DNA of 64,000 bases from positions 186,001 through 250,000 of the forward strand of contig NZ_BPIM01000001.1 in the NCBI RefSeq assembly GCF_026004115.1, read 5' to 3'. Shown here in pieces: positions 1 through 64,000 of the stretch. This DNA comes from Meiothermus sp. (GTDB lineage Bacteria > Deinococcota > Deinococci > Deinococcales > Thermaceae). The first letter of the stretch is position 1; every line of letters begins with the position of its first letter. Made by a program: the position numbers and the translations under genes. Under the pieces are notes generated by a model. It worked only from the letters and a program-made list of their open reading frames with translations. It ran no database searches and was not told the origin of the DNA.

Positions 1-195
1 GGATGAACCAAAACCCCGGTCAATGTTCACATTCAGGCCCTCGGCGGTGTAGTAGCCCTTGTCCTGGGCCAGCAAGAAGGGTGCGGTAGGGCCCTGAAAG
101 GCAAAGTCGAGGGTGAAGCGCACGTTGGTGCGGGGCTGGGCCAGGCCCAGGCCGGTCAGAAACAAAAGAGCGAAAAGCAGACCTCGAGTCCACAT
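1..195 (-). CDS. ABC transporter substrate-binding protein, NMT1/THI5-like (5' end only)
   Basis: Only the first 65 codons lie in the window; the gene runs off the left edge. The protein opens with a signal peptide (about residues 1-19: MWTRG, a Leu/Phe-rich core, then GLAQ), followed by a segment reading DFAFQGPTAPFLLAQDKGYY, typical of periplasmic binding proteins of the NMT1/SsuA group that feed thiamine-precursor, riboflavin or sulfonate importers. The ligand cannot be told from this fragment. The ATG at 193-195 is chosen because a GGGGAGG ribosome binding site lies just upstream and the signal peptide starts there. A good sigma-70 promoter lies at 232-261. Confidence 0.75.
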   Translation of the reverse strand, partial: MWTRGLLFALLFLTGLGLAQPRTNVRFTLDFAFQGPTAPFLLAQDKGYYTAEGLNVNIDRGFGSS

Positions 196-204
196 AACAA
201 ACCT

Positions 205-228
205 CCCCGGTGTTGGGCAACACCTGGG
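205..228 (-). promoter_or_regulatory. Inverted repeat in the leader, overlapping the ribosome binding site
   Basis: GGTGTTG at 209-215 and CAACACC at 218-224 form a perfect 7-bp inverted repeat. CCC/GGG extend it on both sides after one mismatch. It lies between the -10 box (232-237) and the start codon (195) and overlaps the G-rich ribosome binding site (202-208), so it could be an operator or an RNA hairpin that hides the binding site. No known riboswitch consensus was recognised. Confidence 0.45.
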
Positions 229-231
229 CCG

Positions 232-261
232 AGTATAGGGAAGCCCTCTATAGGGTGTCAA
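232..261 (-). promoter_or_regulatory. Sigma-70 promoter of the ABC binding-protein gene
   Basis: On the minus strand TTGACA (256-261) and TATACT (232-237) are separated by 18 bp. This is a near-consensus housekeeping promoter facing the start codon at 195. Confidence 0.7.
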
Positions 262-572
262 CGCCGATGAGGGAAATAAGTCTTGTCTTACCCGACGCTT
301 TGGTCAGAAATAGCCCGTGTTCAGCGTGGCGTTAGATTAAATTCTGCATAATGTCAAAATTTTTTGTTCATCGTGCGAATTTGGTTGACAATAGCCTGCG
401 GAATCGGCGCCAAATCAACCAACTGTGAAACCCACACCAGCCAGCCCAGAAGCGCGTGCACGGGTAGCTTGCTTTTCAGTACGTTTTTAAGCACGTTTAT
501 TGCCCAAAATCGCAATGTGTGCCTTATTGAAAGAGGCTGTAGCGTGTGGCCAATTCCTGTTCAGCAGCCCAC
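262..572. other. Intergenic region between hemL and the ABC binding-protein gene
   Basis: About 310 bp without a convincing gene. The small open frames here have no binding site or recognisable product. I see no clear rho-independent terminator for hemL. Confidence 0.5.
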
Positions 573-1895
573 TCAGCCCACCCGAGACTTCATCGTCTGG
601 AGCGTATCCGAGACGGCTTCTAGGGTTTTGCTGAGCTCAGCTTCTCCGTGGGCTACCGAGAAGAAGGCCGCCTCGAACTGGCTGGGAGGCCAGTAAACAC
701 CCCGCTCCAGAAGGCCATGGAAGAAAACTTTGAAACGCTCGGTGTCGGAGACCACGGCCTCGGCGTAGGTTTGCACCGGCCCTTCGCGGAAGAAGAGGGT
801 AATCATGGAACCCACCCGGTTGATGGCCACCGGCACCCCGGCTTCAGCAAAAAGGGCCTGCAAGCCTTGCTCCAGAGCCGCTCCGTAGGCCTCGAGCTGG
901 GTGTAAGGCGGGTTTTGGAAGAGGGTCTTCAGGGTAGCCAGCCCCGCGGCCATGGCCAGCGGGTTCCCGCTCAGGGTGCCGGCCTGATAGACCGGGCCCA
1001 AGGGCGCTACTTGCTGCATAATCTCGGCCCGGCCCCCATAGGCCCCCACCGGCAGCCCACCCCCGATAATCTTGCCCCAGCAGATGAGGTCGGGCTGCAA
1101 GCCCAGAAGCTCCACCGCGCCCCCCTTGGCCAGGCGGAAGCCGGTCATCACCTCGTCGGCAATAAGCAAGGCCCCGTACTGCCGGGTGAGGCGGTGCAGG
1201 GCTTCCAGAAAGGCCCGCGTAGGCACCAGAACCCCTGCGTTGCCTACCACAGGCTCGAAGATGACCGCGGCAACCTGCGCACCGTACTGTTGAAAGAGGC
1301 TTTCTAAGCCCTCAGGATCGTTGTAGTCGGCCACCAGGGTGAGTTCGGCGAAAGCCTGGGGTACCCCAGCGCTCGAGGGGGCGCTCCTGGCGGTGCCCCC
1401 AGCACCGGTGAGCAGCCCCGAGCCAGCCTGCACCAGCAGGCTATCGGCGTGGCCGTGGTAGTTGCCGCGAAACTTCATAATCAGCTCGCGCCCGGTGTAG
1501 CCGCGGGCCAGCCGCAAGGCGCTCATGGTGGCCTCGGTGCCGCTGCTGACAAAGCGCACCAGGTCGGCCATGGGGTAGGCCTCGCGCACCTGCTCGGCCA
1601 GCCGCACCTCGCGTTCGGTGGGGGCCCCGTAGCTGAGTCCCTCCAGGAGGGCCTGCGCTATGGCCGCGACCACCGCAGGGTGGCTGTGCCCCAGGATCAT
1701 GGGCCCCCAGGAGCCCAGGTAGTCGAGAAGCTGGTTGCCATCGGCGTCCCAGAGGTAGGCCCCCTGGGCCCGCGCGATAAAGCGGGGGGTTCCACCCACT
1801 GCTTTGAAGGCCCGCACGGGAGAGTTTACCCCGCCGGGAATCACTTGCTGGGCCTGGCTGAAAAGTTCCTCTGAGCGCCGGATCAAATGACTCAT
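573..1895 (-). CDS. hemL: Glutamate-1-semialdehyde 2,1-aminomutase
   Basis: Converts glutamate-1-semialdehyde to 5-aminolevulinate, the second step of the C5 route to heme, in the cytoplasm with pyridoxal phosphate. The 440-aa length fits the family (about 430). The N-terminal signature with PGGVNSPVRAF (about residues 20-30) is characteristic. The cofactor aspartate lies in ADEVMTGFR (Asp247) and the Schiff-base lysine is Lys275 in WGKIIGGGLPVGAYGG. The ATG at 1895 is supported by a -10 box TAAGGT exactly 6 nt upstream, so the mRNA is probably leaderless. The gene is divergent from hemA and shares its intergenic region, so the two enzymes that make aminolevulinate from glutamyl-tRNA could be co-regulated. 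Confidence 0.95.
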   Translation of the reverse strand: MSHLIRRSEELFSQAQQVIPGGVNSPVRAFKAVGGTPRFIARAQGAYLWDADGNQLLDYLGSWGPMILGHSHPAVVAAIAQALLEGLSYGAPTEREVRLAEQVREAYPMADLVRFVSSGTEATMSALRLARGYTGRELIMKFRGNYHGHADSLLVQAGSGLLTGAGGTARSAPSSAGVPQAFAELTLVADYNDPEGLESLFQQYGAQVAAVIFEPVVGNAGVLVPTRAFLEALHRLTRQYGALLIADEVMTGFRLAKGGAVELLGLQPDLICWGKIIGGGLPVGAYGGRAEIMQQVAPLGPVYQAGTLSGNPLAMAAGLATLKTLFQNPPYTQLEAYGAALEQGLQALFAEAGVPVAINRVGSMITLFFREGPVQTYAEAVVSDTERFKVFFHGLLERGVYWPPSQFEAAFFSVAHGEAELSKTLEAVSDTLQTMKSRVG

Positions 1896-1901
1896 GCCCA
1901 G

Positions 1902-1930
1902 ACCTTAGCACCCCCGGGCCCGATGGGCAA
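1902..1930 (-). promoter_or_regulatory. Leaderless promoter of hemL
   Basis: On the minus strand TTGCCC (1925-1930) and TAAGGT (1902-1907) are spaced by 17 bp, and the -10 box ends 6 nt before the ATG at 1895. No ribosome binding site is needed if transcription starts at the A of ATG. Confidence 0.6.
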
Positions 1931-2062
1931 TCCTTCCCCTAGGTTGTAATGGCGGTGCGCTGAGGGGCTTCGTGGGGTGCCCAGGCTGCGGGTTTTCAGC
2001 GGTGGTATGCGCCCCCGGATTTCCGGCGTGATTCCTTCCCAACAAGCGATTAAAACCAACGG

Positions 2063-2107
2063 GTGACAGTTTTGTGACACTTTTCTAAGGGATTTGCTAC
2101 TGATAAT
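2063..2107 (+). promoter_or_regulatory. hemA promoter region with a repeated GTGACA motif
   Basis: TGATAAT at 2101-2107 is a good -10 box, 9 nt before the hemA ATG at 2117, with no ribosome binding site. GTGACA occurs at 2063-2068 and again at 2074-2079, eleven bases apart (about one helical turn) upstream of the -10. No clear -35 hexamer is present, which leaves room for an activator binding the repeated motif. Confidence 0.4.
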
Positions 2108-2116
2108 CAGTCTCGT

Positions 2117-3286
2117 ATGCAGCGGCTTGCCCTGATAGGGGTTTCCCAGCGACGGGGGGGCGTCGAGGCGCTGACCCAGTGGAGCCACTGGTGGCAGAGC
2201 CAGGCTCCAGGGGTCTTTGAACTGGCCGAAGAGTGGGTGCTTGTGCTCACCTGCAACCGCTGCGAGGTGGTGCTGGCCCTGAAGGAGGGGGTGAGCCTCG
2301 AGTTCGCGCGACAGGCCCTGATACCACCGGAGCTTCCGCGGGGCTACGCCTACCTGGGGGAGGCGGCCCTGGAACACCTGGCCCGGGTAGCTGCCTCGCT
2401 CGACTCAGTGAACCCAGGTGAAGACCAGATTATGCGACAGGTACGGCAGGCCTTTGAAACTGCCCAGCAAGCCGGTACGGTGGGCCCGCTAACCCGCTTT
2501 GCTTTTCAGAGCGCGCTCAAAACTGCCAAGCGGGTACGGCGCGAGATCGCCCTGGCCCCGGCCCAGACCTCGCTGTTTAGCCTGGCCCGGCCCGCCCTGG
2601 AAGCCCTTCTGCCCCGTCCGGCTAAAGTAGCGGTGGTGGGCACCGGCGAGATGGGCAGCCTGGCAGCCCGCAGCCTGGCCAGCCTGCCGGGCATTGAGCT
2701 CTGGCTGGTCAACCGAACCCCCGAAAAGGCCCGCCTGCTGGCCGAGGCGCTGGGCGCTCGGTTTATGTCGTTGCGCGATTTTCAGGCGCACCCCCCCCTC
2801 CTGGATGCCCTGGTGGCGGCTACGCCGGTGGCGGGGCTTTTGGATGCCGGTTTTTTTCAGGGGCAGCCCAGGCTCAAGGCGGCGGTGGACCTCGGTATGC
2901 CCCGAAACATCGTCCCGGAGGCTGCCAGAGGTGTGGTGCTCTTTGACCTCAACCTTTTAGAACGGCTGGGTGAGGAGCGTCGTACCCGCCTGCGGGCCGA
3001 CCTGGCCCGGGCCGAGATGATTGTGGCCGAGGAGCTGGAGCAAGCAGTGGCGGACTGGCTCGAGCGCACCATAGCCCCCGCCATTACCCAGATGCGCGAG
3101 GCCTACCGCCGTACCCTTGCCGAGTGGGTGGGGGCGCAGGTAGCGCCCGAACTCATCGAGCAGTTGGCCCACCGTTTCGCGCACTTCCCAGTCAAGGGTC
3201 TGCGCGGGCTGGCCCGCAAGCACGGCCCTGAGGCGGCAGAACATTTTTTGCAGGAGGCGGGCCTTTGGGAGGTGGGGCATGGTTAG
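2117..3286 (+). CDS. hemA: Glutamyl-tRNA reductase
   Basis: First committed step of the C5 pathway: reduces glutamyl-tRNA(Glu) to glutamate-1-semialdehyde using NADPH. The 389-aa protein has the catalytic cysteine at position 46 in LTCNRCEVV (the family usually reads TCNRTE), an SxxxGExQI-type segment around residue 100, and a Rossmann motif VAVVGTGEMGSLAA near residue 173. The C-terminal third is the helical dimerisation domain. It is the first gene of a tightly packed operon; its end overlaps hemC by 8 nt, which implies translational coupling. The start is taken as the ATG that lies 9 nt after the -10 box. Confidence 0.95.
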   Translation: MQRLALIGVSQRRGGVEALTQWSHWWQSQAPGVFELAEEWVLVLTCNRCEVVLALKEGVSLEFARQALIPPELPRGYAYLGEAALEHLARVAASLDSVNPGEDQIMRQVRQAFETAQQAGTVGPLTRFAFQSALKTAKRVRREIALAPAQTSLFSLARPALEALLPRPAKVAVVGTGEMGSLAARSLASLPGIELWLVNRTPEKARLLAEALGARFMSLRDFQAHPPLLDALVAATPVAGLLDAGFFQGQPRLKAAVDLGMPRNIVPEAARGVVLFDLNLLERLGEERRTRLRADLARAEMIVAEELEQAVADWLERTIAPAITQMREAYRRTLAEWVGAQVAPELIEQLAHRFAHFPVKGLRGLARKHGPEAAEHFLQEAGLWEVGHG

Positions 3287-4181
3287 CGTGCGCATTGCCA
3301 CCCGGGGCAGCCGCCTGGCCTTGTGGCAGGCGGGTTGGGTAAAAGAGCAGCTCGAGCGCCAGGGCGCCCGGGTGGAGCTGGTGGTGGTGGAAACCCAGGG
3401 CGACCGCGTGGATCTGCCTTTTGCCCAGATGCAAGGACAAGGTTTCTTCACCAAAGCCATACAGGACGCGGTGTTGCGCGGCGAGGCCGATCTGGCGGTA
3501 CACTCTTACAAAGACCTGCCGAGCGCCCGTCCGGAAGGGCTGGAAGTGGCCGCCATACCCCCGCGCGAAGATCCCCTCGAGGTTCTGCTCGTCCGCCCGG
3601 AAGCCCTGGACGAGCAGGCCAATAAGCTTCCCCTCCGCGCAGGGGCCCTGGTAGGTACCAGTGCCGTGCGCCGCCAGGCGCAGATTCAGGGGCTAAGGCC
3701 CGACCTGAGCATCCGGGAGTTGCGCGGCAATGTGCCGACCCGGGTCGAGAAGCTAAAGCGGGGCGAGTACGAGGCCATCCTGCTGGCCCACGCTGGCCTC
3801 AAGCGGCTGGGCCTGGATCTGAGCGGACTGTACGCAAAGGTATTGCCGCCCACCCTGGTGGTGCCGGCCCCGGCCCAGGGAGCCCTGGCGCTGGAGTGCC
3901 GCTTGGACGACCTTCGCCTCAAAGCCCTGTTGCAATCCCTGGACGATCCCCAGGCCCGCCGCACGGTGTCGGCTGAGCGAGGGCTCATGCAAAAGCTGGC
4001 CGGCGGCTGTCAGCTAGCGCTGGGGGCCTGGGCCCAGGAAACCCAGGGGGGTTTGGCGCTTACCGCCTGGTATGGGGGGCAGCTTTACCGGGCCCTCTCC
4101 ACCACGCCCGAGGCGGTAGCGGAAATGGTTTTTCGGCAAATTCGCACAGAGAACCCGGAGGTGGTATGCGAATCGCCCTGA
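3279..4181 (+). CDS. hemC: Hydroxymethylbilane synthase (porphobilinogen deaminase)
   Basis: Joins four porphobilinogens into hydroxymethylbilane. The 300-aa length is normal. Visible hallmarks are the N-terminal IATRGSRLALWQA, the catalytic aspartate Asp79 in HSYKDLPS, the cofactor-binding arginines in SAVRRQAQ and RELRGNVPTR, and Cys244 in AGGCQLALG, which carries the dipyrromethane cofactor. The ATG at 3279 lies inside the end of hemA (8-nt overlap) and the gene overlaps hemD by 16 nt, so the three are translated together. Confidence 0.95.
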   Translation: MVSVRIATRGSRLALWQAGWVKEQLERQGARVELVVVETQGDRVDLPFAQMQGQGFFTKAIQDAVLRGEADLAVHSYKDLPSARPEGLEVAAIPPREDPLEVLLVRPEALDEQANKLPLRAGALVGTSAVRRQAQIQGLRPDLSIRELRGNVPTRVEKLKRGEYEAILLAHAGLKRLGLDLSGLYAKVLPPTLVVPAPAQGALALECRLDDLRLKALLQSLDDPQARRTVSAERGLMQKLAGGCQLALGAWAQETQGGLALTAWYGGQLYRALSTTPEAVAEMVFRQIRTENPEVVCESP

Positions 4182-4846
4182 CCCAGTCCGAAGGCCGCTT
4201 GGTGGGCCTGCAAGAACGCCTGGAGGCGATGGGCCTCGAGGTGCTGCGAATACCTCTGGTGCAGACCCAAACCCTGCAAGCCTCACTGTCGCCCCTTAGC
4301 GAGTGCCGCTGGTGGCTTTTTACCAGTGTGGCGGCGGTGCAGGCGGTGCTTGCGCTGGGGGGAAGCCTGAAGGGCCGCAGACTGGGGGCGGTGGGTGAGG
4401 CCACCCGGCAGGCCCTGGGGGACGCTGGAGGCAGGGTCGAGGTGGTCGCGCCCGAAGAGACTGCCGAAAGCCTGGCCGAAGCCTTTCTGGCCCTGAAGCC
4501 TTTTGGTTTTGTAGGTCTGCCTCAGGGCAACCGGGCCCGACCGGTGCTGGCCCGGCGTCTGCGCAATGCCGGGTATGAGGTGCGCAGCGTGGTGGTTTAC
4601 CAGACCCAAACCCGGCCCTGGCCTGCCGGTCTTGCGGCCCCCGATCTGGTGCTCCTGACCAGCCCGTCGGGGGTCGAGGCATTGCCTGAAGAAGTGGGCC
4701 TCAACGCCCATCTGCTGGCCCTGGGCCCGACCACGGCTGCGGCCCTAAGCGAGCGGGGCTTTGCCTACACACGCGTGCCCAGGCCCCACGTGGAGGCTAT
4801 TTTGCAAACCATCGAGCATATTCGAGGTGAAACATGCCCAAGCTGA
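4166..4846 (+). CDS. hemD: Uroporphyrinogen-III synthase
   Basis: Cyclises hydroxymethylbilane to uroporphyrinogen III with inversion of ring D. The family is poorly conserved in sequence; the call rests on the position between hemC and hemB, the 226-aa size, the opening MRIALTQSEGR, and the pattern WLFTSVAAVQ near residue 50 and LVLLTSPSGVEAL near residue 160, which are the usual HemD strand-turn motifs. It overlaps hemC by 16 nt and hemB by 13 nt. Confidence 0.88.
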   Translation: MRIALTQSEGRLVGLQERLEAMGLEVLRIPLVQTQTLQASLSPLSECRWWLFTSVAAVQAVLALGGSLKGRRLGAVGEATRQALGDAGGRVEVVAPEETAESLAEAFLALKPFGFVGLPQGNRARPVLARRLRNAGYEVRSVVVYQTQTRPWPAGLAAPDLVLLTSPSGVEALPEEVGLNAHLLALGPTTAAALSERGFAYTRVPRPHVEAILQTIEHIRGETCPS

Positions 4847-5868
4847 AAAACCCTGAATCCTTGGCCCTCGAGGCTCCCCTGGAGCTTGCCCTGCGCCCCC
4901 GACGGCTGCGCTCCGGCGCTGCGCTGCGCGAAAGTGTGGCCGAGACCTACCTGCGTCCCGACCACTTCATTGCCCCGTTTTTCCTGATGCCCGGGCAGGG
5001 GCAAGAGCCTATTGCTGCCCTACCGGGGGTGTACCGCTATGGCGTCGAAGCGTTTTTGAACGCAGCCGAAGACGCTTTGAAGCTCGGGGTGCGCTCCTTG
5101 CTTTTGTTTGGTGTCCTTGCGGAAGAAGCTAAAGACCCCCTGGGACGAAGCAGCGCCGACCCCCTGGGCCCGGTGCCCCGGGCCATCCGGGAAGTCCGCC
5201 GGGCCTTTGGTAACGAGGTGGTGGTTTATACCGACGTCTGCCTGTGCGCCCACACTTCCCACGGCCACTGTGGGCTGCTCAAGGAAACCCCCAGGGGCCT
5301 CGTGATCGACAACGACCGCTCGCTGCCCCAGCTAGCGGCCATGGCCCTTACCCACGCCGAGGCAGGGACCGATTTTGTGGCCCCCTCGGATATGATGGAT
5401 GGACGGGTGGGTTATCTGCGCCGCACCCTCGACCAGGCCGGCTTTACCGAGGTGGGCATCCTTTCCTACGCCGTCAAGTATGCCAGTGCCTTTTATGGCC
5501 CGTTCCGCGAAGCGGCCAAGAGCGCGCCTAGCTTTGGCGACCGAGCCAGTTATCAGATGGACCCCCGCAATGCCCGCGAGGCCCTGCGGGAAGCCGCCCT
5601 CGATGAGGCCGAAGGGGCCGATATGCTCATGGTAAAACCTGCCCTGGCCTATCTGGACATCCTGGCCCGCCTGCGGCCTCAAACCCAGTTGCCGCTGGTG
5701 GCCTACAACGTGAGCGGCGAGTATGCCATGCTCAAAGCGGCGGCCCGTGCAGGTGCGCTGGACGAGGCCCGGGCGGTGCGCGAGACCCTTCTGGCCATCA
5801 GGCGGGCTGGAGCCGACCTGATTATCAGCTACCATGCCCAGGAGGCCCTGGCCCAGGGCTGGATCTAA
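4834..5868 (+). CDS. hemB: Delta-aminolevulinic acid dehydratase (porphobilinogen synthase)
   Basis: Condenses two aminolevulinates to porphobilinogen. Both active-site lysines are visible: Lys215 in AVKYASAFYGPFR and Lys268 in MLMVKPALAYLD. The zinc site is present as Cys136, Cys138 and Cys146 in DVCLCAHTSHGHCG, so this is a zinc-dependent enzyme rather than a magnesium-only one. Length 344 aa is slightly long because of about 20 extra N-terminal residues; the ATG at 4834 overlaps hemD, and a later start near residue 24 is possible. The stop codon is directly followed by the AAAGGAGGAGGG binding site of the kinase gene. Confidence 0.94.
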   Translation: MPKLKNPESLALEAPLELALRPRRLRSGAALRESVAETYLRPDHFIAPFFLMPGQGQEPIAALPGVYRYGVEAFLNAAEDALKLGVRSLLLFGVLAEEAKDPLGRSSADPLGPVPRAIREVRRAFGNEVVVYTDVCLCAHTSHGHCGLLKETPRGLVIDNDRSLPQLAAMALTHAEAGTDFVAPSDMMDGRVGYLRRTLDQAGFTEVGILSYAVKYASAFYGPFREAAKSAPSFGDRASYQMDPRNAREALREAALDEAEGADMLMVKPALAYLDILARLRPQTQLPLVAYNVSGEYAMLKAAARAGALDEARAVRETLLAIRRAGADLIISYHAQEALAQGWI

Positions 5869-5879
5869 AGGAGGAGGGT

Positions 5880-7019
5880 TTGGCACTACGGTTGAATAAA
5901 AGGCGTTGGCCCGGCGGCTGGGTCTGGCTGGCCTTTGGGCTGGTGGTGGGCTTTTTGCTGGCCCAGGTGGCCTGGTGGCTTATCTTTCAGCGCAACTACA
6001 TCCAGCAAAACATCGAATACGCCGAAACCGCCTGGCTCCAGGAAGCGGCCCTGGTGCAGCAGCTTTGGGCCGCCACCGCTTCCGAAAAGCGCGAAGCCCT
6101 CAAGCAGGAGCTCAGACAGGTATTTCCCCACCTCGAGGTCGAGGGGGAGCGGGTTTATGTCAACCCCGAGCGGCTTCAGGCTTACCGCAGCGAGCAGATG
6201 CGCTACTTGCGCATGTTCTCCTACGAGGGGCCGTTTTTCCTGGCCGTCATGCTCCTAGGGCTCTACATCATTGGCCGCAGCCTGCGCAGGGAGCAAGAGT
6301 TCAAACGCCGCCAGCAAAACTTCCTGATGGCCGCCTCACACGAATTCCGCACCCCCATCAGCACCCTTCGCCTGCTGGCCCAGACCCTGCAAATGCGCGA
6401 GCTTTCGCGCGAAAAACAGCTCAGCTATCTGACCCACATGACCCACGAGATTGACCGCCTCGAAGACCTCTCGGAGCGCCTATTGGCGACCTCGAGGCTG
6501 GTACAGGGTTTGGGCCAGATAAAGCCCGAGCGGCACGACCTGAACCAGGTTGCAGGTCGGTGCCTGGCCCGCCAGCAAAGTACCCTGATGGCCCGGGGTG
6601 CTACCCTGCACCTGGAGCTTGCTCCGTTACCCCTTCCGGTAAACCTGGATCCCGAGGCCTTTAGCCTGGTGCTATCCAACCTGCTGGACAATGCCGTGAA
6701 GTACAGTCCGCAGCCACAAAAGCTGGTCTGGGTGCGCCTGCGCCGCGAGGGCGAGCAAGCCGTGCTCGAGGTCGAAGACCGCGGGGTGGGGCTTTCGAAG
6801 GGCGATCTACAACAAATTTTTGAGCCCTTTTATCGCGTGGGCGACGAACAGACCCGGCGCACCCGTGGTCTGGGATTAGGGCTTTACCTGGTCAAAAACA
6901 TCACCGAGCTGATGGGCGGCCGGGTCTGGGCCGAGGCTTTGCCCCAGGGCAGCCGCTTTGGGCTTAGCTTTCCCCTGGCCGAAGCCCACAGCCCCGTCCC
7001 CGAGAGGAGGCCCGCATGA
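5880..7019 (+). CDS. Membrane sensor histidine kinase embedded in the heme operon
   Basis: A 379-aa kinase with two membrane segments (about residues 13-36 and 117-134) enclosing an extracytoplasmic part of roughly 80 residues, then a HisKA domain with His154 in AASHEFRTPIS and a HATPase domain with N box LLDNAVKYSP and glycine boxes DRGVGL and GLGLGLYLV. No recognisable sensor fold is visible in the loop. The start is TTG at 5880, chosen because the strong AAAGGAGGAGGG site ends a few bases before it. Its stop overlaps the response regulator ATG as ATGA. Its place between hemB and hemE suggests that it senses heme, a porphyrin, iron or oxygen, but that is inference. Confidence 0.9.
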   Translation: MALRLNKRRWPGGWVWLAFGLVVGFLLAQVAWWLIFQRNYIQQNIEYAETAWLQEAALVQQLWAATASEKREALKQELRQVFPHLEVEGERVYVNPERLQAYRSEQMRYLRMFSYEGPFFLAVMLLGLYIIGRSLRREQEFKRRQQNFLMAASHEFRTPISTLRLLAQTLQMRELSREKQLSYLTHMTHEIDRLEDLSERLLATSRLVQGLGQIKPERHDLNQVAGRCLARQQSTLMARGATLHLELAPLPLPVNLDPEAFSLVLSNLLDNAVKYSPQPQKLVWVRLRREGEQAVLEVEDRGVGLSKGDLQQIFEPFYRVGDEQTRRTRGLGLGLYLVKNITELMGGRVWAEALPQGSRFGLSFPLAEAHSPVPERRPA

Positions 7020-7741
7020 AGCCCAGGGTGCTGCTGGTGGAGGACGAACCCGCCTTGGCCGCTGCCCTGGCCGACAACCTCGAGGGGGAGGGTTATGCGG
7101 TGGAAATTGCCCCCGATGGCCACACGGCCCTCCGGCGCTGGCCGGACTGGAACCCCGATCTGGTGGTGCTCGACGTGATGCTACCTGGCCTCGATGGCCT
7201 TCGGATCTGCCGGCAAATGCGGGCCCTCGGCCACACCACCCCGGTGCTCTTCCTCTCGGCCAAAGGGGCTCCCGAAGAGCGGGTGGAGGGTCTGCAGGTA
7301 GGGGGCGACGACTACCTGGCCAAGCCTTTCCACCTTCCCGAGTTTCTTTTGCGGGTCAAAAACCTGCTGCGCCGCCGGGCCGAAGCCCCCGTTGCAGAGT
7401 ATGCCTTTGCCGGGCACCGGGTGGATTTTCGGGGCTGGACGGCTTACCTGAGGGATGGCCGCAAGGAAGCCCTGGGCGAACGCGAGATGGCCATTCTGCG
7501 CCTGCTGATTGAGCGGGCTGGCCAGGTGGTGAGCCGCGATGAAATTCTCGACCGGGTTTGGGGCCAGGAAGTCTTCCCCAGCAGCCGCACCATTGACAAC
7601 TTTGTGGTGCGCCTGCGCCGTTTGTTCGAGCCCGACCCGGCCCATCCGGTGCACTTTCATACCGTCTGGGGCGTGGGCTACCGCTTCACCCCCACCCCCG
7701 AACCCAGGGCCGAGGCCAACCCCACCAAGGAGCAAGCGTGA
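7016..7741 (+). CDS. OmpR-family response regulator, partner of the upstream kinase
   Basis: 241 aa. The receiver domain has the acidic pair Glu9/Asp10 in VEDEP, the phospho-acceptor Asp53 in VVLDVMLPG and Lys103 in DYLAKPF. The C-terminal half is a winged-helix DNA-binding domain (EREMAILRLLIERAGQVVSR, then a VRRLRR-type recognition region and the wing VWGVGYRF). It is translationally coupled to the kinase (ATGA at 7016-7019) and to hemE (GTGA at 7738-7741). The likely targets include the heme operon itself, as inference. Confidence 0.93.
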   Translation: MKPRVLLVEDEPALAAALADNLEGEGYAVEIAPDGHTALRRWPDWNPDLVVLDVMLPGLDGLRICRQMRALGHTTPVLFLSAKGAPEERVEGLQVGGDDYLAKPFHLPEFLLRVKNLLRRRAEAPVAEYAFAGHRVDFRGWTAYLRDGRKEALGEREMAILRLLIERAGQVVSRDEILDRVWGQEVFPSSRTIDNFVVRLRRLFEPDPAHPVHFHTVWGVGYRFTPTPEPRAEANPTKEQA

Positions 7742-8787
7742 ACTCCCTGAATCAAACTTCGTTGTTCCTGCGAGCGGCCTGGGGTGAGGATACCCCCCAG
7801 GCCCCCATCTGGCTGATGCGTCAGGCCGGGCGCTACCTACCCGAGTATCGCGCCATTAAGGCCCGGGCTGGCTTTTGGGAGATGGTGCGCACACCTGAAC
7901 TGGCCGCCGAGGTCACCCTGCAACCTTTGCGCCGCTTCCCGCTGGACGCGGCCATTCTCTTCAGCGACATCATGACCCCGCTACCGGCCATGGGGGTGCA
8001 CATTGACTTTAGCCCCGGGCCGGTGGTAGCCGAGCCCCTGCGCACCCAAGCCCAGATAGAAGCCCTCCGGCTCCCAGAAGCCCAGGAGATTGCCCCCTAC
8101 GTGGCCCAGGCAATCCGCCTGGTGCGGCGCGAACTGACCGGTAAACCGGTAGCCCTCATCGGCTTTGGCGGGGCCCCTTTGACCCTGGCAACCTACCTGG
8201 TACAGGGCGGCGGCTCCAAGGATTACGAGGACTTCAGGGCCTTTCTACGCCAGGAACCCACCCTGGCCCACCGTTTGCTCGAGCGCCTGACCGAGCTTTC
8301 CATCCGCTATCTGCGCATGCAAGTGGAAGCGGGGGCCCAGGCCATCCAGCTTTTCGACTCCTGGGCAGGCCTGCACGACCTCGAGGCCTACCTCACCTTT
8401 GGTCTGCCCTATAACCAGGCTGTTCTATCTGCGCTGGCAGACCTAAGCGTGCCGCGCATCTACCTGGCCGTTGGGGCGGCTCACCTCTACCCTGCGCTGG
8501 CCCAGCTATCCTGCGAAGCCGTCAGCGTGGATTGGCGCATGAGCTTGGCCCAGGTGCGTCCTTTTTTTCCTGCCCACACCCTGCAAGGTAACCTCGACCC
8601 CGCTATTTTGCTGGCCCCACCTGCGGTTATTACCCAGGAAGCCCATAAGGTGCTGCGGGCCGGGCGGGGGGGGCCCCACATCTTCAACCTGGGCCATGGG
8701 GTTATCCGAACCACGCCCCCGGAACACGTATCCCATCTGGTGGAGGTGGTTCAACAGTTCAACCGACACACCGAGGAGCCTGCATGA
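7738..8787 (+). CDS. hemE: Uroporphyrinogen decarboxylase
   Basis: Decarboxylates the four acetate side chains of uroporphyrinogen III to give coproporphyrinogen III. Family signatures are WLMRQAGRYLPEYR near residue 28, FSDIMTPLPAMG near residue 80 and the GFGGAPLTLATYL segment in the middle. The 349-aa length is usual. The GTG at 7738 overlaps the regulator stop codon (GTGA); the end overlaps hemQ as ATGA. Confidence 0.95.
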   Translation: MNSLNQTSLFLRAAWGEDTPQAPIWLMRQAGRYLPEYRAIKARAGFWEMVRTPELAAEVTLQPLRRFPLDAAILFSDIMTPLPAMGVHIDFSPGPVVAEPLRTQAQIEALRLPEAQEIAPYVAQAIRLVRRELTGKPVALIGFGGAPLTLATYLVQGGGSKDYEDFRAFLRQEPTLAHRLLERLTELSIRYLRMQVEAGAQAIQLFDSWAGLHDLEAYLTFGLPYNQAVLSALADLSVPRIYLAVGAAHLYPALAQLSCEAVSVDWRMSLAQVRPFFPAHTLQGNLDPAILLAPPAVITQEAHKVLRAGRGGPHIFNLGHGVIRTTPPEHVSHLVEVVQQFNRHTEEPA

Positions 8788-9566
8788 ACGAGAAAGAAGC
8801 CCGTGAATACAAGGAAAAAGAAACCCGGCGCATGGTAGACCTGGATCCGGCGGGGCTCATCAGCCGCAAGGCCCCCGACCAGGCCAAGCGGCAGTTCATG
8901 AACTACGCCTTTTACAAGCTGGACCCCGCCTTCCGCCGCCAGAGCCCCGAGTTCGTGGAAGCTGCCAAAGCCGAGTTTGCCGAGGTTTGCGAGCGCTGGG
9001 CCAATCGGGGTGAGGGCTTTATCCTGCGCTCTTACAGTCTGGTAGGTACCCGGGCCGATGTAGACTTTATGCTCTGGCGCATCAGCTTCCAGGTGCCCGA
9101 TTTCCAGGCTATGCAGCGCGATCTCAACCGCACCGCCCTGGCCGGCTACCTGAGCCAGCCCTACTCCTTTCTCTCCATGCAAAAGCGCTCCATCTACGTG
9201 GACCGCTTCAACCCGGAGGGCGAAGGCGTGCACCTTTTGCCCGGGCAAGGGCAGTATCTGTTTGTGTACCCTTTTGTCAAAACCAGAGCCTGGTATGACC
9301 TATCGCCGCAGGCCCGCCAGGGCATGATGGACGAGCACATTTTCGTCTCGGCTCCCTTTACCGGCGTGACCCTCAACACCTCGTACTCTTACGGTATCGA
9401 CGACCAGGAGTTTGTGGTGGCCTTCGACTCCAACTACCCCCAGGAGTTTGTAGATCTGGTGCAGCGCCTGCGCTTTACCGAGGCCAGCCTCTACACCCTG
9501 CGCGACACCCCCATGTTTACCTGCATCAAGAAAGGCATCCGCGAGGTGCTGGAAGACCTGGCCTGA
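8784..9566 (+). CDS. hemQ: Coproheme decarboxylase (HemQ, chlorite-dismutase family)
   Basis: Last enzyme of the coproporphyrin-dependent pathway: converts coproheme to heme b with peroxide. The 260-aa sequence has the tyrosine-lysine pair spaced as in characterised HemQ proteins (Tyr162 and Lys166 in VYPFVKTRAWY) and a candidate proximal heme ligand His185 in GMMDEHI. The arginine needed by true chlorite dismutases is replaced by the YSYGIDDQEF context typical of HemQ. It lies directly between hemE and hemH, which fits the pathway. It overlaps hemE by 4 nt. Confidence 0.92.
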   Translation: MNEKEAREYKEKETRRMVDLDPAGLISRKAPDQAKRQFMNYAFYKLDPAFRRQSPEFVEAAKAEFAEVCERWANRGEGFILRSYSLVGTRADVDFMLWRISFQVPDFQAMQRDLNRTALAGYLSQPYSFLSMQKRSIYVDRFNPEGEGVHLLPGQGQYLFVYPFVKTRAWYDLSPQARQGMMDEHIFVSAPFTGVTLNTSYSYGIDDQEFVVAFDSNYPQEFVDLVQRLRFTEASLYTLRDTPMFTCIKKGIREVLEDLA

Positions 9567-9606
9567 AAAGGCTATGGCTATTTTTTGATCTACCAGAGGT
9601 TTCAGC

Positions 9607-10575
9607 ATGAACGTACTCCTGATGGCCTACGGCACCCCTTACCGACCGGAAGAAATCGAACCTTACTACACAGACATAAGGCGCGGGCGCCCACCCAGCC
9701 CAGAGCTACTGGCCGAACTGGCCGAGCGCTATGACCTGATTGGGCGTAGCCCCCTCAGCGAGATTACCTACGCCCAGGCGGTGCGCCTCGAGGCCGCGCT
9801 GAACGCTACCCTTCCTTTGTATTCAAAGCCCTTTCAAAGCTCCCCTGGGCCCCGGGTCCAGGGCCCCGCACGGGTTTACCTGGGTACCAAGCACTGGCAC
9901 CCGTTCATCGCCGAAGCCGTGCAGGCTATGGCCCAGGATGGAGTTCGGCAGGCCGTAGGCATTGTGGCCGCACCGCACTTTTCTTCGCGTAGCATCGCTG
10001 AGTACCGCGAGAAGGTCGAGCACGCCCTGGCCGAGCTGGGGCATCCCTTTACCTTTAGCCTGGTCGAAGCCTACCCCGACCATCCGGGCTATATTCAGGC
10101 CGTATCCGGGCGGGTCAGCGAGCAGATCTGGCGTTTGCGCGAGCCGGGGCGGGCTCTTTTCCTCTTCACCGCCCACTCGATTCCGGAAAAATCGGCCCAG
10201 GATGGCATCTATCAAGCCCAGGTGCGCACCACCGCCGAACGGGTGGCCGAGTCGCTGGGACTAGCCCACTGGGACGTCGCCTGGCAGTCGGCGGGTCGTA
10301 CCCCCGAGCCCTGGATTGGCCCTGACATCAACGAGCGCCTCGAGGCCGCCGCAGCCCAGGGCTATGGCGAGGTGGTGGTAACGGCCGTGGGCTTTCCTTC
10401 AGATCACCTCGAGGTCTTCTACGACCTCGACTACGAAGCCCAAAACACCGCAACCCGCCTGGGCTTGCGTCTCTTGCGTACCAGAAGCCTCAACGCCGAT
10501 CCCGACTACATCGAGGTGCTGCGGGATCTGGTGCTTGCTGCCTGGGCCCGGCTTCCCCAGGCGCAGGTGGTTTGA
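9607..10575 (+). CDS. hemH: Coproporphyrin III ferrochelatase
   Basis: Inserts Fe(II) into the porphyrin ring. 322 aa, within the family range, with the metal-site histidine in VAAPHFSSRS, TAHSIPEKSAQDG in the centre and a C-terminal VVTAVGFPSDHLEVFYDLD with the conserved glutamate. In an operon containing hemQ the substrate should be coproporphyrin III rather than protoporphyrin IX, so the modern name would be CpfC. A 40-bp gap separates it from hemQ; its stop shares a base with the hemY start. Confidence 0.93.
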   Translation: MNVLLMAYGTPYRPEEIEPYYTDIRRGRPPSPELLAELAERYDLIGRSPLSEITYAQAVRLEAALNATLPLYSKPFQSSPGPRVQGPARVYLGTKHWHPFIAEAVQAMAQDGVRQAVGIVAAPHFSSRSIAEYREKVEHALAELGHPFTFSLVEAYPDHPGYIQAVSGRVSEQIWRLREPGRALFLFTAHSIPEKSAQDGIYQAQVRTTAERVAESLGLAHWDVAWQSAGRTPEPWIGPDINERLEAAAAQGYGEVVVTAVGFPSDHLEVFYDLDYEAQNTATRLGLRLLRTRSLNADPDYIEVLRDLVLAAWARLPQAQVV

Positions 10576-11948
10576 TGCGGCTGGCAATTGTAGGCGGTGG
10601 GGCTGCGGGCCTGTCGGCGGCCTATTATGCGCGGCAGGCCGCCCCCGACCTCGAGATTACCCTGCTCGAGGCCGATACCCGCCTGGGCGGCAAGATTACT
10701 ACCGTGCTAGAAGGCGGCTTTGTGCTGGAGGGAGGCCCCGATGCGGTGGTGCGCTACAAGCCCTGGGCCCTAGCGCTGATGCAAGACCTGGGCCTGGAAG
10801 CCGACCTGGTCAGTACCCTTCCGGCCCGCCCTTCGGCCCTGATCCACAATGGACGCGAGGCCCTACCGATTCCCCCTGGATTGCAGATGGTGGTACCGGG
10901 CGACCTGGGCGCCTTGGCCCGCAGCCCCCTTCTGAGCCCCTTCGGCAAGGCACGAGCTGCTTTGGACTTGCTCATACCTAAAGGCCCCTCGCACGACGAA
11001 GCATTTGGTCGCTTCATCAAACGCAGGCTGGGGCGGCAGGTTTGGGAACGCCTGGTGGCCCCTTTGTCGGGGGGCATCTACGGCGGCGATCCGGCCGAGC
11101 TTTCTACCCTGGCCGCTTTCCCGCAGCTCAAGGCGCTAGAGCAAGAGCATGGCAGCCTCATCCGAGGCGCCATGGCCCAGCGCAAAAAGCGCGGTACCCG
11201 CGAAGCCGGACAACTCTTTGCCTCGCTCAAAAGCGGTCTGGGCGGCCTGGTTGAGGCCCTGCAGGCCCGCCTGGAGGGGGTGCACATTCGCCTGGGGGCC
11301 AGCGTAACCGGCCTCGAGCGCGCCCACACCTGGCGCATTCACACGCCCGAAGGCACGCTTGAGGCCGAGGCCCTGGTGCTCACCACCCCAGCAGGGGTCA
11401 CGGGAAGCCTGCTCGAGACCCTGCACCCCGAAGCAGCCGCCGCACTGCGGCAAATCCCTTACGGCGAATCGGCGACCGTTAGTCTGGCTTTCGATAAAAA
11501 GCAAATTCCCCCCAGGGTCGGCCACGGGCTCCTGATGGCCGCGAACCAAGGTTTTGCGGCCCGCGGGTTTACCTGGACCGACCAGAAGTGGTCGGGCCGC
11601 GCCCCTGAAGGGCTGGCCCTGGTACGGGCCTACTTTTCTGGCATCAGCGTCCCGGAACCCGAGCTCATCCGGCTGGCCCTGCAAGACCTGCACAGGCTGT
11701 GGGGAAAAGCGCCCCATCCGCTGCACACCTGGGTTTTTCGTTGGCCAGAGGGCCTGCCGCGCTATACGCTGGGACATCAGGCCCGGGTCGAGAGGGCCCT
11801 GCGAGCCGAAGAACTGCCCGGCCTCTTCCTGGCGGGTGCAGCCTACTACGGGGTCGGACTGCCGGAGGTGATCCGCATGGGCCAGTCTGCCGCACATAAA
11901 GCTGTTGGTTTTTTGCAAGGAATTAGTCGGGTGCAGGTGCCCATCTAG
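10575..11948 (+). CDS. hemY: Coproporphyrinogen III oxidase, FAD-dependent (HemY/CgoX)
   Basis: FAD enzyme that oxidises coproporphyrinogen III to coproporphyrin III with oxygen. 457 aa. The N-terminal dinucleotide motif AIVGGGAAGLSAAYYA is followed by LLEADTRLGGKI, and the C-terminal FAD contact reads GLFLAGAAYYGVGLPEVI. The ATG at 10575 forms TGATG with the hemH stop; a TTG one codon earlier is possible. In classical naming this is protoporphyrinogen oxidase, but the hemQ context argues for the coproporphyrin substrate. Last gene of the heme operon; no clear terminator follows. Confidence 0.92.
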   Translation: MRLAIVGGGAAGLSAAYYARQAAPDLEITLLEADTRLGGKITTVLEGGFVLEGGPDAVVRYKPWALALMQDLGLEADLVSTLPARPSALIHNGREALPIPPGLQMVVPGDLGALARSPLLSPFGKARAALDLLIPKGPSHDEAFGRFIKRRLGRQVWERLVAPLSGGIYGGDPAELSTLAAFPQLKALEQEHGSLIRGAMAQRKKRGTREAGQLFASLKSGLGGLVEALQARLEGVHIRLGASVTGLERAHTWRIHTPEGTLEAEALVLTTPAGVTGSLLETLHPEAAAALRQIPYGESATVSLAFDKKQIPPRVGHGLLMAANQGFAARGFTWTDQKWSGRAPEGLALVRAYFSGISVPEPELIRLALQDLHRLWGKAPHPLHTWVFRWPEGLPRYTLGHQARVERALRAEELPGLFLAGAAYYGVGLPEVIRMGQSAAHKAVGFLQGISRVQVPI

Positions 11949-12225
11949 CCGCCCAATCATGATTCTGGTCGGCCCCGAGTGCACAAGAGGGCATAATCCC
12001 GCGTAAGACCAGTACAGGGCTGGCCTTGCCTTGCCTGCGGCACATTTTGTAGGTGCTTGTTCGCAGGGGCTGAAGCTAATTCCGCCCGTATCTCGCGCCG
12101 GACTTTGGCAAGTGTTGAATATGTGCTCGTGAAGCCGTGCATTGCTCGCCTACACGGCACTAAAGGCCCATTCGGTGATCCAGGCAAATGGGGGTTTGTG
12201 CATGAACATTTGTAATCCAGATGGC
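11949..12225. other. Intergenic region between hemY and the prophage left end
   Basis: 277 bp with no convincing gene, RNA or terminator that I can support. Confidence 0.5.
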
Positions 12226-12268
12226 GCGCCCGGGAGGACTCGAACCCCCGACCTACCGCTTAGAAGGC
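12226..12268. repeat. attL of element 1 (tRNA-Arg 3' fragment)
   Basis: 43 bp identical to 20265-20307, comprising the tRNA-Arg sequence from the anticodon arm to the 3' end. The 5' half of the tRNA is missing here, so this is an attachment-site remnant and not a gene. Confidence 0.9.
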
Positions 12269-12341
12269 CGCTTTGTGCATTATCTGCCCAAAGCCCCTAT
12301 TTAGATTTTGCTGTGCCGGTGCGAGATTTTGCCGCCATCTG

Positions 12342-13488
12342 TTATGCCTGCTCTTGAGCCGTTTGGTCTGTTTTTTGCCCGTGTAGGTGTAATAAGGCGT
12401 CAAGGCCAAGAGCAGCCTGACGCCGCTCTTCCTCTTGCAGGTGCTGATAAATCCGCAGCGTAAGCGTGGGATCCTTTGTGGCGTAGACGATCCGCAACTT
12501 GTTTGGGGCTCAGGACAGCCTGCAACGCCAGCGAAGTATACGTGTGCCGGAGCCCGTGCAAGCCGATCCGGGGCAGTCCTGCGTTATCGATCAGCCCACG
12601 AAAAGTCCGCTTGACGTTTCGGTAGGAAAGCGGGGTACCGGCCTCTGACGGGAAGATCAAGCCGTGTTCCTTCCACCGCCGGGCGGTGGTGCGTTCCTCG
12701 TGCTAGTAGCCCTGGTGCTGCTGTAACAACTCTTGCGTCGCGGGGTCCAGGTAAATAGGAGCGCTCGAGCCCAGCGTTTTGGTAGGCCCCAGGGTGCCAT
12801 CCTTGGTGAGCGTATGACGAATGTATAGCCGCTCGCCCTGCCAGTCTTCCCAGCACAAGACCATGGCCTCCCCTATGCGGATGCCGGTGGTGAGCATCAA
12901 ATAAAACATCGGGTACAACCGGTGCGACCGGGCGACCTCGAGGAATGCCGCCGTCTGCTCCCGGTTCCAGGCTCGAGCGGGCCGCACCACTCCCCCCGCC
13001 GGGGGGTCCACTGCCTCGATGGGGTTGGCCTCGAGCAGCCCTAGCCGCACTGCATCCCGTAGGGCCGCGCGGAGGAATTGGTACAAGTGGCGACGGCTCG
13101 AGGGCGACAACTCCGCCAGTTCGGCAAAGCGGGCCCCGATAGCCAGAGGCGATAGCCGGGTCAGGGGGGTATTTGCCAAAGGCGACAGCATCCGTTGATA
13201 GTCCCGATATTTGTTTTGGGTTGACATCCGCAACCCCTTGGATCGGATGCGCTCATCAGCCCACCGCTCGAGCCATTCCCCCAGCCGCAACCGGCTAAGC
13301 TGGATTACGCCATAGCCCGCTTTGGGCAGCAGCCGGGCTAGCCGCTCGGCTACTTCCCGCCGGGTACGCCCGTACACCCAGCGCTTTTGCTGCTTTCCAT
13401 CCGGGCCATAGCCCACCGTGACAAAGGCCGCCCAACGCCCGTCCTTGCGCTGGAAGATGGAGCCTTCGCCTTTGCCGCGTCGGGGCAT
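12342..13488 (-). pseudogene. Tyrosine recombinase (phage integrase), broken by a stop and a frameshift
   Basis: Starts at the ATG at 13488 (MPRRGKGEGSIFQRKDGRW, the usual N-terminal arm-binding domain). The first 261 codons are intact, including the first catalytic arginine in TTGIRIGEAMVL. An in-frame TAG at 12703-12705 then interrupts the frame, and reading on gives LIFPSEAGTPLSYRNV and HGLRHTYTSLAL with the HxxR motif. One extra base in the CC at about 12473-12474 shifts the frame; correcting it gives DPTLTLRIYQHLQEEE with the catalytic tyrosine, ending at a TAA at 12342-12344. Two independent lesions make sequencing error unlikely, so the prophage integrase is dead. Confidence 0.85.
12387..12403. 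repeat. Candidate integrase arm site, left end of element 1
   Basis: GTGTAATAAGGCGTCAA here closely matches GTGTCAATAAGGTGTCAA at 20197-20214, in the same orientation, near the other end of the element. Paired direct repeats inside both ends are what tyrosine-integrase arm sites look like. It lies inside the 3' end of the integrase gene. Confidence 0.4.
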
Positions 13489-13505
13489 GCTATCTCCTGG
13501 GGTGA

Positions 13506-13511
13506 TATGCT
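13506..13511 (+). promoter_or_regulatory. Leaderless -10 box of the first prophage gene
   Basis: TATGCT ends exactly 6 nt before the ATG at 13518, the same arrangement as many host genes here. It lies in the 29-bp gap between the divergent integrase and the rightward genes. Confidence 0.45.
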
Positions 13512-13517
13512 GGATTC

Positions 13518-13748
13518 ATGACGGTGGTGCTGCCGCGTGGGCTGGAAAAGAAAATCTCCGACTTGCAAAAGATTAAGGACAAGGGGTGGGATAAGGAGAT
13601 CGAGAAAGCCATTGATGCCATCTTGGCGGAAGACCTGCTGCTTAGCCCAAACCCCAAGCAAAAACTGACCGAAGCGCAAGCCATAAAAGAAGCCAGTAAA
13701 GCGGTAAAGCAGTATCGAGCAAGAACAAAACGAGGAAAGTCTGTGTGA
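13518..13748 (+). CDS. Small charged prophage protein of unknown function
   Basis: 76 aa, rich in Lys and Glu and predicted to be helical, ending in a basic tail (RARTKRGKSV). It is the first rightward gene, divergent from the integrase, where small phages often keep a regulator or single-stranded DNA-binding protein. No motif identifies it. The start is supported by the leaderless -10 box at 13506. Confidence 0.55.
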   Translation: MTVVLPRGLEKKISDLQKIKDKGWDKEIEKAIDAILAEDLLLSPNPKQKLTEAQAIKEASKAVKQYRARTKRGKSV

Positions 13749-13761
13749 AGTTGGTGCTTGT

Positions 13762-13821
13762 CAAATGCTCCATATCTCGTCAAATGCTCCATATCTCGAC
13801 GCTACGTTCACGCTACGTTCA
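13762..13821. repeat. Two tandem duplications upstream of the replication gene
   Basis: A 19-bp unit beginning TCAAATGCTCC is perfectly repeated in tandem at 13762-13780 and 13781-13799. It is followed at once by an 11-bp unit ACGCTACGTTC at 13800-13810 and 13811-13821. Lying just before an HUH replication gene, these could be initiator-binding iterons, an origin component, or replication-slippage scars. Confidence 0.6.
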
Positions 13822-13853
13822 GCACGCAATTTCTGGGCCTACGGGCCCGACTA

Positions 13854-14983
13854 ATGATCAACCCCGGCACCCTCAAACTCCGAATAGGGGGGCTGCTGCA
13901 ATCCAAGCTGGGAGGAGAGAGTGCACGCGGCATTGTCCGCACGCTCAGCACGAAGAGCCGGAGCCGGTTGCTCGAGCTGACCCGCGAGCTGGAAGCTGCC
14001 GATATCTACCCCAAACTGATGATTACGCTTACCTACCCCCGCGACTGGGAAGGGGCTATATCGCCCGAACACGCCGAGGCCCTGTGGCAATTCCGCCGCG
14101 CCTGGGGCCTCATGAACGCTCATCGCTACCGGCCCAAGGGCCCGGGCTGGGCTGAGCGCTGGGCCGAGCTGCGGCCGAGGTGCGAGCGCGGCTTAGGCGA
14201 CTGCGCGAGGTGGGGCCGGACGGCAAAAAAGTAAAAGCGCACCTCGAGGCGTTTCGCAAGCGCTTTGAGCGTCGCTTTGGCACATCTTGGGGGCTGGTCT
14301 GGAAGCTCGAGTTTCAGCGCCGGGGTGCGCCCCACATCCACCTTTTTTTGTGGAACTGCCAGGACATTGACCCCGCCGAGCTGCGGGCCTGGATAGGGCG
14401 GGCCTGGGCGGAGGTGGTGGCGGGATCCGACTTGAACGCATACTTCGACCCGCAAACGCTGGCCCTCTACGATGCCTACCGCGAGAAGGGCGGGCGGGAA
14501 TTTGCCGAAGCCATGCTCGAGGGAATGGGGCTGAGTGCCGGCGTCTGGAACCACATTAGGGCTGGTACCGGGGTAGAGGTGATCCGGGAAAAACATTGGG
14601 GCTACCTTGCCAAGGAAATACAGGGCGGGATGAAGGCATATCAGCACGCCGTACCCCGCCGCTATCGCAACGTGGGGCGCTGGTGGGGGTACTGGCGATA
14701 CAAGCGTGCGGGCTGGGTTCAACTGCTTTTTGACCTCGCCAGCGCGTCCATGGGCGAGGTCAAAGAGGCCATTGTAAAGCCCGTAGAGGCCGCACTGAAA
14801 ACGCTTCCCAAAGCGTGTAAAGACTTCAAGGAGCGGGCCAAGGCCATGCTGACTAGATTCTTGAAAACCGGCTCTCTGGTCGCCCGAAAAGTTGACCCCG
14901 ACGGCATAGTCACCGAGGGGGCCTATGGCTACCTCACCGTCTGGGGCAAGCGCGCCGTCAATGCTGCACTGGAGGCCTTGTAA
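13854..14983 (+). pseudogene. HUH rolling-circle replication initiation protein, frameshifted
   Basis: Initiates replication by nicking DNA through a tyrosine. The N-terminal part reads IYPKLMITLTYPRDW (HUH motif I region). At about 14171-14176 the frame is lost; adding one G in the GCGGCCGAGG stretch joins it to the second frame. That frame carries the metal-binding HUH motif in RRGAPHIHLFLW and a candidate catalytic tyrosine in HWGYLAKEIQGG, and ends at 14983. The whole product would be about 376 aa. The lesion could be real decay or a sequencing slip in a GC-rich run. The start is uncertain: ATG at 13854 is used, but an in-frame TTG at 13758 would read through the tandem repeats. Confidence 0.75.
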
Positions 14984-15173
14984 TGCAACTCTGCCGTATC
15001 GATCTAAAGTACCGGCACCCGACCGCTTCAACGCCTTACGCGCCGCCCGGATAATAGGCAAACGCAAAGGCATCCGGTTATACGTCTATCGCTGCCCACA
15101 CTGCCAGGACTGGCACCTGACCCATCGCTCACCCAGCGAGTTTGCTACCCTGAAACAGATACACTATGGATAA
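14961..15173 (+). CDS. Small zinc-ribbon protein
   Basis: 70 aa from the ATG at 14961, overlapping the end of the replication gene by 23 nt. The C-terminal half has YRCPHCQDWHLTHR, a CxxC...H knuckle seen in many small phage proteins downstream of replication genes, preceded by a basic helix. It may bind DNA or a partner protein. The frame is open further upstream, so the start is not certain. It overlaps the next gene by 8 nt. Confidence 0.6.
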   Translation: MLHWRPCNATLPYRSKVPAPDRFNALRAARIIGKRKGIRLYVYRCPHCQDWHLTHRSPSEFATLKQIHYG

Positions 15174-15567
15174 AAACCTCAACCCCCTTCGTTTGATCAT
15201 TGCCCTGGGCCTGATCGTCTATCTTGGCTGGCTCTTGCTGAAACCCTCGCCCAGTGAAGCGCTGGTAGTGCAGGAAACCACCCCGACGAGCTCGTCGGCA
15301 AAAACTGCGCTACCCACGGCCATACCAACCCCTGAGGCAGCCCCAGCGCTCCCTTGCCCAGGCAACATCGAACAGGTGACGCTAAGCAACTACGAGATCC
15401 GGCTAAAAATCTCTGGCTCGGCTGAACGCATCCTGGTCTACACCGACCAGGGCAACGTGACTGCCTCAACCCTCGAGGCCGGCTCTGCCGGTGAGTACCG
15501 CGTGCGCACGCCGGGGCCGGCTACCGCCGTACAGCTCGACAACTGCGAACCGCTGAACCTGAGGTAA
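15166..15567 (+). CDS. Membrane-anchored extracytoplasmic prophage protein
   Basis: 133 aa. One N-terminal membrane segment (about residues 9-25), then a Pro/Thr/Ser-rich linker and a roughly 75-residue domain outside the membrane containing two cysteines (CPGN... and DNCEPL) that may form a disulfide. Family not recognised. Position fits a virion or assembly protein, by inference only. Confidence 0.6.
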   Translation: MDKNLNPLRLIIALGLIVYLGWLLLKPSPSEALVVQETTPTSSSAKTALPTAIPTPEAAPALPCPGNIEQVTLSNYEIRLKISGSAERILVYTDQGNVTASTLEAGSAGEYRVRTPGPATAVQLDNCEPLNLR

Positions 15568-15569
15568 GT

Positions 15570-15881
15570 ATGGACATCAAAAAAGGCTACATCGGACGAT
15601 CCGCATTTAGGTTGTTTACCCGAAAATCCAACCCCATCACACCCACCACTGCGCAGCAAACCCAACTCATGACCGTGCTACTGGCAGACCGCCGCAGCGC
15701 TGAAAGCATCATGCGCTATGCCCAGGGCGATCTGCGAAACCTGAACGGAGTGGAGATAAAAGAACTGGCCGCCCTACCCGGGGTGGGGGAAGCCGCAGCC
15801 GCAAAGGTGATTGCCCTGTTTGCCTTGCTCAACCAGCTTCTTACGCCGCGTCAGAATACGCCGTCTGCCTCAGACGGCTAA
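15570..15881 (+). CDS. Helix-hairpin-helix protein resembling the RadC N-terminus
   Basis: 103 aa. The region ELAALPGVGEAAAAKVIALF (about residues 65-84) is a clear helix-hairpin-helix DNA-binding motif, and the preceding LLADRRSAESIMRYAQGDL resembles the N-terminal domain of RadC-type proteins. The catalytic RadC/JAB part is absent. Role unknown; non-specific DNA binding is likely. Confidence 0.6.
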   Translation: MDIKKGYIGRSAFRLFTRKSNPITPTTAQQTQLMTVLLADRRSAESIMRYAQGDLRNLNGVEIKELAALPGVGEAAAAKVIALFALLNQLLTPRQNTPSASDG

Positions 15882-15923
15882 ACCAGCCTTGCATATCAGA
15901 TTGCCTACATCGAAGCTGTAGGC

Positions 15924-16382
15924 ATGGCTTTTACCCGTGTGCCAATAAGCAAAAATCAGCAGCTTGGGCCGGGTTTGTACGAAGCCGTGCTGGCTATCAG
16001 CGGTGACATCAGCCGCGCGACACGAACCGACCTGCAAAGGGTGCTGTCAGCCAAGTTTGGCCAGGCCGTGGAAGTGGTGGACTGGGGAAGGTCTGGCGGG
16101 AATTATGTTTTACAGTTTCGAGTCAGGCAAACCCAGGCCCAGGTACAAACCGATGACCTTTATCAACCAGCGGCCTTTTTTGTGCCGGTCATCATTACGG
16201 TAGCAGCTATTGCAGGGGCCATTTATCTGGCATACAGACTCACCATTGAGATCAAATCCGCCTTTGCGCTGGTGTCGCAGCCTGCCCGCGATACCGCCGT
16301 GAGCGGTGCCGGTGTCGGGATGGCGGGGCTAGGGGTGGGAGCAGTCCTGTTTGGGCTGTATCTGCTTGCAAAAAGAGGGTGA
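15924..16382 (+). CDS. Prophage membrane protein with two transmembrane segments
   Basis: 152 aa. A soluble N-terminal domain of about 75 residues is followed by a membrane segment at about 82-102 (FFVPVIITVAAIAGAIYLA) and another at about 128-148 (a Gly-rich helix). The family is not recognised. The soluble-then-membrane layout is common among minor coat and assembly proteins of small phages. Confidence 0.6.
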   Translation: MAFTRVPISKNQQLGPGLYEAVLAISGDISRATRTDLQRVLSAKFGQAVEVVDWGRSGGNYVLQFRVRQTQAQVQTDDLYQPAAFFVPVIITVAAIAGAIYLAYRLTIEIKSAFALVSQPARDTAVSGAGVGMAGLGVGAVLFGLYLLAKRG

Positions 16383-16385
16383 GCC

Positions 16386-16784
16386 ATGAAACTCCAACTG
16401 CCCGAAACCCTGCTTACCCAGACGGTGGAAACCCCCAGCGGTACGGCTGAGGGTATACCGCTGAAGCCAGACCAGCTCGACCCCGTCCTGACCGAAGCGG
16501 TAGAGTCCCAGCCCGAGCAGCCCGAAAAACAAAAACAGCCAGAACAGCCAACCACAAAAAAATCTTTTGCACAAGAACCACAAAATGCAAAAGAGGAAAA
16601 AGCCAAAAAACACTCTGGCAAAGGCAAATCCCTGCCCCTGGTAGGGATCGCCCTGGCCGCCCTGGCCGCCGTCATAGCAGTAGCCAGCCAAGGAACAAAC
16701 TATGGAAGCAACCAACCCCCTCGAGCCGAACAACCCCATGCCCCCCAGCCCGCCGGTGGAAACCGAGGCATCATCTGGGAGTGA
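16386..16784 (+). CDS. Prophage single-pass membrane protein with a low-complexity stalk
   Basis: 132 aa. The first 80 residues are Pro/Glu/Gln/Lys-rich and probably disordered, with a PEQPEKQKQPEQP run; a membrane segment follows at about 85-100 (LVGIALAALAAVIAVAS). Not recognised. Its last 83 nt overlap the next gene in another frame. Confidence 0.55.
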   Translation: MKLQLPETLLTQTVETPSGTAEGIPLKPDQLDPVLTEAVESQPEQPEKQKQPEQPTTKKSFAQEPQNAKEEKAKKHSGKGKSLPLVGIALAALAAVIAVASQGTNYGSNQPPRAEQPHAPQPAGGNRGIIWE

Positions 16785-17220
16785 GGGATTTACCCCGCTG
16801 GAAGAAACGCCCAGCGAGACGCCCTTTGAGGAAATCCCGAGTTCACCTGAGGCAATTATTCCTTTTACGGGCGAGGAAATCGTCAACGGCACCGCCATGA
16901 TGCTGGCCCTCGGGCTGCGCTTCCAGACCCCGGAGGAGGTGCAGGCCTTTACCACCACCTACCGAGCCGGAGTGGTCCCGATGCTGCCCCCGGCTGCCGT
17001 GCTGGATGCGCTCAAGGTGGGCGAGGCGCTGGCCGAGTACGGCATCGGCAAAAACCGTATGCCCGGCATGGGCAATCTGGCCGATTTACCGCCCTGGCTG
17101 CGGCTGGTGGTGGGCGGGCTGGTATTGGCAATGAGCGCCTATGGAGGAATCAATGCCGCCAAAGCTGCCCGGGTGGGCATGGCTGATACTGCTGGGGATT
17201 CTGCTGCTGCTACTAACTAG
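16702..17220 (+). CDS. Prophage protein with acidic N-terminus and C-terminal membrane helix
   Basis: 172 aa. Residues 1-50 are Pro/Glu/Ser-rich, 55-125 look globular and helical, and a membrane segment lies at about 132-150 (LRLVVGGLVLAMSAYGG). AAGGA lies upstream of the ATG at 16702. The 83-nt overlap with the preceding gene is unusually long, and both frames have plausible protein character. Function unknown. Confidence 0.55.
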   Translation: MEATNPLEPNNPMPPSPPVETEASSGSEGFTPLEETPSETPFEEIPSSPEAIIPFTGEEIVNGTAMMLALGLRFQTPEEVQAFTTTYRAGVVPMLPPAAVLDALKVGEALAEYGIGKNRMPGMGNLADLPPWLRLVVGGLVLAMSAYGGINAAKAARVGMADTAGDSAAATN

Positions 17221-17809
17221 GAGCAGACGGGGGGGCCTGATGTTGCCGTGCCCACAAACAGACATACCCAGAAGCGGACGCTACTTCTGGCCGATGAACC
17301 CCATGAAGGCCCGACCCGATGTAACGTTCATGGATCCCAACTACCCGGCTGACTGGGGAATCCATACCGGGGTAGACCTCAACCACCCGGACGGCGGCGA
17401 TTCCGACCTGGGCCAGCCCATACACGCGATAACCGATGGGCGCGTAGAGGCGGTGCTGAAAAACATCGGGCCATCCTGGGGCAACATTGTGGTTTTGTGG
17501 CACCCGGGGCCGGGGGTCTGGACACGCTATGCGCACCTGGAAAAAGTGCTGGTGCAGCGCTGCCAGGTGGTGAGTGCGGGGCAGGTCATCGGCACCGTGG
17601 GCAAGGGGTTTGGTAACCGCTGGCAGGCACACCTGCATCTGGACGTTTTGAAAAAGAGGCCCGAGCGCTGGGATGACTGGCCTGGGCAGGACAGGGCCCG
17701 GCTCCTTGAACACTACCTCGACCCCTGGGCCTTCCTGCAAAAGCAGGCCCAGGCAGGCCGGATCAGCAAGCCGCAATACTGGATAGGAAGGTATGCAAAC
17801 ATCGCCTGA
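17153..17809 (+). CDS. Membrane-anchored M23-family metallopeptidase
   Basis: 218 aa. After a short N-terminal membrane helix (WAWLILLGILLLLL) comes a LytM/M23 domain that cuts peptide cross-bridges in peptidoglycan. Zinc ligands are visible as HTGVDLN (His and Asp) and the HLHLD motif near residue 155. The start at 17153 is chosen because GGAGG lies 7 nt upstream; an ATG four codons earlier is less likely. It overlaps the end of the previous gene. In a phage this would help virions enter or leave through the cell wall. Confidence 0.8.
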   Translation: MPPKLPGWAWLILLGILLLLLTRSRRGGLMLPCPQTDIPRSGRYFWPMNPMKARPDVTFMDPNYPADWGIHTGVDLNHPDGGDSDLGQPIHAITDGRVEAVLKNIGPSWGNIVVLWHPGPGVWTRYAHLEKVLVQRCQVVSAGQVIGTVGKGFGNRWQAHLHLDVLKKRPERWDDWPGQDRARLLEHYLDPWAFLQKQAQAGRISKPQYWIGRYANIA

Positions 17810-17984
17810 TTTACCGCTGTTTGAGCTGGCCGTATTGGCCGGAGGCCTCTACCTGGGCCTGGGCCGTATCAAGAACCTGCGGGCGGGGCAGGGCTGCCCC
17901 AAATGCGAGACCGTGCAGGCAATAGTAGCCTTTGGCCTGGCTGCGTGGGCGGGGTGGGAGCTTTGGCAAAGCTACCAGGCGTGA
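17793..17984 (+). CDS. Very small prophage membrane protein
   Basis: 63 aa with two hydrophobic stretches (about residues 8-24 and 42-58) separated by a basic loop containing CPKC. It overlaps the M23 gene by 17 nt. A holin-like or minor coat role is conceivable, but nothing in the sequence proves it. Confidence 0.5.
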   Translation: MQTSPDLPLFELAVLAGGLYLGLGRIKNLRAGQGCPKCETVQAIVAFGLAAWAGWELWQSYQA

Positions 17985-17990
17985 TAAGCT
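17963..17990 (+). promoter_or_regulatory. Candidate leaderless promoter of the toxin-antitoxin module
   Basis: TTGGCA (17963-17968) and TAAGCT (17985-17990) are 16 bp apart, and the -10 box ends 6 nt before the ATG at 17997. A separate promoter here would fit a toxin-antitoxin cassette inserted in the prophage operon. Confidence 0.45.
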
Positions 17991-17996
17991 GGGAGT

Positions 17997-18161
17997 ATGA
18001 AACGTGCGGGTAAATCCAACAAAGAAAAGACACCGGGCTGGCCCGACGACTTCCCGGTTATCGAACCCACCAAGAAAGGAAAACCCGCCCTTCCTAAACC
18101 GTTCAAACTCAAACCCGGTAAAAAGACTTCCCTCGACTATGTCCGCGAGCAACGGAGATAG
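17997..18161 (+). CDS. Candidate antitoxin, small basic protein upstream of the PIN gene
   Basis: 54 aa, Lys/Pro-rich, starting MKRAGKSNKEK and ending DYVREQRR. It overlaps the PIN toxin start by 23 nt, the usual order and coupling for type II toxin-antitoxin pairs. No DNA-binding fold is recognisable, so the role is inferred from position alone. Confidence 0.5.
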   Translation: MKRAGKSNKEKTPGWPDDFPVIEPTKKGKPALPKPFKLKPGKKTSLDYVREQRR

Positions 18162-18606
18162 ACTGATTGTTTTTGATACCGGAGCGCTAATCCAACTTCA
18201 CAGCCAGGAACACTTCAGCACACTTTCAAAACAGGTTTACAACCAAGCAAGCCAAATTGGAATGTGCTATTTGGTGTTACCGGAAATCGCTGGTGCGACA
18301 GGCGCAATGATGCGGGCAAAACGCCTTTCAAAACGACAAAGAAGCCAAATACAAAACTTTTTAATCGCAAATCTTCAATATTGACTACTTTTGCCCGTTT
18401 CCCAGCGGGTGTGTGATATGGCTTTTGACCTATGCCAAAAGCACTCATTAAAAGGAGCCGATGCCATACATCTGGCTGCGGTAAAAATTCTTTTGTCATT
18501 CAGACCGCAATTGACCTTTTTTACTCTGGATAAAACCCTGTACCAGGCCGCCCAAAAAGAAAAAATCCCCGTGGTGACCATTCCGGAGTTCGAGCGTGGC
18601 CGGTAG
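18139..18606 (+). pseudogene. PIN-domain (VapC-like) toxin, interrupted by an in-frame TGA
   Basis: PIN-domain ribonucleases cleave RNA with a cluster of acidic residues. The acidic positions are visible: Asp in LIVFDTGALI, Glu in VLPEIAGA, Asp in KGADAIHLAAV and Asp in FFTLDKTLY. A TGA at 18382-18384 stops translation after 81 codons, while the same frame continues without other damage to 18606. The simplest reading is a nonsense mutation that disarmed the toxin. Base composition is clearly lower in GC than neighbouring prophage genes, suggesting separate acquisition. Confidence 0.75.
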
Positions 18607-19015
18607 ACAGACCTTTCGAATGCTGATTGTGGGCAAGTCGGGCTCGGGAAAGTCCACCCTGGCCCGGCAGATTATCCGGCGTATGCAGGGGCGCTACCGC
18701 CACCTGGTCATCGTCAACCGCAAACGCGAGTTTGCCGAGCTGTGCGAAGGGCGCTACACGGTGGGGGAGGACGGCGACCCCCAGCCTGCCCTAAAGCGCC
18801 ACCGCCGGGTGATTTTCCAGGTGACAGGCTACGACCCCAGGCCCTTCCTGGACAATCTGGGCCAGGCGATCATGCGAATGCAGGATGTGCTGCTGGTGCT
18901 CGACGAGGCCCACCACTTCTTTCCCAGGGGGCAGACCCCTAAAAGGGTAAAACCAAAAGAGAAAAGGGAAAAACGTGTTAAACTTATTAGCGGGCGCACA
19001 GAACTTAAACGTTAA
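18596..19015 (+). CDS. Truncated P-loop ATPase (packaging/assembly type)
   Basis: 139 aa. Walker A is GKSGSGKST at about residues 12-20 and Walker B plus adjoining residues LLVLDEAHHFFPRG near residue 105. After that, related ATPases (HerA/FtsK-like, A32 packaging, or inovirus Zot/pI) continue with sensor regions and 100 or more residues; here the frame ends after a lysine-rich tail. The opening MLIVGKSGSGKST...LVIVNRKREF reads more like HerA/A32-type enzymes than Zot. The GTG at 18596 overlaps the PIN gene by 11 nt. Probably a remnant, though a short functional form cannot be excluded. Confidence 0.65.
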   Translation: MAGRQTFRMLIVGKSGSGKSTLARQIIRRMQGRYRHLVIVNRKREFAELCEGRYTVGEDGDPQPALKRHRRVIFQVTGYDPRPFLDNLGQAIMRMQDVLLVLDEAHHFFPRGQTPKRVKPKEKREKRVKLISGRTELKR

Positions 19016-19430
19016 TGACCTGCTGGATGCCCTGGCTGAATTGCGAGCTAGCGCGTCTAAGATTAGCTGCATCGAGGAGCGGCTCGAGGCCATTCAGCGC
19101 ATATTGGCGTATGAGCACGGAATGCCCTCAAAGGGTTTGCCAGCAGATTATCGGCAAAACCTTCCCTTGATCGTGCAAATCAAAAGTGGTGGTCGTGTAG
19201 ATTTGGCTAGTGCGCTAGGTAAGCCAGCAACGCGAGGGCATATTTGGAACATGAATGATCCAGTAGATGTCTATTTTGAGAATCAAGGAAAGCGAGTTGG
19301 GCCCTACAGCCTACGCGGTGGCGACAAATTAGAAATTAGTTTTGCTATCGAGGCCCTGGAATTGGAATTTTTGCCACCGGAATACTATCTGGATACTCCG
19401 AACCCATTGGTGCAAATTTTGGCCCATTAA
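18975..19430 (+). CDS. Prophage protein of unknown function with N-terminal coiled coil
   Basis: 151 aa from a GTG overlapping the truncated ATPase by 41 nt. Residues 15-45 are predicted to form a coiled coil; the rest looks like a beta-rich domain (GGRVDLASALGKPATRG, then PVDVYFENQGKRVGPYSL). GC is lower than in the neighbours. It could be a surface or spike protein, or material inserted when the ATPase lost its C-terminus. Not recognised. Confidence 0.5.
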   Translation: MLNLLAGAQNLNVNDLLDALAELRASASKISCIEERLEAIQRILAYEHGMPSKGLPADYRQNLPLIVQIKSGGRVDLASALGKPATRGHIWNMNDPVDVYFENQGKRVGPYSLRGGDKLEISFAIEALELEFLPPEYYLDTPNPLVQILAH

Positions 19431-19433
19431 TCT

Positions 19434-20195
19434 ATGACATTGGCACGAATCGTAACTAGCCCGTGGATATGGTTGGGGTTGATTGCGGCTACCGCATATC
19501 AGCGAAGTCAAAGCACCTCGAGCCTGAACCCAAACGCCAAACCACCGGCAACGCCTGCTACGGGGGCAGGATGTGGGTATCCTGCGCCCGGACTGCCGCC
19601 TGCGCCAGCAAAGACGATTGCGGAATTGCAAAATCGAGTATGGCGAGCCATCCTGAGCTACAACGGTAAGGTGAACGACACCGCCAACGCTATGGGGTTT
19701 GAACCGGACACAATCGGGAAAACCTATGCCAAATACCTGGCCGAATACCTGGTAGAATCCGCCATCAAGAATAAAGTGCCGCTGGATCTGCTGGTGGCCC
19801 TGGCTCAAAGGGAAAGTAGCTTTACCCCCACCGTAACGACTGACCGTTACGAAGCGCTGGGGTGGACAGATGATGCCATCAAAAAGGCAGTGCAAAATCA
19901 ATGGGCCCTTGGCCCGCTTCAGGTTAAGCCGGTGGTGTTTACCGAGGTTGGCCTGGCCAGCCCGGCACGGTGGCCAGGTGACCCGGTGCCCTGGAAGCAT
20001 CCTGCCCGCCTCAGAGATGCCGTTGAAGCCGGGGCCCGCTATCTGGCCAAGCAACAAAAACGTTTTGGCACCTGGTGCGCTGCCCTTCATGCGTACAACC
20101 GAGGCCCGACGGCATATACCAATGGGGCCAGGGCGGATAGGTACGTGAACCAGATTATCGCCTGGGCAAACGGATATACGGAGCTGCGCACGTAA
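19434..20195 (+). CDS. Membrane-anchored lytic transglycosylase (SLT domain)
   Basis: 253 aa. An N-terminal membrane segment (about residues 9-22) and a Pro/Ala-rich linker precede an SLT/lysozyme-like domain. The catalytic glutamate is in LLVALAQRESSF (about residue 126), followed by LGPLQVKP and ALHAYNRGP, the three standard SLT motifs. It cleaves peptidoglycan glycan strands. Together with the M23 peptidase it gives the prophage both wall-cutting activities. Last gene of the prophage; a terminator follows at 20219. Confidence 0.85.
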   Translation: MTLARIVTSPWIWLGLIAATAYQRSQSTSSLNPNAKPPATPATGAGCGYPAPGLPPAPAKTIAELQNRVWRAILSYNGKVNDTANAMGFEPDTIGKTYAKYLAEYLVESAIKNKVPLDLLVALAQRESSFTPTVTTDRYEALGWTDDAIKKAVQNQWALGPLQVKPVVFTEVGLASPARWPGDPVPWKHPARLRDAVEAGARYLAKQQKRFGTWCAALHAYNRGPTAYTNGARADRYVNQIIAWANGYTELRT

Positions 20196-20196
20196 A

Positions 20197-20214
20197 GTGT
20201 CAATAAGGTGTCAA
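20197..20214. repeat. Candidate integrase arm site, right end of element 1
   Basis: GTGTCAATAAGGTGTCAA, matching GTGTAATAAGGCGTCAA at 12387-12403 in the same orientation and lying about 50 bp inside attR. Confidence 0.4.
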
Positions 20215-20218
20215 AACG

Positions 20219-20249
20219 AAAAAGCCGGGCATAGCAACCCGGTCTTTTT
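20219..20249. terminator. Bidirectional terminator between prophage and tRNA cluster
   Basis: AAAAAG-CCGGG, loop, CCCGG-TCTTTTT. The stem CCGGG/CCCGG with flanking A and T runs can end both the rightward prophage operon and the leftward tRNA operon. Confidence 0.65.
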
Positions 20250-20260
20250 GCGTCCTGGAC

Positions 20261-20336
20261 TGGTGCGCCCGGGAGGACTCGAACCCCCGACCTACCGCTT
20301 AGAAGGCGGCTGCTCTATCCACTGAGCTACGGGCGC
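20261..20336 (-). tRNA. tRNA-Arg, anticodon TCT
   Basis: Complete 76-nt cloverleaf on the minus strand starting GCGCCCG and ending in an encoded CCA (20261-20263). The anticodon loop is CTTCTAA. The 3' half (20265-20307) is duplicated at 12226-12268 and serves as the attachment site of element 1. Confidence 0.95.
20265..20307. repeat. attR of element 1 inside tRNA-Arg
   Basis: 43-bp copy identical to 12226-12268. Here it is part of an intact tRNA gene, as expected when an element integrates at a tRNA 3' end and restores it. Confidence 0.9.
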
Positions 20337-20424
20337 AGGCAAACCCAAACAAGGCCAGCGATAGTTTAGCAGACTTATCCAGAAGCCAGTAGCCCACAAT
20401 AAAACCGCCCAGAAGGGCGGTAGG

Positions 20425-20500
20425 TGGAGCGGGAGACGGGATTCGAACCCGCGACATTCAGCTTGGAAGGCTGACGCTCTACCAACTGAGCTACTCCCGC
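20425..20500 (-). tRNA. tRNA-Gly, anticodon TCC
   Basis: 76-nt cloverleaf on the minus strand starting GCGGGAG, with acceptor stem closed by CTCCCGC and an encoded CCA. The anticodon stem-loop reads CAGCC-TTCCAAG-CTG with anticodon TCC. Confidence 0.95.
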
Positions 20501-20535
20501 ACGCTGCGTTTATGTCTGGTGGCCGCCGGTGCTTT

Positions 20536-20612
20536 TGGTCGGGGAGACTGGATTCGAACCAGCGACCCTCTGCTCCCAAAGCAGATGCGCTACCAGACTG
20601 CGCTACTCCCCG
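20536..20612 (-). tRNA. tRNA-Pro, anticodon TGG
   Basis: 77-nt cloverleaf on the minus strand starting CGGGGAG, with anticodon TGG in the loop TTTGGGA and an encoded CCA at 20536-20538. First gene of the leftward Pro-Gly-Arg tRNA operon. Confidence 0.95.
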
Positions 20613-20649
20613 ATTGTACGCCTGGCATTCCTGCCACAACGCAACAATA

Positions 20650-20678
20650 AAGATAACATGCACGCCAAAAGCGGTCAA
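20650..20678 (-). promoter_or_regulatory. Promoter of the Pro-Gly-Arg tRNA operon
   Basis: On the minus strand TTGACC (20673-20678) and TATCTT (20650-20655) are 17 bp apart, about 40 bp upstream of tRNA-Pro. Confidence 0.55.
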
Positions 20679-20719
20679 ACCCGATTGGCCCTGACCGATA
20701 CCGATTGAGCGATTAGGTA

Positions 20720-20748
20720 TTGACAAGAAACTTCTCCGCTACTATATT
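20720..20748 (+). promoter_or_regulatory. Promoter of tRNA-Lys
   Basis: TTGACA (20720-20725) and TATATT (20743-20748) with a 17-bp spacer; mature tRNA begins at 20761. A near-perfect sigma-70 promoter. Confidence 0.8.
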
Positions 20749-20760
20749 TACTTTTTGCTT

Positions 20761-20838
<78 letters not shown>

Positions 20839-20851
20839 TCCAGGACGAGAA

Positions 20852-20880
20852 AAACCCGAGGGATGCTTACCCTCGGGTTT
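20852..20880. terminator. Terminator between tRNA-Lys and the element 2 integrase
   Basis: Perfect 11-bp stem AAACCCGAGGG (20852-20862) and CCCTCGGGTTT (20870-20880) around a 7-nt loop, followed by GTCCTTTT. It can end tRNA-Lys on the plus strand, and the A run on the left lets it end the integrase transcript on the minus strand. It lies inside the element. Confidence 0.8.
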
Positions 20881-20884
20881 GTCC

Positions 20885-20910
20885 TTTTACGGTGATTTTA
20901 CGGTTTATGG
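20885..20910. repeat. Integrase arm-type repeats, left end of element 2
   Basis: TTTTACGGTGA (20885-20895) and TTTTACGGTTTATGG (20896-20910), in direct orientation. The same TACGGTTTATGG block ends a triple repeat at 27784-27817 near the other attachment site. Confidence 0.6.
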
Positions 20911-20912
20911 AT

Positions 20913-22061
20913 TCAGGCCTTAGCTCGTGGTCGTGAAAGTAGGGTCTCCACATCCACCACCCACCCCTGCCGCTCGTGCTCAAGGACGTGTCGGTAAATC
21001 GAGAGGGTGATGTTGGCGTTCGCGTGCCCCATGCGCTCGGACACAAGCTCGAGGGGTGCACCGTTCGCCAGCAGGTGGCTACCGTAAGAGTGTCTGAGGT
21101 CGTGCACCCGCAAGGGCGGAATGCCCAGGGCCTTCACGATTCGGCGGAGGGCATGAGCGGGGGCCCGGTAGTCCAGGGGCCTTGTGGGGTCGTTCCCAGG
21201 GAATAGCCACAGCGTAGCGGGTGGGGTCTCGCCCAGCCGGTCTTCCCACATGGCGTGATAGGCCCTCAGCCGCTCCAGGGTGCTGTGCGGGACGGGCAGG
21301 GTGCGGCGGCTCGAGGGGGTCTTGGGTTCTGTGAGCCGTCCATCACTCCAGGCCCGGCGGATGGTGAGAGTCCCGGCCTCGAGGTCAAGGTCTTGCCACT
21401 GTAGGCCCAAAGTCTCACCCACCCGTAGCCCCAGGTTGAGCATGAGGCGCAAAGAGAGGGCGATTCTCTCGTCCTTGTAGGTATCCAAAGCCGTAAGCAG
21501 GGCAGCGGCCTCGTGAGCCTCCAGTGATCTACCGGCGCGGTCGGTAGTGGAGCCTCGGGGTAGTTTGACCTTCACAGGGGATACAGGGTTACGGTGAATG
21601 ACCTCGAGGTTCAGCGCTTCCTCGAATATGGCGTGCAGCCGGGTGCGTACTGCTCGGGCGGTGCGGGGTTTTCGGGTCTGCAAGAGATTGTCCACCAGGG
21701 CACGGATATGTGACGGTGTGATTTTTTGCAAAGGCAGCTTGCCCAGGGTGGGCAGCACCAGCCCCAGCTCGTACTGGTAGGACTCGAAGGTGCGCGGCCT
21801 GACCTCCCGGCGCTTGCGCTCGAGCCAGCGTTCGGCCCATTCCTGAAGCGTGATGGCGGAGGGATCGGCCAGCAGTCCCTTGTGATAGAGGGCCACCTGC
21901 TCGGCCAGCCAGCCCTCGGCCTCCTTGCGAGTCGAGTGGTAACTACGCACTCGTAGCGGTTTGCCATCCCCGTCATAGCCCAGGTTCAGTTCGGCGCACC
22001 AGCGGTTTGATGCTTTGTGGAAATAGGTTGTGCCAGCGCCCTTACCGCGCTTCTTTGCCAT
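20913..22061 (-). CDS. Tyrosine recombinase (integrase) of element 2
   Basis: Catalyses site-specific integration and excision at tRNA-Lys. 382 aa and intact: an N-terminal arm-binding AP2-like domain (GTTYFHKASNRWCAELNLGY), a SAM-like core-binding domain (about residues 60-150), and the catalytic domain with Arg in LNLGLRVGETLGL, HDLRHSYGSHLL with the HxxR box, and the nucleophile tyrosine in ITLSIYRHVLEH. It lies directly next to attL with arm repeats just beyond its stop codon. Overlaps the next upstream gene by 20 nt. Confidence 0.93.
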   Translation of the reverse strand: MAKKRGKGAGTTYFHKASNRWCAELNLGYDGDGKPLRVRSYHSTRKEAEGWLAEQVALYHKGLLADPSAITLQEWAERWLERKRREVRPRTFESYQYELGLVLPTLGKLPLQKITPSHIRALVDNLLQTRKPRTARAVRTRLHAIFEEALNLEVIHRNPVSPVKVKLPRGSTTDRAGRSLEAHEAAALLTALDTYKDERIALSLRLMLNLGLRVGETLGLQWQDLDLEAGTLTIRRAWSDGRLTEPKTPSSRRTLPVPHSTLERLRAYHAMWEDRLGETPPATLWLFPGNDPTRPLDYRAPAHALRRIVKALGIPPLRVHDLRHSYGSHLLANGAPLELVSERMGHANANITLSIYRHVLEHERQGWVVDVETLLSRPRAKA

Positions 22062-22275
22062 CCTGCACCTCCAGTCCTAGAGCCTCGAGACCGACCCCCA
22101 CCACCTCACCCCGCTTGTCCGGGGGTAGCGCTTTGAACCGCTCGAGCACCACAGCAGGGGCGCGGATGTAAACCCGCTCCCCGGTCTCCCCGTCCTCGAA
22201 CAGCCGCAACCCCCACCGAGCAGCTAAGGCCTCACGTGGGGGTCTTACCAGATGCAACTTCTCACCTTTTGGCAT
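22042..22275 (-). CDS. Small protein upstream of the integrase, unknown
   Basis: 77 aa from the ATG at 22275; the frame is open five codons further. Mixed composition with RVYIRAPAVVLERFKALP in the middle, compatible with a small ribbon-helix-helix or antitoxin-like fold, but this is not proven. It overlaps the integrase start and so is probably co-translated with it. Confidence 0.55.
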   Translation of the reverse strand: MPKGEKLHLVRPPREALAARWGLRLFEDGETGERVYIRAPAVVLERFKALPPDKRGEVVGVGLEALGLEVQDGKEAR

Positions 22276-22379
22276 ATCGGGATTATACACGGTTGCCTAC
22301 CGAAAAGCGTACTTTCGAAAATAAGTGCGCGTTTTGACCGGGTGCTGGTGGAGCTCCAGCACCCGGCGGTGAACCAGCT
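22276..22379. other. Short intergenic segment in element 2
   Basis: About 100 bp that includes the inverted pair GAGCTCCAGCACCCGG / CCGGGTGCTGGTGGAG-like sequence near 22338-22370 (GGGTGCTGG...CCAGCACCC at 22339-22347 and 22357-22365), which could act as a terminator-like hairpin or protein site. Confidence 0.35.
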
Positions 22380-22619
22380 TCAAAGCTCCACGCGCTCACC
22401 ATCCACCCAGATAGCCAGCCCCGAGGGGGTGTGTCGCGCAATGAAAAACTTGCCTCGAGGGTGCCGCTGTTTGGCGAGTGCGAACAGCCGCTCGAGTTCG
22501 GCCTGCTGCTCCGGCGTTGGTGGCGGTGAGGGTTCACCATACGAGCGTTGAATCGTGATGATGGGTTCGCTGTTTTGCCGCATACGTTCAAGTTGCTTTA
22601 GTTTTTGGAGTAGCCCCAC
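22380..22619 (-). CDS. Small element 2 protein, unknown
   Basis: 79 aa. N-terminal helix (MGLLQKLKQLERMRQ), a proline-rich hinge and a C-terminal part reading GKFFIARHTPSGLAIWVDGERVEL. Not recognised. Its start overlaps the end of the TerS-like gene by 22 nt. Confidence 0.55.
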   Translation of the reverse strand: MGLLQKLKQLERMRQNSEPIITIQRSYGEPSPPPTPEQQAELERLFALAKQRHPRGKFFIARHTPSGLAIWVDGERVEL

Positions 22620-22978
22620 GTGTCACCTCCCATCCGGGATTGAAGTACCTGTCGGGTCAGGTCAAGCTCGGCCAGTGCTTGTAGACTCTCCGCCACGGCA
22701 CGCACCATGTTTGGGCTGGTTGGATCGCCCAACTCGCACGCCTGCCGGAGGAACCGGATAGCCGCACCGATAGCCGGTGCTAGCTCATCAGCCCACTTCT
22801 CGGTGAGCCGTGCTTGTTTCTCCCGGACAATCGCGGACAGGCGGGGGTCATTCATCATCCTTGCACGGTAGCGGCGCAGCGTCCTGTCCGTGATTCCGTG
22901 ACGCTGACACACTGACCGGTCGTCCGAGAAGGCGGCCTCGGCCAGGATGGTGCTAACGCGGTCAAGGTCAATGGGCAT
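22598..22978 (-). CDS. HTH protein resembling phage terminase small subunits
   Basis: 126 aa. The N-terminal helix-turn-helix reads SVCQRHGITDRTLRRYRARM, followed by a long helical region (KWADELAPAIGAAIRFLRQACEL) and a C-terminal MVRAVAESLQALAELDL. This layout is typical of small terminase subunits and related phage DNA-binding proteins. In satellites a TerS redirects a helper phage packaging motor to satellite DNA. The assignment is by pattern only; a simple transcription regulator is the alternative. Confidence 0.55.
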   Translation of the reverse strand: MPIDLDRVSTILAEAAFSDDRSVCQRHGITDRTLRRYRARMMNDPRLSAIVREKQARLTEKWADELAPAIGAAIRFLRQACELGDPTSPNMVRAVAESLQALAELDLTRQVLQSRMGGDTWGYSKN

Positions 22979-22996
22979 ACTGCACCTCCATGGTAC

Positions 22997-23323
22997 TTAG
23001 GCGGCCTCCTGCTTGCGGCGCACATAGGCTTTAGCGAACGGCTCGAGTCTGTCCGGCGGCCAGTAGGCCAGCAACTCCACCACCCCGGCTTCCGGCCAGG
23101 CGGCCTCATAGCGCTCGAGGATACCCAGCAGCCAACCCCCCAGGCCGGGGGAGGGCATACCCGGCCACCGGCTGTGGGCCTCGAGGTCAGCCTCTTTGGG
23201 AACCAGCAGCGCCCAGTAGACCACCTCCCCGTCCACCACCAGCCGCAGCTTGGGGGGGTTGACCCGGCGGAGCTTGTCCACCAGCTGAGGGGTGGCTTGG
23301 ATGAGCACCCGCCAAGGGGTCAT
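22997..23323 (-). CDS. Element 2 protein of unknown function
   Basis: 108 aa from the ATG at 23323, overlapping the helicase stop by 4 nt (translational coupling). Rich in Trp, Pro and Leu (LVVDGEVVYWALLVPKEADL, GWLLGILERYEAAWPEAG). No motif recognised. Confidence 0.55.
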   Translation of the reverse strand: MTPWRVLIQATPQLVDKLRRVNPPKLRLVVDGEVVYWALLVPKEADLEAHSRWPGMPSPGLGGWLLGILERYEAAWPEAGVVELLAYWPPDRLEPFAKAYVRRKQEAA

Positions 23324-25275
23324 AGCTCGAGCACCCCCTCATCCCCCTCTTGCGCGAGCGGGGTACCCCTTATATCTCCACGAGTGGGAACAGTGGGAAC
23401 AACAGGAGCAATAGCGTCCTGGACGGCGCTAATGCTGTTCCCACTCGGCGGGATGTTCCCACTCGCGAGTGGGAACACTCCCGAGTCCCCATCAGGAGCG
23501 GGGTTTTGTTCCCACTGATTAGTGGGAACATCCAAAAAACTGGGAACAGGTTTTGTATCGTCCTGGACGGCATTATTCTCAATGTTCCCACTGTTCCCAC
23601 TTTTGGTGATATAAGACCCTGCCAGGTGCACAACCCTGTGAAGGGACTGGCCTATCCGCACCCGGGCCTGGTAGCGCACCACCCCCCCTTCCACGCTGGT
23701 GCGGATGGCCCCGCGCTCGGCCAGCCGCTTCCACAGGGTGCGCTCGGTGGGGAGCGGTTCCCCGGTCTCGTTCGCCAGCCGGGTGAGGACGGCGTAAGCG
23801 GGGGAGGGGTCGAGATACAGTCCGTGGGTCTCGGGGTCGTCCGGCAGCCAGCCGATGGCCGGGCCTTGCGGCTCCCACACCCCATGCGCGTCCGGTGCGC
23901 CGGATGTGGTATCGCGCCAGCGCCAGCCCCACATCGAGGGGGCGGGTAGGTAATCCTCAATGGACTGTCCGGGCCTCCAACCTACCGGCACCAGGTGAGC
24001 GCGTCCCATGCGCAGCGCGGCGAAGAGCAGCGCCCCGAAGCGTTCGGCAGGGTCGCTGTCGCGCTGGTATGACCCCTGAACCCGGCGCACCGAATCAAGG
24101 GCCTCGAGCACCACCCCCTCCAGGTGGGCCAGGCTGACCCCCACCGTGGCGGTGTAGTCGCAGTACAGTTCCCACACCGCGTGCAACCGGGCCAGCGCAT
24201 CGGCGGTGCGCCCGTGCGACGATTCCCAGCGCGGGCGAAGCTCGGCGGTGCGTTCGGTCACACGGCGCTGGTGGGCCTCGAGGTCGGCGGCCAGCCAGCG
24301 AAGCCAGGCGGCCAGGCCCCGTGCGTACACCCCCTGCCGGGCCAGCCGCTGCGCCTCTGTGAGCCTGTGTAAGTCCACATCGCCGCGTTCCAGTTCGACA
24401 AACAGGCAGCGCGCTCTTATGCTGTAGCCCGGCGGCAAGTCCTCACCGGTGACCAGCAGGCTCCCGCGCGGTGGGCGGTCACCGGCCAGGCTGCCGTCGG
24501 GGCGCATCCTCGGACGACCCGTGCCGTTGCCCTGGGAGCGCAGAAGCCGCCCGGCCTTGGACTGGAGTTCTTTCTGTTTACCCTCACTGGCCTGTGGCGC
24601 GTAGTCGTCCACCAGCAGCAGCGCGTCTTTGGCGAGAAAAGCCGCACCCTCCAGGGCGTTCGCCGTGCCTTCCCAGGCCAGCGGTGGACTGTCGAGGAAC
24701 CCCCACAGGTTTTGAACCACCAGCGCCAGGCTGGTCTTCCGCGCCCCGGTGGGGCCAGCCAGGTAGAGCGAGAAAGGGCTGTGGCCCAGCGGCGCGGCCA
24801 GCGCGTAGAGCAGTAGGGGAACGGTGACCCGGTGCGGGGCCACCTCCAGCAGCCCCCACAGCGCGGTGATGGCCCCGCGTTCGCCCTCCCCGGCGGGCGG
24901 CTCGGGGAGGGCGAAGTTCTCGAGGACGCGGCCCGGCGATACCTCGAGGCCCGGCACCGCGCCTTCCGCGCCAATCCCTCCACTTGAGTGTAGGTAGACC
25001 CAGGTATCCCCCAGCCGCGCCCAGCCCAGGTGCCGGTAGACCGTGGCCTGCTCCAAAGAGCCGGCCTCCAAGCTGAGGTACTGAATCGCCGCGCGGAGGT
25101 GGTCTTTCGCACCCTGCCCAGGGGTTACGATTGCACCGGCACCCCAGCAGCGCTGCACCCAGCCCATCCCGGCAAACTCGGAGGCCCTCACCTGGGCCAC
25201 GGGGAGGGGTCGCCCTGTGCTGGTGTATCCCTGAATCTCGAACAGAGTCTCGGTCTCCAGTCCGTCGGTACTCAC
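23320..25275 (-). CDS. Helicase part of a split primase-helicase (DUF927-like P-loop ATPase)
   Basis: 651 aa from the GTG at 25275. The N-terminal region (FEIQGYTSTGRPLPVAQV, then EFAGMGWVQRCWGAGAIV) is like DUF927 replication helicases, Walker A is AGPTGARKTSLAL near residue 190, and Walker B is DALLLVDDYAP about 50 residues later. The last 110 residues or so are low-complexity and encoded by the iteron array at 23384-23600. It is almost certainly the C-terminal two thirds of one protein with the primase upstream: removing one base from the C6 run at 25311-25316 joins the frames as YYPLANFACTIT. Whether this half is translated alone is unknown. Confidence 0.75.
   Translation of the reverse strand: MSTDGLETETLFEIQGYTSTGRPLPVAQVRASEFAGMGWVQRCWGAGAIVTPGQGAKDHLRAAIQYLSLEAGSLEQATVYRHLGWARLGDTWVYLHSSGGIGAEGAVPGLEVSPGRVLENFALPEPPAGEGERGAITALWGLLEVAPHRVTVPLLLYALAAPLGHSPFSLYLAGPTGARKTSLALVVQNLWGFLDSPPLAWEGTANALEGAAFLAKDALLLVDDYAPQASEGKQKELQSKAGRLLRSQGNGTGRPRMRPDGSLAGDRPPRGSLLVTGEDLPPGYSIRARCLFVELERGDVDLHRLTEAQRLARQGVYARGLAAWLRWLAADLEAHQRRVTERTAELRPRWESSHGRTADALARLHAVWELYCDYTATVGVSLAHLEGVVLEALDSVRRVQGSYQRDSDPAERFGALLFAALRMGRAHLVPVGWRPGQSIEDYLPAPSMWGWRWRDTTSGAPDAHGVWEPQGPAIGWLPDDPETHGLYLDPSPAYAVLTRLANETGEPLPTERTLWKRLAERGAIRTSVEGGVVRYQARVRIGQSLHRVVHLAGSYITKSGNSGNIENNAVQDDTKPVPSFLDVPTNQWEQNPAPDGDSGVFPLASGNIPPSGNSISAVQDAIAPVVPTVPTRGDIRGTPLAQEGDEGVLEL
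23384..23600. repeat. Symmetric array of ten TGTTCCCAC iterons, candidate replication origin
   Basis: Ten copies of a 9-mer (nine perfect). Orientation GTGGGAACA: 23384, 23393, 23469, 23522 and, with one mismatch, 23540. Orientation TGTTCCCAC: 23436, 23454, 23507, 23583, 23592. The copies mirror each other about position 23492: tandem pairs at the outer ends, single copies at 23436 and 23540, and two 24-bp inverted pairs (23454-23477 and 23507-23530) in the centre. CGTCCTGGACGGC occurs in both 34-bp outer spacers. Initiator-binding iterons at the 3' end of a replication gene are known in phage satellites. It lies wholly within coding sequence. Confidence 0.75.
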
Positions 25276-25313
25276 AACCTCGCGGGTGATGGTGCAGGCG
25301 AAGTTGGCGAGGG

Positions 25314-26344
25314 GGGTAGTAGCTCACGGCCTGGTGCTCGCCGCGTCCCTCGAGTTTGGCGGCCAGGATGCGGCCATTCTCGACTTTGTACCTCGGCTGG
25401 CCCAGCACCAGGCCCCCACCGGTGCGGCCTTCCAGCGGGTGAGGGGTGCCACCGGCTAACCGGCCATGCGCCACCGGCCCGGGTGTGTACCCACCGGCAG
25501 CCCGGGCGCGCTCGAGGGTGGCTTCCCCGTAGGTCTTGCCGTCCGAGAAGTGCCGCTCGTCCCATTTTTCCCTGTAAAGCCCGGATTGCCGGAAGAGCCG
25601 GTCGGCGCGGGCCTGGTCGTTGCCTGTCCACCACATCAGGTGTCCGGCCAGGGCTAAATCCGCCTCACTGTGGGAGGGATAGCCGGTGATGTCACCATCC
25701 CACAACCGGCGAATCTCCGCGCCGTTGCGTGACGCGAACATCCGCTCGAGCAGCTCGCTATCCGATAAATCCACAGGTGCGCTTGGAGCGGGCTTGTGCT
25801 CCGGCTCGGGTGCGGGCGGGGCCAGGTCGTGCAGCAGCGCTGCAAGCTCGGCCTGGCGCTCCTCGAGGTCGAGGGGATAGCCCGCCCACCGTTCGGCAGT
25901 CGCGGTGAAGAATCGCCCGTGGTCGTAGACTTCGAGTTCCACACCGGGGGCCAGCCGGTAACGGTTGCGTGCACCGGCGGAGAGGGAGCCGCGCAGCAGG
26001 ATGTGGCAGCCTCGATGTGATGGCGACCACTCGGTGTAGCTGTTCAGCCTGTCCACCACAGTCTGCGCCTCAACCGGTACGCCCTCCCCCTGGTACGACT
26101 TCCAATCCAGGTCAACCCCGGTGATGCCGTCCCCCAGCACGAAGCCGAGGCCATCGAAGCCCCCACGCTGGAGGGCTTCCAGGGCCACATCCAGGGTCGT
26201 CCAGGTAACGGGGCTGTTGCTTTTGGCGGGCCTGCCGCTCGGCTGGTAGGGTGCTTTGGTGCGCCTGCCGTCGCGTTCGACGTAGCGCCACAGCACCCAG
26301 CGCTTGAGGTCGCGGAGCGAGGCGGGGATGCGGTCAACGCGCAT
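25314..26344 (-). CDS. Primase part of the split primase-helicase (PrimPol-type N-terminus)
   Basis: About 340 aa from the ATG at 26344, supported by GGAGGT five bases upstream. The sequence RDLKRWVLWRYVERDGRRTK, then GLGFVLGDGITGVDLDW with the paired aspartates and SPSHRGCHILL, matches the bifunctional primase-polymerase N-terminal domain of phage and plasmid replication proteins. A helical primase C-terminal region follows (LSDSELLERMFASRNGAEIR, GDITGYPSHSEADLALAGHL). At the C6 run 25311-25316 the frame leaves the helicase frame and would run on to a stop at 24584 with a nonsense tail. One base less restores a protein of about 1,000 aa. Mutation, sequencing error, transcriptional slippage or +1 frameshifting are all possible. 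Confidence 0.75.
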
Positions 26345-26795
26345 GGCGCACCTCCCGCAGCAGCGAATCAATGAGCCGGGAAGCCTCCAGGCGGTTGGCA
26401 GGCTCGGGGCCTGTGTGGGCCAGCTTGCGGAGGAAGGCTAGCTGTTTGCCGGTGGGCGGCTGTTCGGACATCCACTTCTCGACGGCCTCGCCTGCACGCT
26501 CGGACTTGAGCCGGTTCTTTACATCGCGGGGCTGGCGCTCCCACCACAGCGCCCACCGCGCCCCGGCCTCGAGGGCCTCGGGGTCGAGTTCGGCCAGCAA
26601 GACCAGGGTCAGGCAGGCTTCGTTCCAGTGGCGTTGACGCGCCGATTCCACAGCGTAGCCCACCACCTGATGAACGTTGCAACACCCGGCGCGCACAGCG
26701 CTCAGTAGGACGTTGGTCGCGGTGGCCCGCTGATTGTGGGGGAAGTGCGCCAGGAAGGCGGCACGGTCGTGTAAAATGCGTTCAGGGACGCTCAC
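26334..26795 (-). CDS. Element 2 protein with KQLAFLRKL-type C-terminal module, unknown
   Basis: 153 aa. The helical N-terminal domain is not recognised. The C-terminal segment PTGKQLAFLRKLAHTGPEP followed by EASRLIDSLL is a short module that occurs at the ends of several replication-associated proteins. It overlaps the primase start by 11 nt, so the product probably works with the primase-helicase. Confidence 0.6.
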   Translation of the reverse strand: MSVPERILHDRAAFLAHFPHNQRATATNVLLSAVRAGCCNVHQVVGYAVESARQRHWNEACLTLVLLAELDPEALEAGARWALWWERQPRDVKNRLKSERAGEAVEKWMSEQPPTGKQLAFLRKLAHTGPEPANRLEASRLIDSLLREVRHAR

Positions 26796-26806
26796 AGCCT
26801 ACCTCC

Positions 26807-27031
26807 CTAACGCACCCCGCCCGGCCCGGCGGGGTTTTTGGTCTCGAGCTCGAGCTCGTCGAGGCGGCCCTCGAGCAACGCCACCACCACGCGGCGCGGC
26901 ATCAGGTACCTCTTGCCCAGGGCCATGCCATACTGCCGCGCCAGTTTGTACAACTGATCGCGGCCAACGCGGTGGCGGCCAATCAGACGGCGGACTTCCT
27001 CAATCGTGAGCAGTGGGGGTAACTCGTTCAT
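26807..27031 (-). CDS. Excisionase/AlpA-like HTH protein
   Basis: 74 aa. The segment LLTIEEVRRLIGRHRVGRDQLYKLARQYG with KRYLMPRRVVVALLEG is a MerR/excisionase-type winged HTH. In satellites and integrative elements such proteins direct excision or activate the integrase promoter. A G-rich binding site (GGGGGT) precedes the ATG at 27031. Confidence 0.65.
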   Translation of the reverse strand: MNELPPLLTIEEVRRLIGRHRVGRDQLYKLARQYGMALGKRYLMPRRVVVALLEGRLDELELETKNPAGPGGVR

Positions 27032-27073
27032 ACCCCCTATGCTCCGGCTGTGCGCGTCCCAACTGAAGGAAAT

Positions 27074-27652
27074 TTAGGTCTGAGCCAAATGTCCGGTAAG
27101 TCCCAGCACCTCGGCCAGCCGGGTTGCAGCCTTGCGAACCGCGTCCTCGCCCACCGGTGGGGCTGTACGGTCGGCTATCTGCACCCAACTCAACCCCTCG
27201 AGCCGCAACGCCAGCCACAGGAAGTGCTCGGGGTTGTACTTCACCCGCACCTTCTGCCACCCGGCGTTCTGGTAAGCCTGCTCAACGCCTTGCATGTAGG
27301 ACTCAAGCCACCGCACGGCCCTCTCTTTCCACCTGTGAGAGGGCATGGTAGCCGGGTCGTATTCTGGAAAAGGCTCCCAGTGATGCACTAGGCGCAGGGT
27401 CATGGGGGGTGTGTCCGCAAAGTCCCAGCCGAGAGGTACATACCCCTCGGGGTCTTCCAGGTACTCAGCCGCCCAGGCCAAGTAAGGCTCCTGTGGCAGT
27501 CCGTAGCGCTCGAGCCAGGCCTCCACACCCTGTTCACGCAGGTAGGCCAGGCACGAGGGAGCGTGCTCGAGTACTTGCCGCCACAACTCGAAGTGGTAGC
27601 GGTTGAGCAGATAGCTGCTCTGGTTGTCGGGGGGCATCCACAGTTCGGCCAT
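27074..27652 (-). CDS. HTH-containing element 2 protein, probable first gene of the operon
   Basis: 192 aa from the ATG at 27652, chosen because GGAGGA lies nine bases upstream. The first 130 residues are Trp/Tyr/Pro-rich and unrecognised; the C-terminal LALRLEGLSWVQIADRT with EDAVRKAATRLAEVLG resembles a sigma-70 region 4 type HTH. It could be the element regulator. Being nearest the right end, it is the first gene transcribed leftward. Confidence 0.55.
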   Translation of the reverse strand: MAELWMPPDNQSSYLLNRYHFELWRQVLEHAPSCLAYLREQGVEAWLERYGLPQEPYLAWAAEYLEDPEGYVPLGWDFADTPPMTLRLVHHWEPFPEYDPATMPSHRWKERAVRWLESYMQGVEQAYQNAGWQKVRVKYNPEHFLWLALRLEGLSWVQIADRTAPPVGEDAVRKAATRLAEVLGLTGHLAQT

Positions 27653-27783
27653 TCGGGGTTGTCCTCCTCCCCCGTGGCCGATAAAATCAAGGAAGCCCGT
27701 CCAAGGCTCTCCCTGGTCTCGGCCAGGGGGTTTTCTTATCCCGAGGATAGCACACCCACCCGCACCAGGACGTAACAAACCCT
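27653..27783. other. Control region at the right end of element 2
   Basis: Non-coding. It holds a short inverted repeat CCCTGG (27711-27716) / CCAGGG (27723-27728) followed on the plus strand by TTTT, and a partial copy CCAGGACG (27765-27772) of the 10-mer seen at 20838 and in the iteron array. The leftward operon promoter should be here, but I cannot pick a convincing -35/-10 pair. Confidence 0.4.
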
Positions 27784-27817
27784 CTACGGTTTTCTACGGT
27801 TTATTTACGGTTTATGG
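27784..27817. repeat. Integrase arm-type repeats, right end of element 2
   Basis: Three direct copies: CTACGGTTTT (27784), CTACGGTTTA (27794) and TTACGGTTTATGG (27805-27817), about one helical turn apart. They match the repeats at 20885-20910 near the other end, in the same orientation. Confidence 0.65.
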
Positions 27818-27920
27818 AGCCGAAAACGGTCGAACGTGACCGGAAATACACTCCTGATTTTTGCGATGAACAAGGGCATATCCGTAAGCAGTCGTGAGCA
27901 GCCGAGGGGTTTTTGGCCTT

Positions 27921-27967
27921 CTCTTAATCAGTGGGTTACAGGTTCGATTCCTGTACAGCCCACCAAG
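27921..27967. repeat. attR of element 2 (displaced host tRNA-Lys 3' half)
   Basis: 47 bp equal to 20792-20838 except that the T-stem pair is A-T instead of G-C (ACAGG...CCTGT). The 5' half of the tRNA is absent. Directly downstream is a good terminator, so this is probably the original end of the host tRNA-Lys gene pushed aside by integration. Confidence 0.85.
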
Positions 27968-27989
27968 CAAACCGAGCAGCATTGCGAGG

Positions 27990-28018
27990 AAACCGGGGCT
28001 AAAAGCCCCGGTTTTGCC
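27990..28018 (+). terminator. Original tRNA-Lys terminator
   Basis: AAACCGGGGCT (27990-28000), loop AAA, AGCCCCGGTTT (28004-28014), then T-rich sequence. It is separated from the intact tRNA-Lys by element 2. Confidence 0.8.
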
Positions 28019-28132
28019 TTTGCGCTTCCTGGCATGGTTACTCTTTTCACTTTGATACCCACTCAGCATGTGGGCGGCAAATAACCCATCGGCCCTCGAG
28101 CACAGTGCTACATTTAGGGCAACGTGCGTACT

Positions 28133-29548
28133 ATGGGAAATACCTATCTAAAGATAGTACAAAAGCAAAACCTCCTGAGCCTGCTGGGATTGCTCATCTG
28201 GGGCGTGGTTTCGTTTCTTTATTTGCCTGATAGCTACCAGGCTTTTAGCTTTCTTTTTCTAATTCCTGGGGTCTGGAAAGGCGGACCTCAGAGCATGCGC
28301 TGGGTGGTACCGCTGGTATTTATCTACACCATCGTGCAACACCTGTACCCCAAACCCAACCTGAGCCTGGATAGTTTGTTGGTTACCATGCTGCCAGGTT
28401 TGGTGGCACTGGCTTTTGTGGCCTGGTTGCGAGAGCGGGACCGGCGCTCGCAGAAGGAACTCGAGGACTCGCTGCGCTTCATGCATTTGCTCGAGGAAGG
28501 CAGCCTGAACATCAGCACGGCCAACGACCCGCTGGAGTTGACCGAAAGCGCCATGTCCTCGCTCTACAACCTGAACATTGCGCCACACCTGGCTTTTGTG
28601 CGCTTCCGCGAGGGTAAGCCGGTGGTGGTGAGCGCACGCGGCGCTCTAGAGCGCTACCGAGGGCGGCACCTGCCCCAGCAAAAGTTGAGCACCCATGCTT
28701 CTCTGACCGACACTTTTGTGGTAGGCAACTACCTCGAGGGCATCCCCGAAAGTGCGGGCTGGTCTACGGCAGCAGTTCCGGTCTCGGCGCGGCAGAAGCG
28801 CCCCTTGGGGGTGGTAATTCTGGCTCGGGAGGGCAACAAGCCTTTTCAGTCCGACGAAAAGGCCATGGCCAACTCGCTCGCACGGGTGATGGGGGCGCAA
28901 CTGGGGCAGATGGAAGCCCTCAAGCACCTCGAGGATGCCTACGATGGTACGCTGCGGGCCTTGGGTCTGGCCCTGGAATTTCGCGACCACGAGACCCAGG
29001 GGCACACCAAGCGGGTTGTGGCCTGGGCTGACCAGCTGGCTCAAGACCTGAACCTGGATGCATCCATGCGTAAATTTCTTCGTTGGGGTGCCTATTTGCA
29101 CGATATCGGAAAGCTTTCTATTTCCGACCACATCCTACGAAAGCCCGACAAACTCGATGATGAAGAATGGGAAATTATGAAAAGCCATGTGGTCAAGGGG
29201 TGGGAGATGCTTTCACGAGTGCCCTTTTTACCCCAAGAAACCTTAGAAGTGGTACGCCATCACCACGAAAACTGGGATGGCAGCGGCTACCCCGACGGCC
29301 TGAAAGGGCAGGACATCCCCATTCTGGCTCGCATCTTTGCGGTAGTGGACACCTTCGATGCGCTCTACAGCCCCCGCCCCTACAAGCGGGCCTGGAAACC
29401 TGCGGAAATTATCGAGGAACTGAATCGCCTGAGGGGTAAGAAGCTCGACCCCAAGCTGGTGGATATCTTTATCAAACGCATTACCTCCCCCTCCGGCAAG
29501 GAAGCCATGGAGGCTGCCAACCCCAGCAAGGCCAATGTCAGGGCCTAA
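28133..29548 (+). CDS. Membrane HD-GYP domain phosphodiesterase with GAF-like domain
   Basis: 471 aa. Three to four N-terminal membrane segments (about residues 15-105), a short helical linker, a GAF-like domain (about 125-270) and a C-terminal HD-GYP domain. The metal ligands are visible in ETQGHTKRVV, LHDIGKLSI and VRHHHENWDGSGYPDGLKG, the last with the GYP signature. Such enzymes degrade cyclic di-GMP; no GGDEF domain is present. The ATG at 28133 is used; a GTG three codons earlier (28124), 9 nt after TACATT, is an alternative. Confidence 0.9.
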   Translation: MGNTYLKIVQKQNLLSLLGLLIWGVVSFLYLPDSYQAFSFLFLIPGVWKGGPQSMRWVVPLVFIYTIVQHLYPKPNLSLDSLLVTMLPGLVALAFVAWLRERDRRSQKELEDSLRFMHLLEEGSLNISTANDPLELTESAMSSLYNLNIAPHLAFVRFREGKPVVVSARGALERYRGRHLPQQKLSTHASLTDTFVVGNYLEGIPESAGWSTAAVPVSARQKRPLGVVILAREGNKPFQSDEKAMANSLARVMGAQLGQMEALKHLEDAYDGTLRALGLALEFRDHETQGHTKRVVAWADQLAQDLNLDASMRKFLRWGAYLHDIGKLSISDHILRKPDKLDDEEWEIMKSHVVKGWEMLSRVPFLPQETLEVVRHHHENWDGSGYPDGLKGQDIPILARIFAVVDTFDALYSPRPYKRAWKPAEIIEELNRLRGKKLDPKLVDIFIKRITSPSGKEAMEAANPSKANVRA

Positions 29549-29616
29549 AGGGTGAGCCCATAGTTGATAGCCACGCCATGCGCGACCCTAAAGCTTTGCC
29601 AGGTTGCGTGCGTTTT

Positions 29617-29776
29617 GATACCAGATTCGGTTAGTTCGGCGCTGGATGGCGGCGAACTAACAGGGCCGAAGTTATCCGCGTAGCGGAGGGCGATACCGCC
29701 CCTTGGAAGGGAGACGCTTTCTTCGCCGACCGACAGGGAGGGGTGTGCTCTAGGATTCAAAAAGATAGCCTCTGGG
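29617..29776. repeat. Dispersed repeat, copy 1
   Basis: Starts TGATACCAGATTCG and ends CTAGGATTCAAAAAGATAGCCTCTGGGG, matching copy 2 at 43987-44151 nearly throughout. Between is a 38-bp unit beginning GAAGTTATCCGCGTAGCGG, single here but tandem in copy 2. This copy also contains an extra hairpin GTTAGTTCG...CGAACTAAC at about 29630-29661. The ends are roughly inverted (TTTTGATACCAG and TTTTTGAATCCTAG), as in a MITE. Short open frames across it are not genes. The rest of the 29549-29919 gap shows nothing I can name. Confidence 0.7.
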
Positions 29777-29905
29777 GGATCTTTGGTTTAGATGATTATC
29801 TTTTTGCATCCGGTATGATGCGTGGTTTCTGGTAGATTTTTTGAACACGAGCATCTTGGTGGGCACAAACTGAAAATATCACAAGCTCCCGTCGAAGCAC
29901 CACGA

Positions 29906-29911
29906 TAAAAT
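29906..29911 (+). promoter_or_regulatory. -10 box of the DUF815 gene
   Basis: TAAAAT ends 8 nt before the ATG at 29920, with no ribosome binding site between; leaderless type. Confidence 0.4.
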
Positions 29912-29919
29912 AGCCGACC

Positions 29920-30984
29920 ATGCAGTTATTTCCTCCGCTCTACGACACCCCCCTGGCCGAACTCTTTCACGCTCGAGTCCCTGCCGGAGAGCCCTGGGCA
30001 TGGGTGCTGTGCCAGCGCATTCTGGCAGATGAAACCCTGGCTCGACGCTTGCTTGTTGAACCCCTAAGCCCTGGAATGGCCGACTGGATCCGCCAGGAGC
30101 TGGGGCATCTGCGGCAGGAGGTGGAGCGTCTCCAAAAGCAGTACCCCTTTTCGGACTTCGGCAACCGAGACCCCAGCGCAGCCGAAAGCGCCGCCTTGAA
30201 GGTGCTGTTGGAAGGATCGCCCGCCGCGCTGCAAAACCTGTATCAGACCTTCGGTTACGGTATCTATGTCCACCATACGGCCTTCTTATTTAGCCAGCGC
30301 ATGCAGGCCATCGAGAAGCCCGACCCTGCCTGCTTTGATGACCTGGTAGGCTATGCCCGACAAATTCAGACCCTGCGCGCCAACGTGGAGCGCTTTTTGG
30401 CTGGGAAGCCCGCCGTTCCCATGCTCCTCTACGGGGCTAGAGGCTCCGGCAAGTCCACCTCGGTCAAGGCTTTGCGCACCCAGTACGCCGACCGGGGCCT
30501 GAGGCTGGTAGAAGTACTGGCGGATGGCTTAGAGCTACTGCCCGAACTGCTGGCGTTGCTGGCTCCGCTGCCTTATAAGTTTGTGCTCTACCTGGACGAC
30601 CTGGCCTTTGCCAGCGAGGATGCGCGCTTTCACAAACTGAAGGCTTTGCTCGAGGGAGCCGTATACGAACGACCATCCAATGTGCTGGCTGTGGCTACCT
30701 CCAACCGTCGCAACCTGGTTGCACAGGATTGGTCGGATCGGCCCGACCCCGATGCTAGCGACCCCGCTTCCTGGGACACCTTGCAAGACAAGCTGGCCCT
30801 GGCCGACCGCTTCGGGCTGGTGCTCACCTTTCCACCTTTCGATCAGCAGCATTACCTGGAAGCCGTGGCTCACATTCTGGGACGAGAACTCGACGAGGAA
30901 ACCCGCAAAGCTGCCCTGCAATTTGCCCTGGAGGGCAGGGGCTTTTCCGGGCGCACCGCACGGCATTTTGCAAATCAACAGTGA
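29920..30984 (+). CDS. DUF815-family AAA-type ATPase
   Basis: 354 aa. An N-terminal helical region (about residues 1-150) precedes an ATPase core with Walker A YGARGSGKSTSVK near residue 172 and an acidic Walker B FVLYLDDLAF near residue 222, then VLAVATSNRRNLV (sensor 1). The segment with ALADRFGLVLTFPP is typical of DUF815, whose members are AAA ATPases of unknown cellular role. Stand-alone gene. Confidence 0.88.
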   Translation: MQLFPPLYDTPLAELFHARVPAGEPWAWVLCQRILADETLARRLLVEPLSPGMADWIRQELGHLRQEVERLQKQYPFSDFGNRDPSAAESAALKVLLEGSPAALQNLYQTFGYGIYVHHTAFLFSQRMQAIEKPDPACFDDLVGYARQIQTLRANVERFLAGKPAVPMLLYGARGSGKSTSVKALRTQYADRGLRLVEVLADGLELLPELLALLAPLPYKFVLYLDDLAFASEDARFHKLKALLEGAVYERPSNVLAVATSNRRNLVAQDWSDRPDPDASDPASWDTLQDKLALADRFGLVLTFPPFDQQHYLEAVAHILGRELDEETRKAALQFALEGRGFSGRTARHFANQQ

Positions 30985-31047
30985 CCGGTAGAATACCAAC
31001 TTTACTTGGACAGTGAGCTTTGAGGGTCGTCCCAAGCTCCCTCATCC

Positions 31048-31139
31048 GGCGACACCCCAGGTGCAGTCAATCAGGTTCCTATGGCTGATTGTAAATAGCG
31101 CGGTCGGGGTGTCGCCACCTTCTCCCAACGGGGAGAAGG
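31048..31139. repeat. Nested inverted repeats between the DUF815 gene and pyrG
   Basis: GGCGACACCCC (31048-31058) and GGGGTGTCGCC (31106-31116) are perfect 11-bp inverted repeats enclosing AATCAG/CTGATT. They are followed at once by CCTTCTCCC-AACG-GGGAGAAGG (31118-31139), a perfect 9-bp stem with AACG loop. The second hairpin resembles one at 45526-45543 with the same loop. Located between converging genes, so it may be a terminator or REP-like element. Confidence 0.6.
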
Positions 31140-31207
31140 CAAGGGGTTTATGTGGATTTGGTAGAAGATGGGCTGTTGACGCAAGATGGACAGACCCGAC
31201 GCCTAGG

Positions 31208-32857
31208 TCAGGGTAAGCGCTGGATGGACTGGAACAAACCCTGTCGCTTGCGCTCCAAGGCCGCCCCAATAAACCCACTAAAAGGCGGCGAGACCCGCAT
31301 GGGGCGACTAGAAAGCTCGGGATGAGCTTGCAGGCCAATGAAGAAGGGGTGGTGGGGCAACTCGATGGCTTCTACCAGCCCCTCTCCCCTGCCCTGGACC
31401 CCCGGCGTAACCGCCGAGACCGCAAGGCCGCCTTCGATCAGGCGCTGGACATAGGCGGGGTTTACTTCGTAGCGGTGGCGGTGCCGCTCGTAGACCAGTT
31501 CTTTACCGTAGAGCTTATAGAGCAAGGTTTCGGGGTGGATGCGCATGGGCCAGTTGCCCAGCCGCATGGTGCCACCCATACCTTCAACTTCCAGTTGCTC
31601 GGGCATCAGGTCTATGACCGGGTGGGGGGTGTAGGGGTCGAACTCGGTGCTGTTGGCCCCCTCGAGGCCCAGCACATTGCGCGCATATTCAATCACGGCA
31701 ATTTGTAACCCCAGGCAGATGCCAAAGTAGGGCAAGCGGCTTTCGCGGGCGTAGCGGGCCGCCAGGATCTTTCCCTCGATACCACGAATACCAAACCCAG
31801 GCCCCACCAACACCCCATCTACGTCGCCCAACAGTTCGGCGGCTCTGGCCAGATCGGTGATGTCCTCTGCGTTGACCCATTTCACGCTCACCCGCGCATC
31901 GTGGGCAATGCCTGCATGGCGAAAGCCCTCCAGAATGCTCAGGTAGGCGTCGGGCATCTTGACGTACTTGCCCACGAAGGCCACCGAGACCTCGTCGGCG
32001 GGTTGCTTAAGTTTGCGCACAGCGTTCTGCCAGAAGCTCAGGTTGGGCTGAATGGGCTCCAGGCCCAGCTTCTTCTCCACCACCCGCCCCAGGCCCTGCT
32101 CCTCTAATACCAGGGGCATCTCGTACAGGTACTGCACGGTGGGGCTGCTGAAGACCTCGCCCGCGTGCACGTTGGTAAAAAGGGCCACCTTCTTGCGCAC
32201 GTCCTCAGGCACCATCTTCTCCGAGCGCAGAACCAGCACATCGGGCTGGATGCCCACCCCCCGCAGTGTAGAGACCGAGTGCTGGGTGGGTTTGGTTTTG
32301 AACTCCTCAGACGTAGCCAGATAGGGCACCAGAGTCAAATGCAGGTACATCAAATCCTGATCGTCTTCGTCGAACTGAAACTGCCGGATGGCCTCCAGAA
32401 AGGGCAGGCTCTCGATATCGCCCACCGTGCCCCCCACCTCCACCACCACAATCTCGGCGTTTTGCTCCCGAGCCGTGCGGCGAATGCGGTCTTTGATTTC
32501 GTCGGTGATATGCGGGATCACCTGCACGGTCTGGGAGAGGTACTCGCCTCGCCGCTCTTTTTGAATCACCGACAGGTACACCTGACCGGTGGTGATGTTG
32601 TTGGCGCGGGACAGGTCTATATCGAGAAAGCGCTCGTAGTGCCCGATGTCCAGGTCGGTTTCAGCCCCATCGGCTGTGACAAACACCTCGCCATGTTCGT
32701 AGGGCCGCATGGTGCCTGCGTCCAGGTTGACATAGGGGTCAATCTTGATGGCGGTCACGCGGTAGCCCCGACCCCGCAGGATGGCCCCTAAGCTGGAGGT
32801 GAGAATACCCTTACCCAAACTGCTGACCACACCGCCCGTGACAAAAATGTATTTCAT
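31208..32857 (-). CDS. pyrG: CTP synthase
   Basis: Makes CTP from UTP, ATP and glutamine. 549 aa from MKYIFVTGGVVSSLGKG at 32857, the universal start of this enzyme, so the longer open frame is not used. Synthetase domain: KIDPYVNLDAGTM and GGTVGDIESLPFLEA. Glutaminase domain: the nucleophile cysteine in YFGICLGLQIAV and the C-terminal HPE in QAHPELSSR. A GGGGG binding site precedes the ATG. Encoded alone, divergent from the MBL-fold gene. Confidence 0.96.
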   Translation of the reverse strand: MKYIFVTGGVVSSLGKGILTSSLGAILRGRGYRVTAIKIDPYVNLDAGTMRPYEHGEVFVTADGAETDLDIGHYERFLDIDLSRANNITTGQVYLSVIQKERRGEYLSQTVQVIPHITDEIKDRIRRTAREQNAEIVVVEVGGTVGDIESLPFLEAIRQFQFDEDDQDLMYLHLTLVPYLATSEEFKTKPTQHSVSTLRGVGIQPDVLVLRSEKMVPEDVRKKVALFTNVHAGEVFSSPTVQYLYEMPLVLEEQGLGRVVEKKLGLEPIQPNLSFWQNAVRKLKQPADEVSVAFVGKYVKMPDAYLSILEGFRHAGIAHDARVSVKWVNAEDITDLARAAELLGDVDGVLVGPGFGIRGIEGKILAARYARESRLPYFGICLGLQIAVIEYARNVLGLEGANSTEFDPYTPHPVIDLMPEQLEVEGMGGTMRLGNWPMRIHPETLLYKLYGKELVYERHRHRYEVNPAYVQRLIEGGLAVSAVTPGVQGRGEGLVEAIELPHHPFFIGLQAHPELSSRPMRVSPPFSGFIGAALERKRQGLFQSIQRLP

Positions 32858-33017
32858 AACAAACCCCCGTCCTGCGCCGGACGCTGTCCAGCGCCCCAAA
32901 AGCTCCTTTTCAAACGCTCAACCGGTACGGTGGAGCCGCTTCACTATTACGGGATTTGATCGTACCACGACCTGCCCCTCCTGTGTCCAGCCGTGCGAAC
33001 ACCATTGGCCGGGTACC

Positions 33018-33045
33018 TTTGCAAAAAAGTTTGACTTGGTACAAT
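33018..33045 (+). promoter_or_regulatory. Leaderless promoter of the MBL-fold gene
   Basis: TACAAT (33040-33045) ends 6 nt before the ATG at 33052; TTTGCA (33018-33023) 16 bp upstream is a possible -35. Confidence 0.55.
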
Positions 33046-33051
33046 CTTGCT

Positions 33052-34044
33052 ATGGCTGAGGCCATCCGACTCTCTCATCAGGTCGCAGCGGGCATTTTCG
33101 CCATTCCGGTGCCCATCCCCTACCCCTTCAAGTATGTGAACTGCTACCTGCTACTCCCTGGCCCCGGTTCTTCCGATGGCCCGGCGCTTGTGGACTGCGC
33201 CCTGGACACCGCCGAAGCGCGGGCTGGTCTGGAAGCAGCCTTGCACGAGCATGGGCTGGGGTTGGGCGACCTCGAGCGCCTGGTGGTCACCCATCACCAC
33301 CCCGACCACTACGGCCTGGCCGGGCTGATGGAGGCCCAGGGACCCACGGTGTGGATGCTGGACGTGGAGCTAGAGCGCGGCCACATCTTCTGGACAGAGC
33401 CCGAGCGCATGAATCAGATGGGACAAGCACTCTTCCATCGGCACGGTGTTACCGATGAATACCTGGCCGACCTGGCCGGAGAAATGGACAAAACCCGCAG
33501 CCGGGTGCATCCTGCGCAAAAACCCCAAACCTTCCACGATGGCGAGACCCTCCGACTGGCAGGTATGCGCTACCGGGCAGTCTGGACGCCCGGCCATGCC
33601 GACGGCCATGCCATGCTGCTGCGCGAATCGGATGGGGTCTTGCTGGCCGGGGATCAAATCCTGGAGCGCATCTCCCCCAACATCGGCCTCTGGGCCTACT
33701 CCTACCCCAATCCCCTGAAGCACTACCTCGCTTCGCTGGAAAAAACTGCTGCCCTGGGGGCCTCGGTGGCCTTGCCCGGGCACTACCGGCCCATCCAGGA
33801 CATAGCGGGCCGGGTGGCCGAGCTCAGGGCCCATCATGGGGAGCGGCTACAGTTCCTGCTCCAGCTTGTGTACGACCAGCCCCAGACCTGCTGGCAGCTC
33901 TCGCTGGCGCTCTTTCCCGGCAACCTGAACCTGGCCCAAAGGCGGTTTGCCTGGTCGGAGACGCTGGCGCACCTGGAGTACCTGGTGGCTGAAGGGGCGG
34001 TGAAAAGGCTCGAGCCAGGCGGGATTGTTCACTACAGCCGCTAA
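33052..34044 (+). CDS. MBL-fold metallohydrolase with C-terminal winged-helix-like domain
   Basis: 330 aa. The metal motif is VVTHHHPDHYG near residue 80, with further ligands in TPGHADGH, LLAGDQIL and ALPGHYRP. The C-terminal 70 residues (YDQPQTCWQLSLALFP...ETLAHLEYLVAEGAVKRLEPGG) have the LACTB2-type helical domain. Substrate unknown; relatives include hydroxyacylglutathione-hydrolase-like and nuclease-like enzymes. The start at 33052 is supported by the leaderless -10 box and the family N-terminus. Confidence 0.85.
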   Translation: MAEAIRLSHQVAAGIFAIPVPIPYPFKYVNCYLLLPGPGSSDGPALVDCALDTAEARAGLEAALHEHGLGLGDLERLVVTHHHPDHYGLAGLMEAQGPTVWMLDVELERGHIFWTEPERMNQMGQALFHRHGVTDEYLADLAGEMDKTRSRVHPAQKPQTFHDGETLRLAGMRYRAVWTPGHADGHAMLLRESDGVLLAGDQILERISPNIGLWAYSYPNPLKHYLASLEKTAALGASVALPGHYRPIQDIAGRVAELRAHHGERLQFLLQLVYDQPQTCWQLSLALFPGNLNLAQRRFAWSETLAHLEYLVAEGAVKRLEPGGIVHYSR

Positions 34045-34168
34045 TCCCTTACAGAAACACTCGGTTGCCCTGGCTTAGCATCTCTTTCGACCCCTGGATT
34101 CATAAAGGCCATTTATCCCAGCTTTGGAGCGCTAACCTTAAAACACTGGAGAACACAGGAGGAAAGCC

Positions 34169-34378
34169 ATGAGCAAGGTCTACAAGAAAGTGGAGCTGGT
34201 CGGCAGCAGTGCGGAGAGCCTCGAGGACGCCATTAAGGTCGCCCTGGCGCGGGCCCGCAAGACCCTGCGCAATATGGACTGGTTCGAGGTCAAGGAGATT
34301 CGCGGCAGCCTGACCGATGGCTACGTGAACACCTACCAGGTAACGCTCCTGGTGGGCTTCCGCCTCGAGGAGGAGTAG
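34169..34378 (+). CDS. Dodecin (flavin/CoA-binding storage protein)
   Basis: 69 aa, normal for dodecins, which form hollow dodecamers storing FMN or riboflavin. MSKVYKKVELVGSSAESLEDAI and RKTLRNMDWFEVKEIRG, with the flavin-stacking tryptophan, are very close to the Thermus dodecin as I recall it. AGGAGG lies before the ATG. Ends one base before the converging gene. Confidence 0.93.
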   Translation: MSKVYKKVELVGSSAESLEDAIKVALARARKTLRNMDWFEVKEIRGSLTDGYVNTYQVTLLVGFRLEEE

Positions 34379-34379
34379 T

Positions 34380-35969
34380 TCACCAGGCCAGGGCCAAGCC
34401 GTCGGCGCGGGGCTCGGTGGCCGCCAGAAAGGCGTCTTTTGGCTTCAGAATGATCTGACCCCGGCCAAATGAGGCCCACTCGCTCTGCAAAACCACTTCG
34501 TGGCCGCGCTCTTTGAGACCGTGCACCAGGTGGAGGGGCAGGCTGGGCTCGAGCTCCACCTGCTGATTGCGCGTCCACTGCCAGCGAGGCGCATCCAAGG
34601 CTGCCTGGGGGTTCATGCCGTAGTCTTCTAGGTTCACCACTACCTGCAGGTGGCCCTGGGGTTGCATATGCCCTCCCATCACCCCAAAAGGCCCCAGGGG
34701 CTTGCCACCGCGGGTCAGAAAACCAGGAATGATGGTGTGGAAGGGCTTCTTGGCCGGGGCGTACTGGTTAGGGTGCCCGTCCTCGAGCACAAAACAGGCT
34801 CCCCGGTTTTGTAGTGAGATGCCGGTGCCGTCCACCACGATACCCGCCCCAAAGCCCATGTAGTTGGACTGAATCAGAGAAACCTGTAGCTCGCCATCGG
34901 CAGCGGCCAAATACACGGTACCCCCTTTGGGCGCACCGGCCTGCACCGGCAGCGCCCGCTCGCCAATTAGCCTGCGGCGCTGGGCCAGGTAGTCTGCGGA
35001 AAGCAACTCGGCAGGTGAAACAGGCATAAAGCGCGGGTCGGCCACGTACTTCTGCACGTCGGCAAAAGCCAGCTTCATGGCCTCAATCTGGAGATGAAAG
35101 CCCTCCACCGAGTCGCGCGGATACCGGCCCAGCTCAAAGCCCTCCAGTATTTTCAGGGCCATCAGGGCGGCAATCCCTTGTCCGGCAGGGGGTATTTCAT
35201 GAACTTCCAAGCCCCGGTAGCGCACCAAGAGGGGCTGCACCCACTCCGAACGGTAGGCGGCCAGGTCGGCCCGGGTCAGGTACCCCCCGGTAGCGGCGGC
35301 GAAATCGGCAATCTGAGCAGCCAGCTTGCCCCGGTAAAAACTCTCCGCACCGGTACGGGCAATCTCGCGCAGGGTTTCGGCGTGCCGTGGGCTTTGCCAG
35401 ATGTCGCCGGGTCGGGGGGCCTTGCCACCGGGCATGAACACAGCCTTGAAAGGCTGGAAACAGGGGTCTTGCAGCGGCCCATACACCGCTTCGATGCGCG
35501 ACCAGGCGCGCCCGGTTTCGGGGCTTACAGCGAAGCTTTCCTCGGCGTAGCGGATGGCCGGTTCAAAAAGCTGCTCAAAGGGCAGCCTGCCGAACTTTTG
35601 GTGCAGTTCCCGCCAGGCCGAAGGGGCGCCCGGCACCGTGACCGGAAGCCAGCCCCGGGTGGGCACCTGTCCACTATTTGCAAAGGTGGCAAAGTCCAGG
35701 CCAGCCGGGCTCATGCCGTTGGCGTTGAGGCCATGCAGCTTCTGGCCATCATGCACCAGGGCAAAAGCATCGGAGCCAATGCCGTTGGAGGTGGGCTCGA
35801 GTACCGTCAGGGCAATGGCCATAGCCACGGCGGCATCCACCGCGCTGCCCCCGGCCAGGAGCATCTCCATGCCGGCCAGGGCGGCCTGGGGCTGGCTGGT
35901 GGCCACCGCGCCCCGCTTGCCGGTTACCACATTGCGACGGGAGGGATAGGGATATTGGTTGAGGTTCAT
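34380..35969 (-). CDS. ggt: Gamma-glutamyltransferase family protein
   Basis: 529 aa. Cleaves gamma-glutamyl bonds such as in glutathione, by self-processing into two subunits. The N-terminal GAVATSQPQAALAGMEMLLAGGSAVDAAVA and MSPAGLD region are family hallmarks. The probable autoprocessing threonine is in KGGTVYLAAADG near residue 352. No clear signal peptide is seen, unlike many secreted members, so it may be cytoplasmic. Separated from the peptide ABC operon by 260 bp, in the same direction, which suggests a shared role in using gamma-glutamyl peptides (inference). Confidence 0.88.
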   Translation of the reverse strand: MNLNQYPYPSRRNVVTGKRGAVATSQPQAALAGMEMLLAGGSAVDAAVAMAIALTVLEPTSNGIGSDAFALVHDGQKLHGLNANGMSPAGLDFATFANSGQVPTRGWLPVTVPGAPSAWRELHQKFGRLPFEQLFEPAIRYAEESFAVSPETGRAWSRIEAVYGPLQDPCFQPFKAVFMPGGKAPRPGDIWQSPRHAETLREIARTGAESFYRGKLAAQIADFAAATGGYLTRADLAAYRSEWVQPLLVRYRGLEVHEIPPAGQGIAALMALKILEGFELGRYPRDSVEGFHLQIEAMKLAFADVQKYVADPRFMPVSPAELLSADYLAQRRRLIGERALPVQAGAPKGGTVYLAAADGELQVSLIQSNYMGFGAGIVVDGTGISLQNRGACFVLEDGHPNQYAPAKKPFHTIIPGFLTRGGKPLGPFGVMGGHMQPQGHLQVVVNLEDYGMNPQAALDAPRWQWTRNQQVELEPSLPLHLVHGLKERGHEVVLQSEWASFGRGQIILKPKDAFLAATEPRADGLALAW

Positions 35970-36229
35970 TTTGAAAGACCTTTCTACATCACACTAAGGC
36001 CAGTCGGTCAAAGGGCCAAATTAAACTGGGAACAGGCCTCGAGCGGAAGAGCGCCATTAGAACGACCTGGCTAAGTGGTCTGGTAACCAAGAACTCAGTC
36101 TGCACTTTAGTGTCTTCCAATGGGCCGCACATCGCAATTGTGGGTAATCAACGTGCTTCAAAACATGCCGCAAAATTAGTTACCGGTGCACTAAGCCGCC
36201 TCACAAATGCACCCACCCTGTGGGCAGTC
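35970..36229. other. Intergenic region upstream of ggt
   Basis: 260 bp without a gene; must contain the ggt promoter, but no convincing -35/-10 pair was picked. Confidence 0.4.
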
Positions 36230-37066
36230 CTATTTCTTCATGCGCGGGTCGAAAGCATCGCGCAGGCCGTCGCCGATAAGATTGAAGGCCAGCACTGCCA
36301 GAAAAATAGCCAGACCGGGAAACAGGGCCATGTGGGGTGCCTGGTTAAGGTAGCCTCGAGCGTCGTTGAGCATCGAGCCCCACGAAGGGGTGGGCGGCTG
36401 CACCCCCAGCCCCAGGAAAGACAGCGTAGCCTCGGCCAGAACGGCTGTGGCCGTACTCAAACTGACCTGTACAATCAAGGGCCCCAGGATGTTGGGGAGC
36501 AGGTGCCGCGCAATGATGCGACCATCCCCCCCACCCAGGGCCACCGCCGCCTGGACATACTCGCGGGGGCGTTCGGCCATCACCTGCCCCCGTATCAGGC
36601 GGGCAAACACCGGCGTCGTGACCACCCCAATGGCCAGCATGGTGTTTTGCAGGCTAGGCCCCAGGACAGCGGCCAGGGCAATGGCCAGCACCAGAAAGGG
36701 AAAGGCCAGCATGGCATCGGTCAGGCGCATCAACACATCGTCTATCCATCCGCCGTAAAAACCAGCCACCAGGCCGATCAGGCCCCCCAGCACCAGCGCA
36801 ATCAACACCGAAATCAGGCCCGCCGCCAGCGAGACTCGAGCCCCATAAAAAACCCTCGAGAGGATGTCCCGCCCCAGTTGGTCGGTGCCAAACCAGTGCT
36901 TGGCCGAAGGCCCCTGTTGCAGAGCGCCGAAATCGGTGGCGGTGGGGCTATAGGGCACCAGAATGGGCGCAAAGCTGGCCCCCAGCACCAGCAGCAGCAA
37001 GATGACCATCCCGACGATGGCCAGGCGGTTGGCAAGGAGGGCTCGGAGGGTACGATTATTCATCAT
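36230..37066 (-). CDS. Peptide ABC transporter permease (DppC-like)
   Basis: 278 aa with about six membrane segments, an N-terminal OppC_N-type helix (MVILLLLVLGASFAPILV) and the EAA-type loop LIRGQVMAERPREYVQAAVALGG that contacts the ATPase. Starts at tandem ATGs overlapping the upstream permease stop by one base. No ATP-binding subunit is encoded in the operon, so it must borrow one from elsewhere. Confidence 0.9.
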   Translation of the reverse strand: MMNNRTLRALLANRLAIVGMVILLLLVLGASFAPILVPYSPTATDFGALQQGPSAKHWFGTDQLGRDILSRVFYGARVSLAAGLISVLIALVLGGLIGLVAGFYGGWIDDVLMRLTDAMLAFPFLVLAIALAAVLGPSLQNTMLAIGVVTTPVFARLIRGQVMAERPREYVQAAVALGGGDGRIIARHLLPNILGPLIVQVSLSTATAVLAEATLSFLGLGVQPPTPSWGSMLNDARGYLNQAPHMALFPGLAIFLAVLAFNLIGDGLRDAFDPRMKK

Positions 37067-38010
37067 CAGTGATAGCGGATGCGCGGGTCGATGGCGGCGT
37101 ACAGCAGGTCGGTCAGCACGTTGATCAGAAACACCGCCAGGGCCGAAATAAGCACCACCGCCTGCAAGACCGGAAAGTCGCGGTTGAAAACCGAGTCCAC
37201 CAACAACCGCCCAAAGCCGGGAATCGAAAAGACCTGTTCGGTGACCACCGCCCCGCCCAGCAGACCGCCCAGTTGCAACCCGATGACGGTCACGACGGGA
37301 ATAGCGGCATTACGCAGGGCGTGCTTGTAGACCACCACCCGGCCTTCCAAACCCTTGGCTCTTGCGGTACGAACATAATCCTGCGAGAGCACCTCCAACA
37401 TGCTATTGCGGGTGAAGCGGGCTATCGCACCGGCCAAGGCCGTACCCAGGGTGATGGCGGGCATCAGCATCAGCAGCAGGTTTTTTTGCAGGTCTACCCA
37501 GGGTTCTACATAGCCCGAAGGGGGAATCCAGGCCAGCCGGACACTGAACAAGTAGATCAGCAGGATGCCCAGGAAAAAGTTGGGAATCGAGATCCCCGAA
37601 AGGGCCAGCACGGTCACGCTGGCATCGGCAGCCGTGTTTCTTCGCAAGGCAGCCAGCACCCCTGCCGGAAGGCCTATCAGGATAGCAACCAGCAGGGAGA
37701 AAAAGCTGAGCTCGAGGGTGGTGGGCAGTTTTTGCCAGATGATAAGGGCCACCTGTTCGTTGCCCCGAATCGAACGCCCCAGGTCGCCTTGCACCAGGCC
37801 CCACAGCCAGTCGGCATACTGCACCAGGATGGGCCGGTTGAGCCCCAGCTCTTCTCGGATCTGGGCGACGAGCTCCGGCGTGGCCTCCTCGCCCAGCAGC
37901 AGCCTTGCGGGGTCACCCGGCAGGATTCGGGTCAGGGCGAACACCATCACCGTGACCAGCAGTAGGGTGGGCAACCCGCCAATCAGGCGCCGCAGGACGA
38001 AGAGGAACAC
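37066..38010 (-). CDS. Peptide ABC transporter permease (DppB-like)
   Basis: 314 aa, GTG start at 38010. Typical DppB/GsiC start FVLRRLIGGLPTLLLV and FALTRILPGDPARLLLG, six membrane segments, and the EAA loop VRTARAKGLEGRVVVYKHALRNA. Transports di/oligopeptides or glutathione across the inner membrane. 12 bp downstream of the binding-protein gene. Confidence 0.92.
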   Translation of the reverse strand: MFLFVLRRLIGGLPTLLLVTVMVFALTRILPGDPARLLLGEEATPELVAQIREELGLNRPILVQYADWLWGLVQGDLGRSIRGNEQVALIIWQKLPTTLELSFFSLLVAILIGLPAGVLAALRRNTAADASVTVLALSGISIPNFFLGILLIYLFSVRLAWIPPSGYVEPWVDLQKNLLLMLMPAITLGTALAGAIARFTRNSMLEVLSQDYVRTARAKGLEGRVVVYKHALRNAAIPVVTVIGLQLGGLLGGAVVTEQVFSIPGFGRLLVDSVFNRDFPVLQAVVLISALAVFLINVLTDLLYAAIDPRIRYH

Positions 38011-38022
38011 CGTGCTTAACTC

Positions 38023-39510
38023 CTACTGGCCGCCCAGGCTCGCTCCCCTGAAGCGCAGAATGCCGTCGGGTATAACCGGAATTCCGCTCAAGCGACGGCT
38101 CAGGCCGATGGTGGTCTGGGGGTGGTAGACGTAGATGTAGGGCAGGTCTTCCTGAATGATTTTGGTGATCTGGCTGTAGAGGTCGCGGCGGGCTTCCGGC
38201 AAGCGCACGGTGCGGGCCCGGTTCAGCAGGCTGTCAACCCGGGGATTGCAATAGCCTGAGTAGTTGTTGGCGGCTTTACAGCGCACAAAGTCGTAGATAT
38301 TGCCGTCGGGGTCGGGGCGACCGCTCCAGCCCACTGCCACGGCCTCGAGCTCCAGCTTGGCCGCCCGGTCGAGCAGGGTGCCAAACTCCACCTGTTCGAT
38401 GCGAACCTGAATGCCAGCTTCAGCGGCCATAGCCTGATAGACCTGGGCCAGTTGGGCCAGCACTGGGCCAGGGGCGATGGTCAGGGTGAAGCTGAACCCT
38501 TGCGGACGACCCCCTTCGGCCAGCTTCTGCCGAGCCAGGGCCAGGTCGCGCTTGGGAACGGCAATGCTTTTATCGTGGGCCAGGGTACCGGGTGGGAAGG
38601 GCCCGTTGGAGGGGAGGGCCGTACCCAGGAATACCACCCGGTCTACCACATCGCGGTCAATGGTCGCGGCAAACGCCTGCCGCAGGGCCTTGTTGGTAAA
38701 GGGGCCTTTGGTGTGGTTGAGCCAGATGCCCTGGTAGCCGATACCGGGGAAGTTGTTGACCACCAGGTTGGCGTTGTTGCGGATAGCCGCAAGGTCTTTG
38801 GCCGCCACCGGGGTGATGATGTTTACCGCGCCCGAAAGCAGGTTGGCCACCCGCACATCATCGTCGGGGAAGGGGCGATAGACCAGTTGTTCGATGCGGG
38901 GGAAGCCGCGCTGCCAGTAGTTTTCGTTGCGGGCCAGCACAATGCGGTCTTGCCGACGACGCTCCACAAACTTGAAGGGGCCGGTGCCCACCGGGTTGTT
39001 GCTAAACTCAGCCCCCAGTCTCTGGACTGCGGTGGGGCTAACCATCATGCCCGAGCGGTCGGAAAGGATAGCCAAGAAAGGCGCAAAGGGCTCCTTCAGG
39101 GTGACGCGCACGGTGGTGGGGTTGACCACCTGCACATTATTGATGAGCGAAAGCTCACCCGCGCGACGCGAACCCGGTGTGCTGCGGTAGCGGTCGAGGT
39201 TGAACTTGACCGTCTCGGCGTTGAAGTCGGTGCCGTCGTGGAACTTGACCCCCTGGCGCAGAGTAAAGACATACACCGTACCGTTTTCCTCGACCCGCCA
39301 GCTTGTGGCCAGCATGGGCACGATGCGCAGGTTTTCGTCCAGGTCTACTAGTTTGTCGTAAATCTGGTTTTGCACCTGGCGATCTACCAGTGCGGACGAA
39401 AGCATGGGGTCGAGGTTGGGCGGATCGGCGTCCAATCCCACCGTGACGGTCTGGGCCAACCCCAGGCCCCCCAGGCTCCATAAAACAACTGCTACCAACC
39501 ACTGTCTCAT
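38023..39510 (-). CDS. Peptide ABC transporter substrate-binding protein (DppA/SBP_bac_5)
   Basis: 495 aa with a signal peptide (about residues 1-19, ending GLGLAQ) and the family-5 binding-protein pattern: DADPPNLDPMLSSALVDRQV, QGVKFHDGTDFNAETVKFNLDRY, and NPVGTGPFKFVE. No lipobox cysteine is present, so it should be free in the periplasm. Its ATG overlaps the regulator stop (ATGA), coupling regulator and transporter. Confidence 0.92.
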   Translation of the reverse strand: MRQWLVAVVLWSLGGLGLAQTVTVGLDADPPNLDPMLSSALVDRQVQNQIYDKLVDLDENLRIVPMLATSWRVEENGTVYVFTLRQGVKFHDGTDFNAETVKFNLDRYRSTPGSRRAGELSLINNVQVVNPTTVRVTLKEPFAPFLAILSDRSGMMVSPTAVQRLGAEFSNNPVGTGPFKFVERRRQDRIVLARNENYWQRGFPRIEQLVYRPFPDDDVRVANLLSGAVNIITPVAAKDLAAIRNNANLVVNNFPGIGYQGIWLNHTKGPFTNKALRQAFAATIDRDVVDRVVFLGTALPSNGPFPPGTLAHDKSIAVPKRDLALARQKLAEGGRPQGFSFTLTIAPGPVLAQLAQVYQAMAAEAGIQVRIEQVEFGTLLDRAAKLELEAVAVGWSGRPDPDGNIYDFVRCKAANNYSGYCNPRVDSLLNRARTVRLPEARRDLYSQITKIIQEDLPYIYVYHPQTTIGLSRRLSGIPVIPDGILRFRGASLGGQ

Positions 39511-40190
39511 CTGTCTACCTCCTTGGTTTTTGCCGCGCGCTCAACGGTGCTCAGGTGTGCCAGCATAGCTTTGCGGGCCATTTCAGGATCGGAAGACCGA
39601 ATAGCCTCGAGGATGTCGCTGTGTTCAGCAAGGGTGGTCTCCGGGCGGAAGCGTTTCGCCGTGGCAGACAAACGGGTCTGTCGCAGTTCCGCCGCAAGCA
39701 ATACCACAATTTCACTCAAAACTGTGTTTTGGCTCATCTCAGCCAGGGTTTTGTGAAAATCCATGTCCAGCTCAACAAATTGGTAAAGGTCTCCTTTAGC
39801 TGCTTTTTGCTGCGCAAGCAACGCTTCGAGTCGCTCGATGGCCTGTTTATCACCACGCTCCGCAGCCAATGCTGCTACTGCTGGCTCCAGGATGCGTCGC
39901 ACCTCAAACAGCTCGGCGATAAAGTCTTCTTCGTGCAGCCTCGAGCGCAGGCGACGGCCCAAACTCTCCGAGGGATGGGCCACCCGTGTACCGTCCCCCT
40001 GTCGGATTTCCACCCAGCCGTGAAGCTCGAGTATCCGCAAGGCCTCGCGCACCGAGGAACGGCTCACACCAAAGCGGCTGGCCAGGTCGCGCTCCCCCGG
40101 CAGCAGATCACCAGGCCGCCATACGCCGTCCTGGAGCAGTTGCTCGAGGTCTTTGGCCAGCTTTTCGGGAATTCGGGCCGGGCGCATCAT
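39507..40190 (-). CDS. FadR-subfamily GntR transcriptional regulator
   Basis: 227 aa from the ATG at 40190. The N-terminal winged HTH reads WRPGDLLPGERDLASRFGVSRSSVREALRILELHGWVEIRQG, followed by an all-helical FCD ligand domain with the metal-binding Asp/His pattern (FVELDMDFHKTLAEMS, LAEHSDILEAIRS). First gene of the transporter operon, with the perfect operator TGGTCTGACCA 21 bp upstream, so autoregulation is likely. The inducer is unknown. Confidence 0.9.
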   Translation of the reverse strand: MMRPARIPEKLAKDLEQLLQDGVWRPGDLLPGERDLASRFGVSRSSVREALRILELHGWVEIRQGDGTRVAHPSESLGRRLRSRLHEEDFIAELFEVRRILEPAVAALAAERGDKQAIERLEALLAQQKAAKGDLYQFVELDMDFHKTLAEMSQNTVLSEIVVLLAAELRQTRLSATAKRFRPETTLAEHSDILEAIRSSDPEMARKAMLAHLSTVERAAKTKEVDR

Positions 40191-40210
40191 TAAAGAGTCA
40201 ACTCCTTTAT

Positions 40211-40221
40211 TGGTCTGACCA
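40211..40221. promoter_or_regulatory. FadR/GntR-type operator TGGTCTGACCA
   Basis: Perfect 11-bp palindrome of the form TGGT-N3-ACCA known for FadR, PdhR and LldR-type regulators, located just upstream of the regulator gene. Confidence 0.65.
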
Positions 40222-40505
40222 CTGAACCAGTAAATGCATGAAGATACAATAAGCCGAACCATGGGGCTTTATGTAGTACGCGCTACATTCAAACCCAACA
40301 AGCCTTGACACCCCCTGGCAGTCCGGGCCTCCAAAACCGCTTACCAGGACCATCGGAGGAGTCTTTTCAAAGTATGCAAAGGTCTGGTCATCCCCACGAG
40401 ACCCTGATTGATACTGATTCTGACAGCCGCTTGTAGCTAACTGTTATTCATCGCGCGGTCTACTGTGCACAGCCAAGCCACACCAGATCTTCGCGGGAAT
40501 CTCTC

Positions 40506-41270
40506 TTATTCCGGCTCGTCCCAGCGCATAGGCCGAATCTCTACGCAATTACCACCCTCCAACACCAGCTCAGTCGCGCAGAGCATGGCCCGTCCTGTGG
40601 CTGCCTTGAAGGGGGTGGGCCGCTGGGTGATGAAGCGCCCCAGAAAGCTCTCTATCTCGCCTCCGATGATCGAATGGATGGGGCCGGTCATGCCCACATC
40701 ACATTGAATGGCGGTTCCATTGACCAGAAAGCCCGCATCGGCGGTCTGGACGTGGGTGTGGGTGCCCAGCAGGGCCGATACCTTGCCGCCCAGGTAATGC
40801 CCCAGGGCGTATTTCTCGCTGGTGGCCTCGGCGTGCACCTCGAGCAGGGCGTAATCGTGCGGTACTTCGGCCAGCAAGGCCTCGGTTGTGCGAAAAGGGT
40901 CGTAGAGGTTCAGGCCCATATCTACCTGCCCCATCACCTGCATCACCAGCAGGCGCTCCCCCTGGGCCTCGAGCACCCAGTACCCCTTTCCGGGCGTTCC
41001 GGGGGGGTAATTAAGGGCTCGAATAATGGGCTCGGTCTGGATGAGGTCGTAAATATCCTTGTGATCCCAGGCGTGGTTGCCCAGGGTAATCAGGTCGGCC
41101 CCGGCCTCCCGGAGTTTTTTGTAGGCGGGCCTGGACAGACCCTTGCCGTGGTGGGCGTTTTCTCCATTCACAATAACCAGGTCGTAGTGGGGACGTAGAT
41201 CGGGGAGGTGCATCGCTACCGCCCGCAAGCCAGGGTCGCCAAAGACATCGCCAACAAACAACACACGCAT
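40506..41270 (-). CDS. YmdB-family metallophosphoesterase
   Basis: 254 aa. MRVLFVGDVFGDPGL, VNGENAHHGKG, TLGNHAWDHKD, EVHAEATSEKYALG and LGTHTHVQTAD are the metal-binding motifs of the YmdB/TIGR00282 family, which hydrolyses 2',3'-cyclic nucleotides and, in Bacillus, affects biofilm genes. A TAAGCT -10 box ends 6 nt before the ATG, so it is probably leaderless. Confidence 0.93.
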   Translation of the reverse strand: MRVLFVGDVFGDPGLRAVAMHLPDLRPHYDLVIVNGENAHHGKGLSRPAYKKLREAGADLITLGNHAWDHKDIYDLIQTEPIIRALNYPPGTPGKGYWVLEAQGERLLVMQVMGQVDMGLNLYDPFRTTEALLAEVPHDYALLEVHAEATSEKYALGHYLGGKVSALLGTHTHVQTADAGFLVNGTAIQCDVGMTGPIHSIIGGEIESFLGRFITQRPTPFKAATGRAMLCATELVLEGGNCVEIRPMRWDEPE

Positions 41271-41276
41271 AGGCCC

Positions 41277-41282
41277 AGCTTA
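41277..41282 (-). promoter_or_regulatory. Leaderless -10 box of the YmdB-family gene
   Basis: TAAGCT on the minus strand with a 6-nt gap to the ATG at 41270 (41268-41270). Confidence 0.5.
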
Positions 41283-41415
41283 TCGTGCTAATAGCGCTAA
41301 GGCCGTGTAAAAAACCATAAATCACCCCACGCGAATCGGCATGGATAGCCTGTGGTGCAAATTCATTCATCTGGGGCTGTTAATGCCCCTGCCCCCACTT
41401 GCTCTCGAAGGGCCT

Positions 41416-43440
41416 TTATGGTTTGACTTGGACGCTGATACTGGGATAGATGGCCTCGAGCTCCGCCCAGAGCCGCTCCAGGCTATCCACAGGCAGCCGA
41501 CAAGCCCCCTGCTGGCATAAATAGGCCAGCCCAGGCTGGCGGTTTTGTAAGACCGGCAGCAAATCGGGCGACCCGTGGGCCAGGGTGGTTAGGGGCAAGA
41601 ACCATCGGCAAATCGGTTCAACCAGCTCCGACGGAGCCACCACCGCCAGCTCGGTACCCTGGGTGCCCACCAGGTGGGCCTGTAGCAAGGCCGGAAAGCC
41701 AAAGGCATTGTGCACCAGGCTTTGCGCGTAAAACTCCACCGCAGAAAGGGCGGCTTGCTGCCAGTCGGGGCGCTCGTAGATGGCGGCCAGGCGAAACAAG
41801 AGCTCAGCGGCAGAAGCGCTGCCCGATGGATATGGCCCATCGTAGGCGTCTCGAGCCTTGACCGGCAGGGTAGGGTCGAGCGAGTCGCGGAAGCCCCCCT
41901 CCGGCTCTTTAAAGTAGGTCAGGATGGCTTCGGCAAGCTGCTGTGCGGCCTCAAGCCACGCTATCTCTCCTGTGGCTTCATACAAGGCCAGAAGACCCAA
42001 CCCGTAGTGGGCCTGGTCACTCAGATACGCTTGGGGCTTGAGCAAACCTTTGCGCCAGGAGTGCCTTAATAGCCCATCCTTATACATCGCTTGCCATACA
42101 AAACCGGCGTTTTTGCGTGCCGCTTCGATATAGGTGGGTTCCCCCAGCAGGCGCCCCACTTCGGCCAGGGCCCTCAGCATCAGCCCATTCCAGTCGGCCA
42201 GCACCTTATCGTCGGTGAGGGGCGGAATTCGCTGCTGTCGAGCCGCATAAAGCCGCTTGCGCACGCTCTCAACCCAGTTTTCAAAGGCCTCGGGCCCCAT
42301 GCCCAGGTGCTGCATCAGGGCTTCATCCGGAATGCGACGCTCCAAGACGTTGGTATGCTCCCAGTTTCCAGCCTCCGAAACCCCAAAGAGCAGCATTGCC
42401 GCATCTGCTTCAGCGCCCAAAACTGCACGAAACTCGGTCGCTTGCCAGACGTAAAACTTGCCCTCCACCCCTTCCGAGTCAGCATCCTGGGCCGACCAGA
42501 AGCCTCCCTGTGGGTCGGTCATCTCCCTTAAGACATAGTCCAGCGTTTCCCTGGCAATTCGGCGGTAGCGCCGGGCTTGTTCGGCAGTGGTTGGTTGCAT
42601 CTGGCTGGCCGCCGCATACAGCCAGGCCAACTGTGCGTTGTCGTAAAGCATTTTTTCAAAATGCGGCACCCGCCAGATATGGTCCACCGCGTAGCGGTGA
42701 AAACCACCCCCTACCTGGTCGTAGAGGCCTCCTGCGGCCATCCGGTCGAGGGTTAGCTGAAGGTGCTTCCAGGCAGCTTCTTCGCCCAGCCAGGCTAGTG
42801 AGAGCAGGTAGGCCAGGGCAGGCGACTGCGGAAACTTGGGCGCCGAACCAAACCCCCCATAGGCCGGGTCAAAAGCCCTGGAAAGTCCGGCCAGCGCAAC
42901 CTTGTGCAGGTTCTCTGGCAAAGGGCCCGTCCGTGGCTTGAGCTGACCTTGCAGGTAGGCGGTCAGCTGTTCGGCGTTTTCCAGTACATCTTTATGCTGA
43001 TGTTGCCAGGCATTATGTACGCCCATCAGCACCCGCCGAAAGCTGGGAAAGCCCTGGCGGTCTTCTGGGGGCCAGTAGGTTCCACCAAAAAAGGGGCGCA
43101 GATCGGGCAGCAAAAACATGTTCATGGGCCAGCCACCCGAGCCGGTCATGGCCTGCAGGGCCGACATATAGACGTGGTCCACGTCGGGCAGCTCCTCGCG
43201 GTCTACCTTAATGGGCACAAAATGCGTGTTGAGGATGGCCGCGATTTCCGGATCTTCGAAGCTTTCGCGCTCCATCACATGACACCAGTGGCAGGTGGCA
43301 TACCCCACCGATAAAAAGATGGGCTTGTTTTCGGATCTGGCTTTAGCAAAAGCCTCTTCGTTCCAGGGATACCAGTCCACTGGGTTATGGGCATGTTGCA
43401 ACAGGTAGGGGCTGCTTTCTTGGGCTAAACGGTTTGGCAC
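41416..43440 (-). CDS. Thioredoxin-domain protein of the YyaL/DUF255 family
   Basis: 674 aa. The N-terminal thioredoxin-like domain begins [23 protein letters not shown] and has the redox motif CHWCH in [16 protein letters not shown]. The rest is an (alpha/alpha)6-barrel-like region resembling glycosidases ([20 protein letters not shown]). Homologous to human SPATA20; function unsettled. GTG start at 43440 with TAGGCT ending 6 nt upstream. Only 39 bp separate it from the divergent RDD gene. Confidence 0.9.
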
Positions 43441-43446
43441 TCCCCT

Positions 43447-43470
43447 AGCCTAGCTATTTGGCGCTAAAGT
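43447..43470. promoter_or_regulatory. Divergent leaderless promoters of the thioredoxin-domain and RDD genes
   Basis: TAGGCT on the minus strand (43447-43452) lies 6 nt before the GTG at 43440; TAAAGT on the plus strand (43465-43470) lies 9 nt before the GTG at 43480. Confidence 0.4.
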
Positions 43471-43479
43471 AAAAGTGGT

Positions 43480-43959
43480 GTGACTCGAATCCGACCTTCA
43501 TCCGAATTACTCCGCTACCTGAGTCATCGGCTGCTGGCCGGCCTCATCGACCTGGGGGCGATGGCCGGGTTGCAGTTCGGCGTTGTGGCTTCAGCAAATG
43601 CCCTGTTTCCCCCCACCCATCTGGGCCACCACTTTTCTACCGAAGGCTTGCTTCTTTTCGCGATTTTTTCGCCTCTGGCTTGGTTCATATATGCAGTATT
43701 GCCCCTGGCGCGTTCGGGCTCAACCCTGGGCAAGGAAATTATGGGGATTCGTGTGGTCAACCAGTACGGTCAGAACCCCTCGATGCTACAAGCTTTTATG
43801 CGGGAAAGCGCCGGGCGCTGGTTGAATGCGATGGTGCTGTATTTGGGTCTGTTGTTTATATTTTGGGACAAAGACCAGCAAACCCTACACGATATGGTTG
43901 CGGATACCTTCGTGGTATGGAAAAACCAGGAGCATTTTCCTCGAGCCAGCCGGCTTTAA
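43480..43959 (+). CDS. RDD-family membrane protein
   Basis: 159 aa. Contains the signature arginine and aspartates in SHRLLAGLIDLGAM (helix 1), SGSTLGKEIMGIRVV in the middle, and QTLHDMVADTFVV at the end, with three or four membrane segments. Some RDD proteins act as Na+/H+ antiporters; here the role is unknown. GTG start. Confidence 0.85.
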   Translation: MTRIRPSSELLRYLSHRLLAGLIDLGAMAGLQFGVVASANALFPPTHLGHHFSTEGLLLFAIFSPLAWFIYAVLPLARSGSTLGKEIMGIRVVNQYGQNPSMLQAFMRESAGRWLNAMVLYLGLLFIFWDKDQQTLHDMVADTFVVWKNQEHFPRASRL

Positions 43960-43986
43960 GCCGAAGTAAGCCCCCCTAGGCAGATG

Positions 43987-44151
43987 TGATACCAGATTCG
44001 ACCGAAGTTATCCGCGTAGCGGAGGGCGATACCGCCCCTTGGAAGTTATCCGCGTAGCGGAGGGCGATACCGCCCCCTGGAAAGGAGACGTTTTCTTCGC
44101 CGACCGTTCGGGAGAGGTGTGCACTAGGATTCAAAAAGACAGCCTATGGGG
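43987..44151. repeat. Dispersed repeat, copy 2, with internal 38-bp tandem duplication
   Basis: Matches 29617-29776. The unit beginning GAAGTTATCCGCGTAGCGG is present twice in tandem (44004-44041 and 44042-44079, one difference), while copy 1 has it once. Ends with CTAGGATTCAAAAAGACAGCC as in copy 1. The rest of the 43960-44275 gap shows only the clpS promoter. Confidence 0.75.
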
Positions 44152-44261
44152 TTTGGTTTTGTAGACTGTCCTCCTCGCAGATGCTGCACTCATCCAGGCA
44201 GCCCCGCACAAAGAAGCCCGGCGTGGGGAACCATATTCAACGGACCAAACCGGTCATTTGC

Positions 44262-44267
44262 TACACT
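44262..44267 (+). promoter_or_regulatory. -10 box of clpS
   Basis: TACACT ends 8 nt before the GTG at 44276, with no ribosome binding site. Confidence 0.4.
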
Positions 44268-44275
44268 GATGAGTT

Positions 44276-44578
44276 GTGAGCGACAGCACCACCAAGACCC
44301 GTACTCAGATTAAACCGGCCACCCGTACGCCGAATTTGTACAAGGTCTTGTTGCTTAACGACGACTACACCCCTATGGATTTTGTGGTGGAGGTGTTGAT
44401 GCGGTTTTTCAGGAAAAGCGAGGCCGAGGCCATCCGCATCATGTTGCAAGTGCACCACGCCGGGGTGGGCGTGGCAGGCGTTTACCCCTTCGAAATTGCC
44501 GAAACCAAGGTCAATCAGGTAATGGATGCTGCCAGCGCTGAGGGGCATCCACTACAGTGCATCATGGAACCGGAGTGA
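44276..44578 (+). CDS. clpS: ATP-dependent Clp protease adaptor ClpS
   Basis: 100 aa. Recognises N-degrons and delivers them to ClpA. The core [20 protein letters not shown] with the DDYTxMDFV motif and the ClpA-contacting region [23 protein letters not shown] are characteristic. GTG start by the leaderless -10. clpA follows about 1.1 kb downstream. Confidence 0.94.
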
Positions 44579-44841
44579 CAGCGCCGGCGGTTACCTTCCA
44601 CTGCCCCATGCGCAGCGGACAATGGTCTATAGCCGATGGTCAAAGTCTGCCCTCTTAACTGGCCTCTGTTCCAATGGACTAGGCATGTGGTTGTACCCTG
44701 GCCTTTGGGGTCAGACAGAGGGTTGACCTGCGGCCCGATGCATCTATCAACTTGCAGAAGAGGATACTTGATGCTGGCTTTTCAGTATCTAAGGTGCCAT
44801 CGGTACAAATCCTCTCGCCCCGCCGGGTTAGCCTTGTGAGC
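44579..44841. other. Gap between clpS and the cation-transporter gene
   Basis: 263 bp. TTGACC with TATCAA 16 bp further, near 44724-44751, could be a weak promoter. No gene supported. Confidence 0.35.
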
Positions 44842-45486
44842 ATGTACCTGGCCCCCCATGCGAACCGCTGGTATAAGTTGGCTTTCTGGCTGGCCGTTCT
44901 GACCATTGTCTACAACCTGATCGAGGGCCTGGTCTCGGTCTGGTTTGGCCTGGCCGACGAGTCACTTACCCTGTTTGGCTTTGGCCTCGACAGCTTTATC
45001 GAGATGATCTCGGGAATAGGCATTCTGGCCATGGTGCTGCGCATCTGGCGGCATCCTGGAGCCCCCAAGGGCCGCTTCGAAAAAACCGCCCTGCAAATCA
45101 CCGGAACCGGCTTCTACGGCCTGGTGGGGATTCTCTCGACCATGGCCCTGTACAACCTGGCCACCCAGCACAAGCCCGAGACCACCCTAGCAGGTGTGGT
45201 TATTGCGGTCATCTCCATATCGCTGATGTGGGCCCTGATTCACTACAAAACCCAGGCCGGGGTGGCCCTGGGCTCCGAAGCCATTCTGGCCGATGCCAAG
45301 TGTGCGCGGGTATGCATGTATATGTCCGGGCTGCTGCTGGCTTCCAGTCTGATCTATGCTGTGAGCGGCATCTGGTTTGTGGATAGCCTGGGGGCCTTGG
45401 GGCTGGCCTACCTGTCCTTTACCGAGGGCCGTGAAGCCTTTGCCAAGGCCAACGGCGCCGAATGTGGTTGTCACGCAAGCGGGTAA
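44842..45486 (+). CDS. Cation-efflux-like membrane protein (CDF superfamily)
   Basis: 214 aa with about six membrane segments. FGFGLDSFIEMISGIGILAMVLRIW matches the metal-binding helix of cation diffusion facilitators, and GSEAILADAKCARVCMYMSGLLLASSL corresponds to helix 5. The C-terminal cytoplasmic metal-binding domain of classic CDF proteins is missing, and the end is Cys-rich (ECGCHASG). The ATG at 44842 is used; the frame is open to 44752. Substrate metal unknown. Confidence 0.75.
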   Translation: MYLAPHANRWYKLAFWLAVLTIVYNLIEGLVSVWFGLADESLTLFGFGLDSFIEMISGIGILAMVLRIWRHPGAPKGRFEKTALQITGTGFYGLVGILSTMALYNLATQHKPETTLAGVVIAVISISLMWALIHYKTQAGVALGSEAILADAKCARVCMYMSGLLLASSLIYAVSGIWFVDSLGALGLAYLSFTEGREAFAKANGAECGCHASG

Positions 45487-45525
45487 ACCCACCCGCCAGG
45501 GCTACACAAAGCAAAACCCCGCCTT

Positions 45526-45543
45526 CCTCCCCAACGGGGGAGG
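45526..45543. repeat. REP-like hairpin with AACG loop
   Basis: CCTCCCC-AACG-GGGGAGG, similar to the hairpin at 31118-31139 (same loop). Lies in the 232-bp gap before clpA and may end the upstream transcript. Confidence 0.5.
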
Positions 45544-45718
45544 CCAGGTGGGGGCATAGCACCCTGCCAGGTCGCCTGCCTACAAGCATTTTTTGCAACA
45601 CCAAGCGTTTGAGGCGCTCCCGGCTAAGGTTTGTGAGGGTTCACGCACCGACCCTGGCCCACGCTGCACGTTTGCACAATCTGCCCTGATCACCCTGCTA
45701 CACTGAAGGTTAGCTGGT

Positions 45719-47977
45719 ATGGAAACCCCTCTGACCCCTACCCTGGAGCAGTCTATTCGTCGTGCGCTGGAGATGGCCCTCGAGCGCGGGCACGAATACG
45801 CCGGCCTCGAGCACCTGCTGCTGGCTCTGCTCGACGACCCCGACGCCAGCCGGGTTCTGCAGCATAGCAAGGTAGACCTGACCCACCTGCGGGCCCTGCT
45901 GGAGGAGTCTTTGCGCCAGTTTGAGCGCATCCCGGGCGCAGAACCCGAGCCCACCACGGCGTTTCAGCGGGTTATCCAGCGGGCCGTGCTGCAAATGCGC
46001 TCTGCTGGGCGCGACCAGGCCAACGGTGCCAACGTGCTGGTCGCCATCATGGATGAGCGGCAGTCGGCCGCCTATGCCTTGCTGGAGCAGCTTGGGGTGA
46101 CCCGGCTCGACCTGACGGCGGCCATCTCGAGGGGAGCCTTGCCCCGGGGTGCCTCGCAAAACATCGAACCCGTACAGGTAGGCGAAGAGGGCCCGGGCGT
46201 GGCGCAAAACCCCCTGGAAGCCTATTGCACCAACCTGACCGAACGGGCCCGCAAAGGTGAGCTCGACCCGCTGGTTGGGCGGGAGAAGGAGCTCGAGCGC
46301 ATCCTGACCATCCTCTCCCGTCGTCAAAAGAACAACCCCCTGCTGGTCGGCGACCCCGGCGTGGGGAAAACCGCTTTAGTGGAGGGGCTGGCGCAGCTCA
46401 TTGTGTCGCCCTCGAGCCAGGGAAACGCCCCCCTGCTGCCCAAGCGCCTCAAAGGGGCCGAGGTTTTTGCTCTGGACATGGGCAGCCTGCTGGCTGGCAC
46501 CCGCTACCGGGGCGACTTCGAGGAGCGGGTCAAGGCCGTGATGAAGGCCCTCGAGGCCCACTCCAACGCCATTTTGTTTATCGACGAAATCCACACCATC
46601 GTGGGTGCGGGCTCCACCACCGGCTCCACCGTAGACGCCAGCAACCTGCTTAAGCCCGCCCTAACCGGCAAGCTCAGGTGCATTGGGGCCACCACCTTTG
46701 CCGAGTACAAGCACTTCGAGAAAGACCGGGCCATTGCCCGGCGGTTCCAAAAAGTCGACATTACCGAACCTTCCCACGCCGACGCCGTTAAGATTCTGGA
46801 GGGGCTCAAGCCACGCCTGGAGGCCCACCACCAGCTCAGCTATACCAAGCAGGCCCTCGAGCGGGCGGTGGAACTCTCGGCCCGCCATCTTTCCGAACGG
46901 CGGCTACCCGACTCGGCCCTGGATGTGCTGGACGAGGCCGGGGCTGCCCAGGCCCTGCTCCCCCCTGGCAAACGCAAGAGCCGGATCGGCGTGGCCGAAG
47001 TTGAGGCCACCGTGGCCCGCATGGCCCGCATTCCGGCCAAGAGCCTGAGCCGCGACGACGAGGCGGTGCTTGCTAACCTCGAGCAGGAACTCAAGGGGGC
47101 GGTGTTTGGGCAGGATCGGGCCGTGGAGGAGGTTGCCAGCGCCATCAAGCTCTCGAGGGCCGGGCTGCGCGACCCGCAAAAGCCCATGGGTTCGTATCTG
47201 TTTGCCGGCCCAACCGGGGTGGGCAAAACCGAACTGGCCCGCCAGCTGGCGGCCTCGCTGGGGGTGCCGTTGCTGCGTTTCGATATGTCGGAGTACATGG
47301 AAAAGCACTCGGTCTCGAGGCTGATCGGGGCCCCACCGGGCTACGTGGGCTTCGACCAGGGCGGCCTGCTGACCGATGCGGTCTTGCAGAACCCCCACTG
47401 CGTGCTGCTTTTGGACGAGATTGAGAAAGCCCACCCCGACCTCTACGCCATCCTCTTGCAGGTCATGGACTATGGCAAACTGACCGACCACAACGGCAAA
47501 ACCGTGGACTTTCGTAGCACCATCCTGATCATGACCACCAACGCCGGGGCCGCCGAGGCCAGCGAGCGGCGGGTGGGCTTTTTGGGCGGTACGAAAGCCG
47601 AAGTCAGCGACGAGGCCCTCAAGCGCATGTTCACCCCCGAGTTTCGCAACCGGCTGGATGCCATCGTACACTTTGACCCACTCTCCCCGGCCATCATGCA
47701 GCAGATTGTGGACAAGTTCCTGCGGCAGCTAGCATCCCAGCTCAAAGAGCGCAAGGTGGCCCTCGAGACAAGCCCCGAAGCCGTGGCCTGGCTGGCCGAA
47801 AAGGGCTACGACCCGCTGATGGGCGCCCGCCCCCTGGCTCGGCTGATCCAGGAAAAAATCAAGAAACCCCTGGCCGACCTGCTGCTCTTTGGCCCCCTTA
47901 AGAATGGGGGACAACTGAACATCTTGCGCCAGGGCGAGGAGATTACCCTCGAGACCAAAGGTACAAGCGCTCCGTAA
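45719..47977 (+). CDS. clpA: ATP-dependent Clp protease ATP-binding subunit ClpA
   Basis: 752 aa. An N-terminal double Clp-repeat domain ([32 protein letters not shown]) that docks ClpS, a first AAA+ domain with Walker [14 protein letters not shown] and [12 protein letters not shown], and a second with [14 protein letters not shown] and [12 protein letters not shown]. The ClpP-binding IGF/L-type loop should lie in the second domain before [17 protein letters not shown]. No long middle coiled coil, which separates it from ClpB. With clpS nearby, it forms the N-end-rule unfoldase. A TACACT box lies 14 nt before the ATG. Confidence 0.95.
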
Positions 47978-48303
47978 GGTTTGGCGCGACTCACGGTAGG
48001 GCACTGGGGTCTCGTCTTACGCTCGAGGCCCACCCCGCCTGAAGTCCTCAACCGAATACACGGTGCGGCCCTGTAGCAAACCAGTTCACCTGGGTAGCCC
48101 ATAGCTTGAAGCGTCCTCCGAGATGGTTTCGTCGGCCTACCGGTCTCCTCACGATGAAGGGTCTGACAAGAGCACTGGTTTGCGCCGATCTCGCATCATC
48201 TTTAAAACAACCGTCCATTGGTGCGTGATCGGTCACCGCGCAGCAACTTCGCATCCACCCCGGGGTGGTCGAGCAGAGCGGCTGTTTGGTTTATGCTCAG
48301 CCC
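47978..48303. other. Intergenic region between clpA and the SDR gene
   Basis: 326 bp. Apart from the TATGCT -10 box at its right end (48292-48297) I see no gene, RNA or terminator. Confidence 0.5.
48292..48297 (+). promoter_or_regulatory. Leaderless -10 box of the SDR gene
   Basis: TATGCT ends 6 nt before the ATG at 48304. Confidence 0.5.
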
Positions 48304-49293
48304 ATGAACATCCTGCTTCTGGGGGGAACCCGCTTTGTGGGTCGTCATATTGCCGAAGCCGCCTTGCGGCGCGGCCATACCGTCAGCACCTTCACCCGTG
48401 GCACCAACCCCCTACCGGGCACCCTTTCGCTGGTGGGAGACCGCCAAAAAGGCGACCTGAAAGCCCTCGAGGGCCGCACCTGGGACGCTGTGGTGGACGT
48501 AAATGGCTACTTGCCCCGCGAAGTCCGCGAAGCCATCGATGTACTCAAAGGACGCGTGGGGCGCTATGCCTTCATCTCCACGGTCTCGGTATACCGGGAG
48601 TCCAGCGAGCCTCTGGACGAAACTTCGCCCCTGCAAACCCTGGCCGACCCCACGGTAGAAAAGGTGACCGGCGAGACCTACGGCGGGCTCAAGGTGTTGT
48701 GCGAGCTCGAGGTCGCGCGGGCCTTCGGTAGCCAGAGCTTTGTGGTGCGTCCCCATCTGGTGGTGGGGCCGCACGACCCCACCGACCGCTTCACCTACTG
48801 GCCGCGCCGCTTTGCCGGGGGAGGCCGGGTACTGGTGCCGGGCCAAGCCGAGCACACCTTGCAGTACGTGGACGCACGCGACCTGGGGGCCTTTGTGGTG
48901 CTGGGCCTGGAAGAGGAACTGAGCGGGGCCTACAACGCAGCCGCTACGCCGGTGTCCTGGGGCAGCCTGGTCGAAGCCTGTCGGCAAGCCGCCCCCACCC
49001 TTGCCGAGGCCGTCTGGGCCGATGAACAGTGGTTGCTGGACAACCAGGTGACCCCCTGGGCCGACCTGCCGGCCTGGATTCCTTCCTTTGCGCCGGGTCG
49101 CGGAATTGCACAAACCCAGAATGCCAGGGCCCAAACTGCCGGTTTCACCATGCGCCCGCTTTTGCAAACCGTCCAGGACATTCTGGCCTGGGACAAAGCC
49201 CGTACAGAACCCCTCAAGGCCGGTATGAGCCGGGAACGGGAACTCGAGCTCATCCAGCACTGGCTGTCCCGGAGCGCTCTTCACAAAGATTGA
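48304..49293 (+). CDS. NAD-dependent epimerase/dehydratase family protein (extended SDR)
   Basis: 329 aa. Rossmann start MNILLLGGTRFVGRHIAEAAL, GDRQKGDLKALEGRTWDAVVDVNGY, and an active-site region YAFISTVSVY and YGGLKVLCE in which the Tyr-x-x-x-Lys pair is visible as YGGLK. The C-terminus resembles isoflavone-reductase/CSP41-like SDR proteins. Substrate not predictable. The start matches the leaderless -10 rather than the longer open frame. Confidence 0.88.
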   Translation: MNILLLGGTRFVGRHIAEAALRRGHTVSTFTRGTNPLPGTLSLVGDRQKGDLKALEGRTWDAVVDVNGYLPREVREAIDVLKGRVGRYAFISTVSVYRESSEPLDETSPLQTLADPTVEKVTGETYGGLKVLCELEVARAFGSQSFVVRPHLVVGPHDPTDRFTYWPRRFAGGGRVLVPGQAEHTLQYVDARDLGAFVVLGLEEELSGAYNAAATPVSWGSLVEACRQAAPTLAEAVWADEQWLLDNQVTPWADLPAWIPSFAPGRGIAQTQNARAQTAGFTMRPLLQTVQDILAWDKARTEPLKAGMSRERELELIQHWLSRSALHKD

Positions 49294-49388
49294 TATCCCG
49301 GGAGTTGGGAATATTTTGCCCCAAATAGGACAGCTACCACCCGGATGGGCGGCAACGCCCATGAAGTGTGCGATAGGCCAAATCAAAA

Positions 49389-49404
49389 GGGGCCTTTCGG
49401 CCCC
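49389..49404 (-). terminator. Terminator of the infC-rpmI-rplT operon
   Basis: On the minus strand GGGGCC-GAAA-GGCCCC followed by TTTTGATTT, directly after rplT. Confidence 0.8.
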
Positions 49405-49437
49405 CCAAAACTTTGCAGTTGTGTATCAGGCCTTGCC

Positions 49438-49785
49438 TTAGGCCCGGGCTTTGCTCACCAGCTCGGCAAAGGCCTCAGGCTGGCGCACGGCGATATCGGC
49501 CAGAATCTTGCGGTCCAGCTCGATACCGGCTTTCTTGAGGCCGTGCATGAACACGCTGTAGCTCAGGCCATGCTGGCGCGCGGCAGCATTGATACGCACG
49601 ATCCACAGGCGGCGCATATCACCTTTGCGCTTGCGGCGGTCGTTGAAGGAGCGCATGGCCCCGCTGAACAGGGTTTCGCGGGCCTTACGGACGCTCTTGG
49701 AGCGCAGGGCATAGAAGCCCTTGGCACGCTTGAGGATGGCTTTGTGCTTACGGCGACGGACTACACCGGTTTTTGCGCGTGGCAT
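49438..49785 (-). CDS. rplT: 50S ribosomal protein L20
   Basis: 115 aa, basic, with [24 protein letters not shown] and [30 protein letters not shown], the standard L20 sequence. Binds 23S rRNA early in 50S assembly and in some bacteria represses its own operon. Third gene of infC-rpmI-rplT. Confidence 0.97.
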
Positions 49786-49801
49786 ACTCTTTCACCTCTC
49801 C

Positions 49802-50002
49802 TTATACGTCGTAGGGCATGAGCTGGTGGACACGGCGCTCTTCGCCTTTGGCAAAGGTAAAGTCGCGCCCTTTCTGACGGCGGCTGCTGCCCGACTTGTG
49901 CCAGTTGAGGTGGCGTTTCCCCGGCTTTTTGCCAACTACCTTGCCAGTAGCCGTGATCTTGACACGCTTTTTGGCGCCCTTGTGGGTCTTCATCTTGGCC
50001 AT
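49802..50002 (-). CDS. rpmI: 50S ribosomal protein L35
   Basis: 66 aa. MAKMKTHKGAKKRVKITATGKV and HLNWHKSGSSRRQKG are typical of L35. AGGAG lies upstream of the ATG at 50002; the longer open frame upstream is not coding. Sits 16 bp before rplT. Confidence 0.97.
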   Translation of the reverse strand: MAKMKTHKGAKKRVKITATGKVVGKKPGKRHLNWHKSGSSRRQKGRDFTFAKGEERRVHQLMPYDV

Positions 50003-50122
50003 TGTGTGCTCCTGTATCTGCGGCCTGAGTGCCTCTGCATGAGGACTTAGGAACTCGGCAGCCTTGCAAGTATAGCATCCCTTCGCTTTGTTTGCCAACG
50101 AAGGGTATGGGAAAACCGCTAC

Positions 50123-50158
50123 AGTATAAATAAAACCCGACCTCACCAGGGCCGGGTT
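50123..50158 (-). terminator. infC attenuator/terminator and candidate rpmI promoter
   Basis: On the minus strand AACCCG...CGGGTT with an inner CCT/AGG pairing, followed by TTTTATTT, lies 30 bp after infC. Immediately after it TATACT (50123-50128 as AGTATA on plus) could be a -10 box giving extra rpmI-rplT mRNA. Confidence 0.6.
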
Positions 50159-50187
50159 AGCTTTTTGGCAGTCTGGGCAAGTAAACC

Positions 50188-50745
50188 CTAGGCGGGGTTG
50201 CCAGACGAAGCGGCAGGGGCCACCGGGGCCGAAGGCTTGGCGCCTGGCGCCATCACCATATTCATGTCGCGGCCCAGCATTTCCGGGCGCATTTCGACAA
50301 ACCCTATTCCTTCTAGATCCCTCGCGATGCGTTCCAAAAGCTTGTAACCTAGCTCCTGGTGCGCCATCTCGCGCCCGCGGAACATGATCGTGACTTTGAC
50401 CTTGTGCCCTTCCTCGAGAAAGCGCCGAATATGTCCGACCTTGGTGTTGTAGTCGTGGGCCTCAATTTTGGGTCGGAGCTTCATGCTCTTGAGTTCGGTG
50501 CGCTTGGCCTTCTTGCGGGCTTCTTTTTCGGCCTGCTGTTGCTCATAGCGCCACTTCCCATAATCGAGCAGCCTGGCCACAGGTGGAACCGCATTGGGTG
50601 AGACCAACACCAGGTCGTATTCGCGCTCCTTGGCCATGCGCAGGGCTTCGCGGGTGTCCACCACCCCTACCTGGGTTCCATTCTCGTCAATCAGGCGTAC
50701 CTGACGCACCCGAATTCGTTCATTAACTGGAACATCTCTGGTTAT
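50188..50745 (-). CDS. infC: Translation initiation factor IF-3, apparent ATA start codon
   Basis: 185 aa. Contains VNERIRVRQVRLIDENGTQ, ARLLDYGKWRYEQQQAEKEARKKAKRTELK split over two motifs, and KVKVTIMFRGREMAHQELGYKLL of the C-domain. The conserved VNERIRVR lies upstream of the first canonical start (GTG 50709). In frame above it, after GGAGGTG (50751-50757) and a 5-nt spacer, comes ATA at 50743-50745, giving M(ATA)-TRDVPVNERIRVR. Non-canonical starts in infC are the known basis of IF3 autoregulation. The C-terminus has an Ala/Pro-rich extension (APVAPAASSGNPA). Confidence 0.92.
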   Translation of the reverse strand: MTRDVPVNERIRVRQVRLIDENGTQVGVVDTREALRMAKEREYDLVLVSPNAVPPVARLLDYGKWRYEQQQAEKEARKKAKRTELKSMKLRPKIEAHDYNTKVGHIRRFLEEGHKVKVTIMFRGREMAHQELGYKLLERIARDLEGIGFVEMRPEMLGRDMNMVMAPGAKPSAPVAPAASSGNPA

Positions 50746-50799
50746 AACTTCACCTCCGCAAGCAACAAACCCGGCTGAGTTTGGTTACCCACAGCCTCG

Positions 50800-50829
50800 A
50801 GTGTACACAATGAGCAGGCCAGGCGGCAA
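50800..50829 (-). promoter_or_regulatory. infC promoter
   Basis: On the minus strand TTGCCG (50824-50829) and TACACT (50800-50805) with an 18-bp spacer, giving a leader of roughly 50 nt. Confidence 0.6.
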
Positions 50830-50970
50830 CGTTGGATTACATACGGCACGAAAGGGACGCTACCACCCTTGTAGCAAGAAAAGGTGGCCGTAGTGGCATC
50901 TGAAAAAAATGGCCTGCTGGGGGTTTGCGCCATCTTTCCGTTCAGGCTGCCTTACGACTAGCATGGAGGT

Positions 50971-51738
50971 ATGACCGTTACCGCATCCGACCGCAATGGC
51001 ATCCGGCTGCTCACCCTGAACGACCCTGAAAGGCGCAACCCGCTCTCTCCCGGATTGGTGCAAGATTTACTGGAGCAGCTAAATGCCGCCGAACAAGACC
51101 CCAACACCAGGGCGGTGGTGCTGACCGGAGCCGGCCAGGCTTTTAGTGCCGGGGCCGACCTGGATTTTCTAAAAAGCGTTACCACCGCCGGCGCCGAGGC
51201 CAATTACGCCCACTCCCGCAGTCTGATGCGCCTTTTTCACCGGGTTTACACCTTCCCCAAACCCACCATTGCCGCCATCAATGGCCCGGCGGTAGCCGGT
51301 GGGGCCGGGCTGGCCATGGCCTGCGACCTGGCCCTGATGAGCGAGGCCGCCCAAATCGGCTACAGCGAGGTAAAGATTGGCTTCGTGGCCGCGCTGGTAG
51401 GGGTGATTCTAGTGCGCAACGTGGGGGAAAAGCACGCACGGGAGCTGCTCCTTACCGGCCGGCTGGTCTCGGCGTCGGAAGCCTACCGAATGGGGCTCGT
51501 GAACCGAATCATACCCCCAGAGCAATTGCTGGACGAGACCCTGGCCCTGGCCCAGGAGGTGAGCGCCAACGCCCCCACCTCGCTGGCACTAACCAAAGAG
51601 TTGCTGAATGCTCTGCCGGGAATGGGCCTCGAGGACGGCCTCCGGCTGGCGTCCATCGCCAATGCCTGGGTGCGCGAGACCGGCGACCTGGCCGAGGGTA
51701 TCGCGGCTTTTTTCGAGAAACGTCCGCCGCGTTTTTAG
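50971..51738 (+). CDS. Enoyl-CoA hydratase/isomerase family protein
   Basis: 255 aa crotonase fold. Oxyanion-hole region AFSAGADLDFLK and INGPAVAGGAGLAMACDLALMSEAAQIGYSEVKIGFV, with the catalytic glutamate position in SEVKIGF occupied by Glu. GGAGGT lies before the ATG. Likely acts in fatty-acid or aromatic degradation; the exact substrate cannot be told. Converges with the DUF2089 gene, 4-nt overlap. Confidence 0.9.
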   Translation: MTVTASDRNGIRLLTLNDPERRNPLSPGLVQDLLEQLNAAEQDPNTRAVVLTGAGQAFSAGADLDFLKSVTTAGAEANYAHSRSLMRLFHRVYTFPKPTIAAINGPAVAGGAGLAMACDLALMSEAAQIGYSEVKIGFVAALVGVILVRNVGEKHARELLLTGRLVSASEAYRMGLVNRIIPPEQLLDETLALAQEVSANAPTSLALTKELLNALPGMGLEDGLRLASIANAWVRETGDLAEGIAAFFEKRPPRF

Positions 51739-52130
51739 GGTTTTTTCAAGGCCCGCAGCCGTTCGGCAGCCTCAGCAGCGCTGATCTGGCCTTTTTCTAG
51801 GGCCGCCAAAATTGCTTCTTTTTCTTCTGGGTTGGGGCCTTCGGGCATCTCCTGGTACTCATACCCCAGCACCCGGAGCAACGCTTCGAAGCGGGCTCGG
51901 ATGGTAGGGTACGACAGGCCCAGAATCCGTTCGACTTCCTTCAGGTTGCCCCGCACCTTGACGTACAGGCGCAGAAACTCTAAGTGCTCTGGGGGCAGGA
52001 GGGCAAACTCGTTGGGCCGGAACTCACCTCGAATCTCGGTGCGGCAGTCCGGGCAGACCAGTTCAGTCACGTGCAGTCGCCTGTTGCAGCCCTCCACCGG
52101 GCATTGTGTGGGCATGGGGAACACTCGCAT
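51735..52130 (-). CDS. DUF2089-family zinc-ribbon/HTH regulator
   Basis: 131 aa from the ATG at 52130 (GGAGG four bases upstream; an ATG five codons later is also possible). The N-terminal zinc ribbon has CPVEGCNRRLHVTELVCPDCRTEI, then an HTH (VRGNLKEVERILGLSYPTIRARFEALLRVLGY) and a C-terminal helical SHOCT-like motif EKGQISAAEAAERLRAL. The same short C-terminal motif begins two other proteins of this operon, which links them. Confidence 0.85.
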   Translation of the reverse strand: MRVFPMPTQCPVEGCNRRLHVTELVCPDCRTEIRGEFRPNEFALLPPEHLEFLRLYVKVRGNLKEVERILGLSYPTIRARFEALLRVLGYEYQEMPEGPNPEEKEAILAALEKGQISAAEAAERLRALKKP

Positions 52131-52149
52131 ATAACCTCCGGGCGGGCCT

Positions 52150-52497
52150 TTACCAAAGCCCAATCTTGACATGTGCTTGCTTTGGGGGCCTTTCCCCGTT
52201 TTTGGGCCTGAACTCTATCTCTACCAGGGCAAAAGGCGGCATTTTGCGCAACGCCCAGGTCTGGCCGCGCAGCGCTTCTAGGGTGTGCAGGGCAAAAGCG
52301 GTCTGGGAGTCGTGGTTTTGCCGTAAAATCCAGAGCGCCATCCACAGGAAAAACTCCAGCGCTACTAAAGGCGCGAACAAGAATATGGGCACCGGGATTT
52401 CCTGCACCCGCACCCACAAATACACAAACCGAGGGCGCACCAGGTTCAGTTGGGTGAACCAGCCCGTTTTAGAGGTTGCTTTGGCCACTGCCACCAT
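52150..52497 (-). CDS. Small single-pass membrane protein in the DUF2089 operon
   Basis: 115 aa from the ATG at 52497 (GGAG upstream). One or two hydrophobic stretches at about residues 36-58 (VPIFLFAPLVALEFFLWMALWIL), then a soluble part. Not recognised. 20 bp before the DUF2089 gene. Confidence 0.6.
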   Translation of the reverse strand: MVAVAKATSKTGWFTQLNLVRPRFVYLWVRVQEIPVPIFLFAPLVALEFFLWMALWILRQNHDSQTAFALHTLEALRGQTWALRKMPPFALVEIEFRPKNGERPPKQAHVKIGLW

Positions 52498-52532
52498 CCT
52501 AATCTCCATCCAGGGCCAAGAAGCCAAAGCCC

Positions 52533-52973
52533 TCAGACCACTTCAATCAAGACCCGCATGGGGCCCGACATTTTGCTCTGGCCTTCGCTCACCTTGCCCA
52601 CGTCGCTGATCTCCACATCCACCAGGCGGCCCTCGGGCAACTCGCCTTTGAGCATGTCCAGAATGCTCGCCAGGTCAATGCCCTGGGCGCTCAACTGCTG
52701 TTTGGCCTCGGGGGGGATGAAGTTGGAGGCGAACTTGGCCAGGGCTGCGGGTACGTTGACCCTGACCTTGACTTCCTCACCATCCAGCACGATGCGAATC
52801 ATCTTGGCGATGCCTTTGGGCGGGGGTGGGGTGGTAGCCACTGCGTAGGCGTAACCTGCGCCGGGGGTCGCCGTCTGTCGCCTGGTGTCCATAGCTTCCA
52901 ATAAGCGAATGGCCTCCTCGGCGGTAATTTTGCCTTCCTTGACCATATCCATAATGCGCTTTTTGTCGTCCAT
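52533..52973 (-). CDS. SHOCT-like domain protein in the DUF2089 operon
   Basis: 146 aa. N-terminal KKRIMDMVKEGKITAEEAIRLLEAM is a SHOCT-like motif; the central part IRIVLDGEEVKVRVNVPAALAKFASNF resembles the YvlB/DUF4097-linked domain found with DUF2089 regulators. Role unknown, possibly membrane-stress signalling by analogy with yvl/lia operons. Confidence 0.75.
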   Translation of the reverse strand: MDDKKRIMDMVKEGKITAEEAIRLLEAMDTRRQTATPGAGYAYAVATTPPPPKGIAKMIRIVLDGEEVKVRVNVPAALAKFASNFIPPEAKQQLSAQGIDLASILDMLKGELPEGRLVDVEISDVGKVSEGQSKMSGPMRVLIEVV

Positions 52974-52984
52974 AAAGGGGCTCC

Positions 52985-53107
52985 TCAGAGAACCGCAAAG
53001 AAAAAAACCGTGGGCAGGGGGCCAGGCACAGACCCTTTCTTGGCTTTAGTTCGTTTTGTAGCGCGAGCGGAAGCGGGTTTTGTCGGGTTTTTACGTGATG
53101 GAGCCAT
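52985..53107 (-). CDS. Candidate 40-aa basic small protein
   Basis: Reads MAPSRKNPTKPASARATKRT, then KAKKG and a hydrophobic end (LPTVFFFAVL). It starts 3 nt after the stop of the upstream gene and ends just before the binding site of the next, so it fits the operon tightly. Lys/Arg-rich start and hydrophobic tail could be a tail-anchored or DNA-binding peptide. No homology judged. Confidence 0.4.
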   Translation of the reverse strand: MAPSRKNPTKPASARATKRTKAKKGSVPGPLPTVFFFAVL

Positions 53108-53110
53108 GGC

Positions 53111-53857
53111 CTACCTCGCCTTCACTTCCAGGTTGCCCATACGCACCGAGACCTCGAGGCTGGCCCTTCCCTCCCCTAGCTGCCTGGTGGCCCCGTTTGC
53201 GGTGCCGCTAAATCCCCTGATCTCCTGGTTGCCCAGGCTCACGCTGGGGCTCAGCCGCACGCTGCTTCCAGGTAACACATCCAGCTCGACATTGCCCATC
53301 GAGGCCCGCAGACGGTGCTGACCTTCCCGGAGCAAAAGGGAGCCTTCAATGTTGCCCGCCGTGACCTCGAGGTCGAGCCCCTCCACCGCCTTTAGCTCGA
53401 CATTGCCCGCCGCCACCCGGCCCTTCAGAAACGCAATGCCCTCGGTTTCTACCTGAGCGGCCTTGCTGTCTACCTCCAGGCCCCAGCCCGGCGGCAGGCG
53501 CAGTTTCAGCGAACCCATCCGTCCCAGCAAACCGCCTAAAAAGCTACCACCCGACATTTCAGGCAGTACTTCGAAGTCGGCCCCCACCGGGCGGACTTCC
53601 GCCGGGCCCTCGACCACAGGCATCTGGAGGCTCTTATCGAGCCGGGCCTCGAGGCTGCCTGCAATGAGCCTGACCCGCAGCCAGCGCAACCCCTCTGGCT
53701 GCCAGCCAGCAGATGGGGCGTACTGCTCGCCCAGGGTTGCCTGGGCCTGCTGGGACGCCGTGTAGCCCTCCTCGAGGGCCGAAAGCAGCAGGTCGGCTTC
53801 CTGCTGGGTGATCTTGCCTGCTTGAAGCAGGGCTTGGATGCGCTCTTGTTCGGTCAT
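53111..53857 (-). CDS. SHOCT-like plus DUF4097-type beta-helix protein
   Basis: 248 aa. N-terminal IQALLQAGKITQQEADLLLSALEEG is the SHOCT-like motif; the C-terminal half is a run of short beta repeats (AGNVELKAVEGLDLEVTAGNIEGSLLL, ASMGNVELDVLPG, SLGNQEIRG, RMGNLEVKAR) typical of DUF4097/adhesin-like putative beta-helices. No signal peptide. Part of the same operon. Confidence 0.8.
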   Translation of the reverse strand: MTEQERIQALLQAGKITQQEADLLLSALEEGYTASQQAQATLGEQYAPSAGWQPEGLRWLRVRLIAGSLEARLDKSLQMPVVEGPAEVRPVGADFEVLPEMSGGSFLGGLLGRMGSLKLRLPPGWGLEVDSKAAQVETEGIAFLKGRVAAGNVELKAVEGLDLEVTAGNIEGSLLLREGQHRLRASMGNVELDVLPGSSVRLSPSVSLGNQEIRGFSGTANGATRQLGEGRASLEVSVRMGNLEVKAR

Positions 53858-53919
53858 GGAAACCTCCAGGTCAAAAACGACTCTTTTTAGGGCATGGGTG
53901 GTCAGGGGGCTATTGCTCG

Positions 53920-54117
53920 TCAGGCGCCGCGCAACTGCCGGTTCTCAAGGTCTGGGGTAGCCTCTAAAGCCTCGGCCCAAGCCCTGAGCAGGTGAGCAAG
54001 GCGACGGCGGAGGGCCTGCCGGGGCAAGTGCCGCTCCAGTTCGGCCTCCGCTTGATAGGCGCTCACTTTATCGGCGATTACTACTTCGAGTTCTGCTGAA
54101 TTGAAGTTCCCGAACAT
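53920..54117 (-). CDS. Small helical protein, first gene of the DUF2089 operon
   Basis: 65 aa: MFGNFNSAELEVVIADKVSAY then a charged helix AELERHLPRQALRRRLAHLLRAWAEAL. AGGAGG lies 6 nt before the ATG, partly inside the operator palindrome. Not recognised. Confidence 0.65.
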   Translation of the reverse strand: MFGNFNSAELEVVIADKVSAYQAEAELERHLPRQALRRRLAHLLRAWAEALEATPDLENRQLRGA

Positions 54118-54126
54118 ACCTGGCCT

Positions 54127-54190
54127 CCTTGGTTATCAATATAAACCAAGGTTTTATATTTTGTCAATATTACTTTTATATTTTGTTAAC
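54127..54190 (-). promoter_or_regulatory. AT-rich promoter with palindrome and direct repeats
   Basis: On the minus strand TTGACA (54162-54167) and TATATT (54138-54143), 18-bp spacer. CCTTGGTT (54127-54134) / AACCAAGG (54144-54151) form a perfect inverted repeat around the -10 box, and AAAATATAAAA occurs twice (about 54152-54161 and 54172-54184), flanking the -35. The block is far more AT-rich than anything near it. Strong candidate operator of the DUF2089 system. Confidence 0.7.
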
Positions 54191-54199
54191 TTCGTTTTT

Positions 54200-55966
54200 C
54201 TATGTATGCACCAGCAGCCCCTCGAAGTATGCGATTCGCTCCTTCAGCACCTCCATGCCCCCCTGCCAAAAGTCCACCGACTCAAGGTCGAAGCCAAAAC
54301 GGGCTGCCAGTTGTTCGGCGGGGTACTTGCCCACCGAGGCCAGCAGTTCGTCGTAGCGCGCCACAAAGCCGGGGCCCTCCAGTTGGTACTGCCGGTAGAG
54401 CGACAGACCAAACAAAAGCCCAAAGGCGTAGGGGAAGTTGTAAAAGTTGGAGCCGTAGTAGTGGCCTTTGACGGCCCACATGTAGGGGTGATAGGTGGCC
54501 AGGGCCTCGCCGTAGGTCGCCTCCTGGGCCTCCTGCATAAGCCGGCAGAGTTCAACCGGCAGAAGCTCCCGCTCCCGCCTCTGGGCAAACACCGCCTGCT
54601 CGAACAAAAAGCGCGAGTGGATGTCCACAATCACCTGGGCCGCACTTTGCAGGCTGCCCTCGAGCACCCCGAGTTGCTCGGCAGGGGGCAGCACCCGCAG
54701 GGCCGCCTCCCCTACTACCGTTTCGTTCATGATGGAAGCCGTCTCGGCCAGGGTCATGGGCTCCTGGCGCAGCAGGTAGGGCACCTCCCGCAAGCAGTGG
54801 TTGTGGTAGGCGTGGCCCAGTTCGTGGGCCAGGGTCGAGATGGACTCAAAGCTGTCCTCGTGGTTGAGCAGAATGCGCGAGCGCCCCTGTCCCACCGGGG
54901 TGCAGTAGGCCCCGCCCACCTTGCCCTTGCGGGGCGGCGCATCCAGCCAGCGCTCGGCATAGGCCCGCTGGGCCAGCTCGGCAGCGGCCTGCGAGAAACC
55001 CAACAGGTGTTCCACAATAAAGCGCTGCCCTTCCTCCCAGCTCCATTTTTTGGGCCTTTGCCCGGGCCGCCCCACCGGCGCAAACAGATCCCACCAGTCC
55101 AGTCTATCCTTGCCCAAAGCCCGGGCCTTGGCGACAAAGTATCGCCGCCAGTGAGGAAAACTATCCACCATTACCTGCTGCATGGCCCGGAGGGTTTTGC
55201 GGCTGATGCGGTTCTCGAACAGGGCCGGGGCCAGGTCGTCTTCCCAGCCGCGCTTGCGGTTCAGGGTCGAGACCTCGCCTTTGTAGCCGTTGAGGGCCGC
55301 CGAAAGGGCAGTTTCATGGGCTCTCCAGGCTTTGAGTTCGGCTTCATAGGCCGCTTTACGCACCCTTTCGTCGGGGTGCATGGCCAGGTTGCGCACGGCG
55401 GTCATGGGCAGTTCTTCCCCCTGCACCACCGCCGTAATCTGGCTGGTCAGGTTGCTGTGCAGCTTGACCCAAGCCCGCCCGCCCGAAAGGGAGAGTTCGG
55501 CAGCCAGCACCTCTTCGGGCTCGGACATCAGGTGCTGGGCCTGGACTCTGGCCTCCTCGAGCAAAATCCGGTAGTCGCCCGCCTGGACCGCCTCAGCGTC
55601 CAGCAGGGCCAGCCAGCGCTGAAGGCGGGGGCGCAGCTTTTGGTACTGAAGGAGCAAAAGCTCGAGTTCCGATAGCCTGACCTGGGCCTCGGCATCGGCG
55701 CTATCGGCATCTACCCGCATCAACACGTAGGCGTAAAGCGGCCCCAGGGTGTCGCCAAAGGTGTTGAGCTTCTCCACCAGGGCCTCGAAGGTATATTTAC
55801 CGGTTGAGGCCCCCTCCTGACCAATGCGGTGGGCCTGCATGAAGTCTTGCAAATCCCGCAGTTGACCCTCCACCTGGCCCCAAGTAGCCTTGAACTTCTG
55901 CGATTCAAAACCCGGAAACAGGCTATCTAAATCCCAGGTTGGAAGCTCGGCAGTGAACTGGCTCAT
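54200..55966 (-). CDS. pepF: Oligoendopeptidase F (M3 family)
   Basis: 588 aa. The zinc motif HELGHAYHN lies near residue 394 (TLAHELGHAYHNH), with the downstream glutamate in SIMNETVVGEAAL. N-terminal helices LPTWDLDSLFPGF and the GSNFYNFPYAFGLLFGLSLY C-terminal segment are typical. Cytoplasmic peptidase cutting short oligopeptides. TATACT ends 7 nt before the ATG. Confidence 0.95.
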   Translation of the reverse strand: MSQFTAELPTWDLDSLFPGFESQKFKATWGQVEGQLRDLQDFMQAHRIGQEGASTGKYTFEALVEKLNTFGDTLGPLYAYVLMRVDADSADAEAQVRLSELELLLLQYQKLRPRLQRWLALLDAEAVQAGDYRILLEEARVQAQHLMSEPEEVLAAELSLSGGRAWVKLHSNLTSQITAVVQGEELPMTAVRNLAMHPDERVRKAAYEAELKAWRAHETALSAALNGYKGEVSTLNRKRGWEDDLAPALFENRISRKTLRAMQQVMVDSFPHWRRYFVAKARALGKDRLDWWDLFAPVGRPGQRPKKWSWEEGQRFIVEHLLGFSQAAAELAQRAYAERWLDAPPRKGKVGGAYCTPVGQGRSRILLNHEDSFESISTLAHELGHAYHNHCLREVPYLLRQEPMTLAETASIMNETVVGEAALRVLPPAEQLGVLEGSLQSAAQVIVDIHSRFLFEQAVFAQRRERELLPVELCRLMQEAQEATYGEALATYHPYMWAVKGHYYGSNFYNFPYAFGLLFGLSLYRQYQLEGPGFVARYDELLASVGKYPAEQLAARFGFDLESVDFWQGGMEVLKERIAYFEGLLVHT

Positions 55967-56000
55967 AGGCCCAAGTATAGAGACTGGTCTTTGTTCAAGA

Positions 56001-56006
56001 TAGAAT
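56001..56006 (+). promoter_or_regulatory. -10 box of the thioesterase gene
   Basis: TAGAAT ends 7 nt before the ATG at 56014; the spacer CCAGGGG could also serve weakly as a ribosome binding site. Confidence 0.4.
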
Positions 56007-56013
56007 CCAGGGG

Positions 56014-56418
56014 ATGAAGTTTCCGGTGCGCGTTCCTATCGAAGTGCGTTTTAGTGACCTGGACACCCTCAAACACGTCAACAATGCGGTTTATCTGACC
56101 TACGACGAGGTGGCGCGGGGCCACTATCTGCGCCGGGCGGGGGCTGCCATCGATGGCGGCAACTTTGTTATGGCCCGGGCCGAGGTGGATTACATCCGGC
56201 CCATCCTGTTTGCCGAGCCGGTGGAAATTGCCATCCGGGTCGAGAAGGTGGGCAACTCGAGCTTCCGTACCCTAAGCGAGACCTGGGCCAGCGGGGAGCT
56301 GGCCGCCCGCATCAAGGTGGTGGTGGTCTGGCTGGAAGACGGCAAACCCGCCCGCATCCCCGACTGGCTGCGCGAGGCCATCCGGGCTTTGGAAACCGAG
56401 CCGGTGGAGGGCTTGTAA
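56014..56418 (+). CDS. Acyl-CoA thioesterase (4HBT hotdog fold)
   Basis: 134 aa. VRFSDLDTLKHVNNAVYLTYDEVARGHYLR carries the catalytic aspartate and the HVNN motif of the 4-hydroxybenzoyl-CoA thioesterase family. Hydrolyses an acyl-CoA; which one is not clear. Confidence 0.9.
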   Translation: MKFPVRVPIEVRFSDLDTLKHVNNAVYLTYDEVARGHYLRRAGAAIDGGNFVMARAEVDYIRPILFAEPVEIAIRVEKVGNSSFRTLSETWASGELAARIKVVVVWLEDGKPARIPDWLREAIRALETEPVEGL

Positions 56419-56538
56419 TCACAGCTGCCTCAAAACCCACCCGCTGCGCCCCCAGACGCAAGCAGCCAACCCGGGCGTCTGGTGTTGCACCTCTCTGCCC
56501 CCAACAGGGCACAGCCCTTTCAGCAATGCCATGGGAGA

Positions 56539-57807
56539 TTACTCTTGCTCTATTCCTGTATTGACCTCCATCAGGAGCTCAACGGCTTTTTCCAGCATCA
56601 GGTCGCGGCCTTCGGCCAGGGCCTGAAAGTCGTCGGAAAAGCTCACGCTGGGGGTTACGCGGTCGGGGTAAAAGCTGCCGTCCTTGCGCTGGGCCCTCGA
56701 GGTGGTCACCTGCAGACCCGAGCCATCGCTCAGACGCAGGAAGATGGTGGCGGTGTTGCCCACCCCCGCGGTAGGCTGGCCAATTACCGGCGCCTGGCGG
56801 CCCTCCTGTAAGTCGAAGGTGAAGTATTCGGCGCACGAGGCGGTACGCTCGTTCACCAGCACCACCACCGGAGCTGTCCAGCGAACGGCCTGCACCTCGT
56901 ACTGCGGGCGGTCGCGGCCTCCCGAGCGGAAGTAATAGTAGCCATCCTTGTAACCCTGCTCGCTGGCGCGCAGGTTATCCTGTAGACGCCGGTAGGTTTC
57001 CTCGACAAAAGCCCCCGCCCCCACCAGGCATTCGCTCAGCACACCGCCGCCGTTGTTGCGCAGGTCAATAACCATGCCTCTGGCCCCAGCCGCCTGGGCC
57101 TGGCGCACGAGTTCGTGAATGCGCGGCCCTACCTGCTGGTAACCGCTAAACGAGGGGATACGTAAAACCGCCACCCCGTCCGAACGCAGGCTGAGCGAGG
57201 GGAGTTGACGCAGGGAGATAATACGGGGTTGCACCTCCACCTCAAAGCGCTGCTGGGCCCTTTGGATGGTCAGGCGAATCGGCCCTCCTGTGCTCAGGCG
57301 CTCGCGCAGGAAGTTGTTGCGCTCCGCTTCGGCCTGGGGCAAAGCCTCGCCATTCACCGCCAGGATGCGATCCCCCCGGCGCAGCCCGGCTTCCTCGGCG
57401 GGGGTTCCAGTCATCACCTCCACCACCAGTAAGCCTTCCAGCCCCGGCACCACCTGAAGCTGCACCCCCAGTTGGGGGCGATTGCTGCTGCTTCCGGCCA
57501 GGCGCCGCTGGATTTCGGCGTAATCTTCGGGGGTGAAGTAGCGGGTGTGACGATCCCCAATTTCGGCTACCAGCGACCCGATCACCGTATAGGCTTTGTT
57601 GACCGGGCAGGCCACCTCCTGGGCACAGATTTTCTCGAGTTCTCCCTGGTATTTCTGCCGCAGTTCCTGCAACCTGACCTGAGAGAAGCCGCCGTAGTAG
57701 TCCGCCAGCAACCGGCTTACTTCGCCCAGCAAGTCCTGGGCAGGGCTGGCCAGCCCAAGCCCAGCCCATATAACCAACACGACCCCCCAAAGCCGCCTGT
57801 TTGCCAC
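56539..57807 (-). CDS. S41-family C-terminal processing peptidase, general-base lysine absent
   Basis: 422 aa. Signal peptide at about residues 1-22, a PDZ domain (GLEGLLVVEVMTGTPAEEAGLRRGDRILAVNG, split over residues 108-140) and an S41 domain. The nucleophile serine is in NERTASCAEYF, but the place of the usual GKG lysine reads GQPTAGVGNTA, so the Ser-Lys dyad of CtpA is not present. It may use another base as tricorn-type S41 enzymes do, or be inactive. Secreted or periplasmic. GTG start at 57807. Confidence 0.82.
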   Translation of the reverse strand: MANRRLWGVVLVIWAGLGLASPAQDLLGEVSRLLADYYGGFSQVRLQELRQKYQGELEKICAQEVACPVNKAYTVIGSLVAEIGDRHTRYFTPEDYAEIQRRLAGSSSNRPQLGVQLQVVPGLEGLLVVEVMTGTPAEEAGLRRGDRILAVNGEALPQAEAERNNFLRERLSTGGPIRLTIQRAQQRFEVEVQPRIISLRQLPSLSLRSDGVAVLRIPSFSGYQQVGPRIHELVRQAQAAGARGMVIDLRNNGGGVLSECLVGAGAFVEETYRRLQDNLRASEQGYKDGYYYFRSGGRDRPQYEVQAVRWTAPVVVLVNERTASCAEYFTFDLQEGRQAPVIGQPTAGVGNTATIFLRLSDGSGLQVTTSRAQRKDGSFYPDRVTPSVSFSDDFQALAEGRDLMLEKAVELLMEVNTGIEQE

Positions 57808-57961
57808 ACATCATTATTGAGCGCCTAAAGATGAAATGTGGGTTATCTATATCACAACTTGCGCAGGCAATATGGGTTCGCTAAGTGCGTGTATTGAAGC
57901 CCGCTCCGCCCGAAAAGGGTCACAGGTCTCATGTCGCAGGTCACTTTAAGCTTTCGGCCCA

Positions 57962-58681
57962 CTACGGCATCCGGAAGGTCTCGGGCCCAAACACCGGGTT
58001 GACCCGGGCTTCTTGCACCTTGACCTCGGCAAACAGGGTGCTATCGGCGTACAGGCGGGCCTGGAAAGGAATCTGGATGCCCGAGACCCGCCGCAGGTCG
58101 GCGTAGAGCACCGTCATTTGTCCCTGGCTGTTCTGGTAGCGCTCGGCGATAAGCTGGTGCTGGGCACTCACCAGATAGGTGGTCTTGCTGCCCTGGGTGC
58201 TGACCTCTATGGCGGTTCCTGTCCGGTCGCCAAAGGTGCGGCGCCCCAAGAGCCGGGCCTGCTCCCTTCCGCTGCCCCCCAGGCGCAGGCCGTACCAGGT
58301 CTGGAACAGTCCGCCACGTAGCTCCTGGGCCAGCTCGGGCTCGAGAGCCTTGCTCCCCGAGACCAGACTCCAGCTCTGTCCGCCAGCGGGGGTCACCTGG
58401 AGCACCTGAATGAGCCTGGAGCCGTCGCGGTACTCCACCCTGAGCCGCCTGGAAGGAAAATCTGCATACGAGACCACCGATAGCTGGTTTTCCGGTTGTG
58501 GCCCGGAAAAGGTGGTCAGGGTTGCGGTTTCCTGGTAGGTGCGTAGATTGGCCAGGGCCGGCCCGCCGTGGGCCAGGCGCATTTTTTCCAGCAACTGGGT
58601 GGCCTCCGGAGTCACCTGGGCCAGTCCCAGGGCGCATAGCGCCACTGCAAGCCCCAGCATGTACTTCCATCTCGGTATCAT
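57962..58681 (-). CDS. Secreted LolA/LppX-like protein
   Basis: 239 aa with a signal peptide (about residues 1-21, ALCALGLAQ). The body EATQLLEKMRLAHGGPALANLRTYQETATLT and the repeating beta pattern (SRRLRVEYRDGSRLIQVLQV, TYLVSAQHQLIAERYQN) resemble outer-membrane lipoprotein-sorting and related lipid carriers. TACCCT ends 7 nt before the ATG. Exact role unknown. Confidence 0.7.
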   Translation of the reverse strand: MIPRWKYMLGLAVALCALGLAQVTPEATQLLEKMRLAHGGPALANLRTYQETATLTTFSGPQPENQLSVVSYADFPSRRLRVEYRDGSRLIQVLQVTPAGGQSWSLVSGSKALEPELAQELRGGLFQTWYGLRLGGSGREQARLLGRRTFGDRTGTAIEVSTQGSKTTYLVSAQHQLIAERYQNSQGQMTVLYADLRRVSGIQIPFQARLYADSTLFAEVKVQEARVNPVFGPETFRMP

Positions 58682-58748
58682 CCTGCCCAGGGTATCGCAG
58701 AATTCTGTATGCCAGATAAGGTCTGTCTGAGCGGTGCTGGCCTGGGCT

Positions 58749-58777
58749 TTGAGTTACCCTGCATGGGCATATAGTAT
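58749..58777 (+). promoter_or_regulatory. Leaderless promoter of the S10 peptidase gene
   Basis: TTGAGT (58749-58754) and TAGTAT (58772-58777) with a 17-bp spacer; the -10 box ends 6 nt before the ATG at 58784. Confidence 0.65.
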
Positions 58778-58783
58778 GGCCCC

Positions 58784-60292
58784 ATGCCGGAAGAAACCAA
58801 AACCACCGAGGCCAAACCCACGCCGCAAGACCAGCTCACCACCACCCAGCACAGCATCCGCATTAGAGGGAAGGAACTGCGCTACAGCGTAACCTGCGGA
58901 ACTGTGGTGCTGCGCGAAGAATCGGAAAAGGACGGCACCGCCGAGGGACACAAACCCAAGGCTACGGTTTTTTTCGTGGCTTATACCAAAGAGGGCGTAA
59001 GCGACCGCAGCCAGCGACCCATCACCTTTTCCTTCAACGGAGGGCCGGGCTCGTCCTCGGTCTGGTTGCACCTGGGCCTTTTGGGCCCCAAACGGGTGGA
59101 GATGGGCGATGCCGGGGCCCTCACACCCCCGCCCTACCGGCTGGTAGACAACGAGCACACCCTGCTCGAGGCCAGCGACCTGGTCTTCATAGACCCCGTC
59201 GGCACGGGCTACAGCCGCATGGTGGAGGGCGAGAAAACCAGGGAGTACCACGGCTTCAAGCGCGACCTCGAGAGCGTGGGGGAGTTTATCCGCCTCTACA
59301 CCCACCGCTACGGGCGCTGGATTAGCCCCAAGTACCTGATCGGCGAAAGCTACGGCACCACAAGAGCGGCGGGCCTCTCGGGCTATCTGCAAGAGCGGCA
59401 TGGCATGTACCTGAACGGCCTTATGCTGGTCAGTAGCATTCTGGAGTTCTCCACCGCCCGCTTTGGCCCCGGCAACGACCTGCCGCACATCCTGTTCCTG
59501 CCCACCTTTAGCGCCACCGCCTGGTATCACGGCAAGCTATCCAAAGACCTTCAACAAAAGCCCCTCGAGGCCCTCCTGAAGGAGGTCGAGGCCTTTGCCG
59601 CAGGCGAGTACACCCTGGCCCTGATGCAGGGCAGCAGACTTTCTCCCACCGAGCAAAAGCGCATTGCCCAGAAGCTCGCCCGCTACACCGGCCTCTCGGA
59701 AGCCTACGTGCAGGCCTGCAATCTCAGACTGGAGATTTTCCGCTTTACCAAAGAGCTCCTGCGCGCTGAGCGCAAAACCGTGGGCCGGCTGGATAGCCGC
59801 TTTACCGGCACCGACCGCGACGCCGCCGGGCCTGCCTTCGAGTACGACCCCAGCTATGCGGCCATCCAGGGCCCCTACACCGCCACCCTGAACCATTATG
59901 TGCGTCAGGATCTGGGCTTCCAGAGCGACCTGCCCTACGAAATTTTGTCCAACCTGTACGAGAGCTGGAGCTACAAAGAGTTCGAGAATCAGTACCTGAA
60001 CGTGGCCGAAACTCTGCGCAAGTCCATGAGCATGAACCCTTTTCTGCGGGTGTATGTGGGCAGCGGCTATTACGACCTGGCCACCCCCTACTTCGCCACC
60101 GACTACACCCTGAGTCACCTGAGCCTGGAGCCCCACCTGCAAAAAAACATCCAGGTACACTACTACCCCGCCGGCCATATGATGTACGTGCACCTGCCCT
60201 CGCTGGCCCGGCAAGCCGCCGACCTGAAGGCGTTCGTGCAAGGCCAGAGTCGCCCAGCGCCCAGGCAATCCAGGGCCAGGGTTAAACGGTAA
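58784..60292 (+). CDS. Serine carboxypeptidase (S10 family)
   Basis: 502 aa. The catalytic triad is visible: Ser in LIGESYGTTRAAG, Asp in YYDLATPYFATDY and His in YPAGHMMYVH; the oxyanion region is FNGGPGSSSVWLHLG. No signal peptide is seen, so it is probably cytoplasmic, unlike the yeast and plant relatives. S10 enzymes remove C-terminal residues and often work at acid pH. Confidence 0.9.
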   Translation: MPEETKTTEAKPTPQDQLTTTQHSIRIRGKELRYSVTCGTVVLREESEKDGTAEGHKPKATVFFVAYTKEGVSDRSQRPITFSFNGGPGSSSVWLHLGLLGPKRVEMGDAGALTPPPYRLVDNEHTLLEASDLVFIDPVGTGYSRMVEGEKTREYHGFKRDLESVGEFIRLYTHRYGRWISPKYLIGESYGTTRAAGLSGYLQERHGMYLNGLMLVSSILEFSTARFGPGNDLPHILFLPTFSATAWYHGKLSKDLQQKPLEALLKEVEAFAAGEYTLALMQGSRLSPTEQKRIAQKLARYTGLSEAYVQACNLRLEIFRFTKELLRAERKTVGRLDSRFTGTDRDAAGPAFEYDPSYAAIQGPYTATLNHYVRQDLGFQSDLPYEILSNLYESWSYKEFENQYLNVAETLRKSMSMNPFLRVYVGSGYYDLATPYFATDYTLSHLSLEPHLQKNIQVHYYPAGHMMYVHLPSLARQAADLKAFVQGQSRPAPRQSRARVKR

Positions 60293-60345
60293 AGCATGAA
60301 GATTATTCGCGCTGATTTCTATACTACAGGGCGCTCAACTCGATT

Positions 60346-60939
60346 ATGGATACCCCGCCCGTTACCGTTGTCAATGTGGGCTATCGCTCCACCAACTACT
60401 GGGTAGTCGGTGCGGGCTCTTCTCGGCTGCTGGTAGACATCGGTTGGCCCGGAACCCTGGGAAACCTGAAGGCCAATCTGGCTAGGATGGGAATTCCCCT
60501 CCACGAGATTCGCTACACGCTGGCCACCCACTACCACATAGACCACGCCGGGCTGGCCGAGGAGCTCAAAAGGGAGGGGGTGCCTTTGCTGGTGCTCGAG
60601 GTACAGGTAGCCGCCATTCCCATCATGAAAACCTGGACAAAGCCGCAGGATCACTATGTCGAAATTACCGAAGAGGGCAACATCGTGCTCTCCTTTGAGC
60701 AAAGCCGCCACTTTCTGGGCCAGCTGGGCCTAGCCAGCGAAATCTTGCACACACCCGGCCACACCGACCACTGTGTTTCGCTCCTGCTGGATAACGGCGC
60801 TGCCTTCACCGGGGATCTTCCGGCAGAAGCCCTGGCGTTCGATAATCCCACCGCGCTGGCAAGCTGGAAACGCCTTCGAGAGAAGGGCGCCACCCGCGTC
60901 TACCCCGCCCATGGGCCCATAAGGGCCATCGGCGCATGA
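60346..60939 (+). CDS. MBL-fold metallohydrolase
   Basis: 197 aa. LATHYHIDHAGLA is the metal motif, followed by TPGHTDHCVSLLL, FTGDLPAEAL and VYPAHGPI. Single-domain enzyme of the glyoxalase II/lactamase fold without an additional domain; substrate unknown. Confidence 0.85.
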   Translation: MDTPPVTVVNVGYRSTNYWVVGAGSSRLLVDIGWPGTLGNLKANLARMGIPLHEIRYTLATHYHIDHAGLAEELKREGVPLLVLEVQVAAIPIMKTWTKPQDHYVEITEEGNIVLSFEQSRHFLGQLGLASEILHTPGHTDHCVSLLLDNGAAFTGDLPAEALAFDNPTALASWKRLREKGATRVYPAHGPIRAIGA

Positions 60940-61004
60940 CCAAACGAGCTTTGATTCGCCAGAGCGCTGTTCGGTAACAGCGCTAAAACTTTGCCCGGGA
61001 TTGG

Positions 61005-61010
61005 TAGCAT
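61005..61010 (+). promoter_or_regulatory. Leaderless -10 box of the DJ-1-like gene
   Basis: TAGCAT ends 6 nt before the ATG at 61017. Confidence 0.5.
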
Positions 61011-61016
61011 AGGGCC

Positions 61017-61538
61017 ATGCGGATAGGGGTTTTGCTCACACCGGGTTTCCTCGAGGCCGAGGCGGCTTTGGTGCTGGAGGTAGCCCGGCTTTTGGGTTGG
61101 GAGGGCTTCACGCTGGCCCGGGGCCGCACCGCCCTGGAGGGCAGCGCAGGCGCGGTCTGGACGCCCCGGTACACCTTTGCCGCAAGGCCCGAAATGGACG
61201 TGCTGGTCATTCCTGGCGGTTCCCAGATGAGCAAACTGGGGCGCGATGCAGAACACCAGGACTGGTTGAGCGAAGTGTGGGATGGCCTGCGGGCGGTATT
61301 CGCGGGCGCCAATGGGGTACTTTTTTTGTGGGAGGCCGGACAGGTTTCGGGCCAAGTCACCGCCCACCCCATTGCCGAAGAAGCCCTGGCCCGAACCGCT
61401 TTGGAACGCTCTAGAGAACCTTACCGCTGGCAGGGCAAGGTGTGCACCACCAGGGGCTACCTGGCTCTGGCCGGAGCCCTGCTGGACTGGGCCGGGTTCG
61501 CCGAAGAAGCCAGGGCCCACCTGGGCTTGGGGAGTTGA
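61017..61538 (+). CDS. DJ-1/PfpI-like protein lacking the nucleophile cysteine
   Basis: 173 aa. MRIGVLLTPGFLEAEAAL with the conserved glutamate, MDVLVIPGGSQMSKL, and the C-terminal KVCTTRGYLALAGALLDWAG follow the class I glutamine amidotransferase-like fold. At the nucleophile elbow it reads GANGVLFLWEAGQVSG, without the cysteine normally found, so it is probably not a classical DJ-1 enzyme. Function unknown. Confidence 0.7.
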   Translation: MRIGVLLTPGFLEAEAALVLEVARLLGWEGFTLARGRTALEGSAGAVWTPRYTFAARPEMDVLVIPGGSQMSKLGRDAEHQDWLSEVWDGLRAVFAGANGVLFLWEAGQVSGQVTAHPIAEEALARTALERSREPYRWQGKVCTTRGYLALAGALLDWAGFAEEARAHLGLGS

Positions 61539-61757
61539 ACGCCCTCCAGACGCCCTTCTCGCTCCCTGAAGCCCCCTCGGGAAGCGCTCAGCCAACCTGT
61601 TGGCGACAATTCGTCCAGGGGCACTTGGGACATGAGAAACAAGGCATGTATCCAGCCTCAATTTGCAGGGCAGCATACCTTCTGTCCTGGGCTTTCATCG
61701 GCGAGAGGCCAGGATCCAGACGTTGGAGATGTCAGCCGAAAGCCCTACCTGCCAGGC

Positions 61758-61961
61758 TCACTGGGATGCGACATACAGCAGCACTGCCGTCGCCAGCCCA
61801 GCAATCACCCCCATCGCCAGCAAGGCCACCAGCACGTAGCTTTCATCGGTCAGGACATCGGCGGGCTTTTGGGGTAGGTTCTGGGTATCCAGGCCAAACT
61901 GCACCATCAGCAATACCGCTGCTACCGCCAGCATTAAAAGCAGCAACGTTGTCACAAACAC
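61758..61961 (-). CDS. Small membrane protein, two transmembrane helices
   Basis: 67 aa: helix at about residues 4-22, a polar loop (DTQNLPQKPADVLTDES) and a second helix at about 42-64. GGAGG lies before the ATG. Not recognised. Confidence 0.65.
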   Translation of the reverse strand: MFVTTLLLLMLAVAAVLLMVQFGLDTQNLPQKPADVLTDESYVLVALLAMGVIAGLATAVLLYVASQ

Positions 61962-61996
61962 CTCCTGAAGCCTGCCTGAAGCCTACCAAAGAGGGC

Positions 61997-62054
61997 TTGG
62001 GGCTTTTGCCTCTGCTCGGTTAGAATGGGGGCTTGTGCGCAGGCAAAGGCCTGC
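61997..62054 (+). promoter_or_regulatory. ychF promoter and leader hairpin
   Basis: TTGGGG (61997-62002) and TAGAAT (62021-62026), 18-bp spacer. The leader contains GCAGGC-AAAG-GCCTGC (62039-62054), a perfect 6-bp hairpin just before the AAAGGAA binding site, unlike the leaderless neighbours. Confidence 0.5.
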
Positions 62055-62067
62055 TTAAAGGAACCCC

Positions 62068-63186
62068 ATGGCATCCCTAGGAGTCGGTATCGTCGGTCTT
62101 CCCAACGTGGGTAAATCCACGCTCTTCAACGCCATTACCAAAGCAGGCGCGCTGGCCGCCAACTACCCCTTTGCCACCATTGACAAAAACGTGGGGGTGG
62201 TCACCCTACCCGACCCGCGCCTCAATGCCCTGCAAAAGCTCTTCGTGAAGGGCGAGCGGGTGCCGCCCATCGTGTCCACCCACGTGGAGTTTGTGGACAT
62301 TGCCGGGCTGGTGAAGGGGGCGCACAAGGGCGAGGGACTGGGCAACCAGTTTCTGGCCAATATCCGCGAGGTTGCGGCCATTGCTCACGTGGTGCGCTGC
62401 TTCGAAGACCCCAACGTGGTGCATGTAGCCGGCAAGGTAGACCCCCTGGACGACCTCGAGACCATCAACACTGAGCTGGCCCTGGCCGACCTCCAGACCA
62501 TCGAGAAGCGCCTGGACAAGCTGCGCAAGTCGGCCAGGAGCGATAAGGACGATAAAGCCCTGCTGGAAATGCTGGAACCGCTCATGCAACACCTATCGCA
62601 GGGCCAGCCCATCCGAACCTATATGGGGGCCGAGCCGGAAATCTTGAGCAAGGCCGCCCGCGAGCTGGGCCTGCTCACCTACAAGCCCGTGATTTACGTG
62701 TGCAACGTGGCCGAGGAAGACCTGCCCGAGGGCGCCCAGAACCCCCACGTGCAAAAGGTGCGCGAGGCCGCCGCACGAGAAGGCGCCGATGTGGTGGTGG
62801 TCTCGGCCAAAATCGAGGCCGAGCTGGCCGAGCTGTCTGAGGAAGAAGCCCAGGAATACCTGCAAACACTGGGTTTAGCGGAGTCGGGGCTCAACCGGCT
62901 GGTGCGCACCGCCTATCACACCCTGGGCCTGCAGACCTTCTTTACCGCCGGCGAGAAAGAGGTGCGGGCCTGGACCATCCGCCAGGGCACCAAAGCCCCC
63001 CAGGCCGCCGGCGAGATTCATTCCGACCTCGAGCGGGGCTTTATCCGGGCCGAGGTGATCGAGTGGCACAAGTTGGTCGAAGCCGGGGGCTGGGCCCAGG
63101 CCAAGGAAAAGGGCTGGGTGCGCACCGAAGGCAAGGATTATGTGGTGCAAGACGGCGACGTGGTGCTAATTTTGTTCAACGTATAG
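62068..63186 (+). CDS. ychF: Ribosome-binding ATPase YchF (Obg-family, OLA1)
   Basis: 372 aa. G1 is GLPNVGKSTLFN, G3 is DIAGLVKGAHKGEGLGN, and the NKxD box is replaced by YVCNVAEEDL, as in the ATP-preferring YchF branch. The C-terminal TGS domain reads QTFFTAGEKEVRAWTIRQGT and ADVVEWHKLV-like FIRAEVIEWHKLVEAGG. Cytoplasmic; binds the ribosome. Confidence 0.96.
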   Translation: MASLGVGIVGLPNVGKSTLFNAITKAGALAANYPFATIDKNVGVVTLPDPRLNALQKLFVKGERVPPIVSTHVEFVDIAGLVKGAHKGEGLGNQFLANIREVAAIAHVVRCFEDPNVVHVAGKVDPLDDLETINTELALADLQTIEKRLDKLRKSARSDKDDKALLEMLEPLMQHLSQGQPIRTYMGAEPEILSKAARELGLLTYKPVIYVCNVAEEDLPEGAQNPHVQKVREAAAREGADVVVVSAKIEAELAELSEEEAQEYLQTLGLAESGLNRLVRTAYHTLGLQTFFTAGEKEVRAWTIRQGTKAPQAAGEIHSDLERGFIRAEVIEWHKLVEAGGWAQAKEKGWVRTEGKDYVVQDGDVVLILFNV

Positions 63187-63273
63187 CCAGCAGAACACGG
63201 AGGTATTGCCACTTGACTGGCCCATTGGCTACAGCACGTTTGAGCTAAGCGCTATAGGCCATGAGCAGCGGCT

Positions 63274-64000
63274 TCAGTCCGCCGAGGCCGCAAGCTGAAA
63301 AGCCCTGCTCAGTCGGGCTTCGTCGGTCAGATCCAGGCGCAGGGGCGTGAGGGCTATGAAGTTGTGGCCCACCGCCCAGCGGTCGGTGCCTTCCTCGGGT
63401 TCGTGGTCGGGGGTTGCAGCGAACCAGAAGTGCTCCCGGCCCATGGGGTCGGTGCCGGGCACAATCCGGCCCTCGTACAGGCGCACCGACTGGCGGGCCC
63501 ACAGGATGCCCTTGGGTTTTGCGGGGAAGTTCACATTGATCAAAAAGGGCTTGGGCTCGCGTAGCAGGGCTTCCAGTACCCGCCCCACCCAGGGTTTGAG
63601 GGCCTCGAAGTCGGGCTCCCGGCCATTGATGGGGGCGCTAAAGGCAATGGCGGGGATACCCAGCAACGCAGCCTGCTTAGCCGCCGCCACGGTGCCCGAG
63701 TGCCAGATTTCGTTGCCCAGGTTGGAACCCAGATTAATGCCGGAAAGTACCAAATCTACCCTGTCCCAGTGGTGGGTGCCCAGGGCCACACAGTCGGCGG
63801 GCGTGCCGTTCACGCGGTAGGCCTCGAGGCCCCCCAGCGGCGTGGCTCGGTAGTGCAGGGGGCGGGATATGGTGATGGCATGGCCCATAGCGGACTGCTC
63901 CACATCGGGTGCAACCACCCGCACCTCGCCAAAGGCCGTGGCCACCTCGGCCAGCGCCAGAAGCCCAGGGCTGTAGATGCCATCGTCGTTGGTAACCAGA
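63274..64000 (-). CDS. surE: 5'-nucleotidase SurE (start beyond the window)
   Basis: Frame open to the right edge; the visible N-terminal part begins [20 protein letters not shown], with the paired metal-binding aspartates of SurE, followed by [28 protein letters not shown] and [22 protein letters not shown]. Hydrolyses nucleoside monophosphates. Only the first few codons are missing. Ends 87 bp after ychF, converging. Confidence 0.94.

Follow-up and report, generated by a model that had tools for sequence, protein, structure and literature searches.

Which DNA element controls a small operon of Meiothermus sp., a heat-loving bacterium, and might the product of the operon's last gene act on it? 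The operon was found in a stretch of 64,000 nucleotides, referred to here as the window. The first-pass annotation proposed that the operon is autoregulated and that its last product binds a palindrome at the promoter. Our results supported autoregulation indirectly, through a direct repeat of AAAATATAAAA that is found phylum-wide, but not the palindrome as operator, which was kept mainly in close relatives. Sequence comparisons point to the AAAATATAAAA direct repeat, not the palindrome, as the likely operator, and this promoter array is the new part of the analysis. Both the DUF2089-Toastrack type of operon and its interpretation in terms of membrane stress have been published before (PMC11237479).

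Operon layout and protein families

The operon contained the following open reading frames (ORFs), starting from the promoter.

Gene A, 54117-53920, minus strand: first gene, 65 aa; member of a small helical family that has no consistent match in Pfam
Gene B, 53857-53111, minus strand: 248 aa; N-terminal SHOCT-like helix and a LiaG/Toastrack-like domain (weak)
ORF C, 53107-52985, minus strand: 40 aa, basic; doubtful gene
Gene D, 52973-52533, minus strand: 146 aa; SHOCT-like N terminus (LiaX N-terminus-like) and an unnamed domain also present in Bacillaceae
Gene E, about 52497-52150, minus strand: about 115 aa; assigned to no family; a single hydrophobic segment, probably in the membrane
Gene F, about 52130-51735, minus strand: DUF2089 protein; last gene; proposed autoregulator

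Syntenic homologues of A, B, D, E, and F (five of the six ORFs) were found in relatives, and a gene A homologue was present in 40 of 60 Deinococcota loci. All six ORFs that had been counted as small genes were located at the coordinates above, but the sixth gene was doubtful because tblastn recovered ORF C in only 2 of the 40 fetched loci (L033 and L042). Three Thermus genomes without a full-length DUF2089 protein likewise lacked a clear gene D. Searched against PADLOC, the five conserved products (A, B, D, E, and F) matched no family. Neither a PspC nor a LiaI-LiaF-TM domain was recognized in the operon, and none of its six ORFs had a Pfam or NCBIfam match to a PspA/LiaH or PspC protein.

The zinc ribbon and HTH noted in the last gene product were borne out: F contained an N-terminal zinc ribbon (PF22747, 47.4 bits, cut-off of 27.6) followed by an HTH domain (PF09862, 74.1 bits, cut-off of 33.4), both above cut-off. 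A candidate SHOCT-like helix (PF22746, 24.3 bits, below the cut-off of 27) followed in the expected C-terminal place, at residues 116 to 144, and this part of F aligned with Bacillaceae and other DUF2089 members. The modelled HTH aligned with VraR, LiaR, NarL, and Taq sigma region 4 over about 54 residues, with VIA Z scores of 6.4 to 7.3, short of what the tool itself counts as a clear match; a Z of about 7 may reflect no more than a common fold. On the basis of the predicted structure, F may be a LuxR/sigma4-type HTH protein. Foldseek alone gave no match for F at an E value of ≤0.001, no sequence relatives of F were found in the PDB, and DUF2089 was not found in the phage collection. As for the literature, a search on COG3877 and PF09862 returned no paper, and no tested function was assigned to DUF2089 in the consulted sections of papers that name it.

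The first-pass annotation also noted a SHOCT-like helix in three products, and PF22746 (cut-off of 27 bits) scored 46.6 bits for D and 15.6 bits for B, in addition to the match to F. Thirteen of 14 B homologues matched this model (E ≤ 0.1); SHOCT-like partner proteins (D and the B homologues) are present in the same operon as DUF2089. The suggested kinship with yvl/lia envelope-stress operons was supported by the published DUF2089-Toastrack context and by weak model matches: B scored 19.8 bits against the LiaG model (cut-off of 285), and D scored 24.5 bits, over residues 1 to 35, against the full-length LiaX model (cut-off of 350). DUF4097 (Toastrack) was matched by 2 of the 14 B homologues (best E value of 0.0038) and not by the window's own B. 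Searches of PDB sequences yielded no relatives for B alone, two weak unrelated matches for the B profile, and only weak MazG-like matches for D (best E value of 0.022); the predicted structure of D was too poor for use (mean pLDDT of 50.1). The idea that D and E are two copies of one domain was unsupported (hhalign probability of 0.3).

A 22-bp direct-repeat array at the promoter

The promoter region contained the following elements.

-35 hexamer TTGACA, 54162-54167, minus strand: between boxes 1 and 2
-10 hexamer TATATT, 54138-54143, minus strand
Candidate operator box 1, AAAATATAAAA (core TATAAA), 54152-54162, minus strand: starts in the -35/-10 spacer
Candidate operator box 2, AAAATATAAAA, 54174-54184, minus strand: 22 bp upstream of box 1 and upstream of the -35
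Weaker third box TAGAAA, 54197-54202, minus strand: 22 bp further upstream

The promoter (TTGACA-18-TATATT) matched 11 of the 12 consensus letters. Its AT content had been called extreme, and indeed the 75-nt peak of 0.813, at position 54133, was the highest in the 64-kb window, which had a mean of 0.387. The repeated AAAATATAAAA was also confirmed: the two copies were exactly 22 bp apart and formed a TRKAAA-N16-TRTAAA direct repeat around the consensus -35. In relatives, the place of the third box was often occupied by TAGAAA or TRKAAA, and the spacing histogram contained harmonics at 43 to 44 bp. The array pattern was found once in its own genome and at no other promoter.

To follow the array across the phylum, we searched 111 Deinococcota genomes for TRKAAA-N7-TTGACA-N3-TRTAAA, allowing one mismatch. 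The search yielded 70 matches in 59 genomes, and 52 of the 70 were on the same strand as, and 0.66 to 4.13 kb upstream of, a DUF2089 gene. These linked matches were in 50 genomes, of which 22 had promoters that were unviewed when the pattern was written; with one mismatch allowed, the other 61 genomes showed no linked site, and this stringency missed 20 of the 48 viewed genomes. About nine of the 70 matches were at unrelated genes. The reversed pattern gave no matches in the same genomes, and a 27-bp spacing gave three, one of which was at an A-gene promoter already counted. Among 60 fetched DUF2089 loci, 22 contained TRKAAA pairs at 22 bp, compared to a maximum of 2 in any of 100 shuffles. 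Shuffle scores overstate independence because the loci are related by descent; coding stretches reached a z of 19.7 at other spacings.

Two genomes of a sister genus also had a perfect site in front of a second A-like and Toastrack-like gene pair; the 9 kb fetched there contained no DUF2089 gene, which is what action in trans would predict. The paralogous DUF2089 operons (L094 and L095) contained no clear array. One genome (G019) lacked DUF2089, probably through an assembly gap: the beginning of its operon and a perfect site were on a 5.6-kb contig. At the level of sequence, the operon, the 22-bp array, the conservation of the array, and its uniqueness in this genome are established.

In Bacillaceae, where the gene order was F-D-third gene, promoter autocorrelation peaked at 21 bp for ATTAA/TTAAT boxes. 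Of 45 non-redundant promoters, 24 had TTAAT pairs at a distance of 21 bp, compared to an average of 1.5 and at most 5 after shuffling, and exact TRKAAA pairs showed no excess at 21 to 22 bp. The box letters differed by phylum, TRTAAA in Deinococcota versus TTAAT in Bacillaceae. For the most part, the Bacillaceae array was upstream of the promoter, a position that activators also use.

The dyad over the -10 and Shine-Dalgarno

Two further elements overlapped at the start of gene A.

Dyad CCTTGGTT-N9-AACCAAGG, 54127-54151, minus strand: arms 54127-54134 and 54144-54151; the 3' arm and the gene A Shine-Dalgarno overlap; a hairpin is predicted for RNA transcribed from upstream
Gene A Shine-Dalgarno, AAGGAGG, 54124-54130, minus strand

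The perfect 8-bp inverted repeat reported around the -10 was present, with arms 9 nt apart, and was unique in the genome within spacings of 5 to 13 nt. It was well kept mainly in close relatives, and outside the genus the arms were mostly near background. In eight rows of close relatives, the arms changed sequence and still paired, and seven of the nine departures from the commonest arm pairs that were not two-sided were G-U wobbles. Over 48 promoters, a mean of 3.44 of 8 pairs formed compared to 2.83 in shuffles, and arms of 5 or more were present in 24 of 66 rows against 7.7. For the latter count, entire loci were scanned for the site, so a few rows (L048, L059, L067, L092, and L093) look misplaced. 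The whole-set excess came largely from close relatives, although unrelated arm sequences recurred (L063, L108, and L111). When the promoter-to-start RNA was folded, the mean z was -4.5 for 15 Meiothermus-group rows, -1.3 for 18 Thermus rows, and -1.2 for 33 others; given the latter two values, the hairpin is not universal.

We therefore return to the earlier reading, in which F binds the palindrome over the -10. The repeat is perfect, unique, and covarying in close relatives, but arms that vary and still pair, with G-U wobbles, fit RNA better than a protein site, and they are mostly near background outside the genus even though the recognition helix of F is nearly constant. This reading is very improbable, and we rejected the palindrome as the main conserved operator. 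The sequence of the dyad is more suggestive of an RNA hairpin that covers the Shine-Dalgarno.

A proposed circuit and its alternatives

We see an even chance that this is a self-regulated, envelope-stress-type operon in which F represses from the array, SHOCT-bearing partners release F, and a hairpin acts on read-through. F would be a cytoplasmic DNA-binding repressor of its own operon, with at least two copies on TRTAAA-type boxes that flank the -35 and are two helical turns (22 bp) apart. Array-bound F would keep RNA polymerase from a promoter that is otherwise close to consensus. We infer this binding and repression from the comparative evidence; repression fits because the promoter is near consensus and box 1 is in the -35/-10 spacer. 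Sensing would fall to B, D, and E, the last of these probably a membrane protein. Under envelope disturbance, F would be captured, via its C-terminal SHOCT-like helix, by the SHOCT-like part of B, of D, or of both; captured F would leave the array and the operon would turn on, and newly made F would turn it off again. The dyad would be a separate device: in read-through transcripts that enter from the peptidase gene upstream, it would fold over the gene A Shine-Dalgarno, so that mainly transcripts from the operon's own promoter would be translated.

F and the boxes occur together and are thus inseparable by comparison, so an unlinked regulator could bind the array while F does something else, such as binding the dyad or serving as an anti-sigma-like partner. 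However, with essentially one array in each genome, a global regulator is unlikely, and F is the sole protein with a recognized DNA-binding domain (an HTH) common to the Deinococcota and Bacillaceae operons; we regard this explanation as rather unlikely. Slightly less likely still, F could be an activator that, like LuxR/NarL-type response regulators, recruits polymerase from an array around or upstream of the -35. The predicted HTH fold, which aligns with LiaR, VraR, and NarL, is consistent with activation, as are the boxes further upstream and the mostly upstream boxes of Bacillaceae, but the promoter already has 11 of 12 consensus letters and box 1 is inside its spacer. The AT island might also strengthen the promoter with no specific regulator, as an UP element, which AAAATATAAAA resembles, or as intrinsically curved DNA. 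The region is very AT-rich, but box 1 is downstream of the -35, the array is at no other promoter of its genome, and the period is 21 to 22 bp, with no 10- to 11-bp excess as phased A-tracts would give; we consider this improbable.

With its boxes and spacing defined, a concrete candidate operator opens the role of DUF2089 to testing, and a regulatory circuit would thereby be available for the Toastrack/SHOCT stress operons found in Thermus, Meiothermus, their relatives, and bacilli. It also corrects the palindrome, a natural but probably wrong choice. A broader and more tentative proposal, which we think somewhat more likely to fail than to hold, is that DUF2089 proteins are widespread array-binding autorepressors. 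The two-turn AT-box layout would be kept from Bacillaceae to Deinococcota while the letters drift, and SHOCT-like partners would pull the proteins off DNA to the membrane, a one-component switch between membrane and DNA that works without a histidine kinase. Meiothermus-like genomes would back it up with a hairpin, formed on read-through, that masks the first Shine-Dalgarno.

The closest known context is the four-gene DUF2089-Toastrack arrangement, in which DUF2089 (zinc ribbon, HTH, and SHOCT-like C terminus) is beside SHOCT-bearing and Toastrack-like proteins; the consulted sections of PMC11237479 propose membrane-linked signalling and give no operator, and the A gene, 22-bp array, and Shine-Dalgarno dyad are added here. 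With the Bacillus subtilis yvlABCD/lia operons and enterococcal LiaX, the operon may share the LiaG/DUF4097-like domain in B and the LiaX-like N terminus in D, but it encodes no recognized LiaRS or PspC, and its scores fall well short of the cut-offs for LiaG and LiaX. The modelled HTH of F resembles in fold that of LuxR/NarL-type regulators (LiaR and VraR) and sigma region 4, but F has no receiver domain, a zinc ribbon before the HTH, and a candidate SHOCT-like helix after it. The first-pass annotation also envisaged a sensing complex held together by contacts among SHOCT helices; for a different SHOCT domain, self-oligomerization was unsupported in one test, according to the part of PMC3581485 consulted. 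In leaderless bacteriocin clusters, the portions of PMC7332713, PMC10707071, and PMC9484092 consulted list no Toastrack-like gene; they place a DUF2089 annotation beside small membrane proteins, and in two of the three the DUF2089 forms are short, at 89 and 98 aa.

Operon genes and their conservation

Operons of this type have already been published, and the literature that we searched, with subscription papers and preprints mostly outside its scope, yielded no DUF2089 operator in its accessible text. The first-pass annotation had proposed six genes, three of them sharing a short helix, that ended with a zinc-ribbon/HTH regulator and stood behind a repeated promoter element. The operon promoter read TTGACA-18-TATATT.

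Features of the operon and its promoter
54117-51735, minus strand: genes A, B, (C), D, E, and F
54152-54162: box 1, AAAATATAAAA, mostly within the -35/-10 spacer
54174-54184: box 2, AAAATATAAAA, upstream of the -35 and exactly 22 bp from box 1
22 bp further upstream of box 2: third box, TAGAAA

The repeated element was indeed present, as two AAAATATAAAA copies spaced by exactly 22 bp. The SHOCT-like helix was carried by three products (B, D, and F), and F, the proposed regulator, was a DUF2089 protein with a zinc ribbon and an HTH, encoded by the sole DUF2089 gene in the 3.35-Mb genome. The order A-B-D-E-F recurred among the fetched loci of relatives, some of which had extra SHOCT/Toastrack-like copies or inserts, but the sixth gene is doubtful, as ORF C was matched in just 2 of 40 loci. 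Shine-Dalgarno-like sequences were located ahead of A, B, D, and F, with a weaker one ahead of E; the more likely starts were 52497 for E and, behind CGGAGG, 52130 rather than 52172 for F.

A DUF2089 homologue was present in 47 of the 50 family genomes, and the DUF2089 HTH was present in 105 of the 111 Deinococcota genomes (103 over the cut-off). Gene A represents a family of small helical proteins encoded at the head of the operon; a scan of 60 loci detected it in 40, and no Pfam family consistently matched the 20 members checked. Gene D had no match at E <= 10 in the Thermus genomes G024 and G048 (genus g4, which we take to be Thermus), both without a full DUF2089 gene, and only a marginal match in genome G031 (E 0.082). 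The DUF2089 copy of G048 was cut down; at this locus the operon was apparently deleted, and a remnant without the zinc ribbon directly followed the upstream membrane-protein gene.

The promoter array in Deinococcota

A side-by-side comparison of the relatives' promoters gave the pattern TRKAAA-N7-TTGACA-N3-TRTAAA. With at most one mismatch, it had 70 matches in 59 of the 111 genomes, compared to 0 for the reversed pattern and 3 for a control re-spaced to 27 bp. Most matches (52 of 70, in 50 genomes) were located 0.66-4.13 kb upstream of a DUF2089 gene on the same strand, and the promoters of 22 of these 50 genomes had not been inspected before the pattern was drawn up. The other 18 comprised five starts of A or B genes on truncated contigs (G004, G019, G063, G066, and G081:C30), three sites upstream of A-like genes elsewhere (G001, G002, and G057), an ambiguous one in G086, and about nine at unrelated genes. 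In G001 and G002, an A-like and then a Toastrack-like gene stood behind a perfect array, with no DUF2089 gene within the fetched 9 kb. In G057, a single A-like ORF (about 3763-4030 of the fetched locus) followed the array, with a TetR-like gene next. Of 60 loci, 22 had exact TRKAAA pairs at 22-bp spacing, whereas none of 100 shuffles gave more than 2; harmonics appeared at 43-44 bp. A scan of the window's own genome that allowed as many as three mismatches placed three overlapping matches at the operon promoter and four elsewhere, each of the four with three mismatches.

Boxes on both sides of the -35 in a near-consensus promoter, one of them in the spacer, form the usual layout for repression. 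Sequence comparison points to autoregulation, because a single array per genome lies ahead of the operon that encodes F. It likewise points to a protein that reads the array in trans, because a second array precedes an A-like and Toastrack-like pair in two sister-genus genomes. The SHOCT-bearing partners would release F from the array, and the signal would be envelope disturbance; both steps are suggested by the partners' domains and by a membrane-linked signalling role proposed for the DUF2089 context in PMC11237479. Two further papers report that Bacillus subtilis YvlB interacts with PspA and LiaH (PMC9239133) and that self-oligomerisation, assayed for one SHOCT domain, was not supported (PMC3581485).

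The AT-rich box of bacilli and protein F

Among the best 80 of 460 relatives in a genome scan, all labelled as bacilli bar one labelled Pseudomonas, the operons started F-D. A third small gene followed in 12 of the 13 loci inspected; in the other, L159, the stretch inspected ended before that position. The stretch upstream of F in these 80 averaged 84% AT and had an autocorrelation peak at 21 bp, a peak that was absent (z -0.2) from the most AT-rich segment elsewhere in each of the same loci. TTAAT pairs 21 bp apart occurred in 24 of 45 non-redundant promoters, compared to 1.5 after shuffling (maximum 5 in 300 shuffles). Because the loci share descent, such scores overstate their independence, and at other spacings coding stretches have higher z values. 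Neither lineage had an excess at 10-11 bp, which speaks against phased A-tracts. The box letters differed between the lineages, so the layout is what they have in common.

An AlphaFold2 model of F, built from 33 sequences, had a mean pLDDT of 76.2 and a pTM of 0.44. Its central part aligned with VraR, LiaR, DosR, NarL, and Taq sigma region 4 over 52-56 residues at Z 6.4-7.3, where values below 8 may mean a common arrangement only. Two relatives (L077 and L088) had lost zinc-ribbon cysteines and kept the HTH, so zinc may be dispensable. On a Lactiplantibacillus plasmid (L127), a short DUF2089 gene lay beside an aureocin A53-type bacteriocin gene, an arrangement that resembles published leaderless bacteriocin clusters.

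The dyad over the -10 box and the surrounding window

The window and its closest relatives had the 8-bp inverted repeat annotated over the -10 in perfect or 7/8 form, but in most others the arms were near background. Within the window's genus, taken to be Meiothermus, 96.9% of cells paired across eight distinct rows, a value reached by 4 of 500 shuffles, and pairing was destroyed when the partner arm was slid. One pair was altered on both sides; of the remaining nine deviations from the most common pair, seven were G-U and two were unpaired. The 3' arm contains the Shine-Dalgarno AAGG. Judging from the -10, transcripts from the operon's own promoter should start at about 54131, within this arm. 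The hairpin could thus be formed only by RNA that reads through from the gene at 54200-55966 on the same strand. That gene, presumably for an M3-like peptidase, stops some 80 bp short of gene A, and no terminator-like site was found between the two. On these grounds the dyad might, with low confidence, be a read-through guard. The G057 array had its own perfect 8-bp dyad over the -10, which differed in sequence.

Elsewhere in the window, 49438-50709 held genes that we take to be ordinary neighbours, resembling those for ribosomal proteins L20 and L35 and initiation factor IF3. The GC content of 18001-21000 was 52-55%, compared to about 61% for the whole window, and this is possibly a foreign segment.
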